From positions 1 to 35,783 of the IMG/VR virus record IMGVR_UViG_3300044636_000127: 35,783 nucleotides of DNA. One strand, given 5' to 3'. The first letter of the stretch is position 1; each line of letters begins with the position of its first letter. Both the position numbers and the translations under genes were made by a program. The notes beneath the pieces are model-generated. The model did not search any database and was not told where the DNA came from. It worked only from the letters and a program-made list of their open reading frames with translations. Positions 1-35,783 of the stretch are shown here, one piece after another. This DNA is from a virus.

Positions 1-126
1 GCTCCGCGCTCTATGCTCTGGATCATCTTGCGCGGAATCACCAAAGACTGAGCAATTGCGTCGTCAGTCAATGACTGACAAATTTTCACGCCCTGCTTGG
101 TCTCTGCTAACAAGAACCCTATAGAG
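1..126. repeat. Terminal direct repeat, left copy
   Basis: This 126-bp stretch is repeated at 35658-35783 in the same orientation. The only difference is base 117 (C here, T at 35774). It shows that the contig is circular or terminally redundant. The mismatch falls at the third position of a Gly codon (GGG/GGA on the minus strand) of the gene running through the repeat, so it is silent. Whether this is a physical terminal repeat or an assembly overlap cannot be decided from sequence alone. Confidence 0.93.
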
Positions 127-239
127 ACAACAAGCGGAACCTGAAAGTCCCTGGCTTTCTCTGGGCTATCACCCCAACCCAAAGTGTCGTGGCAGGCATC
201 TTCCCAAACTACTTTAACTATTGGAAGATTGTGCTTCAT
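1..239 (-). CDS. Small conserved phage protein, 5' part of a gene split by the contig ends
   Basis: An ATG at 237-239 opens a frame (MKHNLPIVKVVWEDACHD...) that stays open to base 1. It continues without a stop across the terminal repeat to a TGA at 35630-35632, giving about 87 residues after joining. Small phage proteins with a similar opening (a short beta strand, then W-x-D-A and a GW motif) are common near lysis or terminase genes and have no established function. The start overlaps the T7-like holin gene by 26 bp, and the end overlaps the start of the phosphoesterase gene in another frame. The product is a mixed alpha/beta protein with no membrane segment. The function is unknown. Confidence 0.8.
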   Translation of the reverse strand, partial: MKHNLPIVKVVWEDACHDTLGWGDSPEKARDFQVPLVVSIGFLLAETKQGVKICQSLTDDAIAQSLVIPRKMIQSIERG

Positions 240-432
240 TTTTCTTATCTTTTATGGCATGGAACCATTTCCAGACAAGCCAGCCGGACTGTAACACAAT
301 GTAGAGCAAGGTAGCAACTGCCACCCATTCATTCAGAGTCAGACCGCCAACAGTCACGGCTGTTGTGATTGCTACAGGAGGAGTGGCTTTTGCGACTTCT
401 ACCAGTACGTCTGACTTCTGTTCGGGTGTCAT
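214..432 (-). CDS. Class II holin, T7 gp17.5-like
   Basis: This 72-residue protein has an uncharged helix-forming stretch at about residues 18-55 containing the segment LTLNEWVAVATLLY. That segment matches the SLNEWFYVAAIAY region of T7 holin gp17.5. A basic/acidic hydrophilic tail (KDKKNE) follows. Such holins form lesions in the inner membrane that release or activate the endolysin. The ATG overlaps the upstream 117-residue gene by ATGA, and the 3' end overlaps the contig-spanning gene by 26 bp. A second, unrelated holin lies at 33802-34227 next to the endolysin, so the phage seems to carry two membrane lysis proteins. Family assignment rests on motif and size. Confidence 0.8.
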   Translation of the reverse strand: MTPEQKSDVLVEVAKATPPVAITTAVTVGGLTLNEWVAVATLLYIVLQSGWLVWKWFHAIKDKKNEAQSSNS

Positions 433-782
433 CTCTCAATCCAACTTACAGTATCTTCATCCCATGAGTACATTTTACCGTCAGTTGGCATTGCTATGGG
501 AGCTTCCCACTGCGCGTCTGCATTCAAAATCCAACTAGCAAAAGGCTTAGGCGGAACAAACGCGTCAATGTCAGACCTGTAGGTGTAGCCAATCCCTGCG
601 TAGTTCTTACGCATGTTGCCGTTGTAGGAAGTCTGCTTCCAAGTGCCACCAAGAATCTTCTCAAGATGCGCTGCGCCGATATGCTCTTTCTCAACGCCAG
701 AGGCATCAGAGGTGTCTTTGTTATCCACTACGACAACTTGTTGCACCACACCATTTTCATCAATACGGGCAAAGTGAGCCAT
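429..782 (-). CDS. Conserved aquatic-phage protein (MAHFARID family)
   Basis: This 117-residue protein opens with a beta-rich segment (MAHFARIDENGVVQQVVVVDN). It has a central WKQTSYNGNMRKNYAGIGY block, an FVPPKPFASW motif and a C-terminal YSWDED..SW segment. Proteins of this layout recur in marine and freshwater phages next to tail-fibre and oxygenase genes, and their role is unknown. Suggestions that they are small virion or fibre-associated proteins are inference from location. The gene is coupled on both sides: a 1-nt stop/start overlap with the oxygenase gene upstream and ATGA with the holin downstream. No signal peptide or membrane segment is visible. Confidence 0.85.
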   Translation of the reverse strand: MAHFARIDENGVVQQVVVVDNKDTSDASGVEKEHIGAAHLEKILGGTWKQTSYNGNMRKNYAGIGYTYRSDIDAFVPPKPFASWILNADAQWEAPIAMPTDGKMYSWDEDTVSWIER

Positions 783-1399
783 TACGCCTCCAGCTTTAAT
801 CCAGTTAAGTCCATCTCTTCCCCGACAACACCGACTGGGAAGGTGTTAAACGATAGTGAGATTCTTGTGTCATCGCCTTTGACTTCAGGAACCATGTGCG
901 TCAGGCTTGACGGAAACAGAATCAGTTTGCCAGCAGTGGCTTCAAACCACCAGCTTTCAGAGTTGTACGGGTTCCACTCTGACGGCGGGAACTTAATCTG
1001 CTGCCAGCCATCACGGTAGAAGTAAATCCTGTCATCAGCGTTTGTCTGCACATAGAACACGCCTGAGATGTAGCTATTAGGGTGAGCATGTTTGTGGTGA
1101 TACTGCCCAGGTTCGCTGTAGTTGCACCAGCTTTGTGTGATGCGTAGGGATACGTTGTGCTTGGGATTGACTGTGCTTTTGAAGTAATCCGAGACAGCAT
1201 CTTCAATGAACGAACGAAGTGAGGTTAACGCAGGATCACGCAGTACAAAATTGTTCGTGCTTGTCGTGTTACCCATGTTGGGTCGTGTCTGAAGCTCACG
1301 AATGAAGAACAACTCCTCATCGCTCAGAGGTCTACCAAGCTCTGCAAAGCCAACCGGAATAGGGAATAAGTTATGCAACTGCACGTTCAAATTCCTCAC
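782..1399 (-). CDS. Putative 2OG-Fe(II) oxygenase
   Basis: This 205-residue protein has the layout of phage 2-oxoglutarate/Fe(II) oxygenases of the TIGR02466 / 2OG-FeII_Oxy_5 type. It has an N-terminal LFPIPVGFAEL segment, then the metal-binding H104-x-H106-P-N at the start of the jelly roll. The distal H168 (LFPSSLTHMV) is followed by R179 (DDTRISLSFN), the probable 2-oxoglutarate-binding residue. Such enzymes are frequent in aquatic phages, where the substrate (protein, nucleic acid or small molecule) is mostly unknown. It lies among late genes between the glycine-rich adhesin and the holin, so modification of a virion or envelope component is possible but unproven. The start overlaps the upstream gene by 29 bp. 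Confidence 0.85.
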   Translation of the reverse strand: MRNLNVQLHNLFPIPVGFAELGRPLSDEELFFIRELQTRPNMGNTTSTNNFVLRDPALTSLRSFIEDAVSDYFKSTVNPKHNVSLRITQSWCNYSEPGQYHHKHAHPNSYISGVFYVQTNADDRIYFYRDGWQQIKFPPSEWNPYNSESWWFEATAGKLILFPSSLTHMVPEVKGDDTRISLSFNTFPVGVVGEEMDLTGLKLEA

Positions 1400-1625
1400 G
1401 GGCCATGCCCATCTCTTTCAGTTGCTCGTCGGTGTAGATCGTTGGGATGCTGTCCTCAAACTCTCTGATCTTGTCAATGACCCAATACACCTCTTCTATG
1501 GAAGGGCATGGCCGTGGATCATCCCACCGAGTAAAGACGTTGTTACTGATTTCCCATTTAGCACCTGGACGAAGCAAGTGCATGGCTGTATCAATTCCTA
1601 GAAATTTGTAAACTTTTGTAGTCAT
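1371..1625 (-). CDS. Conserved small phage protein
   Basis: This 84-residue protein has the recognisable block MHLLRPGAKWEI...FTRWDDPRPCPSIEEV, followed by a helical C-terminal half rich in Glu, Asp and Lys. Similar short proteins occur beside tail-fibre genes of aquatic phages, and no function is known to me. The gene starts 1 bp past the end of the glycine-rich adhesin gene and overlaps the oxygenase gene by 29 bp, so it is part of the late operon. No membrane segment or signal peptide is visible. A role in fibre assembly would fit its position but is only inferred. Confidence 0.78.
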   Translation of the reverse strand: MTTKVYKFLGIDTAMHLLRPGAKWEISNNVFTRWDDPRPCPSIEEVYWVIDKIREFEDSIPTIYTDEQLKEMGMAREEFERAVA

Positions 1626-1626
1626 G

Positions 1627-3399
1627 TTATTGATTGATTTTAATAATTACGATACCGGAGCCGCCTGCACCGCCTGTGGCTACTGGGGCTGAAGTATTCC
1701 CACCGCCACCGCCACCACCAAGACCAGCTGTTCCTGGAGTTGTAGAAGTTGCAGGGCTGCCATTTGATCCTGCGCCACCGCCGCCTGTACCACCTGCGGC
1801 CCCAGGATTACCTGATCCGCCACCACCACCAGCATAAGTCACGGAAGAACCTGTAATTGAATTAGCGGTTCCATTACCACCTGCTCCTGCGGCTTGCGCC
1901 CCACCATTTGCACCGGTTCCAGTGCTAGCGTTTGAACCACCGCCGCCACCACCGCCGTTAGCTGCTGTGCCTCCACTACCTCCAGCGTAGCCTTGAACAG
2001 CAGGGGCAGGGGCTGCTGGAGTATTTCCTGAGCCACCAGCACCACCAGTGCTGCCTGCACCAGAACCACCACCGCCGCCAGAACCGCCTGAGTTTCCTGC
2101 AACGCCTGTACTTGATCCTGCACAACCTCCACCACCGCCGCCAGTAGAAGTTACTGAATAAGATGGCGCTGGGCTTGATGACGGTGCAGATAATGATGAA
2201 TCGTTGCCATTACTTCCTTTGTTAGGAGCGCCAAATGTAGTAGCGCCAGGCCCACCACCGCCAACTGCAATTGTTAAAACCTGACCAGCATTAACTGTTT
2301 GCGAACTTGCCGCTCTATAACCACCAGCACCACCGCCACCGCCCCCAAAAGTGTTAGCAGTATTACCAACACCACCGCCACCACCTCCAGCGACAACCAA
2401 GTAATCAATACTCGTCACACCCGTTGGCACTGTCCATTGTGTAGTGCCTTTGAACGTAAATACAGTTTGGCTTGGTACGGTGTACTTCAGGATAACAATG
2501 CCGGAGCCGCCCTGGCCTCCGCCAGCAGCAGAAACACCAGCAAGACCTCCGGCACCACCACCCCCACCGCCAGTGTTTGCGGTGCCTGATATACCGTCCC
2601 TAGCTGGACTTGAAGAAGAATACTGTCCGCCAGCGCCACCACCGCCTGAACCACCAGAACCTTGTGTAGTTCCAGAAGAGTGCGCTCCGCCACCACCACC
2701 TCCAGCATATGTAACACTTGAACCAGTTATGGAAGATGCGGTTCCGTTGCCTCCGCTACCACCTGTATTGCTACTTCCAGTCCCTCCTGTTGCACTAGCC
2801 CCGCCACCGCCGCCACCAACCAAAAGAGGGCCGGAACCAGAAGCACCCCCATTATTGCCTTGGCTTGGGCTTGTTGATGGGGTATTGCCGCTTCCACCTG
2901 GAGAATTTGCGGTTTCTCCACCGCCGCCGCCAGAACCACCGCTTGCTCCTGTTGTTACGCCAATTCCTCCGCCGTATCCACCACCGTTTGCAGTAATAGA
3001 AGAAAAAACAGAATTGCCACCTGACGTTGAATTACTTGGATTTGCATAAGGAGTTGCTGTAGTTCCGCCAGAACCAATCGTTATGGTGTAATCAGTTCCT
3101 GCTGTGACGGACAATCCTGTTCCAGTTCTAAAACCTCCTGCCCCACCGCCGCCACCAGCGGCCCAACTCCCCCCTGCACCACCACCAGCAACAACCAAAT
3201 ACTCAACCTCTGTAACACCAGTAGGGCAAGTCCACGTTGAGGTAGCCGTAAAGGTTTGGACAACTATATAGCCGCCTGCTAGAGGCCAGATGCCTTGTTT
3301 CTGAGCAAGAAACTGCTCCATAAGCGACCAAACACCTTTGGCCGATGTTCTGGTCGGTATGTTTGCTGGGCCTATGACCCCACCGTTACCTACTGGCAT
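1627..3399 (-). CDS. Glycine-rich tail adhesin with a duplicated domain
   Basis: This 590-residue protein has a short N-terminal anchor-like segment (residues 1-43, with IPTRTSAKGVWSLMEQ). Two tandem copies of a glycine-rich domain follow, at about 46-307 and 311-590. Each opens with a beta segment (W-T-x-PTGVT..x-YLVVAGGG), continues as long runs of GGGGGG and GGSGG, carries SITGSSVTYAGGGGG, and ends with GGSGIVI(L/I)K. This is the Gly-rich domain type found in phage distal tail proteins. Known polyglycine-rich adhesins such as S16 gp38 stack polyglycine II helices, and by analogy this is a likely receptor-binding tip. It lies downstream of the long fibre gene and a 128-residue virion-type protein. 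Repeat exchange between the two domains would be an easy route to variation. Confidence 0.82.
   Translation of the reverse strand: MPVGNGGVIGPANIPTRTSAKGVWSLMEQFLAQKQGIWPLAGGYIVVQTFTATSTWTCPTGVTEVEYLVVAGGGAGGSWAAGGGGGAGGFRTGTGLSVTAGTDYTITIGSGGTTATPYANPSNSTSGGNSVFSSITANGGGYGGGIGVTTGASGGSGGGGGETANSPGGSGNTPSTSPSQGNNGGASGSGPLLVGGGGGGASATGGTGSSNTGGSGGNGTASSITGSSVTYAGGGGGGAHSSGTTQGSGGSGGGGAGGQYSSSSPARDGISGTANTGGGGGGAGGLAGVSAAGGGQGGSGIVILKYTVPSQTVFTFKGTTQWTVPTGVTSIDYLVVAGGGGGGVGNTANTFGGGGGGAGGYRAASSQTVNAGQVLTIAVGGGGPGATTFGAPNKGSNGNDSSLSAPSSSPAPSYSVTSTGGGGGGCAGSSTGVAGNSGGSGGGGGSGAGSTGGAGGSGNTPAAPAPAVQGYAGGSGGTAANGGGGGGGSNASTGTGANGGAQAAGAGGNGTANSITGSSVTYAGGGGGSGNPGAAGGTGGGGAGSNGSPATSTTPGTAGLGGGGGGGNTSAPVATGGAGGSGIVIIKINQ
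1630..2469 (-). repeat. Glycine-rich domain, second copy (residues ~311-590)
   Basis: This is the second tandem copy of the adhesin domain, with the same landmark order as the first but different spacing of the Gly runs. The block SITGSSVTYAGGGGG is identical at protein level in both copies. Confidence 0.75.
2479..3264 (-). repeat. Glycine-rich domain, first copy (residues ~46-307)
   Basis: This is the first of two homologous domains in the adhesin gene. Shared landmarks with the second copy are WT-x-PTGVT near its start, SITGSSVTYAGGGGG in its last third and GGSGIVI at its end. Internal GGN/GGT codon runs make the DNA low in complexity and prone to slippage. Confidence 0.75.
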
Positions 3400-3408
3400 A
3401 GCGACCCC

Positions 3409-3795
3409 TTAAGCGTTCATCTCTTCCCAAGAACAAGTCACAACTAGATCATTGGCTGCACTTGCTGTTGCGCCAATTGACTTGTCCTCAAGAAGGTAAA
3501 ACGATGTGGATTTGTCAGTCACAACCAACGTAGCGTCAGCAGGAACAACAATTGTTGATGCGATTTGCGTACCTGTTCCACCTAAATCATCTTGGCTAAA
3601 CAGTTTGATCGTAATATCTGCGTTAGATGTTCCATCCACGTTCGCAACGACAATGGAATTGATCTTAAAAACCTTTCCAGACGAAGCGGGGTTGTTAATC
3701 AGCGCAGTGGCAAACGGGTCTGCTGTCGAAGATATAAGATAGCTTGATGTATTGCCGTAGATCGCAGCTACGTTGACAAGATTGGGATTTGCCAC
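3409..3795 (-). CDS. Putative small virion protein
   Basis: This 128-residue, beta-rich protein has no charged coiled coil or signal peptide. It begins MANPNLVNVAAIYGNTSSYL and has alternating hydrophobic strands typical of a small beta-sandwich (ITIKLFSQDDL, IASTIVVPADATLVVTDKS, FYLLEDKSIGATAS). Short proteins of this type sit next to tail-fibre genes in many cyanophage-like and other aquatic phages and are usually called virion structural proteins. It lies 11 bp downstream of the fibre gene and 9 bp upstream of the adhesin gene. A role as a fibre or decoration component is inferred from position and composition. Confidence 0.75.
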   Translation of the reverse strand: MANPNLVNVAAIYGNTSSYLISSTADPFATALINNPASSGKVFKINSIVVANVDGTSNADITIKLFSQDDLGGTGTQIASTIVVPADATLVVTDKSTSFYLLEDKSIGATASAANDLVVTCSWEEMNA

Positions 3796-3806
3796 GAAGA
3801 ACTCCT

Positions 3807-6800
3807 TTAATACCCAAAGATTAGCGACATGGCTATTGCCTTGCCGGTAGTTATACCAGAGCCACTAGAAGCCCAAGAGAGCGTTCCTGATCCGTTGGTA
3901 GAAAGTACCTGACCACTACTTCCATCTGTACTCGGTAGCGTCCAAGTTACGTTAGAAGATACAGTCCCAGGAGCCTTAAACGCCACATAGTTAGACGAAT
4001 CGGTATCTGCAAACCTTAACGCACCCGTAGCGCCTAATTGTACGTTCGTGCCATCCCAGGTTAAGTTAGCCGAGCCATCAAACGATCCAGAGCTATTGAA
4101 CTGAATCTGAGTCGTTGAGCCTCCAGGTGTTGCAGATACGCTCGTCCAAGAAAGGTTACCAGACCCGTCTGTCGATAAAACCTGACCGCTAGAACCGGAA
4201 GTAGACGGGAACGTGATCGTTGTGGTTCCGCTTGATGCAGCCTTCAGCAAGACAGAGGCAGAACTTGTGCCACCATAACTTAACTTAACACCTTTACCTG
4301 AAGGTCCTGTGTTCTTTAGGTCGATAATCCCATCAGCGTAGATAGAACCATCTGCGACAAGATAACCCTGACCAACTAAAACATTTGTCCAGTAAAGCGC
4401 AGAACCCTCTTTGATAGCCTTCCCGCTTGTTCCGTTAAAGACAGCAATAAAGTTATCTGTCGATGAACTTGGGCCAGTAACATCACCACCACCCGCAGGC
4501 GTAGACCAAGACAACGCACCAGAACCGTCAGTCTTAAGGAACTGGCCCGACGTTCCATCAGCATTAGGCAATGTAAACGTGACGTTAGCTGCAACCGTTC
4601 CAGGAGCCTTAAGCGCGATGTAGTTACTAGAGTCGGTGTCAGCAAACCGCATAGCACCAGTTGCGCCTAGCTGGACGTTTACACCGTCCCAGGTTAGGTT
4701 TGATGAGCCACCAAAAGACCCTGAGCTATTAAACTGAATCTGAGTATTAGATCCACCAGGAGTCGCAGACAACGAAGTCCACGCAAGCGTTCCTGATCCG
4801 TTTGTTGTTAGTGCCTGACCGTTAGAGCCATCAGCACTCGGAAGCGTATAAGTAACATTAGACGCTACCGTATTAGGAGCCTTGATACCTATGTAGTTGC
4901 TAGAGTCAAGATCCGCTAGACGAAGCGCACCAGTTGCGCCTAACTGGACGTTAGAACCGTCCCAAGTAAGGTTTGCAGAAGCACCAAACGCACCAGAAGA
5001 ATTAAACTGAATCTGAGTGTTTGACCCCGCAGGATTCCCGCCAGCAGCACCCCAGGATAATCCACCCGACCCGTCAGACGTAAGGACGTTTCCATTCGTT
5101 CCGTACGAGGTCGGGAACGTGTAGGTTTGTGTCGAGGTAGATGCAGAACTCGATGGCTGTAGACGTAGCGTCTTTGTGCCCGACCCTGCGTCTGCTGACT
5201 GAAGTTCAAGGTAGCCAGAAGTACCTGCTCCTGTGTTAGCCGTAACCTGCATGTAGCCAACAAAAGAGCCCTGTCCGGTGTCTGTGATGCTTGCAGACGA
5301 ACTCTGAATGAGTTTTCCTGTCGTACCGTCAAACCTTGCAATCCTGTTGTCTGTCGCACTGCTAGGCCCAGAGACATCGCCAGCCGTTAAGGTTGCGAAC
5401 TCAAGCGCAGAACCACCAGAGTTAACCTTTAAGTATTGATTGGCAGAACCTAATGAAGAAAGGCCAGTACCTCCGTTAGCTACAGGCAATGTTCCTGTAA
5501 CGCCAGTCGTTAAAGGCAATCCCGTGGCGTTGGTTAGCGTACCCGACGAAGGTGTACCTAGCGCACCACCGTTCACAACGACAGCACCAGAAGAACCTAC
5601 GTTGACCGCTAAAGCGGTCGCTACGTTAGTTCCTAGTCCTGATATACCCGTAGAAACGGGAAGTCCTGTGGCGTTGGTTAGGGTTCCTGATGTTGGGGTT
5701 CCTAATGCACCACCGTTAAGGACAAAGGCTCCAGCAGACCCTACGCTTACACCAAGTGCAGTCGCTACATTTGTGCCTAAGCCAGACACGCCTGTGGATA
5801 TTGGTAGGCCCGTGACGTTGGTTAACGTACCGGAAGAAGGTGTGCCTAATGCTCCACCTGGGGCTATGTAATCCGTTCCAGCAGAAGCCGCAGTTACGAC
5901 GCCAGAGGTTGCTTTTAAGACACCCGTTGTTGTAGCTGCACGAATGACTTTACCTGTGCCGCCATCAAAGATCGCTAGCTGCGCGTCTGTCGAAGAAGCG
6001 GGGCCAGATACATCACCGCCAGTAGAAAGCGTTGCAAACTCAAGAGCCGTCCCACCTGAGTTAACGCGTAGAACCTGAAGGGCAGCACCTAACGAGTTAA
6101 GACCCGTTCCGCCAGACGTAACAGGAATCGCTGTGCCGTTGTAGGTAAGCGAGATGTTTCCTGAAGAAGTAATCGCAGAACTTGCAGTCAAGAACGCTGG
6201 AGGTGTAATCCCTACCGATGTAACCGTTCCTGCGCCCGTTACTGACCCCCACTTAACACCACTTGTCTGTGTTGAGTCAGCAATAAGGATCTGCCCATCA
6301 GTGCCTACAGGAACGCGAATGTTCGTCGTCCCTGAATTAGCAATGATGTCGCCTTTTGTCGTCGTTGGGGCTAGAGCATTAAAGGCTGCGTCTTTAGCAC
6401 TCTGACCAGTACCACCAGCAGAGATCGGGATTGAACCCGTTAACTTGGTTGCAGACAGTGAGGTAATCCACGCAGGATCGGCATAAGACCCGTTCGTATA
6501 GACACCGTTGGTTACGGTTGCTGCGTTGATATTCCAACTACCGCTAGCACCAGAACCCGATGTCGTGACAAATGCACCAGTAGAACCTACCGCTATGCCA
6601 AGAGCAGTTGCTACGTTCGTTCCCAGGCCCGTAACGCCCGATAGCGGCATTCCGGTTGCGTTGGTAAGGGTAATGCTCGATGGTGTCCCCATCGCGCCGT
6701 TAAAGGTCGTAAAGGCTCCAGAAGAGCCTACGTTAACGGCTAAGGCTGTAGCTACATTAGTGCCTAGACCAGAAACGCCTGTTGAGATTGGAAGTCCTGT

Positions 6801-7271
6801 CGCGTTCGTTAACGTCGCAGCAGAAGGAGTGCCAAGGTTAGGGGTTGTCAGGGATGGTGAGGTTGCGCGTACAACGTCGCCTGTGCCTGTGGAACTAGAA
6901 AACGAGAGGTTGCCCGATCCGTCTGTTCCCAAGACTGCGTTAGCAGAACCATCTGCGGAAGGTAAGACAAAAGCCGTGTTAGACGAGATCGTCGCAGGAG
7001 CACGAAGTTCTATGTAGTTAGAGCCGTTATCTGCGTCCTCGCCAAACCTTACTCGGCCTGCGTTAGCCGTGACACCTGAGACCGTAAGGACATCGTTCGT
7101 TGTAAAGGTGTCGCCATCGAGTCCAGCTTGTTGGTTCTTAAGCTGACTCATCAACTCCCGTATGGCGTTGTTGATGTTACTAGGCGCACAACCCTCGGCA
7201 ATGTCGATACCGTCGATGTCGGTGTTATTGCCTGGAGTTGAGGAAAACTCAGAGATCTTTGTCTTTGCCAT
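3807..7271 (-). CDS. Long repeat-rich tail fibre
   Basis: This is the largest gene, encoding 1154 residues rich in Gly, Ser and Thr with almost no Cys. Residues 1-50 (KISEFSSTPGNNTDIDGIDI..NNAIRELMSQLKNQQAG) form a conserved fibre N-terminus likely to attach to the tail. Most of the rest is built from two repeat types. A ~47-residue unit (GTPSSGTLTNATGLP..GLGTNVATAL..GSxGAF) occurs at ~146-236 and ~472-600. A ~90-residue unit (GGSNTQIQFNSSG..NLTWDG.NVQLGATGA..LPSADG..G.LSW) occurs at ~745-928 and ~1048-1135, with partial relatives at ~78-126 and ~686-744. The protein ends with ITTGKAIAMSLIFGY, and no S74-type intramolecular chaperone domain is visible. It probably forms the trimeric fibre shaft, with host specificity residing there or in the glycine-rich adhesin. 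Confidence 0.9.
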   Translation of the reverse strand: MAKTKISEFSSTPGNNTDIDGIDIAEGCAPSNINNAIRELMSQLKNQQAGLDGDTFTTNDVLTVSGVTANAGRVRFGEDADNGSNYIELRAPATISSNTAFVLPSADGSANAVLGTDGSGNLSFSSSTGTGDVVRATSPSLTTPNLGTPSAATLTNATGLPISTGVSGLGTNVATALAVNVGSSGAFTTFNGAMGTPSSITLTNATGMPLSGVTGLGTNVATALGIAVGSTGAFVTTSGSGASGSWNINAATVTNGVYTNGSYADPAWITSLSATKLTGSIPISAGGTGQSAKDAAFNALAPTTTKGDIIANSGTTNIRVPVGTDGQILIADSTQTSGVKWGSVTGAGTVTSVGITPPAFLTASSAITSSGNISLTYNGTAIPVTSGGTGLNSLGAALQVLRVNSGGTALEFATLSTGGDVSGPASSTDAQLAIFDGGTGKVIRAATTTGVLKATSGVVTAASAGTDYIAPGGALGTPSSGTLTNVTGLPISTGVSGLGTNVATALGVSVGSAGAFVLNGGALGTPTSGTLTNATGLPVSTGISGLGTNVATALAVNVGSSGAVVVNGGALGTPSSGTLTNATGLPLTTGVTGTLPVANGGTGLSSLGSANQYLKVNSGGSALEFATLTAGDVSGPSSATDNRIARFDGTTGKLIQSSSASITDTGQGSFVGYMQVTANTGAGTSGYLELQSADAGSGTKTLRLQPSSSASTSTQTYTFPTSYGTNGNVLTSDGSGGLSWGAAGGNPAGSNTQIQFNSSGAFGASANLTWDGSNVQLGATGALRLADLDSSNYIGIKAPNTVASNVTYTLPSADGSNGQALTTNGSGTLAWTSLSATPGGSNTQIQFNSSGSFGGSSNLTWDGVNVQLGATGAMRFADTDSSNYIALKAPGTVAANVTFTLPNADGTSGQFLKTDGSGALSWSTPAGGGDVTGPSSSTDNFIAVFNGTSGKAIKEGSALYWTNVLVGQGYLVADGSIYADGIIDLKNTGPSGKGVKLSYGGTSSASVLLKAASSGTTTITFPSTSGSSGQVLSTDGSGNLSWTSVSATPGGSTTQIQFNSSGSFDGSANLTWDGTNVQLGATGALRFADTDSSNYVAFKAPGTVSSNVTWTLPSTDGSSGQVLSTNGSGTLSWASSGSGITTGKAIAMSLIFGY
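3867..4130 (-). repeat. Fibre repeat type B, C-terminal copy
   Basis: Third full unit of the type B repeat (residues ~1048-1135), lying immediately before the short C-terminal peptide. It shares TQIQFNSSG, NLTWDGTNVQLGATGA and DSSNY with the earlier copies. Confidence 0.8.
4488..5039 (-). repeat. Fibre repeat type B, two consecutive copies
   Basis: Two units of about 90 residues (residues ~745-928), each with NTQIQFNSSG, NLTWDG, NVQLGATGA, DSSNYI, a threonine/valine strand, LP.ADG and a closing W residue. They resemble shaft repeats in long fibres. Confidence 0.8.
5472..5858 (-). repeat. Fibre repeat type A, distal cluster
   Basis: About 2.5 units (residues ~472-600), each beginning GGALGTP(S/T)SGTLTN(A/V)TGLP and continuing GLGTNVATAL. 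The DNA copies are similar but not identical, so the units have diverged rather than expanded very recently. Confidence 0.8.
6564..6836 (-). repeat. Fibre repeat type A, proximal cluster
   Basis: Two consecutive units of about 45 residues are encoded here (residues ~146-236), sharing LTNATG(L/M)P and GLGTNVATAL. They are separated from the distal cluster of the same unit by about 235 residues of other fibre sequence. Confidence 0.8.
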
Positions 7272-7273
7272 GT

Positions 7274-9181
7274 TTACTCCGCTTGCATCCCAGAAATCAA
7301 CGGTGCAAAGCCTAGATCCTCAGCTTTCTTCCGTAATGCCTTAGAAACAGGCTCTACCGTCATTTTAGATGCTTTCTGCATCATTAGCGAAGCTAATTTC
7401 GGGTCTAGCATTGCCTCGACCATAAGATCCGCAATCTGTTGGTCTGGAAGTTTGTACAGAAAGTTAAGTGGAGACGATAAGGATTTAACTGTTGTCGTTC
7501 CCGCCAGCACATCCGAAAACATAGACCCTATAAGGTTTGCTGTTGAGAAGTTCTTGAACGTGTCAGACCCTGGCCTTCTTGCAACGGCAGAGGTTAGCGA
7601 AGCGGTTCGATCAAGGTCTTTCATGAGGTTGTCGAGCATTGTTTTTTGTTCGTCGCTCAACGTCCTTTTGATTTCGTCTGCTCGAGCATTAAGTTGATTT
7701 TTTAACTTTGCTTGGCTAAAGATAGGGACAGACGTTACGCCAGCCGTTATGTCTGGCGCAGCAACCGTAGATCTTTTCGCAATATCTTGCATCAACTCCA
7801 TTTGAGAGATGGGCTTAGACATCTCTCGATACTCCGCCATGTAAGACTTGTACCCTGGAGCCGCAGACTCAATAACGTCATCAAGAACTTTCTGAACCTG
7901 CGACAATTCTTGTGCGGCAAGTTTTGCCCTGAAGTCGTCCTTATCGAAAAGACCCTCTTTAGCCATGCGAATATCTTTGCGTATACCATAAAGCCTTTCC
8001 GCCGTTAATGGCCCACCTTCTTCTACGTCCTTAATCAATCCCTGTACAAATTTCATGGTATCGCGCACAGGTTTAGAACCACCAGTTTTGCCGCGCACAA
8101 TATCTGTGATTGCTGTTCTGACGGGATCTAAAGAGCTAGAAGCAAGAGGGCCAAACTGGTTTTGAGCTAAAAACGCTTCTTCTCGCATTGGGCCTGTAAC
8201 CTCAGCCCTTCCAGCTTTCGCAACATCAAGCATTTCGGGAGTCGCCGCCTTGCGCTCAAACTCCTGCATTCTTGCCAAGTTTTGTTGCGACATCCTTTGA
8301 CCAATCAAGTTTTGAGGGTCGAATATCTTTGAGATCGGGCCTTGCAATGCCATTAAGCCAGGATCTCGAGATGCTTCCGCCATAGTCGGCATAGAACCAG
8401 GGATAAACTCTGGAGCAGCTTGCATCCTTGTTGCAGCTTCGTCCGGCAAAGTAGCTGATTTGCGCAATACATTGCCAACGATCACCTGCCTACCTTCTTC
8501 GGTAAAGGGCTGAACAATCGCCCTGCCGACCTGCTGAGCACTTCTTGCTGCGCCTGGTGCGCCAGCGGGAGCAACCGAGCCAATCATGCCAGCACCTAAC
8601 TGAACCATTGGGCTCATGCCTTCTTCTCTAGCAGCTCCAGCCGCGGTTGCACCGCCAATCGCCGCCGCCGCTTGCGCTCTTGGATCTCGAGCAAGAATAT
8701 CGGCAACACGCCTAGCGGTTTGGCTTTGTGCGACATCCCTAACCATTCTTGCGCCTTGCACAGCACCACCAGTTCCAGCAAGAGCAGCAGTTACGTCTTG
8801 TGCCACTCTTTCTCTAGAGGTTTCTGGCTTAGGAAGGATTTTGTCTAATAAAGACTGGATGGTCTGGCTAGGAGGAACCGCAATATCTCTACCCGCCGCA
8901 AGGTTCATAAGTCCCGTAATTGGATCGGCAATCATGGTTGGGAGCGATGTTAAGCCAGTGATCGCCCCTCGAGCAGTCAATCCCAATTGCCTTGCAATAC
9001 CACCAGGAGACGGTGGCTCGGCCGGAGTTTGGCTAGCCTCCAGCATTTGTCGAATAGGTTTTTTAAGAGCCTCTACCTTGTCGTAGTTTGCTATGTAACG
9101 CAGACCGGCAACCGACACCTTAGAAATGTCGCCAGAGGCAATCGCTTCAAGGTCTTTTTCTGATAGCTTGCTCAAGTCCAT
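7274..9181 (-). CDS. Putative internal virion / ejection protein
   Basis: This 635-residue, mostly helical protein starts with a compact helical segment (LSEKDLEAIASGDISKVSVAGLRYIANYD). An Ala/Gly-rich and weakly hydrophobic region follows (GLTSLPTMIADPITGLMNLAAG; AAAAIGGATAAGAA at about 170-185). Long charged helices then run to the end. Large helical proteins with Ala/Gly-rich membrane-active stretches between hub and fibre genes are usually ejected with the DNA to form a trans-envelope channel. No lysozyme or transglycosylase motif is visible. The ATG overlaps the stop of the upstream 436-residue gene by one base, and the stop lies 2 bp before the fibre gene. The ejection role is inferred from size, composition and place. 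Confidence 0.65.
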   Translation of the reverse strand: MDLSKLSEKDLEAIASGDISKVSVAGLRYIANYDKVEALKKPIRQMLEASQTPAEPPSPGGIARQLGLTARGAITGLTSLPTMIADPITGLMNLAAGRDIAVPPSQTIQSLLDKILPKPETSRERVAQDVTAALAGTGGAVQGARMVRDVAQSQTARRVADILARDPRAQAAAAIGGATAAGAAREEGMSPMVQLGAGMIGSVAPAGAPGAARSAQQVGRAIVQPFTEEGRQVIVGNVLRKSATLPDEAATRMQAAPEFIPGSMPTMAEASRDPGLMALQGPISKIFDPQNLIGQRMSQQNLARMQEFERKAATPEMLDVAKAGRAEVTGPMREEAFLAQNQFGPLASSSLDPVRTAITDIVRGKTGGSKPVRDTMKFVQGLIKDVEEGGPLTAERLYGIRKDIRMAKEGLFDKDDFRAKLAAQELSQVQKVLDDVIESAAPGYKSYMAEYREMSKPISQMELMQDIAKRSTVAAPDITAGVTSVPIFSQAKLKNQLNARADEIKRTLSDEQKTMLDNLMKDLDRTASLTSAVARRPGSDTFKNFSTANLIGSMFSDVLAGTTTVKSLSSPLNFLYKLPDQQIADLMVEAMLDPKLASLMMQKASKMTVEPVSKALRKKAEDLGFAPLISGMQAE

Positions 9182-10491
9182 TATCGGCCTTTCGATTCCA
9201 TTTTTCTACGCAACTCTTCTTGCGCGGCACGTCTTAACTCGTCAGGGATCGAAGATTTAACTGGTTGGCCTGGCGCAGCAGATGGAGGAGCGGCAGCAGG
9301 GACTGGCGCAGAAAAACCAATTGGCGCACCAAGCGTTCGAGTATTTAGGCCGTATCCCTGGCCTAACTCTTGATACTCGCTACGCTTGTTGTTGTAAGAA
9401 CTTGCCGCATCACCATACAAAGCATCTGCCAGGCGTCTGAAGTCAACCCGTTGCTGCTCTGTTAATTTGGTTCCTTTAATAACATTGTCCGCGTAGCCTG
9501 TGATGCGATCCATTAAACCAGTAGCTTGCATTGCCATGCCTAGTTCCGACTCTCTAACAACAGAACCAGGGTCGAGCAATTTCATAATCTTTGTTGCAGC
9601 CGCAAGATCGCCTGCTGGCGACCTTAAATCAATAGCTTTAGTGATTTGACCGTATGCAGATTTAACCTCTTGGAAAGCCTTGTAAACAGGCTCGTTTTTG
9701 AAGCCAGATGAAAGCTTCATTTCGTTTTCAAAGCCTTTTTGCCCTTCGCCCATCCTGATGTTAATTTCAGGCTTACTTGACATTTCCTTGTACGAACTAA
9801 CAAGTTTGTTAAGTTGTTCTTGCGAAATGTCTACAAGAGGCGTATCAGGTTTTATTCCGGCCTTAGCAAAAGCGATATCCATAATTGATACCTGCCTTTG
9901 AGGTTTAACATCTTCTGCTTTTACCCCGCCAATCTCGCGCACAAGATTGCCCGCCTCATCAACAACAACTTTTCTTTCTCTCCCTGTCGCGGGGTCGTAA
10001 ATAGACTGAACGCTTGTTTTTCCAACTTTCCCCTGCGATAGTTCAAACTGTTTTTGCAAGCCACCCATTAGCTTTTCAAAATCACCAGGCGGTAGAATTG
10101 ACGATAACTGGCCTGCGATCTCTTGATTGATTGCCGGTGGTTGCCCTGCTTGCCCAGGAATAACTAGCTTTGGCAAAGCAGTACGCAATGCCTCTTGCTG
10201 CTGCCTTTTTCTTGCGGCCTCTTCCAATTGAACGCCAAGCATCTTGTCCTGCACTGCTTGCTGCATCGCACCACGGTAGGCTTGTTGTCCTGCCATCAAC
10301 CCCTGTCCGACAATCTGCCCGATGTTCTGACGCTGTGCAGAAGGCCCAGAAGCCATAAGCAAACCGATACCCGTCCCTAACAGACCTTGACGCTGTGCTT
10401 CTTGACGTAGCCTTTCTGCGTCGTCAGCCCCCATGAGTTGCCCCATGTAAGACGGTTGGCTTCCAAACAATCGAGCTAAGTATTCGTCCAT
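9181..10491 (-). CDS. Putative internal virion protein
   Basis: This 436-residue, Gln- and Ala-rich helical protein starts MDEYLARLFGSQPSYMGQLM. It has a hydrophobic Gly-rich stretch (LLGTGIGLLMASG, residues ~36-48), then coiled-coil-like segments (AARKRQQQEALR). A Pro/Ala-rich linker (APVPAAAPPSAAPGQP) precedes a basic helical C-terminus. No enzyme motif was recognised. Its place between the Ala-rich 171-residue gene and the 635-residue gene suggests that it belongs to the set of proteins packed inside the capsid or in the tail channel and ejected on infection. It overlaps the next gene by one base (stop/start TAATG type). Confidence 0.6.
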   Translation of the reverse strand: MDEYLARLFGSQPSYMGQLMGADDAERLRQEAQRQGLLGTGIGLLMASGPSAQRQNIGQIVGQGLMAGQQAYRGAMQQAVQDKMLGVQLEEAARKRQQQEALRTALPKLVIPGQAGQPPAINQEIAGQLSSILPPGDFEKLMGGLQKQFELSQGKVGKTSVQSIYDPATGRERKVVVDEAGNLVREIGGVKAEDVKPQRQVSIMDIAFAKAGIKPDTPLVDISQEQLNKLVSSYKEMSSKPEINIRMGEGQKGFENEMKLSSGFKNEPVYKAFQEVKSAYGQITKAIDLRSPAGDLAAATKIMKLLDPGSVVRESELGMAMQATGLMDRITGYADNVIKGTKLTEQQRVDFRRLADALYGDAASSYNNKRSEYQELGQGYGLNTRTLGAPIGFSAPVPAAAPPSAAPGQPVKSSIPDELRRAAQEELRRKMESKGR

Positions 10492-10498
10492 CTTGCCC

Positions 10499-11014
10499 TC
10501 ACAACAGAGAGATGCGCTTGCGTTGCACTGGCTGAGCGAGCAACGAGTTGAAATCTACACCCTGCGGGACTTGTCCGCGCTTGATGCCTGGAGGAGGTGG
10601 TGCTTGCGGGGCCGATTGCTGCATCATATTCATGCCTTGCATACCCATACGCATAGCCGTAGGCGACCCAGAAGAAAAAGCCATTTTAGCTAACGGGCCA
10701 CCAGCACCCGCATAAGTCGCAGATCCACCTGTAGACATGAGCCCAGGCAAACCAAACTCACCCGTCTGCGCCGCAAGCATTGCCGCCTGCTGTGAACCCA
10801 TCGTCATCCCAGGCAAAGAACCGTAAGCAGATGCTAGAAATGGGTTAGCAGTGCCAGCGGCAGCGGCAGCAGTTCCAGCAGAAGCGGCAGCCTGAGAAGC
10901 GGCAGCAGCAGTAGCCATCTCAGCAGCAGTAGCGGCAGCAGCGGCTTCGGCTGCACCAGCGGCAGCGGTAGAACCAATAACCTCGGCTGCAATGATCGGT
11001 TCTACGCCGCTCAC
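10499..11014 (-). CDS. Ala-rich putative virion protein
   Basis: This 171-residue protein has an N-terminal half that is strikingly poor in complexity. Residues ~8-56 consist largely of Ala with Gly, Ser, Thr and Glu and could form a long membrane-active helix. The C-terminal half is Met-, Gly- and Pro-rich (MRMGMQGMNMMQQ, APQAPPPPG) and ends in a basic tail. The start overlaps the upstream 297-residue gene by ATGA. Composition and location resemble small ejection proteins of podoviruses, but no homology is recognised and that role is inference. The Ala run is encoded by GCN-repeat DNA at about 10850-10970. Confidence 0.6.
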   Translation of the reverse strand: MSGVEPIIAAEVIGSTAAAGAAEAAAAATAAEMATAAAASQAAASAGTAAAAAGTANPFLASAYGSLPGMTMGSQQAAMLAAQTGEFGLPGLMSTGGSATYAGAGGPLAKMAFSSGSPTAMRMGMQGMNMMQQSAPQAPPPPGIKRGQVPQGVDFNSLLAQPVQRKRISLL

Positions 11015-11904
11015 GACAACAAAGCCTTTCCTGCTAGTGCTGTACCAAGTATGCCTGCAAGCGGGTTAGAGTAACTAGGCGCAACCGTCTGCATCCCTTG
11101 TGGCGCACCAAAGGAAGATGAGAGGAATGACTGTAAGGCTGCGTAAGGTGCTTGTTGTTGGTAGTTGAATCTTTGGATAGCGTCTTGTAGGGCTGCTTGT
11201 TGGTAGCTCTCTGCTGCCTGACCCGCCTGAGCAAGTTGTGCAATGTCCGTGTAGTCCTGTGCGGCCAAGCCTGGAGCAGCACCGATAGCTGCTTGCTGTC
11301 TGGCCCTCTCTGCTTCGTAGAGATCTAGTCCCATGCCTAGTGCTTGTTGTTGCCTACCTCTCTCAGCCTCGTAACCAGAGTAACCCAACTGTGCAGCCTG
11401 CCCTGCAAGAGCGTTAGCAAGTGCGCCTTGCGCGCGTTGCTCTTGACTCATTAATGCTTCGTTAGTTCCGTATCGTCCTGCCTGAGAGGCACGAGACCGC
11501 ATCTGGTTGATTGCGTCTTGGTACTGAGTCGTTGCTGCTTGGAACCCAGGCTGTAGTGCTGACGTGTAGTACGGATTTTGTCCGAGATAACCACCTGCAA
11601 CCGTATTAGCTAAGACAGGACTTGTCGCGCCTGCCAATGTCTCAGCACGAGAACCACCGAGCGTCGTTGCTAACTGCTGTTGCGCTAAAGGCACAAGCGG
11701 GTTGCCTTGCATAGCCCTTGTCTGCATCGCAGATAATGCAGCCTGCGTTTGTTGAGACGGGCCTACATAGGTCTGGCCTGTGAAAAACTCAGGAGCACCT
11801 TGTTGATAGAGTCTTTGCGCCTCGCTTAGTCCGTACTGGACATAAGGACGCATTGTCGGGTCAAGTTCGGTTCTCGTAACCGTGTTTGTCGAGCCACCAG
11901 CCAT
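11011..11904 (-). CDS. Putative virion structural protein, Gln/Ala-rich
   Basis: This 297-residue protein begins MAGGSTNTVTRTELDPTMRPYVQYGLSEAQRLYQ and has the motif FFTGQTYVGPSQQTQAAL. Long Gln/Ala-rich amphipathic helices with tyrosines follow (EAERGRQQQALGMGLDLYEAERARQQAAIG is an internal near-repeat of EAER.RQQ). It ends with a Gly/Ala-rich hydrophobic segment (ILGTALAGKALLS). Proteins with this N-terminus occur in many marine and freshwater podoviruses between hub and fibre genes. The function is not established, and an internal core or ejection protein is most likely. The gene is coupled to the downstream Ala-rich gene by ATGA. Confidence 0.68.
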   Translation of the reverse strand: MAGGSTNTVTRTELDPTMRPYVQYGLSEAQRLYQQGAPEFFTGQTYVGPSQQTQAALSAMQTRAMQGNPLVPLAQQQLATTLGGSRAETLAGATSPVLANTVAGGYLGQNPYYTSALQPGFQAATTQYQDAINQMRSRASQAGRYGTNEALMSQEQRAQGALANALAGQAAQLGYSGYEAERGRQQQALGMGLDLYEAERARQQAAIGAAPGLAAQDYTDIAQLAQAGQAAESYQQAALQDAIQRFNYQQQAPYAALQSFLSSSFGAPQGMQTVAPSYSNPLAGILGTALAGKALLS

Positions 11905-11905
11905 G

Positions 11906-12292
11906 TTAAACCTCTCTCACCCACTTACGGGGTCTAAAACCTAACGCCTTAGCCTTGCGATCCCAGCCTTTACGCCACGAATCAAAGCTGATAGTTTTCG
12001 CGCCACCACTTCTCGCAATGCCGAGAACATGATCCAAGCCTGCACGACTATCTCCCTTGCCATAAGCGCACCAAATATGCAAATTATCGCCGATAGGCTG
12101 CAAAACAACAAAGCCCACAACAGAGTTATCCTCAACAAACACCCAAAGAAGTGATCTTCCCGTAAAGCAGTCAGAATAAATGTCCTCAGGTATCCACGAT
12201 TCTGGGCTCTTCTTAAGGATGACTTCCAATCCTGGCTTGATGTACTGCCAGACATTTCTTAGCTCGTCTTGTTTGATGTATTGCACATTCAT
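11906..12292 (-). CDS. GNAT-like phage protein
   Basis: This 128-residue protein has the strand-helix pattern of small GNAT-like proteins found in tail modules. A central pair of strands (SLLWVFVEDNSVVGFVVLQPI) is followed by NLHIWCAYGKGD, a helix (GLDHVLGIARSGGAKTISF) and a basic C-terminus containing KALGFRPRKWVREV. The usual acetyl-CoA loop (Q/RxxGxG/A) is not clearly present, so catalytic activity is doubtful. Similar proteins in other phages are annotated as acetyltransferase-like or structural. The start is coupled to the upstream gene by ATGA and the end lies 1 bp from the next gene. Confidence 0.6.
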   Translation of the reverse strand: MNVQYIKQDELRNVWQYIKPGLEVILKKSPESWIPEDIYSDCFTGRSLLWVFVEDNSVVGFVVLQPIGDNLHIWCAYGKGDSRAGLDHVLGIARSGGAKTISFDSWRKGWDRKAKALGFRPRKWVREV

Positions 12293-13071
12293 CCGACCAC
12301 CACATAACCGTATGTTTTGTCAGAGGTTGCATTTGGGAAATGCGTAATCACAGCAGAACCGTTCGTCACGCTCGAAACATACACGCCACCGTTAGAAAAC
12401 CCGCCCACAAACTGCATCGTGGCAATCACAGAAGGAGTCGCAGGACGCGTAGGGCTCGACTGAGTGGCGATATGCTCAATGATGACAAGCGTTGAACTTG
12501 TAGCCCACATCAACTCGATGTAGTCGTTAGCCGCAAGGTCTACAAAGAGGTTAAGCGCAGCAATGACATGGCCCTTTACCGATCCATGCTTAGAGTCAAT
12601 CGAGAATCTTGAGTTTGAACTAGCAATGTCAGTCCCGTTCTTTCTAACCCACACATCTACGTCTTGGATCTGCGAGTCATCGTTAGCAAACTGAATCGAG
12701 AATTGAAAGTTGTATTTACCCGCCGCCCTCACGTTAATCCGACTTGAGTTAGAGAGGTAGACGTTGTTCGTTAAATCGGTATTAGAAAACGTGATTGCAT
12801 ATGCTGTCGTCGTGCTTGCAGCAGATTGATCGTTGAGGTCGTAAAACGAGCCATACGGGATCGAATCGGCATAGGCAGCAGCAGAGTAGGGAACAAGGAT
12901 GATCTTGCTTTCTACCCCTATCCTTGCGTCTGTAATCGTGGTTGTGGTGGCGTTTCCTGTGGCAAGCGTTACCGTTCCGGTGTTGTTCGTCTTACCGTCC
13001 ATGATGCCACGGACAATTTCAGCAACGGCTCTCTGATCGCCACCAAACGGAGGCAGCGTCCTGAAGATCAT
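12289..13071 (-). CDS. Virion protein with C-terminal jelly-roll-like domain
   Basis: This 260-residue protein starts MIFRTLPPFGGDQRAVAEIVRGIMDGKTNNTGTVTL. The start at 13071 was chosen because its ATG overlaps the stop of the tail-hub gene as ATGA, and because the N-terminal segment is the conserved start of this family. A longer frame to 13122 would only add sequence overlapping the hub gene. Residues ~80-200 are beta-rich and resemble C1q/TNF-like sandwiches (AGKYNFQFSIQFAN..DVDVWVRKNGTDIASS). Such proteins in aquatic podoviruses are probably tail- or fibre-associated. It is followed by the GNAT-like gene, also joined by ATGA. Confidence 0.7.
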   Translation of the reverse strand: MIFRTLPPFGGDQRAVAEIVRGIMDGKTNNTGTVTLATGNATTTTITDARIGVESKIILVPYSAAAYADSIPYGSFYDLNDQSAASTTTAYAITFSNTDLTNNVYLSNSSRINVRAAGKYNFQFSIQFANDDSQIQDVDVWVRKNGTDIASSNSRFSIDSKHGSVKGHVIAALNLFVDLAANDYIELMWATSSTLVIIEHIATQSSPTRPATPSVIATMQFVGGFSNGGVYVSSVTNGSAVITHFPNATSDKTYGYVVVG

Positions 13072-14519
13072 CGCATACCCTGCGGAACGATAGTTACATC
13101 TAAACCAACCGCAGACGACCAAACGCCAGAAGGTATTGCTTTGATCCGATGATAAGTTCCCGCTGAGCGTAACCCAATGCGGTTATCGTCGTTGCTCGTG
13201 TAAGTAGAACCCGTGAAGTCTGTCTGTTGGTTTAGCCTGCGCCTTGAATTGACTTGTACGGAACAAGTTCCACCGTCAATAACAGGTCGAATCAGTGTCA
13301 TCACCGAAGGCATGTCGTTCAAAGATAAATCCGGTGTAACGATATTCGCGGTTAGGTTAGAGCCAGAAAACGCAATGATCTTTGCGCCCAACGTACCTGT
13401 TAGCAAGGTCGAAGTCACCGTATAACCAAAGGAATCAAGGCTTGCAGGTAAAGAATCAAGACCACCAAATGCGTCTAGCTGCTCTAAGGTAAGGCCGGAG
13501 GACGAAGTTGTTGTGATCGCTGTAGACGAAGCAATGGTATCTGCGTTGATCTCAGCGTACGACCACTTAGAAAGGTTGAAGTTGTAGATCAAAAGCGCAG
13601 TCGTTTGGTCTACGGTCTTGAAACACCATATGACAAGGTTCTTAAGCGGGTCTACAGCAGCAGACATCGTAGATAACTGCGATATGTCTACGTTATTGAA
13701 GAACCATCTGTCCACCTTCTCGACAGAGATGGACTCGACCGCTTGACCATTACACCTGTAAAACCCGTCATCAGACAAAAAGAACGACATCCCTGCGTAC
13801 TGGATGATCGAGTTGGGCTCCATGCACCCAAGACCCCTAGAGATCGTGTCAAACTGGAATACAAGAGGGCTTCCAACGTACGACATCCTGACCACAGCAC
13901 GATCCATAAACACAATGCCGTACTCGCCTCCTGTCAATCCCTTGACATGCCCACCGTCTGGGATGTCCTGATAGTCCGCTTGGGTTGTTGCAGCAGGAGT
14001 CCAGCTTGTTTCATCACCTAACGCGCACCATTCCACGCGATTAGGGTAGACCGTTGAACCGTTGTTAAAGCCAGCAACTACAAAGTCCCTGACCGTAGTG
14101 ACATACCTAGACTTAGGCGCAGCAGCACCAAGGTCTGCAAATAGGGTAGACGAACCCATGAGATAACCTTGAAGCCTGTTTCCTCCGTTGGCTGCGATCA
14201 CTCGATTGCCAAACTGAGTAAAACGCCACTTTTGATCTGATGGTGTTGTATACCCCCCAGACTGCGAGACATCCGAAAGGTTTAGGTTCGTGCCTAGCTT
14301 AAAGAGTTTTGTGTCGCCGCCAGCAAAGACCGTCACCGCCTCGTCCGGAGCAGCCGCAGCAGCAACCGAATTAAGCGTTTCTGAAGCCGCATTGCTCCAT
14401 TCACTAGGCGAAGATAAAGGGCCATAACCTACCTGTTGGGGTATGACGTTCTTGGCATCAACCAGAGCACCTGCTACCCCTGGCTGATCCGGCAACCACT
14501 CACCAAAGTTAATTCTCAT
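13068..14519 (-). CDS. Tail hub / DNA stabilisation protein, P22 gp10-like
   Basis: This 483-residue beta-rich protein begins MRINFGEWLPDQPG and has repeated strand motifs of a propeller-like body (VTVFAGGDTKLFKL, WRFTQFGNRVIAANGG, YVTTVRDFVVAGF, GYGIVFMDRAVVRM-like, MSFFLSDDGFYRCNG). It ends in a beta C-terminus (DNRIGLRSAGTYHRIKAIPSG). Length and order match P22 gp10 (472 residues), which binds under the adaptor and closes the tail channel after packaging. It follows the adaptor gene by an ATGA overlap, as expected for a neck module. Sequence identity with gp10 itself looks low, so the assignment rests on size, fold pattern and synteny. Confidence 0.72.
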   Translation of the reverse strand: MRINFGEWLPDQPGVAGALVDAKNVIPQQVGYGPLSSPSEWSNAASETLNSVAAAAAPDEAVTVFAGGDTKLFKLGTNLNLSDVSQSGGYTTPSDQKWRFTQFGNRVIAANGGNRLQGYLMGSSTLFADLGAAAPKSRYVTTVRDFVVAGFNNGSTVYPNRVEWCALGDETSWTPAATTQADYQDIPDGGHVKGLTGGEYGIVFMDRAVVRMSYVGSPLVFQFDTISRGLGCMEPNSIIQYAGMSFFLSDDGFYRCNGQAVESISVEKVDRWFFNNVDISQLSTMSAAVDPLKNLVIWCFKTVDQTTALLIYNFNLSKWSYAEINADTIASSTAITTTSSSGLTLEQLDAFGGLDSLPASLDSFGYTVTSTLLTGTLGAKIIAFSGSNLTANIVTPDLSLNDMPSVMTLIRPVIDGGTCSVQVNSRRRLNQQTDFTGSTYTSNDDNRIGLRSAGTYHRIKAIPSGVWSSAVGLDVTIVPQGMR

Positions 14520-15136
14520 CGCTTGGCAAGCGTCATGGTTAGAGGAACACCGGAATACTGGCCTTCCTCGTCTGAACGCGTGAGAGCGGCAATAGCACGA
14601 TCATAAAGCGCACCCCAGGTCTGTAGCCTGGGATCGTTCATAAGATAAGGTTCAGCCTCGCCTAACGCCCCGTAGAGGAGTGCATCCGGACAGGTCGTAA
14701 TCCAGAGATTTGTCGGGGCCGCTGTAGATAAAAACGCAGGGGCCGCGTAGTAGAGGATCTTGATGTCGTGATTGCTGTCAGGAATTGGGGCAAGTTGAAT
14801 CGTAGACCCGAGGATGGTGTAGAAAGCTGGTACACCACTCTGGTTCGTCCTACCGTTCCGAATAAAGATGCTCGGCGTTGCGAACGTAATAGGGAAGTCG
14901 GGGTCAGAGTCAACGTACACATCCCTTGCTTGCAAGAAGTCACTAGGGAGGTTAATTGTCGAGACTCCACCGGTCGCCGTAACCGATGTTTGCGTAAGCA
15001 TTTCGCGCAAGCGTAAATCTCTACGGAGTCGAATCTCTGCGAGTTGGATGAAGTCAGGGATCGCGGAAGTAAGATCATCTCGTGAGAGATAATTAGCTAT
15101 CGTTGTTTGCAGATTGCCGTAACTGTTTAGGGCCAT
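14516..15136 (-). CDS. Head-tail adaptor, SU10 type
   Basis: This 206-residue helical protein sits between the capsid and hub genes. It contains SYGNLQTTIANYLSRDDLTSAIPDFIQLAEIRL, the typical N-terminus of SU10-type adaptors. The segments LPSDFLQARDVYVD and TCPDALLYGALGEAEPYLMNDPRLQ, plus a final helix, follow. Adaptors attach as a dodecamer below the portal and connect it to the tail hub. The start at 15136 (MALNSYG) is preferred because a GGAG lies 11 bases upstream; an ATG three codons earlier at 15145 is also possible. The gene overlaps the end of the glycosyltransferase gene by 44 bp and is joined to the hub gene by ATGA. Confidence 0.85.
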   Translation of the reverse strand: MALNSYGNLQTTIANYLSRDDLTSAIPDFIQLAEIRLRRDLRLREMLTQTSVTATGGVSTINLPSDFLQARDVYVDSDPDFPITFATPSIFIRNGRTNQSGVPAFYTILGSTIQLAPIPDSNHDIKILYYAAPAFLSTAAPTNLWITTCPDALLYGALGEAEPYLMNDPRLQTWGALYDRAIAALTRSDEEGQYSGVPLTMTLAKR

Positions 15137-15758
15137 ATTCGACATCGCTCCATCGGTATTCGTGCGTCCCGATGTGTCCTATTTCGAGGCTCAATTCGTG
15201 ATCCACGAAAGTCTTAATCCCGTGATCTAGGGCTTTCACGCAAAAATGCACATCTTCGCCAATTAGACCACCCGCCCCCCATACTACATCAAACCAAGGT
15301 TGCGGCATAGCCTCAAACACAGACTTATGGGTTAGCACAACCCCAAAACCTACAGCGGTTACCTCTTCGATACCCTTCTTACCTCGACTCTCGATCTTCT
15401 CAAAGATCTCTTTATCTTCGTGAAAGTTGATCGCAGTCGGTAGAACTGGTTTACGTCTCGTGACTGCATTAACCCCGACGATCTTTTGTCCGTGTGCTAA
15501 CAGTCGTTCTAACGTGTTCTTAGGGAACCTCATGTCCGAGTCAACCCAAAGGATGTACTCAGCACCATCGGCTAAGGCTTCTTTGGCTAATGACTCTCTT
15601 TGACTGAATATGAGAGTGCCTGGGGCGGTGTACAAGAGGAACGACCCTCCCGTTAACGCGCACCTATTGGCCCCGTCATATGCCGCCAGACGAGCCATAT
15701 CGAAGGATGTACCCGTCATCATCGTGTCCCGACATGGAACACAAAGAGCTATCTTCAT
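15093..15758 (-). CDS. Glycosyltransferase-like protein (GT-A, family 2 type)
   Basis: This 221-residue protein begins MKIALCVPCRDTMMTG, a nucleotide-sugar binding strand of GT-A enzymes. The motif YILWVDSDMRFP (residues ~71-82) contains the DxD that holds the divalent metal and sugar nucleotide. A later GGLIGEDVHFCVKALDHG segment fits the acceptor/catalytic acidic region (ED). The start at 15758 is fixed by an ATGA overlap with the upstream 94-residue gene. The gene lies inside the capsid-to-neck module between major capsid and adaptor, an unusual place for a modifying enzyme. Glycosylation of a virion protein or of the host surface are both possible; the substrate cannot be read from sequence. 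Confidence 0.82.
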   Translation of the reverse strand: MKIALCVPCRDTMMTGTSFDMARLAAYDGANRCALTGGSFLLYTAPGTLIFSQRESLAKEALADGAEYILWVDSDMRFPKNTLERLLAHGQKIVGVNAVTRRKPVLPTAINFHEDKEIFEKIESRGKKGIEEVTAVGFGVVLTHKSVFEAMPQPWFDVVWGAGGLIGEDVHFCVKALDHGIKTFVDHELSLEIGHIGTHEYRWSDVEYGPKQLRQSANNDS

Positions 15759-16039
15759 ACTTTTCCTGGACGAGTTCTGAAGTGTCTGTTCTCTGGGTCG
15801 TTCATCCATGCCCTGAACTTTTTCTCGTCTGCGACAGCAAAGCCTCGCATGATCCCTTGTTTATTTAAGTCGTCAACCACCGCAAAGGGTAGTTGTGCGT
15901 ACCGCGTCCACTCACCCCAACGCTCGCGCTCGTCAGTGGCGTTATAGAGTGCTTTGTTCTGCTCGACAATATCCGTAATGTCTTGAGTTCGCTCAAAGAC
16001 ATACTGGTCGTCGGTTGCATGAAATTTAGTTTTGAGCAT
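15755..16039 (-). CDS. Conserved head-region protein, 94 residues
   Basis: This protein has the conserved segments FERTQDITDIVEQNKALYN, TDERERWGEWTRYAQLPFAVVDDLNKQGIM and WMNDPENRHFRTRPGKV. Proteins of this pattern lie next to major capsid genes in many podoviruses of Pseudomonadota. The function is unknown, but the constant synteny suggests a head or packaging role. The start codon (16037-16039) is preceded immediately by the U-tract of the capsid-gene terminator. No Shine-Dalgarno sequence lies at normal distance: the only GGGAGG is inside the hairpin stem. The stop overlaps the glycosyltransferase start by ATGA. Confidence 0.85.
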   Translation of the reverse strand: MLKTKFHATDDQYVFERTQDITDIVEQNKALYNATDERERWGEWTRYAQLPFAVVDDLNKQGIMRGFAVADEKKFRAWMNDPENRHFRTRPGKV

Positions 16040-16066
16040 AAAAAAAGGGAGGTTGTTACGCCTCCC
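16040..16066 (-). terminator. Intrinsic terminator after the major capsid gene
   Basis: On the minus strand GGGAGG (16066-16061) pairs with CCTCCC (16052-16047) around the 8-nt loop CGTAACAA. Seven Ts follow, running up to the ATG of the 94-residue gene. The U-rich flank on the other side (16067-16074) makes it usable in both directions. It would shorten most transcripts after the capsid gene and reduce expression of the tail genes. Confidence 0.88.
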
Positions 16067-16087
16067 TCTTTTTTACCACAGTTTTTG

Positions 16088-17044
16088 TTACGCTGTCTTG
16101 AGGTCAGCCAAGATACCGTGGGCAGCCTCGTTACGCATTTCCATCGTGAACTCAGCAAGGATCTGGGTTTTCTCGGAGTCACCAGTCTTTGCAAGTTCGT
16201 TGGTCTGGAAGGGACGCAGATAACCAACTGCTGCGTATTCAGGATCAAGGATGAACGCGTCACGGCTACGAACGAAACGATCTGGGACTACAGAGATCGA
16301 GCCGAAGTCGCTCAGGTACACATCAGCAGCGCCGATGATGGTCGTCGGTGCATCTGACGGAGCCATGTAACGCTGTGCTGCGATACCAGCAAAGGCCGAA
16401 ACAGTCTGCTTGAGTGCAGGGCCAACAACGAGGATCTTGGGGCTGCCGCCAGAGGTGTAAACCTGCTGAACGCCATCCTTGAGGATTGCCTCGGTGAAGG
16501 TACGGGTCGTACCGTCCGAACGAGTCGAAACACCGATTGTGGTGGGGTTAGCACCGTCAGTCGTGTTGTAGTTCGAGTTAGTCTTGAGCCAAGACAAAAG
16601 CGAACCCAACTTGCGAGCCGTGGACGAATTACCAGCACTGCGACCCTGGTTAGCAGCAAGGATCGTCTCTTGGTCACGCTTGAGCTCTTGCGAAGCCTTC
16701 GAAAGCTGATAAGCCTTCTCTGCGCGGCGACCTGCAAGATCAACGGCCATCATCGTGCCTGACACCTGGATCGTCTTAGCAACGATCTGCGTGTAGTTAC
16801 CGAGACGAGTCGTCGGGCTGATGGTTGCCGCGGTAGCGTCGTCACCTTCAACCTGTGCGTTGTTGGTTGTTGCTGCTGCCAACGTGTCGGTCTGCCACTC
16901 GTGGTAGACAGCCGTTGCTTTGGTGCGAGCAAGCGACGAAAGGATAGGTGTCTCGGTCGGGCTGATGTTGTAAATAACATCGGTTAGATCTTCACGCTGA
17001 CCGATAGCGGTGAAGGTCTGGAATGTACCTGAAGGAACAGTCAT
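16088..17044 (-). CDS. Major capsid protein, SU10 type (DUF5309 family)
   Basis: This 318-residue protein with the HK97 fold begins MTVPSGTFQTFTAIGQREDLTDVIYNISPTETP, characteristic of SU10/DUF5309 major capsid proteins. It contains VYHEWQTDTLAA and an E-loop-like segment around ATISPTTRLGNYTQI. The helix-rich P domain (AGRRAEKAYQLSKASQELKRDQE) and the A-domain pattern (ILVVGPALKQTVSAFAG.., VYLSDFGSISVVPDRFVRSRDAFILDPEYAAVGYLRPF) follow. Its Shine-Dalgarno AGGAG lies 6 bases before the ATG. The gene follows scaffold and portal genes and ends 22 bp before a strong terminator, as expected for a highly expressed gene. Codons appear more GC-ending than in the tail genes, in line with high expression. 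Confidence 0.95.
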   Translation of the reverse strand: MTVPSGTFQTFTAIGQREDLTDVIYNISPTETPILSSLARTKATAVYHEWQTDTLAAATTNNAQVEGDDATAATISPTTRLGNYTQIVAKTIQVSGTMMAVDLAGRRAEKAYQLSKASQELKRDQETILAANQGRSAGNSSTARKLGSLLSWLKTNSNYNTTDGANPTTIGVSTRSDGTTRTFTEAILKDGVQQVYTSGGSPKILVVGPALKQTVSAFAGIAAQRYMAPSDAPTTIIGAADVYLSDFGSISVVPDRFVRSRDAFILDPEYAAVGYLRPFQTNELAKTGDSEKTQILAEFTMEMRNEAAHGILADLKTA

Positions 17045-17057
17045 TTCTAACTCCTAA

Positions 17058-17993
17058 TTACAAGAATCTTTCAAAAACCCTTGCAGCGTCCTGTCGACTA
17101 CCTGTCTTTTTGAGACGCGCAAAGTCCTGTTTTGCTGCTTCTGACTGAATGGTCTTACCTGTGGCAGTCCCAGGCTTTAGCAACTTCGGAGCCTCCGTGA
17201 CCTTTTTGGTTACCCCAGGCTTACTCTGCTGCAATTTCTGATACTGCGCGGCCATCCATAACGTCACCACGGCACGAGAGTCAGTCGCACTTGCAAGTTC
17301 AGCATCCGAATAACCAATGCTCTTTGCAAACGCCCTTAAATCACTACGGACTTTCTCACCCTTCTTCGGATCGGCGTAGTCTGGGATTGCACTTGCAACC
17401 TTCTGCGCCTCTTCCGCGATGCGCCTCTCCATCTGAACCTCTTGCTCGGCTTGTTGCTCTCTGGCAATGCGTTGCTGCTCGGCTCTTAACTGCTGGAGTT
17501 GCTTCTCTTGGCGAGTCATTTCCGCGACCTTCACTGCATATGCAATGGGATCGGTCTCTTTCAAACTCTCAATATCCTCACCTTGCATCTGTTGGCTCAG
17601 GAATTGATCCATTACCTTCAGTCGCTCGGCGTAGGCATCTCGTGCCTGCTTTGCTTGCTCGACAGCGGCTTTTTCTGCCTCTACTGCTTTACGCTGTTCT
17701 GCAAGCGCGTTAGTTTTCTTATGGTAATCAGTGCCCTTTTGGTAGCCTTCGATCAACTCTTGGAGGGTCACCTCGCGTTCTTCACCTGCGGCTTTCACCA
17801 CAAAACGCTGTTCCTCCTCTTGAACCTCCTCTTGGACTTCCTCAGACTCAGATTCACTGACAGCAATTTCCTGTTCTTCTGACTGGGGTTCTGGTTGCTC
17901 CGCTGGAGTCCCACCACCATCCATCATCCCAAGAAACGCATTTGCCGCCTGTCCCACTGTCAAGCTAGTCCCTTGCGGGTTGCTGCTTTCCAT
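17058..17993 (-). CDS. Capsid scaffolding protein
   Basis: This 311-residue protein is highly charged. The N-terminal third is acidic (EQPEPQSEEQEIAVSE; EEVQEEVQEEEQ). A short folded segment follows (FVVKAAGEEREVTLQELIEGYQKGTDYHKKTNALAEQRK), a hallmark of phage scaffolds. A long coiled coil (residues ~95-205) precedes a basic C-terminus likely to bind the capsid protein. It lies directly upstream of the major capsid gene, the usual order. Scaffolds guide procapsid assembly and are lost or digested before DNA entry; no protease gene is visible, so exit without cleavage is likely. Confidence 0.9.
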   Translation of the reverse strand: MESSNPQGTSLTVGQAANAFLGMMDGGGTPAEQPEPQSEEQEIAVSESESEEVQEEVQEEEQRFVVKAAGEEREVTLQELIEGYQKGTDYHKKTNALAEQRKAVEAEKAAVEQAKQARDAYAERLKVMDQFLSQQMQGEDIESLKETDPIAYAVKVAEMTRQEKQLQQLRAEQQRIAREQQAEQEVQMERRIAEEAQKVASAIPDYADPKKGEKVRSDLRAFAKSIGYSDAELASATDSRAVVTLWMAAQYQKLQQSKPGVTKKVTEAPKLLKPGTATGKTIQSEAAKQDFARLKKTGSRQDAARVFERFL

Positions 17994-18003
17994 AAACTAA
18001 CCT

Positions 18004-18240
18004 CTACTTAAAAAGTTTGAATCGTCTCTTGTTCATCTCGCCTTCGGCGGCAACGGACTCAAGACGCGCTTTCACACGACGCACTGCGCTAATCATAAGA
18101 TACGAGTCCTCACGAAGCTCAATGTCGTCCTGATGACTATTGATAATACGCTCGATGTTGTCTTTTTCCAACTCAGCGAAGATTTCTGTCAGAAACTCAT
18201 CGCCAAGTAAAGCCTTTGCTCGCTCCCAACGCTGGGTCAT
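18004..18240 (-). CDS. Small helical head-module protein
   Basis: This 78-residue, fully helical protein (MTQRWERAKALLGDEFLTEIFAELEKDNIERII..) has a basic C-terminal tail (EMNKRRFKLFK). It starts by ATGA overlap with the preceding 537-residue gene and lies 10 bp before the scaffold gene. Short proteins of this layout occur between portal and scaffold in related phages, with no known function. Assistance to packaging or scaffold assembly would fit its place but is not shown. Confidence 0.72.
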   Translation of the reverse strand: MTQRWERAKALLGDEFLTEIFAELEKDNIERIINSHQDDIELREDSYLMISAVRRVKARLESVAAEGEMNKRRFKLFK

Positions 18241-19850
18241 AAGAGTCCTTTAGCCTTGTTTTTAGGGATTCGTGACTCGTTGAGAGCCTCTAGGAAATCC
18301 TCGCCGTACTTGTTGACAGCCTTCTTACGGACAACGTATTCACCGACCTGTAGGCTTCCATACCCATCATCAGGATTGCTTGGATTTGGCCCAAGTAAAC
18401 CTTTGACTTTCCCGCCTTTCTCGTAAGCGATCTTATCTGGCGTGATCTTCCCGCCCATGTAGCTTGCCTGCCTGATGTCATTAGCAGGGATTACTTCGCC
18501 GCCATAACTTTCACCCGTTTGGCTTTCGTAAGCCTTCTGTAGCGCAGTCTTATCAAAGATCCCAGGCTGGAATAAAGGCTTAGTTCCGGTGACAGCAGGG
18601 ATGCCAAACTCTAGGGACTGAGGTAACAAACGGGTATAACCAGCCGCCCCTGACTTAAACATAAACGGGGCTTGCTGTGTTGGGCCTGCGCCGTAAAAGA
18701 AGTCGGTTGTAGGTGTTTTTAGTGAAGTTGTCCCGCCGCCAACAGTAAACGGAACAAAGTTAGCGGTCGGTATTTGCACACCACCCAAAGCTGCGTCAAT
18801 CACGCTTGCAGGGACGTTCTGCGACATTGCGTACTGCCTGACCATCTGAGCAGATACGTTGGGATTGTCTTTGAAAAGATTCTGTATATACGGAATCATT
18901 TCCGCGCTTGTATACGCAGACAATGGTTTGGTGTTGCTTACAGGTTGATTGACGACGGGTTGTTGTACGACGGGAGCCTTTGGGAAGTTAAGGCTTGCAA
19001 CCAACGCAGCCATTTGGCTATCAGGAACACCTTGTTGTCCTGCAAACACTCTGAACTCATCAGGTGTAATGTACTTGCCAGCCGCCTGTTGTTGCGCGAT
19101 AAGGTTCTGAGCAAACGGAACCATCTCGGTAAACGTATAGTCGGCCATCGTCTTAGGAACAATGTTCCCAGAAGCGTCTAGCTTCTGCCATGACTGTAGA
19201 GTTGGTGCTGTCACGGTAGACCCCTGGTTAACTGTTTGGTTTACGGTCTGGTCTACTGCCTGATTATTTGTTGTCTGATTGACTGGCTGTGAGATTGTGT
19301 TAACGACATCCGTTACTGTCAGCGGCTTGATTGCGTCATCAACAGCCTTAAGCAGATTTGCATCAGTTACGCCCAAAGCCTTTAGTTTGTCGCTTCCAAA
19401 CTTGTTAGAAACGTACCAGTCAAACTGCTGTTGAGGTGTCATCACAAACCACGATGAAGGCAAGTTGATGCCTATGGCTTGCGCGTCTGTGCGTAGCTTT
19501 TGCTGCGCGTTTATTGCTGTTTGATAGTTGTTTTTATCGGATTCACTGCTGAACGTAGTGCCATCCGTTGCCGTGTATACCGGAGGAGGCTGGTAAACCG
19601 GAGGAGGCTCGTAAGGCGGCGGCTCTTCTTGCGGTGGCGGAGCAAAAACATCCGACACGGCAGACCTAGCCACATCAGGACTAAAACCTAACATATTCGT
19701 TAGGCCAAAGTACAAAAGGGTGTCGGGGTTTGTGTTGGAGATTAGACCTTGATTGAGAAGATACTGAACGTCTGCGCTGTTAGGGTTTGAGAAGTACTGA
19801 TCGACAAACGCCCTAAGCTGATCGGTTGTATATCCGTTGTATGTAGCCAT
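18237..19850 (-). CDS. Virion-module protein, Pro/Gln-rich, unknown function
   Basis: This 537-residue protein has a small N-terminal helical domain (YTTDQLRAFVDQYFSNPNSADVQYLLNQG). A proline-rich linker (PPPQEEPPPYEPPPVYQPPP, residues ~71-94), Asn/Gln/Thr-rich linkers (QPVNQTTNNQAVDQTVNQTVNQG) and two related helical segments follow (YTFTEMVPFAQNLI..ITPDEFRVFAGQQGVPDSQMAALV and YTSAEMIPYIQNLF..VSAQMVRQYAMSQNVPASVIDAAL). It ends with GYGSLQVGEYVVRKKAVNKYGEDFLEALN, a C-terminal motif seen on various phage proteins. It lies between portal and scaffold. Its size and linker structure suggest a virion protein, but I recognise no family. Confidence 0.6.
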   Translation of the reverse strand: MATYNGYTTDQLRAFVDQYFSNPNSADVQYLLNQGLISNTNPDTLLYFGLTNMLGFSPDVARSAVSDVFAPPPQEEPPPYEPPPVYQPPPVYTATDGTTFSSESDKNNYQTAINAQQKLRTDAQAIGINLPSSWFVMTPQQQFDWYVSNKFGSDKLKALGVTDANLLKAVDDAIKPLTVTDVVNTISQPVNQTTNNQAVDQTVNQTVNQGSTVTAPTLQSWQKLDASGNIVPKTMADYTFTEMVPFAQNLIAQQQAAGKYITPDEFRVFAGQQGVPDSQMAALVASLNFPKAPVVQQPVVNQPVSNTKPLSAYTSAEMIPYIQNLFKDNPNVSAQMVRQYAMSQNVPASVIDAALGGVQIPTANFVPFTVGGGTTSLKTPTTDFFYGAGPTQQAPFMFKSGAAGYTRLLPQSLEFGIPAVTGTKPLFQPGIFDKTALQKAYESQTGESYGGEVIPANDIRQASYMGGKITPDKIAYEKGGKVKGLLGPNPSNPDDGYGSLQVGEYVVRKKAVNKYGEDFLEALNESRIPKNKAKGLL

Positions 19851-19853
19851 GAT

Positions 19854-21821
19854 TTACCCTGGTATCTCGACGTTGCCAGTTATACCTGCCCCGACCTTCA
19901 TCGCCTTCATCTGCGCTTCTGCCTCAAACTCCATGCGTTTGAGTTCTAGCTCGGCTAAAGCCTTCTCTCTTGCAAGCTGAATATCGGCCATAGCCTTTTG
20001 ACGCTTAATCTCGATGTCTGCTTGAGCTTGCGCCATCATCATTTGAATGGCAGGATCTGGGCCTTGTTGTTGAGGTTGTGCAAGTGCAGCATCGATCTCT
20101 GGGCCTACAGGCTTGAAGAACTCTGCTGAATCTGGGAACCCTGCCGCCTCAATCAACTTTCCTAAGACTGATCTGTACTGCGAGACGCTCACTAAAGGAT
20201 TGTTCGGGCCGTACGCTTGGATGATCTGCTCTTGTTTTGACAGAACCATACTGAGCATTGCCATCTTTTGTTCCATGCTCCCCGTACCAAGTCCGACATT
20301 CACTGACACATCGTACTGGTTCGACCACTCTCGCGGGTCGTACTGGACGTACTGCCCACGCATCCGAATCAAAACTGCTTTGTCCTGGTATTTGCATAAA
20401 AGATGTAATAACCCTTTGAATAAGTCTTTTACGCCTGTTTCTGCAAAGATCCTAGCGATGAGTTCTATCTTGCCCTGTGAGGCTTGCGTAAGGGCTGCTA
20501 TGGCCGCAGCAGTGACGTTCTGTAGGATGTTAGGGTCAAGACCTTGAGAGGCTTCTGTAACGCCTGTGCGTTTAGCCTGAACTTGATCGAGGTACTCTAA
20601 AAGAGGGAAGGCTTGCTGACCAACAGGAGGTGTCGTGATTGGAACCAGCGCAGCAGGATTCTTCATCCTCACCACGCCACCAGGCGTAACGCTCAAGAGA
20701 TCATCGAGGTTGACCTGACCTTCGACAGCACCCATGCGGGTATTGTTTTGCAGGTAAAGGTTATCAAGCATCTGCCTCGTTACAGTCGTCTTGATAAGCT
20801 GGAGATCAACTGTACGATCAGCAGGACAATCCCCAAAAAAGCGATGAGGAATCGGAATAGGACAGATGGTGTAAAACGGCACATAGTCGGTTTCCTCGTT
20901 GCTTAGGATTTCGTTCCCCGAAAAATGCACCCGTCTTAGTTCTGCAATCCCATCCCCATCGTAGTCAGTCTTTAGGTAGCACTCAAACACTTCAACCGTC
21001 TGCATGGACTTATCGAGACTTGGCTCCATGTAAGGCTGTTCATCACGGTTGTATCGAGCTATGTACTCAGCGGAAAACTCAAGGTCGTTGTAGACCGGAA
21101 GGTTCATCACGATCTCAGGATCAAACCCCATTGAGACAAGATCCGACCTTGTGATGAGTTTCCTGTGCGCGACAAACGGTGTATCTCGAACGGTCTTTCC
21201 TGCCTTAGAGATCAAGAACTCTTCTGGAGGCACGTTCTCGACCTTGATCTTTCCGGCTTTAGTTTTCTTCATCAGCGCAACGTTATGGACACGCATGACT
21301 TGACCGTCAATATCCTGCTCAATCGTCTCTTGCGCTGCGATCTCCATCGTCCCGTCAGACATAAGCATGGCTAGCTCATCGTCTGTCAGGTTCGCGTACT
21401 GCTCCTTAGTGACTGAAATCGAGTCATCCCAGTAGGCTTTGATAACACCGACCTTCTGAAGGATTGCGTCCTTGAACCAGTCGTGCATGATCGAAATGCC
21501 AGGGTTCTGCTTCATCAGCACCCAGTTGCAATATTCAGTAGCTTGCATTGCCATAGGCTCATCGCCTGGGCCTACAGGCTCGAATACGCCAATTTGATCG
21601 GCAGACGTAAACAAACGCATGAGAGGAGGAAGCATCCCGTCGATAGCTTCTGCAACCTCGCCGGTTACGATCTGGCTGCGACCCTCTACCTCGTTACCGT
21701 AGGGGTCACGCATGTAGGCCGTTAGAGCGTTCTTACGCTGCTCGACCGTCTCGGTCTCCAAGAAACCTATCGCGTTATCAATCTCACCTTGGAGAATCGC
21801 CTTTAATCGTCCGTCATCCAT
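19854..21821 (-). CDS. Portal protein, SU10/P22 type
   Basis: This 655-residue protein has the portal pattern. The N-terminal helix begins MDDGRLKAILQGEIDNAIG, followed by GRSQIVTGEVAEAIDGMLPPLMRLF. Next come the wing domain with VENVPPEEFLISKAGKTVRDTPFVAH and the segments YTICPIPIPHRFFGDCPADRTVDLQ and LYLQNNTRMG, which leads to the crown. A C-terminal coiled coil rich in Ala, Gln and Lys (residues ~575-640) matches the barrel that reaches into the capsid in P22-like portals. A dodecamer at one vertex would serve as the DNA channel and docking site for terminase. It starts immediately after the terminase gene and ends 3 bp before the 537-residue gene. Confidence 0.95.
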   Translation of the reverse strand: MDDGRLKAILQGEIDNAIGFLETETVEQRKNALTAYMRDPYGNEVEGRSQIVTGEVAEAIDGMLPPLMRLFTSADQIGVFEPVGPGDEPMAMQATEYCNWVLMKQNPGISIMHDWFKDAILQKVGVIKAYWDDSISVTKEQYANLTDDELAMLMSDGTMEIAAQETIEQDIDGQVMRVHNVALMKKTKAGKIKVENVPPEEFLISKAGKTVRDTPFVAHRKLITRSDLVSMGFDPEIVMNLPVYNDLEFSAEYIARYNRDEQPYMEPSLDKSMQTVEVFECYLKTDYDGDGIAELRRVHFSGNEILSNEETDYVPFYTICPIPIPHRFFGDCPADRTVDLQLIKTTVTRQMLDNLYLQNNTRMGAVEGQVNLDDLLSVTPGGVVRMKNPAALVPITTPPVGQQAFPLLEYLDQVQAKRTGVTEASQGLDPNILQNVTAAAIAALTQASQGKIELIARIFAETGVKDLFKGLLHLLCKYQDKAVLIRMRGQYVQYDPREWSNQYDVSVNVGLGTGSMEQKMAMLSMVLSKQEQIIQAYGPNNPLVSVSQYRSVLGKLIEAAGFPDSAEFFKPVGPEIDAALAQPQQQGPDPAIQMMMAQAQADIEIKRQKAMADIQLAREKALAELELKRMEFEAEAQMKAMKVGAGITGNVEIPG

Positions 21822-23078
21822 TTAGACCACCCAAGATACGTTAGGTTTCAGCGGCTTAGACCAACTTGTTTGCTCTGACATACCAACCGCAAGATACCGA
21901 AATGCGTCGCTCGCATGAGATGCCCAATCGTGCAAGGGCTTATCCCAATAGACTTGACGCTTATCGTCGTATTGTCTCCGATAATTGCGTAGTGCGTCCA
22001 CTCCACGCTTAGTCTTGGAGTCGAACCAACAAAATGGAATTAGCCTTCTCACGGCTTGTATCCCATCGTCAACACCCATTCTCGGCACAATCGTGATGTT
22101 TAGCCCTGCTTCTTGCAGGAGTTCTAGCCTAGATCGCCCCGATCCTAACTCTCTGACTTGCACATCGTGAGGAAGTAACTGCTCGGCTAGTTCGTAGTGA
22201 TTCGTTCTCAGCCAGTTGACATACCAATCGAGTCCCTGACCGTGGTTCTCCACAAAGTCAATGAGTCGTGTCTCTAGGCCCACTCTCTGACAGACCCAGA
22301 TTGCAGTGGAGTCGCCTATCCCTAGATCCCAAGCTGCGTAAGTCTTAGCTAATCCGTCTACAGGTATGTCATGGAATCGCTCAGACGGTAACTCATTGAG
22401 AAGTTGCCCGTAGTAACTTCCCTCGATTGCTGAGTCAAAGGAACACTCAAACTCCTGTAGGTACTTGTCGTCTCCCATCTCGGACTTGGCTGCATCGAGT
22501 TCAGTCTGAGGGATAAGACCAGTTTCGGATGCTCGGAACTCAAGCAGTGCCCAATCGTTATGCTCTGACGCATGGTCTCTTAAGGTCTTGAAGTGGTTGT
22601 TTCCTTTTGGGGTTCCGAGAAATAACGCCCATCCCATTCTGTCCGATAAGGCCGGACGAACCACTTCCGACCAAATTTTAGGGTTCTGGTCGCCGAATTC
22701 GTCGAATACAACCCCGTCAAAATACTGTCCTCTAAGAGAGTCTCGGTTATCAGACCCTGCAAGTTGGATGCGTCTGCCCCAGAAATCAACCCTAAGTTCT
22801 GCAATATTCGCAGTGGCGTTAAGGGGCTCGGTAAACTTGAGGAGGTAATCCCAGATGACTCGTTTTGTCTGAGAGTAGGTAGGCCCAATGAACGCATATC
22901 TTGGAGCCTCCTTTGTGTTCTCTATCGCTGCTCTAATGAGATGGTTGACAGCAGAGACTGATTTCCCCATACGACGATGAGCCACAACGACTCCGAATCG
23001 CTTGTCTGCAAGCGCATGGTGGATCTGTAGCTGTTGCGCTCGCGGTGCATACGGAATGACTATTCTGGTTGCGCCCAT
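21822..23078 (-). CDS. Terminase large subunit
   Basis: This 418-residue packaging motor has Walker A AHRRMGKS at 33-40, Walker B GVVFDEF at 122-128, and the coupling motif LGTPKG at 154-159. The RNase H-like nuclease has acidic residues D251 (AAWDLGIGDSTA), D305 (LLPHDVQ) and D391 (SHASDAFRY). The ATPase drives DNA through the portal, and the nuclease cuts the concatemer. All key residues are present, so the protein should be active, although 418 residues is on the short side for the family. It overlaps the small subunit gene by 19 bp and directly abuts the portal gene. Confidence 0.96.
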   Translation of the reverse strand: MGATRIVIPYAPRAQQLQIHHALADKRFGVVVAHRRMGKSVSAVNHLIRAAIENTKEAPRYAFIGPTYSQTKRVIWDYLLKFTEPLNATANIAELRVDFWGRRIQLAGSDNRDSLRGQYFDGVVFDEFGDQNPKIWSEVVRPALSDRMGWALFLGTPKGNNHFKTLRDHASEHNDWALLEFRASETGLIPQTELDAAKSEMGDDKYLQEFECSFDSAIEGSYYGQLLNELPSERFHDIPVDGLAKTYAAWDLGIGDSTAIWVCQRVGLETRLIDFVENHGQGLDWYVNWLRTNHYELAEQLLPHDVQVRELGSGRSRLELLQEAGLNITIVPRMGVDDGIQAVRRLIPFCWFDSKTKRGVDALRNYRRQYDDKRQVYWDKPLHDWASHASDAFRYLAVGMSEQTSWSKPLKPNVSWVV

Positions 23079-23344
23079 GTCACTTGTAAAGCAACTGGTT
23101 GCCCGTCCTGACCTGTTACCTCTGTCCTTGCCAGCTTAGGTATGTGGTACTCAATAGCCCGCAAGTAAATATCGCAAGCCTTTTCTGGGCTTTTCTGCGC
23201 TACTTCGTCTAACCACATAGCAAAACGAGGCGCGTTTAGTTCAGCCATCTTTGCAATGGCTTCCCTAACTGCCGCAGTAGATTTGTTAGGCGCACCCTTT
23301 GGTCTGCCTAATCCTGCGTTTGGAGGAATCCATTTGTTTTCCAC
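23060..23344 (-). CDS. Terminase small subunit
   Basis: This 94-residue protein has N-terminal GLGRPKGAPNKSTAAVREAIAKM, a DNA-binding segment typical of DUF5681-like small terminase subunits. The helix WLDEVAQKSPEKACDIYLRAIEYHIPKLAR follows, with a beta C-terminus ending VALQVTWAQPE. It would recognise the packaging site and recruit the large subunit, whose gene it overlaps by 19 bp. It is shorter than P22 gp3-type subunits. The assignment rests on the GRPKGAPNK motif and synteny. Confidence 0.85.
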   Translation of the reverse strand: MENKWIPPNAGLGRPKGAPNKSTAAVREAIAKMAELNAPRFAMWLDEVAQKSPEKACDIYLRAIEYHIPKLARTEVTGQDGQPVALQVTWAQPE

Positions 23345-23381
23345 TGTATTTTACTACTCCATTGTTGTTTGTTAGCAACAC

Positions 23382-23681
23382 TCACTTGCTCTTGTTTCTA
23401 CTTGAAATCGCCTTTGCTTTCGCTCTTGCATCTTCCTTACTACTTGCACCCCATGCCTTTAGACTGAGTAAGAGTCTAGTAGGGCTACCATCGGGCTTAC
23501 GCTCTGGCCCTGGCATGTTACCCATCCTCGCTAAGAAACTCGCTCTACGCGGGTTATCACCGCTCTTAACAGGAGCCTTCAGGTTAGAACCAGGGTTTGC
23601 AGCCTCGTAGGACTTCCGACCTTTCTCGTTCAGACCACCCTTAGCGTTCTTACCTTCTTTCCTAGTCCAGGCGGCAGTCAT
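23382..23681 (-). CDS. DUF6321-like basic protein
   Basis: This 99-residue, very basic protein contains AAWTRKEGKNAKGGLNEKGRKSYEAANPGSNLKAPVKSG and ARMGNMPG. The pattern is seen in small proteins (DUF6321-type) of many aquatic phages. No function is established; the charge suggests nucleic-acid binding. The start overlaps the stop of the upstream 51-residue gene by ATGA and it lies just upstream of the terminase genes. The C-terminus is Lys/Ala/Ser-rich and probably disordered. Confidence 0.82.
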   Translation of the reverse strand: MTAAWTRKEGKNAKGGLNEKGRKSYEAANPGSNLKAPVKSGDNPRRASFLARMGNMPGPERKPDGSPTRLLLSLKAWGASSKEDARAKAKAISSRNKSK

Positions 23682-23833
23682 TTCTTCTTAGCTTTGCCAG
23701 CTTGAGATAGGGCAATCGCTACCGCTTGTTTCTGACTCTTGACAACCGGCCCACCTTTTCCTGAGTGGAGTTGTCCTTTGCCGAATTCGGTCATAACCTT
23801 GGAGATCTTCTTCTCAGCCTTGGTCTTTTTCAT
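23678..23833 (-). CDS. DUF6496-like small basic protein (51 residues)
   Basis: This short frame of 51 codons plus stop reads MKKTKAEKKISKVMTEFG..., then GQLHSGKGGPVVKS and QKQAVAIALSQAGKAKKK. The pattern K(V/I)M-x-E(F/Y)-x-x-G-x-L-x-S and QAIAIALS-A matches the DUF6496 family of phage small proteins. Both ends are ATGA overlaps: the start with the stop of the 52-residue gene upstream and the stop with the start of the DUF6321-like gene. This makes it a genuine operon member despite its size. It is strongly basic and probably binds nucleic acid; the function is unknown. Confidence 0.82.
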   Translation of the reverse strand: MKKTKAEKKISKVMTEFGKGQLHSGKGGPVVKSQKQAVAIALSQAGKAKKK

Positions 23834-23988
23834 TTCTTCCTCGCTGCTCTCACGTTATCCACAAGATTAGGGTAGGGTCTGCCAGCAGATGCGGCCATAG
23901 CCTTAGCGGACTTCTTCTCAGACTTAGAGAGAGGTTCACTCTTCCCCAGCTTCTTCGGTCTCGCCTTCTCCCATATCGCCTTCTTCAT
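23830..23988 (-). CDS. Small basic protein (52 residues)
   Basis: The protein reads MKKAIWEKARPKKLGKSEPL..., continues with SKSEKKSAKAMAASAGRPYPNLVDN and ends RAARKK. The segment AKAMAASAGRPYPNLVDN is a recurring phage motif that also appears next to DUF6496 proteins. The ATG at 23988 is preferred: GGGAG lies 8 bases upstream, and the longer frame to 24060 would overlap the Cys-rich gene by more than 120 bp. As chosen, it overlaps that gene by 53 bp in another frame, and its stop overlaps the next start by ATGA. Unknown function; highly basic. Confidence 0.78.
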   Translation of the reverse strand: MKKAIWEKARPKKLGKSEPLSKSEKKSAKAMAASAGRPYPNLVDNVRAARKK

Positions 23989-24340
23989 CGCCCATCTCCC
24001 AAGAAGCGCAAGACTTGTCCGGCGCACACATAAAGTTCCACTGATGGCAATAACCCGCACCTTCTGGCAGGCAATCCTCCATGTCCATGTCGAAATATTC
24101 GCAATTGCCGCAACGCCTTTCTTGTGCTTGGCTTGCAGAGATACGCCACTTTGCGCCTAAGTCTCTCCAGAACTGCGTATCACCCTCTCGTTCAGGGCCG
24201 TACATAGCCTTCTCTTTTGCGATTGCCTTGTTCTCTTCGTTCAAAGCCTCGTCTTGCGTTGGAAGCGGACAACTCTCATCCTCTTCCTCGTCGTTTTGTT
24301 TCACAACAATCATGACTTTAGGGGAAAGCAAGCCTTTCAT
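23936..24340 (-). CDS. Cys-rich, HiPIP-like phage protein
   Basis: This 134-residue protein has an acidic N-terminus (NDEEEDESCPLPTQDEALNEENKAIAKEKAMYG), then a central Cys cluster. The cluster holds CGNCEYFD, then a Cys about 9 residues on (EDCLPEG), GYCHQW, FMCAPDKSC and a Trp (ASWE). The spacing resembles the small metal- or iron-sulfur-binding domain (HiPIP-like) seen in numerous phage proteins of unknown role. The C-terminus is very acidic (GDEEGDMGEGETEEAGEE). The start is an ATGA overlap with the small gene at 24337-24468. Whether it binds zinc or an Fe-S cluster cannot be told from sequence. Confidence 0.75.
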   Translation of the reverse strand: MKGLLSPKVMIVVKQNDEEEDESCPLPTQDEALNEENKAIAKEKAMYGPEREGDTQFWRDLGAKWRISASQAQERRCGNCEYFDMDMEDCLPEGAGYCHQWNFMCAPDKSCASWEMGDEEGDMGEGETEEAGEE

Positions 24341-24468
24341 TTTTTAGCCTTTTGTGGTTGTAAAGGAATGCCTACTTTCCGGTCGTACCTGATGGGTACA
24401 GGAGGCACTTTTAGCTTGTAGGGAGACGGTAATGCTTTGCTATTCCCGGTTCGTTTTTCCACAGCCAT
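24337..24468 (-). CDS. Candidate small gene nested in the end of a glycosyltransferase gene (43 residues)
   Basis: The frame begins MAVEKRTGNSKALPSPYKLK and goes on VPPVPIRYDRKVGIPLQPQ, ending KAKK. A strong Shine-Dalgarno (AAAGGAGG, 7 bases before the ATG) precedes it. The stop overlaps the ATG of the Cys-rich gene as ATGA, the arrangement used across this genome. The first 58 bp overlap the 3' end of the glycosyltransferase gene in another frame. Without this gene the interval 24341-24410 would be an unexplained gap. The protein is basic and proline-rich, probably without a stable fold, and its function is unknown. Confidence 0.6.
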   Translation of the reverse strand: MAVEKRTGNSKALPSPYKLKVPPVPIRYDRKVGIPLQPQKAKK

Positions 24469-25103
24469 TTCGCTGCCTCCTTTAGGTTCTTAGAGTCGTC
24501 CTTGCCCACGCTTTGACTGCCTGCGTGGTGAACGTAACTCCTTGAAACAAAATGCTTAAAGTCACATACCGTAAGTGTATGACAAAAGACGTTGTCTGAA
24601 AACCAGTTGATGGGTGGAAACCTGACCGCTTGGAAGGCTTCCTTCGTGATGTAAGCAAAGATCGGCGCAATCACGCTCGTCTCTTTGATTGTCTGTTCTT
24701 CAGCCCATTTCAACCCATTTCTAGCCCCACCATCGAAACGGATGTTCTGAGCCTCTAAGATGTAATCCGACCTCGCACCTAAAACACCGATCTTATGCCC
24801 TGCCTTTTGTAGATGCTCGGCATCCTGAAGAAGAAGTCGGTAGGAATCTGGAGTCAGGCAGATGTCGTCGTTGGCAATGATGACTGCATCGTGATGCTGG
24901 AAGGCGTCATCCATAATCCGGTTGTAGGCATCCCCAAAGTTACCCGACGAGTTGAGTAGCCAGCGATAAATTCGTTCGTCCATTGTCTCGGCCCGACTCG
25001 ACAGATATATCGGCGCTTCTTTGGCGTAAAGTTTGATTGACGACAACGTAATTTCAAGACTTGGACTCCCTACCGTGCATATCAAGATCGGACACTTTTT
25101 CAT
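24411..25103 (-). CDS. Glycosyltransferase-like protein (GT-A)
   Basis: This 230-residue protein starts MKKCPILICTVGSPSLEITLSSI, a GT-A N-terminal strand. It contains the metal-binding acidic motif VIIANDDICLTP (NDD at the DxD position) and the segment FGDAYNRIMDDA typical of family 2-like enzymes. A C-terminal part with NWFSDNVFCH and YVHHAGSQSVGKD follows, where an aspartate and conserved His could hold metal and acceptor. The start at 25103 gives the family N-terminus; the longer frame adds eight residues overlapping the upstream gene. It overlaps that glycosyltransferase by 50 bp, so the two are co-translated. Possible targets are host surface glycans or virion protein. Confidence 0.78.
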   Translation of the reverse strand: MKKCPILICTVGSPSLEITLSSIKLYAKEAPIYLSSRAETMDERIYRWLLNSSGNFGDAYNRIMDDAFQHHDAVIIANDDICLTPDSYRLLLQDAEHLQKAGHKIGVLGARSDYILEAQNIRFDGGARNGLKWAEEQTIKETSVIAPIFAYITKEAFQAVRFPPINWFSDNVFCHTLTVCDFKHFVSRSYVHHAGSQSVGKDDSKNLKEAAKWLWKNEPGIAKHYRLPTS

Positions 25104-25764
25104 ACCCCTCCATTCTGTGGCCTGCAACCACCTGAAAATATTGGTTATCCATCAGCGGTTTGTCGCAACCGTTCACTACAATCCCGTTTAGTTCCGCAAG
25201 CACAGGAAACGCGATCTGGTCGTGCAAAGACCATTCTTGAATCTCGCGCCACCAATTGTCCAGAAACTTTCCTACCGTGTCTGAGCGAAGGTAGTCACCA
25301 TTCCAACACATCACACCCGTTGCAATCTGTCCAGCCTTCTCAGGCCAGCCCATTTGTCGGTATTGCTCAACCTGTTCTCGTATGGGTTGGTTGACGTACT
25401 TCTTCATGTTCCACGATTCTTCTGCTTCCTCGTAAATACAATCTCTCCACGGATGTTGGAAGGCTGCAAGCGTATCTCCGGTCTGAGAGATCATGTACTT
25501 CACAAAGTCAGGGCTTGTGATTCTTATCGACCCGTCCACCCAAATAACGTAGTCCTCAGTCGGAAAGAACTCGTTAATGTGGGTCTTGTAGTACCGAGCC
25601 TCCAATCTTGGTTCTCTCTTAGGATGGATGACCAACTGCTTCCATCCCTGTGACTCAGGAATGGCATCCAGAAGCACATAGAAGTCCGTAGAGACGCTTT
25701 GTTTGACAGCGTAGTGTAACGGGTCATGCGATCCAAAAATCGCGCTAAAAACGGCAGCTTTCAT
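25054..25764 (-). CDS. Glycosyltransferase, TOD1/MUCI70-like (DUF616) domain
   Basis: This 236-residue protein starts MKAAVFSAIFGSHDPLHYAVKQS. Features of the DUF616/TOD1 glycosyltransferase-like domain are present: RYYKTH, then YVIWVDGSIRIT (W-x-D in place of DxD), FQHPWRDCIYEEAE, and GVMCWNGDYLRSD..FLDNWWREIQEWSLHDQIAFP, where HDQ corresponds to the catalytic region. The ATG lies only two bases after the T-tract of an intrinsic terminator and no Shine-Dalgarno precedes it. The 3' end overlaps the next glycosyltransferase by 50 bp. With the two other glycosyltransferase-like genes this gives the phage three, with no visible sugar-nucleotide synthesis genes. Confidence 0.8.
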   Translation of the reverse strand: MKAAVFSAIFGSHDPLHYAVKQSVSTDFYVLLDAIPESQGWKQLVIHPKREPRLEARYYKTHINEFFPTEDYVIWVDGSIRITSPDFVKYMISQTGDTLAAFQHPWRDCIYEEAEESWNMKKYVNQPIREQVEQYRQMGWPEKAGQIATGVMCWNGDYLRSDTVGKFLDNWWREIQEWSLHDQIAFPVLAELNGIVVNGCDKPLMDNQYFQVVAGHRMEGYEKVSDLDMHGRESKS

Positions 25765-25766
25765 GC

Positions 25767-25794
25767 AAAAAAATGCCCAACACACAGTCGGGCA
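25767..25794 (-). terminator. Intrinsic terminator before the glycosyltransferase pair
   Basis: On the minus strand TGCCC (25794-25790) pairs with GGGCA (25778-25774) around an 11-nt loop containing a further weak pairing. A run of Ts ends two bases before the ATG of the DUF616-like gene. It would separate the early/regulatory operon from the glycosyltransferase and packaging genes, which would then depend on readthrough or an unrecognised promoter. Confidence 0.75.
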
Positions 25795-25816
25795 AAGGAG
25801 GGGAAGGAGCCAGCTT

Positions 25817-26005
25817 TCATTTTAACCCATACCTTATTTCTTTGAGAATCTCTTCTGCTTGCAGTCTCAGGTCTATGGCTTTCCTGTGTAGCTCTATAGA
25901 AAGATTGACGATTGCTAGTGCTCGTTGCTCTAACGCACTTGTTGACTGCGCCTGCTCGATGACTTCTTGTGCTGCACTCATGGCTGCTGCTTCGTTTAGA
26001 TTCAT
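25817..26005 (-). CDS. Small helical protein (62 residues)
   Basis: This short, fully helical protein (MNLNEAAAMSAAQEVIEQAQ...LHRKAIDLRLQAEEILKEI) has a heptad-like pattern of Leu, Ile and Ala, so it may form a coiled coil. It starts by ATGA overlap with the winged-helix gene upstream and ends 23 bp before the terminator. I recognise no family, and there is no membrane segment. It closes the string of coupled small genes. Confidence 0.7.
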   Translation of the reverse strand: MNLNEAAAMSAAQEVIEQAQSTSALEQRALAIVNLSIELHRKAIDLRLQAEEILKEIRYGLK

Positions 26006-26035
26006 GCGACCCTCAGATTGAACGGATTATTAAAG
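26002..26035 (-). repeat. Shared 3'-end repeat of the two winged-helix genes, copy 1
   Basis: This 34-bp stretch, including the stop/start overlap, matches 28123-28156 at 27 of 34 positions (differences at the cga/atg triplet and four scattered sites). It encodes the NNPFNLR ending. Between otherwise unrelated genes this points to a shared short motif or a recombination boundary. Confidence 0.75.
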
Positions 26036-26325
26036 AAACTAACGCCAACACCTTCTTCCTGCTTAGCCAAGACAGGCTTGAACTTCTTCTTCGGTCTGGA
26101 CACCTTCTTGACCTCGTACTCGTCCTTGACCCACTCCCAAACACGTTCCTTGGTAAACGGGTCTATCCTAAACGAAGTTTTGATGCAGCCTTTCTTTAGC
26201 AGAGCGTTTAGGCAATTCACAGTCGTTTGTTTGTCGATCTTTGTCTGTAGCCTCACTGACTTTAGGTCAGCAGGTGTCTTACGCTTTTTCAGGTAAGTAA
26301 GAATCTTCTTTTGCTCGTCAGTCAT
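26002..26325 (-). CDS. Winged-helix DNA-binding protein with NPFNLR tail (107 residues)
   Basis: The protein begins MTDEQKKILTYLKKRKTPADLKSV and has a classic winged-helix pattern at residues ~1-60: helix, short helix, recognition helix KQTTVNCLNALLKKGCIKTS, and a wing (FRIDPFTKERVWEWV). A basic linker (VSRPKKKFKPVLAKQ) follows. The last residues, FFNNPFNLRVA, closely match the end of another winged-helix protein of this phage (28123-28443). The start at 26325 is set by an ATGA overlap with the DUF3310 gene, rejecting the longer frame to 26358. A local transcription or replication regulator is likely; no effector domain is visible. Confidence 0.72.
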   Translation of the reverse strand: MTDEQKKILTYLKKRKTPADLKSVRLQTKIDKQTTVNCLNALLKKGCIKTSFRIDPFTKERVWEWVKDEYEVKKVSRPKKKFKPVLAKQEEGVGVSFFNNPFNLRVA

Positions 26326-26588
26326 CCTATCCTCGCAATTTCTCTTTCTAAATACCAAATAGCCTTCTTGAGATCTTCAATATTTTTACCTTTTAGGCTA
26401 CTTCTCCAAACGTATTTAGTAGCATTCCCGAGGTTGAAGTTCATATGCTCCGTGATTTCGATGCACTCTACGCCAGACGGATGTGATGTGTAATGCTTAG
26501 GATGGTTTACGTTGTCTTGACCTTCCAATTCACAATGTCCGCACCTTGGGCACTCAAAAGAATCTTTCATATTGTGATCGCCACTCAT
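26322..26588 (-). CDS. DUF3310 protein with Cys-rich N-terminus
   Basis: This 88-residue protein has MSGDHNMKDSFECPRCGHCELEGQ (a CxxCxxC cluster) followed by the DUF3310 signature VNHPKHYTSHPSGVECIEITEHMNF..NATKYVWRSSLKGK and EDLKKAIWYLEREI. DUF3310 is found in T7 gp1.7-like nucleotide kinases and in many phage and prophage proteins; its catalytic role as a stand-alone domain is uncertain. The start at 26588 is fixed by ATGA overlap with the upstream gene, and the stop overlaps the winged-helix gene by ATGA. The Cys cluster suggests metal binding. Confidence 0.82.
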   Translation of the reverse strand: MSGDHNMKDSFECPRCGHCELEGQDNVNHPKHYTSHPSGVECIEITEHMNFNLGNATKYVWRSSLKGKNIEDLKKAIWYLEREIARIG

Positions 26589-26953
26589 TTTTTCCTCCGC
26601 TCTGTTTCCACTGTGCATTCGGCCTCGTAATCAAGTACATCCTGCAATCTGTAGCGAATCAATCCGCCAATCTTCAGATACCGCATGCCCTGCTTAAGCG
26701 ATCGGTCACGCTCAAGCGTCGCCCCGCTAATTCCCCATCGTCGTTCAAGATCTTCCTGAGTTAAAAATTGCTGCTTAGCTAAATCGATTGCCGCGTTTTG
26801 CATCTCGAACAAACGCTGCTTCAACGACTCAATTTCTGCCTTTGCTGCTTGCAGGGGTGTCGGTTCTGGTGGCAGCCGATTGCCCTCGGTGTCGAACCGA
26901 TGAGGCATACATGTTGGGCACTGCTGCCAGTGTTCGCATTTGCACTGCTTCAT
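26585..26953 (-). CDS. Excisionase/MerR-like HTH DNA-binding protein
   Basis: This 122-residue protein has an N-terminal Cys cluster (KQCKCEHWQQCPTCMPHRF) likely to bind zinc. A coiled-coil helix (LQAAKAEIESLKQRLFEMQNAAIDLAK) follows. The C-terminal HTH is of the excisionase type (LTQEDLERRWGISGATLERDRSLKQG, then KIGGLIRYRLQDVLDYE), which resembles HTH_17 proteins that choose a DNA site. No integrase is present, so excision is unlikely, and a transcriptional role is more plausible. The start is preceded by AAAGGAG, lying inside the conserved junction repeat. The stop overlaps the DUF3310 gene by ATGA. Confidence 0.75.
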   Translation of the reverse strand: MKQCKCEHWQQCPTCMPHRFDTEGNRLPPEPTPLQAAKAEIESLKQRLFEMQNAAIDLAKQQFLTQEDLERRWGISGATLERDRSLKQGMRYLKIGGLIRYRLQDVLDYEAECTVETERRKK

Positions 26954-26981
26954 GTGTTCTTCTCCTTTAGCTTGGCTTCGA
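26950..26981 (-). repeat. Junction repeat, copy 1
   Basis: This 32-bp stretch contains the end of an EAKLKEKN gene, the Shine-Dalgarno AAAGGAG and the ATGA stop/start. It matches 27393-27424 at 30 of 32 positions and 27821-27852 at 28 of 32. Here the reading frame above it is broken. Confidence 0.8.
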
Positions 26982-27029
26982 CTCTTTCAATTTAGCCTGT
27001 TCAGCAAGTTCTTTAATCCTTGTGTTCAT
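26967..27029 (-). pseudogene. Remnant: start of a MNERIK-type gene fused to a truncated gene end
   Basis: The frame of 20 codons begins MNTRIKELAEQA and resembles the first residues of the gene at 27172-27396 (MNERIKDIFDQA). The DNA after it, read in another frame, gives IERVEAKLKEKNT plus TGA (26951-26990). This is the ending shared by the genes at 27393 and 27821. The stretch therefore looks like a deletion scar: a 5' fragment of one family member joined to the 3' end of another. Its ATG still overlaps the stop of the 48-residue gene upstream, and the AAAGGAG of the junction repeat still drives the HTH gene. Translation of the 20-residue peptide cannot be excluded. Confidence 0.6.
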
Positions 27030-27172
27030 CGGCGATATACCCCCTTCGATAGGTCGGGTCTGTACTCCCACTGCCAAAAGTCAGCTAGGCCGCACATGTG
27101 ATGGGTAGGAAAGTACCAGACCTTTCTGTATCCAAGGTGCTGCATAAACTTATCCCAGTACCACCTAATCAC
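27026..27172 (-). CDS. Aromatic-rich small protein (48 residues, GTG start)
   Basis: A GTG start whose first G is the last base of the previous gene's TAG opens MIRWYWDKFMQHLGYRKVWY, then FPTHHMCGLADFWQWEYRPD, ending LSKGVYRR. A GGAG lies 8 bases before the GTG. Five Trp, five Tyr and three His in 48 residues make it unlike random translation. The stop overlaps the remnant's ATG as ATGA. I know no family for it. It fills an otherwise unexplained interval of about 215 bp between two genes in a fully coupled operon, which supports it being real. Confidence 0.6.
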   Translation of the reverse strand: MIRWYWDKFMQHLGYRKVWYFPTHHMCGLADFWQWEYRPDLSKGVYRR

Positions 27173-27396
27173 TATAGAACTCCGAAATGTTCTTTAATCT
27201 TTTTGCAGGCATTGTATAAAGTCCAAACATAGCAGTCGCTATCTTCTTCAGGGTCGGCCATGCCATCAACAACTTGGATACATTCCCTAACAATCAACTC
27301 GGCGAACCTATCCATAGTTTCTCGCAAGTTCTGAACATCATCATAATCGGTCTCAAAACACGCTTGATCAAAAATGTCTTTAATTCGTTCGTTCAT
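27172..27396 (-). CDS. Small conserved phage protein (MNERIK family)
   Basis: This 74-residue acidic protein begins MNERIKDIFDQACFETDYDD and ends KKIKEHFGVL, with the central RFAELIVRECIQVVDGM segment. This pattern is widespread in phages of Pseudomonadota and has no assigned function. The start overlaps the stop of the upstream gene by ATGA, with AAAGGAG in the junction repeat. Its family start is repeated, degraded, at 27029. The helical, acidic character hints at a protein-binding role, which is speculation. Confidence 0.82.
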   Translation of the reverse strand: MNERIKDIFDQACFETDYDDVQNLRETMDRFAELIVRECIQVVDGMADPEEDSDCYVWTLYNACKKIKEHFGVL

Positions 27397-27424
27397 GCGT
27401 TTTTCTCCTTTAGCTTGGCTTCGA
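27393..27424 (-). repeat. Junction repeat, copy 2
   Basis: Same 32-bp module as 26950-26981 and 27821-27852: end of an EAKLKEKN gene, AAAGGAG and an ATGA stop/start. Two mismatches to copy 1, four to copy 3. Confidence 0.8.
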
Positions 27425-27824
27425 TAGCACGACTAAAACCCTCGATGTCAAAGGCGTCTTCCCAGTCCCACCATTTTTTGCTTGTGACTTCGTGGATTTC
27501 CTCATCCGTCAGCCCAACCCATTGCTTCTTTGGTGGTGCGGTGTAGAGGGGTTGGCTCTTAATCGGATCGCTGCCGTTCACTCGCTCGCCGTTGCTGAAT
27601 CGCCAGACCCCATCCGGGTATTTGTAGCGCCACGCCACCGGCTCATGTTCATCTTTTACGATTTCATCAACACGTTCTTGTGATGTGTCGTCGGCATCGA
27701 CAAGTGCTTGGCGTAAAACGGCAATGGCTTCGATGTAGTAATTTTTATCGCCTGTTTCCATCAGCATCTCTGCGCTTGCATCCTCTAGCACTTCTATCGC
27801 TTCTTCAATAGCTTCTCTGCTCAT
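27393..27824 (-). CDS. Phage protein with WVGLTDEEIHE domain, member 1
   Basis: This 143-residue protein has an N-terminal helical part (MSREAIEEAIEVLEDASAEM...EAIAVLRQAL). The middle segment, EPVAWRYKYPDGVWRF..SQPLYTAPPK, is common in phage small proteins. The C-terminal segment is WVGLTDEEIHE...SRAIEAKLKEKNA. The last ~55 residues are paralogous to the end of the gene at 27821-28126. No catalytic motif is visible. The start and stop are both ATGA overlaps, and the 3' end lies in the 32-bp junction repeat. Confidence 0.78.
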   Translation of the reverse strand: MSREAIEEAIEVLEDASAEMLMETGDKNYYIEAIAVLRQALVDADDTSQERVDEIVKDEHEPVAWRYKYPDGVWRFSNGERVNGSDPIKSQPLYTAPPKKQWVGLTDEEIHEVTSKKWWDWEDAFDIEGFSRAIEAKLKEKNA

Positions 27825-27852
27825 GTGTTTTTCTCCTTTAATTTAGCTTCGA
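27821..27852 (-). repeat. Junction repeat, copy 3
   Basis: Third copy of the 32-bp gene-end/Shine-Dalgarno/ATGA module, with three extra differences in the part coding for EAKL. Confidence 0.78.
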
Positions 27853-28126
27853 CATAGTTGGCAAACGCTTTGCACCAGCCTTCCGAGTCATCGTTCCAAT
27901 CCTGACTGGCATCGTATTCAGCGTGACAAAAGGCATCGTGAATATCATCGCCAGTAAGCCCGACCCATTCACGGGGTGCAGCGTAGAGTTTTGCGCCAAC
28001 CTCAATCCCACTTGCATCATCCCAGGCAACACAAGGTCTACCGTTTGGTTCAATCCGGTAAACGTGAGCCACAGAATCATCTTCAGCCATGCCCTGCAAC
28101 CTGTCAGTCATCTGTCTTTTCTTCAT
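27821..28126 (-). CDS. Phage protein with WVGLTGDDIHD domain, member 2
   Basis: This 101-residue protein begins MKKRQMTDRLQGMAEDDSVAHVYRI and has a short beta segment (PNGRPCVAWDDASG..GAKLYAAP). The paralogous ending is WVGLTGDDIHD...CKAFANYVEAKLKEKNT. Its relationship to the 143-residue neighbour shows that this operon has grown by duplication. It starts by ATGA overlap with the winged-helix gene upstream and ends by ATGA with member 1. The function is unknown. Confidence 0.76.
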   Translation of the reverse strand: MKKRQMTDRLQGMAEDDSVAHVYRIEPNGRPCVAWDDASGIEVGAKLYAAPREWVGLTGDDIHDAFCHAEYDASQDWNDDSEGWCKAFANYVEAKLKEKNT

Positions 28127-28156
28127 GATGCCCTCAGATTGAAAGGGTTGTTGAAG
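28123..28156 (-). repeat. Shared 3'-end repeat of the two winged-helix genes, copy 2
   Basis: Matches 26002-26035 in the block encoding the NNPFNLR ending and the stop/start overlap. Confidence 0.75.
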
Positions 28157-28443
28157 TTGATCTCGAACACCTCCTCGACCGACCCGTTTTGCAGAATCTT
28201 CTTCTTCACCTTTGAGTCTGCCGCAAGATAAGAATAAGAGAGCCCTGCTTTCTTAGCAGGCGACGATTGCTTCCAGACCATGCCCCTAATGACTTTGCCA
28301 TCGAGAATGAGAGGTTCTAACGAGTTCTGGATAGACCGTGGGCTAACTTTTAACTTCTCTGCGAGTTCAATAGTCGTAACCGGTGTTGTTCTTGACTGTA
28401 GGTACTTTAGACAAAACTCACCCCTGCTAACCTTTTGTGTCAT
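28123..28443 (-). CDS. Winged-helix DNA-binding protein with NPFNLR tail (106 residues)
   Basis: MTQKVSRGEFCLKYLQSRTT begins a winged-helix domain. Helix 2 and the recognition helix lie in TIELAEKLKVSPRSIQNSLEPLILDGKVIRG, followed by a wing-like strand. A basic linker follows (DSKVKKKILQ), and the end (EINFNNPFNLRAS) matches that of the other winged-helix protein at 26002. It is flanked by ATGA overlaps on both sides. It could repress the early region or act at replication; neither effector nor operator is recognised. Confidence 0.74.
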   Translation of the reverse strand: MTQKVSRGEFCLKYLQSRTTPVTTIELAEKLKVSPRSIQNSLEPLILDGKVIRGMVWKQSSPAKKAGLSYSYLAADSKVKKKILQNGSVEEVFEINFNNPFNLRAS

Positions 28444-28604
28444 GCCATATCTCCTGTCATGTCTATTTCTGTTTCTTGTAAGGTCTTGGTTGCCAACTTC
28501 AAATCTTGCAAGAGAATCCGTAGCTCTTGGCTGTGAACAATCACATAGTCGTTTTCTTCTGCCAGCTTGTGTAGCAGTTTGTATGCTCTTTCTTTCTCGT
28601 TCAT
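28440..28604 (-). CDS. Small helical protein (54 residues)
   Basis: This frame of 54 codons starts MNEKERAYKLLHKLAEENDY and continues VIVHSQELRILLQDLKLATK, ending with an acidic EIDMTGDMA. A very strong Shine-Dalgarno, AAAGGAGG, lies 4 bases before the ATG. The start overlaps the stop of the helicase-loader gene by ATGA, and the stop overlaps the winged-helix start by ATGA. The double coupling and ribosome-binding site make it a real gene. The product is helical, possibly a coiled coil; the function is unknown. Confidence 0.8.
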   Translation of the reverse strand: MNEKERAYKLLHKLAEENDYVIVHSQELRILLQDLKLATKTLQETEIDMTGDMA

Positions 28605-28939
28605 AGAACCTCCTTTTGTTGTCTTGACATCATCGCCTTAATCTTAGCGACCTGTTCTAAGCCTTTAGTCTTATCTATCGTCATTTCGAGACGCTGATAA
28701 AACGGAGGAGGAGCCTGCCTGCATAGAGCCCTGAATTGCAAAACATTGGGAGGTTTGTCACCAGGCAAGCACTCGACCGCATAAGAGATCGCATGAGGAA
28801 GGTTTGCAAAGCCAGATAACTCGTGAGCCCAGTTCTCCATAACCTCCTGCATATTCATGTCTCGATACTGGTCGAGAAAAGCCTTTCCGTAGGTCATAGA
28901 AAGTTTCTTGAAGATAGCTTCGATCACTTGCAAGTCCAT
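28601..28939 (-). CDS. Putative helicase loader, lambda P-like
   Basis: This 112-residue helical protein begins MDLQVIEAIFKKLSMTYGKAF. The central segment (ENWAHELSGFANLPHAISYAVECL) and the turn GDKPPNVLQFRALCRQAPPP follow a pattern common in P-like replication proteins that recruit the host replicative helicase. It directly follows the DUF1376 initiator gene with a 2-bp gap, reproducing the O-P order of lambda. It is shorter than lambda P (233 residues), so it may be a minimal loader or only its helicase-binding part. The assignment is from context and motif, not a strong family match. Confidence 0.55.
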   Translation of the reverse strand: MDLQVIEAIFKKLSMTYGKAFLDQYRDMNMQEVMENWAHELSGFANLPHAISYAVECLPGDKPPNVLQFRALCRQAPPPFYQRLEMTIDKTKGLEQVAKIKAMMSRQQKEVL

Positions 28940-28941
28940 GA

Positions 28942-29676
28942 TTAGCCCTCCAACAAGTCTTGACGAGGCGTAATGTCCTTCTCTCGCCTGTTTCTGCCAA
29001 AGATGATGTCCAAAGACTGCTTGTAATGGTCATCCTTCTTGAGATCGTCTGTAACCCACTCAGCCTTGAATCCCTGCCAGCCTCTAGCGCAGCAAAGCTG
29101 CAAAGCCTTCTCAAGCGATATGCCTGCGTTAGAAGCCTCTTTTCTGATCCCTTTTATGGCTGTGTCAGTGATAGGCGATTTCTTAGCCTTCCTGAGAGCC
29201 TTGAAGTCAGCCCAAACCGATTCATCAACATCATCAGGACGAAGCGAGCTTGCCGAGCGTGTGCTTATATTTGGTTGTTGGTTATTGGTTATTGGTTGTT
29301 GGTTATTGGTTGGGATCTGATCCGCATCTGATTTCAGATCTGATTTCTTATCCTTTTCTAATGTCCAACGGATCTGATTCGCACCTCTAGCAGAGTTAGC
29401 CTTGCGTTGATACTTGCTAATTTCCCCGTCAATCCTCTGATGCGTATATGAATTCAGATCTGATTCGTATGTGAAGAACGTCCGAAGCAGAAGGCTAAGA
29501 GATTCTTCGTTCCCTCTTGCTCCTATCTTGAAAGCTAAGGCTTTAATGTCGTTTGGAAGCGGCTTTTCTGACTCGTAGTAAAGCCAGATTAAGCGCAGGT
29601 AAAAGTAGGATTCTTGTGGGGTCAGCGAAACGGTGTCACGCAGAAAATCCCCGATGTGATGCGGATAGTAGTGCAT
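28942..29676 (-). CDS. Replication initiator, DUF1376 (YdaU-like)
   Basis: This 244-residue protein has the DUF1376 N-terminal domain (MHYYPHHIGDFLRDTVSLTPQESY..LRLIWLYY.., residues 1-95), a winged-helix-like DNA-binding fold. A low-complexity linker of Lys, Asp, Asn and Gln follows (residues ~106-145). The C-terminal helical segment, KALQLCCARGWQGFKAEWV, is seen at the end of many phage initiators. The start at 29676 has the family opening with GAGG 5 bases upstream; a GTG frame up to 29703 adds nine unlikely residues. Its linker DNA carries six tandem heptamers and ATCTGAT boxes, a probable origin. Initiators of this type bind the origin and recruit the loader encoded next. Confidence 0.82.
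   Translation of the reverse strand: MHYYPHHIGDFLRDTVSLTPQESYFYLRLIWLYYESEKPLPNDIKALAFKIGARGNEESLSLLLRTFFTYESDLNSYTHQRIDGEISKYQRKANSARGANQIRWTLEKDKKSDLKSDADQIPTNNQQPITNNQQPNISTRSASSLRPDDVDESVWADFKALRKAKKSPITDTAIKGIRKEASNAGISLEKALQLCCARGWQGFKAEWVTDDLKKDDHYKQSLDIIFGRNRREKDITPRQDLLEG
29271..29312 (-). repeat. Six tandem heptamers (TTGGTTR) inside the initiator gene
   Basis: The plus strand reads TTGGTTG, TTGGTTA, TTGGTTA, TTGGTTG, TTGGTTA, TTGGTTG without interruption (42 bp). The translated linker is NNQQPIT NNQQPN, so the repeat also has a 21-bp protein-level period. As tandem iterons inside an initiator gene they resemble the origin of lambda within O. They may bind the initiator; the alternative is a plain Gln/Asn linker. 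Confidence 0.9.
29315..29464. promoter_or_regulatory. Candidate replication origin boxes: five ATCTGAT sites
   Basis: ATCTGAT occurs in the same orientation at 29315, 29326, 29338, 29372 and 29458. Four of these are preceded by G, giving GATC sites. The 13-bp TTCAGATCTGATT, containing the palindrome CAGATCTG, is exact at 29333-29345 and 29453-29465. The cluster directly follows the six heptamers and is next to a pyrimidine-rich stretch (29345-29360). Origin function is inferred from repeat clustering within the initiator gene. Confidence 0.5.
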
Positions 29677-29787
29677 ACAAACCTCGTCTAGGTTTATCGT
29701 CACTGGAGGTGCATTTGGCAGGCGGGTGACGAAACCGCTCTTCGGGAGCTACCCTAGCCAATGCGGTGAAACAATCGACAGTCTAAA
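29677..29787. other. Intergenic region between nuclease and initiator genes
   Basis: This 111-bp gap has no convincing reading frame on either strand. It holds a short GC-rich inverted segment (GCTC..GAGC around CCGAA) and, near its left end, the GAGG that serves the initiator gene. It could carry a promoter or leader for the replication genes, but no clear -10/-35 pair is visible to me. Confidence 0.4.
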
Positions 29788-30153
29788 TCAAATTTCGATG
29801 ACCTTACAAGTCCATCCCTCTTTTAGCTTAGCCCAACCATGAACCTCAATCTTCCACCCTGCCCTCAAGATAGCCGGAAGATGCTCGCACTCTGCAATCT
29901 TCTTCACCCTGGCGTTTATGTTGGCCCTGCTCGTTGTCTGCACCAGCAGCGTCTCTTCGTCTCTGAGACAGAGTATGTCTCCGATGCTAAAAAGGTCTTG
30001 TCGGATGCGAGCCCAAGGGTTCCAGTGCTCGACTATTTGGCACAAATAACCTCGTTCCCTAAGTAAGGCTAGAGACCTCTGAGTAGGACTAACCGACGAA
30101 CGGCGTGTTTTCTTGGTGTCAGTGGCAGAGATTGTCATCGTGACGACATTCAC
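29788..30153 (-). CDS. Putative PD-(D/E)XK-like nuclease
   Basis: This 121-residue protein contains SPTQRSLALLRERGYLCQIVEHWNPWARIRQDLFSIGDILCLRD, then ETLLVQTTSRANINARVKKIAE. A phage family sharing this pattern has a restriction-endonuclease-like fold, in which D (IGDIL) and E/Q-x-T in EXLLVQTTS are at the active-site positions and Lys is replaced (Q-T-T). Activity is therefore uncertain. The start is GTG at 30153, with AGGA 13 bases upstream; an in-frame ATG at 30138 is possible. It is the first gene of the leftward block and shares a divergent intergenic region with the rightward block. Confidence 0.6.
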   Translation of the reverse strand: MNVVTMTISATDTKKTRRSSVSPTQRSLALLRERGYLCQIVEHWNPWARIRQDLFSIGDILCLRDEETLLVQTTSRANINARVKKIAECEHLPAILRAGWKIEVHGWAKLKEGWTCKVIEI

Positions 30154-30210
30154 AAGTGTTTTTCGATCCTAAGATTACTCCATCGCAACAAACAAACAGG
30201 AGCAAACGAA
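30154..30210. promoter_or_regulatory. Divergent intergenic region between the two transcription blocks
   Basis: This 57-bp gap separates the leftward nuclease gene from the rightward 88-residue gene and must carry or border the promoters of both blocks. On the plus strand TTCACA (30149-30154) lies 15 bp before TAAGAT (30170-30175), an imperfect sigma-70-like pair. On the minus strand TAATCT (30177-30172) could be a -10 element. The Shine-Dalgarno of the rightward gene is CAGGAG. Promoter strength cannot be judged from these matches. Confidence 0.35.
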
Positions 30211-30477
30211 ATGACAACAACGACACAAATTACCGCAGGACAAGCCCAGATGCTTAAAAGCATTATGTGCAACGAGCATCAGCCATTAAACGGCAGGATG
30301 CCTGAGAATTTTGCAGACATCCGCGAAATCTGGACCAGCGAAGTTGTCAGGAACGCATCAGACAAGGGTACGCTAACCACATTAATTAACGCAGGCTTAG
30401 TTATCCATTGGGGTCGCGGCGCAGATTCTTGTGTTCGCATGACGCAAGACGGTTGGGATGCAATCGTTAACTACTAA
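30211..30477 (+). CDS. Small winged-helix-like protein, first rightward gene (88 residues)
   Basis: MTTTTQITAGQAQMLKSIMC begins an 88-residue protein with a helix, then IWTSEVVRNASDKGTLTTLINAGLVIHWG (two helices in wHTH-like order) and a short strand-rich tail (SCVRMTQDGWDAIVNY). A good CAGGAG lies 7 bases before the ATG. As the first gene of the recombination operon it may regulate it; this is inference from position and fold pattern. A GC-rich hairpin follows the stop codon. Confidence 0.75.
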   Translation: MTTTTQITAGQAQMLKSIMCNEHQPLNGRMPENFADIREIWTSEVVRNASDKGTLTTLINAGLVIHWGRGADSCVRMTQDGWDAIVNY

Positions 30478-30483
30478 CAACCT

Positions 30484-30497
30484 GGGGCTCCGGCCCC
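30484..30497 (+). promoter_or_regulatory. GC-rich hairpin with cUCCGg tetraloop between two genes
   Basis: GGGGC (30484-30488) pairs perfectly with GCCCC (30493-30497) around TCCG, giving a C(UCCG)G loop of the very stable UNCG type. It starts 7 bases after the stop of the 88-residue gene and ends 3 bases before the CAGGAG of the next gene. No T-tract follows, so it is not a standard terminator. It may stabilise the upstream mRNA or lower initiation at the next gene. Confidence 0.6.
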
Positions 30498-30512
30498 TAC
30501 CAGGAGAGCAAC

Positions 30513-30671
30513 ATGAAGATCGTACTTACAAAACAGCAACTAGGTGAACTCATCAAGGAACACTTCTATGACAACTACAACCTGCCTCGAAACATGGTCG
30601 TTGTTTTCGATCACGATAGCCATAAAGAGTTTTGCGTTATCTATGTGAAGGAAAGCAACAATGAACTATGA
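30513..30671 (+). CDS. Small protein (52 residues)
   Basis: The frame MKIVLTKQQLGELIKEHFYD, then NYNLPRNMVVVFDHDSHKEF and CVIYVKESNNEL is preceded by CAGGAG 7 bases before the ATG. Its beta-alpha pattern and charge look like a folded protein. Small proteins with an N-terminal MKI(V/I)LT(K/E)xQL segment occur in early regions of many phages without known function. It overlaps the next gene by 11 bp. Confidence 0.75.
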   Translation: MKIVLTKQQLGELIKEHFYDNYNLPRNMVVVFDHDSHKEFCVIYVKESNNEL

Positions 30672-30786
30672 CTGGTGGCTAGATCGTCAACTTTGGGAAT
30701 ATGACAGGGAGAGAGAACGTGAGCACCAACAACAGCTGGAACAACAGGAGTTTGAACTTGGAGAAGTGGAAACCGACGAGGAGTGA
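30661..30786 (+). CDS. Small acidic, Gln/Glu-rich protein (41 residues)
   Basis: MNYDWWLDRQLWEYDREREREHQQQLEQQEFELGE and an acidic tail ending VETDEE make a 41-residue, highly charged helix. GAAGGA lies 8 bases before the ATG, and the start overlaps the preceding gene by 11 bp. Such Trp/Glu/Gln-rich micro-proteins are common in phage early operons. The function is unknown. Confidence 0.65.
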   Translation: MNYDWWLDRQLWEYDREREREHQQQLEQQEFELGEVETDEE

Positions 30787-30855
30787 TTGGATCTTATGCA
30801 GCATATTGGGAATCTTTTACGGGGTACTCCTGTTCCTGTTCGTAAGGTAGAAAAC

Positions 30856-31386
30856 ATGAAATTCGCTGAACTCAACAAAATCAACGTCAACAGCAAGATC
30901 GAGAAGAAAAATAACCTCTCGTATCTATCCTGGGCATGGGCTGTAGAACAACTTTTGCTTAACGATCCCTCTGCTACCTGGGAGTACAAGCCTCACCAAA
31001 TATGGAACGAGACGGTCATGGTGTTCTGCGAGGTCAAAGCATTTGGAGTTTCTCGCACTGCCCAACTTCCCGTCATGGACCACAGAAACAAGGCCATCTC
31101 CAACCCAGATTCGTTCCAGGTCAATACCGCTATGCAACGATGCTTGGCTAAGGCTATCGCGTTGCATGGTCTCGGTTTATATATTTATGCTGGAGAAGAT
31201 CTGCCTTCCGAAGAAAAGGTCGATGAGCTTGAGACCTACAAAGCAAAACTCGAAGCGGCAGAGTCCTTGGACACGTTAAAAGCAGAGTTCTCTCCGGCCT
31301 ACAAGGCTATGAAAGACAAACCAGAAATCAAAGAACTCGTCGCTGTTTACGAAGCCAAGAAGAAAGCACTTACGGAAGTCAAATGA
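30856..31386 (+). CDS. Single-strand annealing protein, Sak family (DUF1071)
   Basis: This 176-residue protein has the DUF1071/Sak signature NNLSYLSWAWAVEQ (residues ~19-32). The strand pattern LPVMDHRNKAISNPDSFQVNTAMQRCLAKAIALHGLGLYIYAGEDLP follows at ~71-117, with a helical C-terminus. Sak-type proteins anneal complementary single strands and work with a 5'-3' exonuclease, here the YqaJ-type gene 1 kb downstream. The ATG at 30856 gives the family N-terminus and follows AAGG; a longer TTG frame from 30787 has no support. The stop overlaps the next start by ATGA. Confidence 0.87.
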   Translation: MKFAELNKINVNSKIEKKNNLSYLSWAWAVEQLLLNDPSATWEYKPHQIWNETVMVFCEVKAFGVSRTAQLPVMDHRNKAISNPDSFQVNTAMQRCLAKAIALHGLGLYIYAGEDLPSEEKVDELETYKAKLEAAESLDTLKAEFSPAYKAMKDKPEIKELVAVYEAKKKALTEVK

Positions 31387-31736
31387 ACTTAGACCGATTT
31401 GAAGAGGGTTTGATCGACGACATCCAGACTGACCGCTGCAAGAAACTCTTGTGGTCGGTCATCAACCTGGCAGTAGAAGATGCGTGCCGCGCTCCGTACA
31501 ACAAAAAGCCAAGCACTGAGTCTATCACCGCGATGCGGTTTTTAATCGGCAACGGCAAGGAAGCTGATCTCGATTCTTGGCTAATGTGGCTCGACGTAAA
31601 CGGTCCGGTGTTTAGAAGGAGACTCTTGGAAGCCATGTTCTCGGATCACCACGATAAGTTCCCAGACATGGCAAGAAGGGCTTTCAGAGCAAATTACAAC
31701 TGGTGGAGGCTCAATGCGACTGATTTTAACGACTGA
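31383..31736 (+). CDS. Conserved protein of the recombination operon (117 residues)
   Basis: MNLDRFEEGLIDDIQTDRCKKLLWSVINLAVEDACRAPYNK begins a 117-residue helical protein. It has SITAMRFLIGNGKEADLDSWLMWLDVNGPVFRRRLLEAMF. Proteins with this LIGNG-x(3)-(D/E)-x-W-x-x-W-L motif lie beside NinB and Sak genes in many phages, with no established function. It starts by ATGA overlap with the annealing protein and overlaps NinB by 23 bp, so it is co-expressed with both. Membership of the recombination module is inferred from synteny. Confidence 0.78.
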   Translation: MNLDRFEEGLIDDIQTDRCKKLLWSVINLAVEDACRAPYNKKPSTESITAMRFLIGNGKEADLDSWLMWLDVNGPVFRRRLLEAMFSDHHDKFPDMARRAFRANYNWWRLNATDFND

Positions 31737-32133
31737 GAATGACCGCAGGAGGGCTATAGAGGCTCTACAAGACGCTGAATTGGGTTACATGGTAACTATC
31801 TCCAAACCTCCTCGTACAGCGGCTCAGAATCGGTTTTATTGGGCGATCCTAACTGCGTGTTCTGAACAGCTTATGAACCAGGAATATACGCAGGACATCT
31901 GGCATGAGTGGGCGAAAACTCGATTCTTGCCAACAAGGATCGTGGACCTACCTGGCGGCCAGGTGAAGGAGATTGAGCCTTCTACCGCTTCTCTCACGGT
32001 CTCAGAGTTCTCTGATCTTGTGGAGCAGCTTTTACAGTACGCGTTGGAGAAAGGCTTGATTTGGACTGATGAGATGAAAGACGCTGAACTCGACTTGAGG
32101 AAAATCAATGTACATAAACAAAAAGCTGCTTGA
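31714..32133 (+). CDS. NinB-like recombination protein
   Basis: This 139-residue protein has the NinB (Orf) pattern: MRLILTTENDRRRAIEALQDAELGYMVTISKPPRTAAQNRFYWAILT. A helical part follows (YTQDIWHEWAKTRFLP..), then LTVSEFSDLVEQLLQYALEKGLIW, close to lambda Orf. Lambda NinB binds SSB-coated single strands and replaces RecFOR functions. Its place between the Sak and Exo genes supports this. It overlaps the next gene by 26 bp. Confidence 0.88.
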   Translation: MRLILTTENDRRRAIEALQDAELGYMVTISKPPRTAAQNRFYWAILTACSEQLMNQEYTQDIWHEWAKTRFLPTRIVDLPGGQVKEIEPSTASLTVSEFSDLVEQLLQYALEKGLIWTDEMKDAELDLRKINVHKQKAA

Positions 32134-32398
32134 GGCTTGCAGGCATATCCCATGCGGGTCTTGTTTTTGCGAAGATGGGACTGTAGTAGCTGCACACAGG
32201 AATCAAGGAAAAGGCATGGGCATCAAGGTTAGTGATGCTTTAGTAGCATCCCTCTGTTACAGATGCCACACATACTTGGACCAGGGAAAGGATATGTCTC
32301 GTGAAGAACGTCGAGACTTCTGGAACCAGGCGTACATAAACACGATGCAGGCAATGATCGAACGAGGATGGTTAAAGGTGCAAAATGCAAAGAACTGA
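32108..32398 (+). CDS. YbcO-like nuclease (DUF1364)
   Basis: This 96-residue protein has the DUF1364/YbcO pattern with a zinc site. Residues C11, C16, C19 and C21, then DGTVVAAHRNQGKGMGIKVSDALVASLCYRCHTYLDQG, supply H30 and the C50/C53/H54 group. EERRDFWNQAYINT follows. YbcO-type proteins are HNH-like nucleases of prophage ninG/ninB regions, thought to process Holliday junctions or recombination intermediates. It sits between NinB and the exonuclease, overlapping both genes (26 and 14 bp). The set of Cys and His residues looks complete. Confidence 0.85.
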   Translation: MYINKKLLEACRHIPCGSCFCEDGTVVAAHRNQGKGMGIKVSDALVASLCYRCHTYLDQGKDMSREERRDFWNQAYINTMQAMIERGWLKVQNAKN

Positions 32399-32978
32399 AG
32401 ATTGGTTTAAGGCAAGATTGGGTCATGTAACCGCTTCTAGGGCTTCTGACGCGATTGCGAAGCAAGGTACGGCTACACGTAGGAACTACGCAATACAACT
32501 CGTCACAGAGCGTTTAACGGGCTTACAGGGCGATTCCTTTACGAACGCTGCTATGCAGTGGGGCACAGAGCAAGAACCTATCGCTAGGGTCGCGTATGAG
32601 CAGCATACAGGCTCGATTGTGGAGCAGACAGGCTTTCATAAGCACAAGAGCATAGAATGGCTTGGAGCCTCTCCTGACGGGTTTGTGGGCTCAGGGCTGA
32701 TTGAGATCAAGTGTCCCAACAGTAACACTCATGTTGATTACTTATTAGCAAAGGAGGTTCCCACTAAGTACAAGTCTCAAATGCTCACTCAAATGCTTGT
32801 GACAAATAGGACATGGTGCGACTTTGTAAGTTTCGACCCAAGGCTTCCAGATCACTTGCAGTTATTCATTGTTAGATACGAACCAAAGCCAGAGGAGTTC
32901 AAGATCATCGAGCTACAACTCACGAACTTTCTAGCCGAGGTATCAGAAATGGAGAAATCGCTATGCCAAAAGAACTAA
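32385..32978 (+). CDS. YqaJ-type (lambda Exo-like) recombinase nuclease
   Basis: This 197-residue protein has the viral recombinase signature: W7-FKARLGHVTASRASDAI, then WGTEQEPIARVAYE at ~59-72. The catalytic residues D98 (GASPDGF) and E107/K109 (LIEIKC) are intact. A C-terminal segment with KYKSQMLTQMLV supplies the conserved Gln. The enzyme degrades one strand 5' to 3', and the Sak-type protein anneals the resulting tails. It overlaps the following SSB-like gene by 16 bp. Confidence 0.9.
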   Translation: MQRTEDWFKARLGHVTASRASDAIAKQGTATRRNYAIQLVTERLTGLQGDSFTNAAMQWGTEQEPIARVAYEQHTGSIVEQTGFHKHKSIEWLGASPDGFVGSGLIEIKCPNSNTHVDYLLAKEVPTKYKSQMLTQMLVTNRTWCDFVSFDPRLPDHLQLFIVRYEPKPEEFKIIELQLTNFLAEVSEMEKSLCQKN

Positions 32979-33184
32979 CCGGAAGTATCAGCAAGAACAA
33001 GAAAAAAGAAAAAGACGCTCACCCAGATTACCGAGGGTCAGCGACTATCGGAGGGATTGACTACTGGGTATCAGGTTGGGTCAACGAGGGATCGGATGGA
33101 AAGTATCTGGGGTTGAAGTTCCAACAGAAGGATGGAGAGTCAAGACCCGCAAAACAAGACGATGACGATTCCGTACCGTTCTGA
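32963..33184 (+). CDS. Small SSB-like protein with acidic DDDDSVPF tip
   Basis: MPKELTGSISKNKKKEKDAHPDYRGSATIGGIDYWVSGWVNEGSDGKYLGLKFQQ is followed by a short acidic linker, ending DDDDSVPF. The core has a beta-rich pattern seen in DUF736-like phage proteins; the ending copies the tip of bacterial SSB (DDDIPF), which binds SSB-interacting proteins such as exonuclease I, RecO and primase. Placed next to a recombinase, it could bind single strands itself or recruit host SSB partners. It overlaps the exonuclease gene by 16 bp. The SSB mimicry is inferred from the tip. Confidence 0.7.
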   Translation: MPKELTGSISKNKKKEKDAHPDYRGSATIGGIDYWVSGWVNEGSDGKYLGLKFQQKDGESRPAKQDDDDSVPF

Positions 33185-33194
33185 GGAGACAAAC

Positions 33195-33425
33195 ATGCAC
33201 CTGAGCAAACACCAAAGCCTGTTGAGGCAGGCTTATATTGTCAGACCTAAGCTCATAACCGATGATTCTCCAGCTTTAGATAAAGCGATCAAGACCATCG
33301 AGAGTGAGAATCCCAGTGCCTTCTGGAAAGAGAAGGACTTTGAAAAGAGGAGGTTCTATCATGCACCACGGCCAGGCACTCCTTACTCGGCTGCTACTCA
33401 TGCGTGGCCGAAGGAATTATTATGA
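33195..33425 (+). CDS. Small protein (76 residues)
   Basis: MHLSKHQSLLRQAYIVRPKLIT is followed by DDSPALDKAIKTIESENPSAFWKEKDFEKRRFYHAPRPGTPYSAATHAWP. The C-terminal half is rich in aromatic and basic residues. The ATG at 33195 has GAGGAG 8 bases upstream and follows the stop of the SSB-like gene by 10 bp; the longer frame from 33132 would overlap that gene. The stop overlaps the next start by ATGA. No family is recognised. Confidence 0.72.
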   Translation: MHLSKHQSLLRQAYIVRPKLITDDSPALDKAIKTIESENPSAFWKEKDFEKRRFYHAPRPGTPYSAATHAWPKELL

Positions 33426-33610
33426 GCAACTGGAAAGAGTTAATCGAGAATCAGACCAGGAAAGAACGGTTCAGGCCCGTCGAGGAAATATGGAGGGAGT
33501 ACGGATGGATTCCACCGTCCACACATTGTCCGGACACAATGGCAAAGCACAAAGCGTTTAAGGAGTGGTCGATCCGTGGCATCGTGGATCAACCTTATCA
33601 AGAACGTTAA
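33422..33610 (+). CDS. Small protein (62 residues)
   Basis: MSNWKELIENQTRKERFRPV continues EEIWREYGWIPPSTHCPDTM and ends AFKEWSIRGIVDQPYQER, giving a small basic protein with four Trp residues. The ATG at 33422 overlaps the preceding stop as ATGA; the longer frame from 33404 has no support. A 35-bp overlap with the next gene includes that gene's Shine-Dalgarno. The function is unknown. Confidence 0.7.
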   Translation: MSNWKELIENQTRKERFRPVEEIWREYGWIPPSTHCPDTMAKHKAFKEWSIRGIVDQPYQER

Positions 33611-33812
33611 GTCATCTGATGTTGAGGAGATAGCGGCAGCGTACGAAAGTGCACTGCCGTTTGTCGTTCAGGACTGGGCGAAGATGATCTTAAAGTTAGC
33701 TAAAAGCAAACGACTTCCGATCATCGAGAAGATCGACAAAGTACACGGTGACAAGATCGGCCAGATGGTGCGAGACGAGATATTTGCCCAGCATAAAAGG
33801 CCTAAGACTTAG
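33576..33812 (+). CDS. Small helical protein (78 residues, GTG start)
   Basis: MASWINLIKNVKSSDVEEIAAAYESALPFVVQDWAKMILKLAK continues to KSKRLPIIEKIDKVHGDKIGQMVRDEIFAQHKRPKT. It begins with GTG at 33576, 10 bases after AAGGAG. Helical and basic, with no membrane segment. It is the last gene of the rightward block and ends 11 bp inside the convergent holin gene. The function is unknown. Confidence 0.7.
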   Translation: MASWINLIKNVKSSDVEEIAAAYESALPFVVQDWAKMILKLAKSKRLPIIEKIDKVHGDKIGQMVRDEIFAQHKRPKT

Positions 33813-34227
33813 CCGGAGGAACAACGCCCTTAACGCGCTCAAAACTCCTCATGCCAGCAATCCCCAACATACCGCTCAAAATAACCCATAGAGCGTCGGT
33901 ATCTAGCATGGGAGGAGGCTTTACATCTTGCGGGACAATCTGTTCTGCTTGCATCCAAGTCCACGCCCAGACTAAAAGCGGGTAAGCAAGAAACTGATAG
34001 AACATCGCTCCAGCACCAACCCAGCCAATAGCAGGTCGCCAGCCAGCAACAAACATATTCTGGTTGGCAGCTTCGACCTTGTTAACTTCCATCTGACCGA
34101 GATCAATCGCCTGGTCAATACGCTTGGCCTCTAACTCAAGTTCCATGCGTTCCTTATCGGAGGTGTGTAGGTCTCCGATAACCTTACCAACCGAATCAAC
34201 GATGGAAGAGATTCCGAGCAGGTTCAT
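33802..34227 (-). CDS. Holin of the three-helix type (GTA_holin_3TM-like)
   Basis: This 141-residue protein has an N-terminal amphipathic region (IVDSVGKVIGDLHTSDKERMELELEAKRIDQAI). Hydrophobic segments follow, with MFVAGWRPAIGWVGAGAMFYQFLAYPLLVWAWTW forming one or two membrane helices and DALWVILSGMLGIAGMRSFERVKG a last one. GWRPAIGW-type holins of 3 TM segments occur in phages and gene transfer agents. The start at 34227 gives an ATGA overlap with the endolysin gene, as expected for a holin/endolysin pair. It converges with the rightward block, overlapping it by 11 bp. Together with the T7-like holin at 214-432 it gives two lysis membrane proteins; no spanin pair was recognised. Confidence 0.85.
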   Translation of the reverse strand: MNLLGISSIVDSVGKVIGDLHTSDKERMELELEAKRIDQAIDLGQMEVNKVEAANQNMFVAGWRPAIGWVGAGAMFYQFLAYPLLVWAWTWMQAEQIVPQDVKPPPMLDTDALWVILSGMLGIAGMRSFERVKGVVPPAKS

Positions 34228-34724
34228 AGCTTGAGCGTCCTGTTGATCCAACCCAACATAAACTTCATTTGGCTTCTGTCTCGCGTCACGATGTCACGAT
34301 ACCTAGCAATCTTTGCCAGCGCGTAATAAGCCACAAATAGCTCAGGATTGGCTTGGTTAAGTGCTGATATGGTCTTAGGGCCAACAACGCCGTCTGGGGC
34401 CGTTTTAACGCATATCTGGGCAAGTTTGATAGACACGGGAACGCCAGCATTGACAGCAAAGTTAAAAAGCGACGAGGCTATAACGTCATGCGTTAAGTCA
34501 TCGCCTTTGATCTTGTCCCAGAAGTTCTCTTTATAAAAGTCTCGGACTAACTGTGTCGGAGGTGTTTCTTGGTAGTCGATATGATTCCATCCCTCCCATT
34601 TTGGGTGCATCTTGCGAGCAATACCAGCATAGGTCTGGCCTCCTCGGTCTCCCTGGACTTCGTGAAGAACGTAACCTCCTTCGTCCTCCATCATCTTGTC
34701 GAACGCTTGTTCAAAGTTAGCCAA
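34224..34724 (-). CDS. Endolysin, GH108 family with C-terminal PG-binding domain
   Basis: This 166-residue protein begins (TTG) MANFEQAFDKMMEDEGGYV with catalytic E15 in EGGY. The GDRGGQTYAGIARKMHPKWEGW segment typical of GH108 muramidases follows, and SSLFNFAVNAG and PDGVVGPKTISALN belong to the PG_binding_3 region. The enzyme cleaves the glycan backbone of peptidoglycan. TTG at 34724 was chosen because AGGGGG lies 8 bases upstream and the frame then overlaps the phosphoesterase by only 8 bp; a frame to 34868 would overlap by about 150 bp and adds no known domain. No signal peptide is visible, so export needs a holin. The stop overlaps the holin start by ATGA. Confidence 0.87.
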   Translation of the reverse strand: MANFEQAFDKMMEDEGGYVLHEVQGDRGGQTYAGIARKMHPKWEGWNHIDYQETPPTQLVRDFYKENFWDKIKGDDLTHDVIASSLFNFAVNAGVPVSIKLAQICVKTAPDGVVGPKTISALNQANPELFVAYYALAKIARYRDIVTRDRSQMKFMLGWINRTLKL

Positions 34725-35652
34725 CGGCTTGCCCCCTAAAGTATGCAGTCCCTTCGATAACTTCAACGAGTTCAGGAGGCAAGAGTAGACCATCTCTGAA
34801 ACACAAGACAGCAAAGCCTGAACACCAAGGGACGGGATTATCTTCGATGTAAGTGAACTGATTGCCATCAGGATTGGCTAACATCCCTGTAGATACACCG
34901 TACCGACGCCCTCGATAGTCGCCCCATCCTTTGACCTCTAAAAGATGGGTATGCCCTGAGACCGTAGAGATGCCTGCTTTCAAGGTGTTGTTGTAACCGG
35001 AGTGGATACCTGAATGTTGAAGTCTATGCTTAATCATGCAGATGTCGTTGACCATCACCGACCAACTGACAGACCACTCAGGCAGATGATCTTTAAGAGT
35101 CGTTCCTTGGATGCCTTTGAACTCAGGAACAGATCCGGCTAATCTTTTATCAAACCTTATGTCGTGGTTGCCTGTGGTTCGATGCAAGAAAGTACCTAGA
35201 CCTTTACAGGCCTTGACGATCTGATCCATATGCCACTGAACCGCTTCGAGTTCGTCTCGTAAACTCGTGACTGGCTCCCAATCCATAGGGCCGTACTTGG
35301 AGATAGTTCCCCCGTCGAGAATATCTCCGTTTGCGATAATCGCTTTGGGCTTTAGGGTCTTGATGAGTTTAAGTAGCGCATTGAACCCCGCGGAAGGTTC
35401 TCCAGGCATGAAGTGAGCGTCAGAGAATACGATCACATAGCCTTCAGTTTCTAGCGTCGCTCGCCTACGATTTTCAGGTAAGGTAAAACGAGCGTCTTTT
35501 GTTGGTAAAAGGATGTTGTATTTCTTCTCGATTGCCCTTCTTCGCTCGTAAACATTGCGAAGAGTAAGACCGATACGGTCTGAAATCTTCGTTGGGCTAC
35601 CTAGTTCTTTCCAGACTGCGATGAACTCTTCATCTTCCGACTTTTTTCTCAC
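34717..35652 (-). CDS. Calcineurin-like metallophosphoesterase with N-terminal HTH-like segment
   Basis: This 311-residue protein has the metallophosphoesterase residues in order: SDAH (77-80), NGD (108-110), GNHD (161-164), H209 and GHTH (233-236), all needed for a two-metal centre. Residues ~15-45 (GSPTKISDRIGLTLRNVYERRRAIEKKY) look like a helix-turn-helix. The GTG start at 35652 follows GGAG by 8 bases and overlaps the end of the contig-spanning small gene. Such enzymes recur in phages, where DNA or nucleotide phosphoester targets are proposed but unproved. The stop lies 8 bp inside the endolysin gene. Being next to lysis genes is unusual for a replication enzyme. Confidence 0.87.
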   Translation of the reverse strand: MRKKSEDEEFIAVWKELGSPTKISDRIGLTLRNVYERRRAIEKKYNILLPTKDARFTLPENRRRATLETEGYVIVFSDAHFMPGEPSAGFNALLKLIKTLKPKAIIANGDILDGGTISKYGPMDWEPVTSLRDELEAVQWHMDQIVKACKGLGTFLHRTTGNHDIRFDKRLAGSVPEFKGIQGTTLKDHLPEWSVSWSVMVNDICMIKHRLQHSGIHSGYNNTLKAGISTVSGHTHLLEVKGWGDYRGRRYGVSTGMLANPDGNQFTYIEDNPVPWCSGFAVLCFRDGLLLPPELVEVIEGTAYFRGQAVG

Positions 35653-35783
35653 GCCAAGCTCCGCGCTCTATGCTCTGGATCATCTTGCGCGGAATCACCA
35701 AAGACTGAGCAATTGCGTCGTCAGTCAATGACTGACAAATTTTCACGCCCTGCTTGGTCTCTGCTAACAAGAATCCTATAGAG
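35630..35783 (-). CDS. Small conserved phage protein, 3' part of the same split gene
   Basis: This is the distal part of the gene that starts at 239. Read in the same frame as the left copy, it passes through the terminal repeat, continues into unique sequence (..SIERGAWREKKVGR) and ends with TGA at 35630-35632. The last 23 bp overlap the GTG start of the downstream phosphoesterase gene in another frame, so the two are probably translationally coupled. The portion inside the repeat is duplicated in the contig, and only one complete gene should exist in the real molecule. Confidence 0.8.
   Translation of the reverse strand, partial: SIGFLLAETKQGVKICQSLTDDAIAQSLVIPRKMIQSIERGAWREKKVGR
35658..35783. 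repeat. Terminal direct repeat, right copy
   Basis: This is the right-hand copy of the 126-bp terminal repeat, matching 1-126 except for T at 35774. It lies upstream of the GTG start of the phosphoesterase gene and holds coding sequence of the small gene that wraps the contig ends. Confidence 0.93.

Follow-up and report, generated by a model that had tools for sequence, protein, structure and literature searches.

A candidate replication origin built from two kinds of short DNA repeat within the DUF1376 initiator gene of a bacterial virus

Gene content and repeats of the locus

The window analysed here, a stretch of 35,783 nucleotides from a virus (IMG/VR record IMGVR_UViG_3300044636_000127), carries on its minus strand the gene 28942–29703, which encodes an initiator of 253 aa. 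The codons of its DUF1376 domain (29422–29676; aa 10–94) were identified by a Pfam profile match to the DUF1376/YdaU family (PF07120; 69.9 bits against a cut-off of 30.1; E 2.5e-19), and the C-part matches the PHROG family phrog_678, 'replication initiation O-like' (E 2.8e-20 over aa 87–219). In the AlphaFold model the domain is helical with a beta hairpin and winged-helix-like, but the fold search returned only weak winged-helix matches, the best being the DnaD N-domain (E 1.6), and a PDB sequence search with initiator and loader profiles gave nothing meaningful. The domain is continued by a long helix (aa 89–121), in which lies a putative recognition segment, SARGANQIRW (29365–29394; aa 104–113). 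The C-domain codons (about aa 155–222) occupy 29038–29241.

Two kinds of repeat are present in this gene. Six uninterrupted TTGGTTR heptamers lie at 29271–29312, and ATCTGAT occurs at 29315, 29326, 29338, 29372 and 29458, four of these being inside GATCTGAT (29314, 29337, 29371 and 29457). In addition, exact 13-bp copies of TTCAGATCTGATT are found at 29333–29345 and 29453–29465. Since the gene is on the minus strand, the coding order is DUF1376 domain, ATCAGAT boxes, six AACCAAY heptamers and C-domain. In 20,000 synonymous codon shuffles of this gene, five or more tandem AACCAAY units arose 6 times and five or more ATCAGAT never.

In the coding strand, the outer box ATCAGATC (29457–29464) is inside DUF1376-domain codons (aa 80–82), is the least conserved and has an uncertain role; CAGATCTG is kept in the related loci L012–L017 and L023–L026, but is absent in L021 and L022. 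The next box ATCAGATC (29371–29378) overlaps the recognition-segment codons (aa 109–111), 34 bp (about 3 turns) from the inner cluster, which is formed by ATCAGATC at 29337–29344; ATCAGAT at 29326–29332, 12 bp from its neighbour; and ATCAGATC at 29314–29321, 11 bp from its neighbour and abutting the heptamer array. The preliminary description had placed all of these repeats within the linker, which is not quite right, since only the three inner boxes and the heptamers (aa about 120–144) lie at the end of the long helix and in the low-confidence linker (pLDDT mostly below 50 from aa 126 on).

The next gene (28601–28939, minus strand; 112 aa) probably encodes a P-type helicase loader, as had also been suggested in the preliminary description. 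Its predicted structure has as its only good PDB match lambda P in the DnaB-P complex 9oa1 (prob 0.92; TM 0.47; E 0.42, so remote); 10 of 27 homologues hit the P-like loader family phrog_109; and one homologue is annotated 'replication protein P'. Elsewhere in the window are found a divergent recombination block with a Sak-type annealing protein, NinB/Orf and a YqaJ exonuclease (30787–32978); a gene with a TOD1/MUCI70 glycosyltransferase-like domain (25054–25785; E 1e-13) beside an unknown overlapping gene (24411–25127); and imperfect tandem CAG/GCN repeats (10847–10966) inside the minus-strand gene 10499–11014.

Recurrence and geometry of the repeats among relatives

In IMG/VR, 28 loci encode relatives, most of them close, which show modular exchange. 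Loci L005–L011 join a different DUF1376 N-part to a C-part nearly identical to that of the window, with the break at the heptamers, while L012–L017 and L023–L026 keep the N-part and boxes but change the C-part. Heptamers stay in all those examined. On the other hand, the ATCAGAT boxes follow the N-part; with the other N-part they are replaced by CGTTCAAC boxes at 11-bp spacing, read in three frames as RST, VQQ, FNG and RST. The C-domain is exchanged together with the downstream helicase or loader gene, the neighbour in relatives with other C-domains being a DnaB-type helicase (L012, L023) or an IstB/DnaC-type ATPase (L029). The front end (segment, boxes and array) is, so, combined with different helicase-delivery back ends.

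A scan by the N-domain alone, plus ten named phages, gave 66 genes below 70% identity that were long enough to score. A lag-7 repeat (at least 17 of 21 bases) occurs in 60 of them, against 2.7 expected when synonymous codons are shuffled within each gene, and lag 11 occurs in 16, against 0.15; the main excess is at 7/14/21/28 and 11/22/33. In a comparison with flanking segments of the same contigs (lag-11 threshold 16), lag 7 was found in 53/57 IMG/VR genes against 0/216 segments, and lag 11 in 27/57 against 1/216. Neither 7 nor 11 is a multiple of 3, so this represents selection at the DNA level. Nearly all relatives are metagenomic contigs with unknown hosts, but named examples include Moraxella phage Mcat21 (the same GTTCAAC boxes and AACCAAT units), Acinetobacter phage phiAC-1 (GCAATGC boxes), Vibrio phage 1.052.A (GCAATGC boxes and five ACCCAAT units) and Thalassomonas phage BA3 (AACCAAG units). 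Interestingly, the record of Vibrio phage 1.183.O (MG592549.1) annotates a 'CRISPR_spacer_1' (1867–1896) inside the linker of the DUF1376 gene, which looks like the origin-type repeats mistaken for a CRISPR array.

Box spacings cluster at 11 bp (79 cases) and 22 bp (19), and the distance from the last box to the array is fixed per class (A, 10; B, 8–9; C, 8–9; D, 10; E, 16–17), or the same plus 11 in most of the rest. The seventh base of the array unit is T where the frame allows (134/175 and 98/132), but only in 2/177 where T would create the stop TAA, what explains the G/A alternation in the TTGGTTR of the window. Codon frequencies at bases 1–5 were set aside because the array finder fixes those bases; bases 6–7 and the shuffle test are free of that bias.

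Pairing of the protein segment with the box class

Five box classes were recognised (ATCAGAT, GTTCAAC, GCAATGC, C-rich and AACCCA), and the class is mirrored by a protein segment directly after the DUF1376 core: A, 'A[RK]xAN'; B, 'AGKxSA'; C, '[SN]AxxRW'; D, 'GAxKRW'; and E, 'GGRP'. In many classes the codons vary while the residues do not, and 5 of 15 class-A segments are not themselves encoded by a box. With boxes counted only in DNA 3′ of the segment's codons, the segment predicts the box class in 87/87 genes of the discovery set and in 29/29 held-out genes, which came from two later scans and are below 75% identical to that set. The first versions of this test gave 16/16 and 11/11; an early classification partly overlapped the segment's own codons, and agreement became complete when only the 3′ DNA was used, with one box sufficing to assign a class and one pattern order corrected (locus L309). 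The classes were defined after looking at the discovery set, thus only the held-out genes are an independent test, and these are mostly of classes C and E, with none of class A, to which the window belongs.

On a tree of the core domain without the segment, box class changes 19 times and the segment changes with it. For classes A, B and E, the independent pairs on well-supported branches (3, 4 and 4) change segment and box together in nearly all random pairings and never in opposite directions, but are too few for a significant sign test, and the tree has only 89 columns with many unresolved forks. The simplest reading is that this segment reads the boxes, which are probably the binding sites of the initiator itself, although segment and boxes are neighbours and recombination could co-inherit them without contact.

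Beyond the DUF1376 proteins, two initiators that share the C-domain but have another N-domain (L274, of Limnohabitans phage DC33, and L363) have three GATATCA boxes at 11 bp followed by an array of AGAGAC hexamers; L364 was borderline, and L360, L361 and L362 lack 11-bp boxes. The gene ydaU of the E. coli K-12 Rac prophage (locus L523, 5120–5977) has the class-B segment (AAGKASV) and GTTCAA/GTTGAA-type motifs at about 11-bp steps, but this periodicity is only suggestive (P about 0.07) and there is no AACCAAY array. The gene next to it, ydaV, encodes an IstB/DnaC-type ATPase, and Rac has an active origin, oriJ (PMC3945230).

A probable intragenic origin and its alternatives

We propose, with fairly good confidence, that the stretch 29271–29464 is the theta-type replication origin of this phage, embedded in its own initiator gene, with binding, melting, helicase loading and origin activity being inferred from the sequence. 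In this explanation, several copies of the DUF1376 protein bind the helically phased boxes using aa 104–113; the assembly strains the adjacent strand-asymmetric array (A, C and Y only on the coding strand), which melts or is held as an unstructured single strand; and the C-domain then brings the P-type loader and the host DnaB helicase. The role of the array is the least certain step; it is only moderately AT-rich (64% against 50% for the genome). Because the recognition segment, its boxes and the array sit within about 130 bp of one reading frame, the unit is exchanged as a cassette. The preliminary description, which had inferred origin function from the repeats and gene order, is supported by the repeats kept in related DUF1376 phages. 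Its view of a different initiator family is right for the N-domain, but the C-part is O-like. Its proposal of a methylation-sensitive GATC switch is not supported, since other box classes have no GATC, the class-A relatives L303 and L304 have ATCAGAA boxes without it, and GATC is not depleted in the genome (176 against about 140 expected). The GC skew was uninformative, as its minimum (30588) lies beside the change of gene direction at about 30.2 kb.

An alternative is that the boxes are autoregulatory operators controlling transcription of the replication operon, with replication starting elsewhere. The pairing of boxes and segment would also be shown by an operator, and DUF1376 is helical with a hairpin, like many regulators. 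However, this seems unlikely, since the boxes sit mid-gene, never at the promoter, and next to a second array; a promoter and terminator scan gave no excess over shuffles; and the partner genes are helicase loaders or helicases. That the DNA repeats merely reflect a repetitive flexible peptide (TNNQQPITNNQ) is very improbable, although the linker is predicted to be disordered: synonymous shuffles remove the signal, the lags are not multiples of 3, Asn-Asn is written AAT-AAC in 67 of 88 linker cases, and GTTCAAC boxes are read in several frames.

It is also possible, but doubtful, that the array is a recombination joint or slippage-prone linker with no role in origin opening, and that only the boxes matter. 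The N- and C-domain exchanges break at the array, and the unit number varies, mostly from 4 to 7. In addition, a scan of genome contigs was swamped by AACCAAY arrays that are abundant non-coding simple repeats in cyanobacteria (many in filamentous cyanobacterium ESFC-1, also Limnofasciculus and Tychonema), so the unit alone implies no origin. On the other hand, the window has one array, in a coding region; period 7 is kept while the unit changes, as in a Vibrio phage and BA3; the distance to the boxes is fixed across the five classes as given above; arrays are absent from the 216 flanking segments; and some initiators with other N-domains have a hexamer array in the same place.

Origins inside initiator genes are known in phages lambda (PMC5043065, PMC7466680) and SPP1 (PMC6316719). 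In lambda, the iterons lie in gene O next to a strand-asymmetric AT-rich tract (the array here is strand-asymmetric but only moderately AT-rich) and a P loader gene follows, but these iterons are 19-bp inverted repeats instead of direct 7–8 bp boxes at 11–12 bp spacing, and the N-domain is that of lambda O. In SPP1, oriL inside gene 38 has direct repeats plus an AT-rich unwinding element, with a helicase loader (gp39) and a helicase (gp40); the initiator, hosts and repeats are different, and no regular 7-bp array is described in the account consulted. The iteron plasmids RK2, P1, F and R6K share direct iterons phased with the helix, in their case next to an unwinding element, which in RK2 is itself repeated (PMC5043065), but here the origin would lie inside the coding sequence of the initiator, which is not a plasmid Rep, and no DnaA box is near (nearest TTWTNCACA at 24455). 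The initiator family, the regular period-7 array, and the box classes with their pairing to a protein segment appear to be new, no paper discussing a DUF1376 origin having been found in the open literature searched; priority cannot be excluded.

A broader reading, slightly more likely than not, is that DUF1376 proteins form a large family of phage replication initiators with a readable recognition code, in which a segment of about 10 residues after the domain specifies one of at least five iteron classes, and segment, iterons and a near-universal period-7 unwinding array form one portable cassette that has switched specificity many times. The same rule predicts that oriJ of Rac lies inside ydaU. 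These results give a probable function and a DNA target to a domain of unknown function found in phages of Acinetobacter, Moraxella, Vibrio, Pseudomonas, E. coli and many uncultivated hosts; offer a sequence rule to locate origins in such genomes; and make testable the old question of where initiator specificity lies. In this design the specificity determinant and its target are encoded by nearly the same DNA, which could explain how replication modules are swapped between phages.
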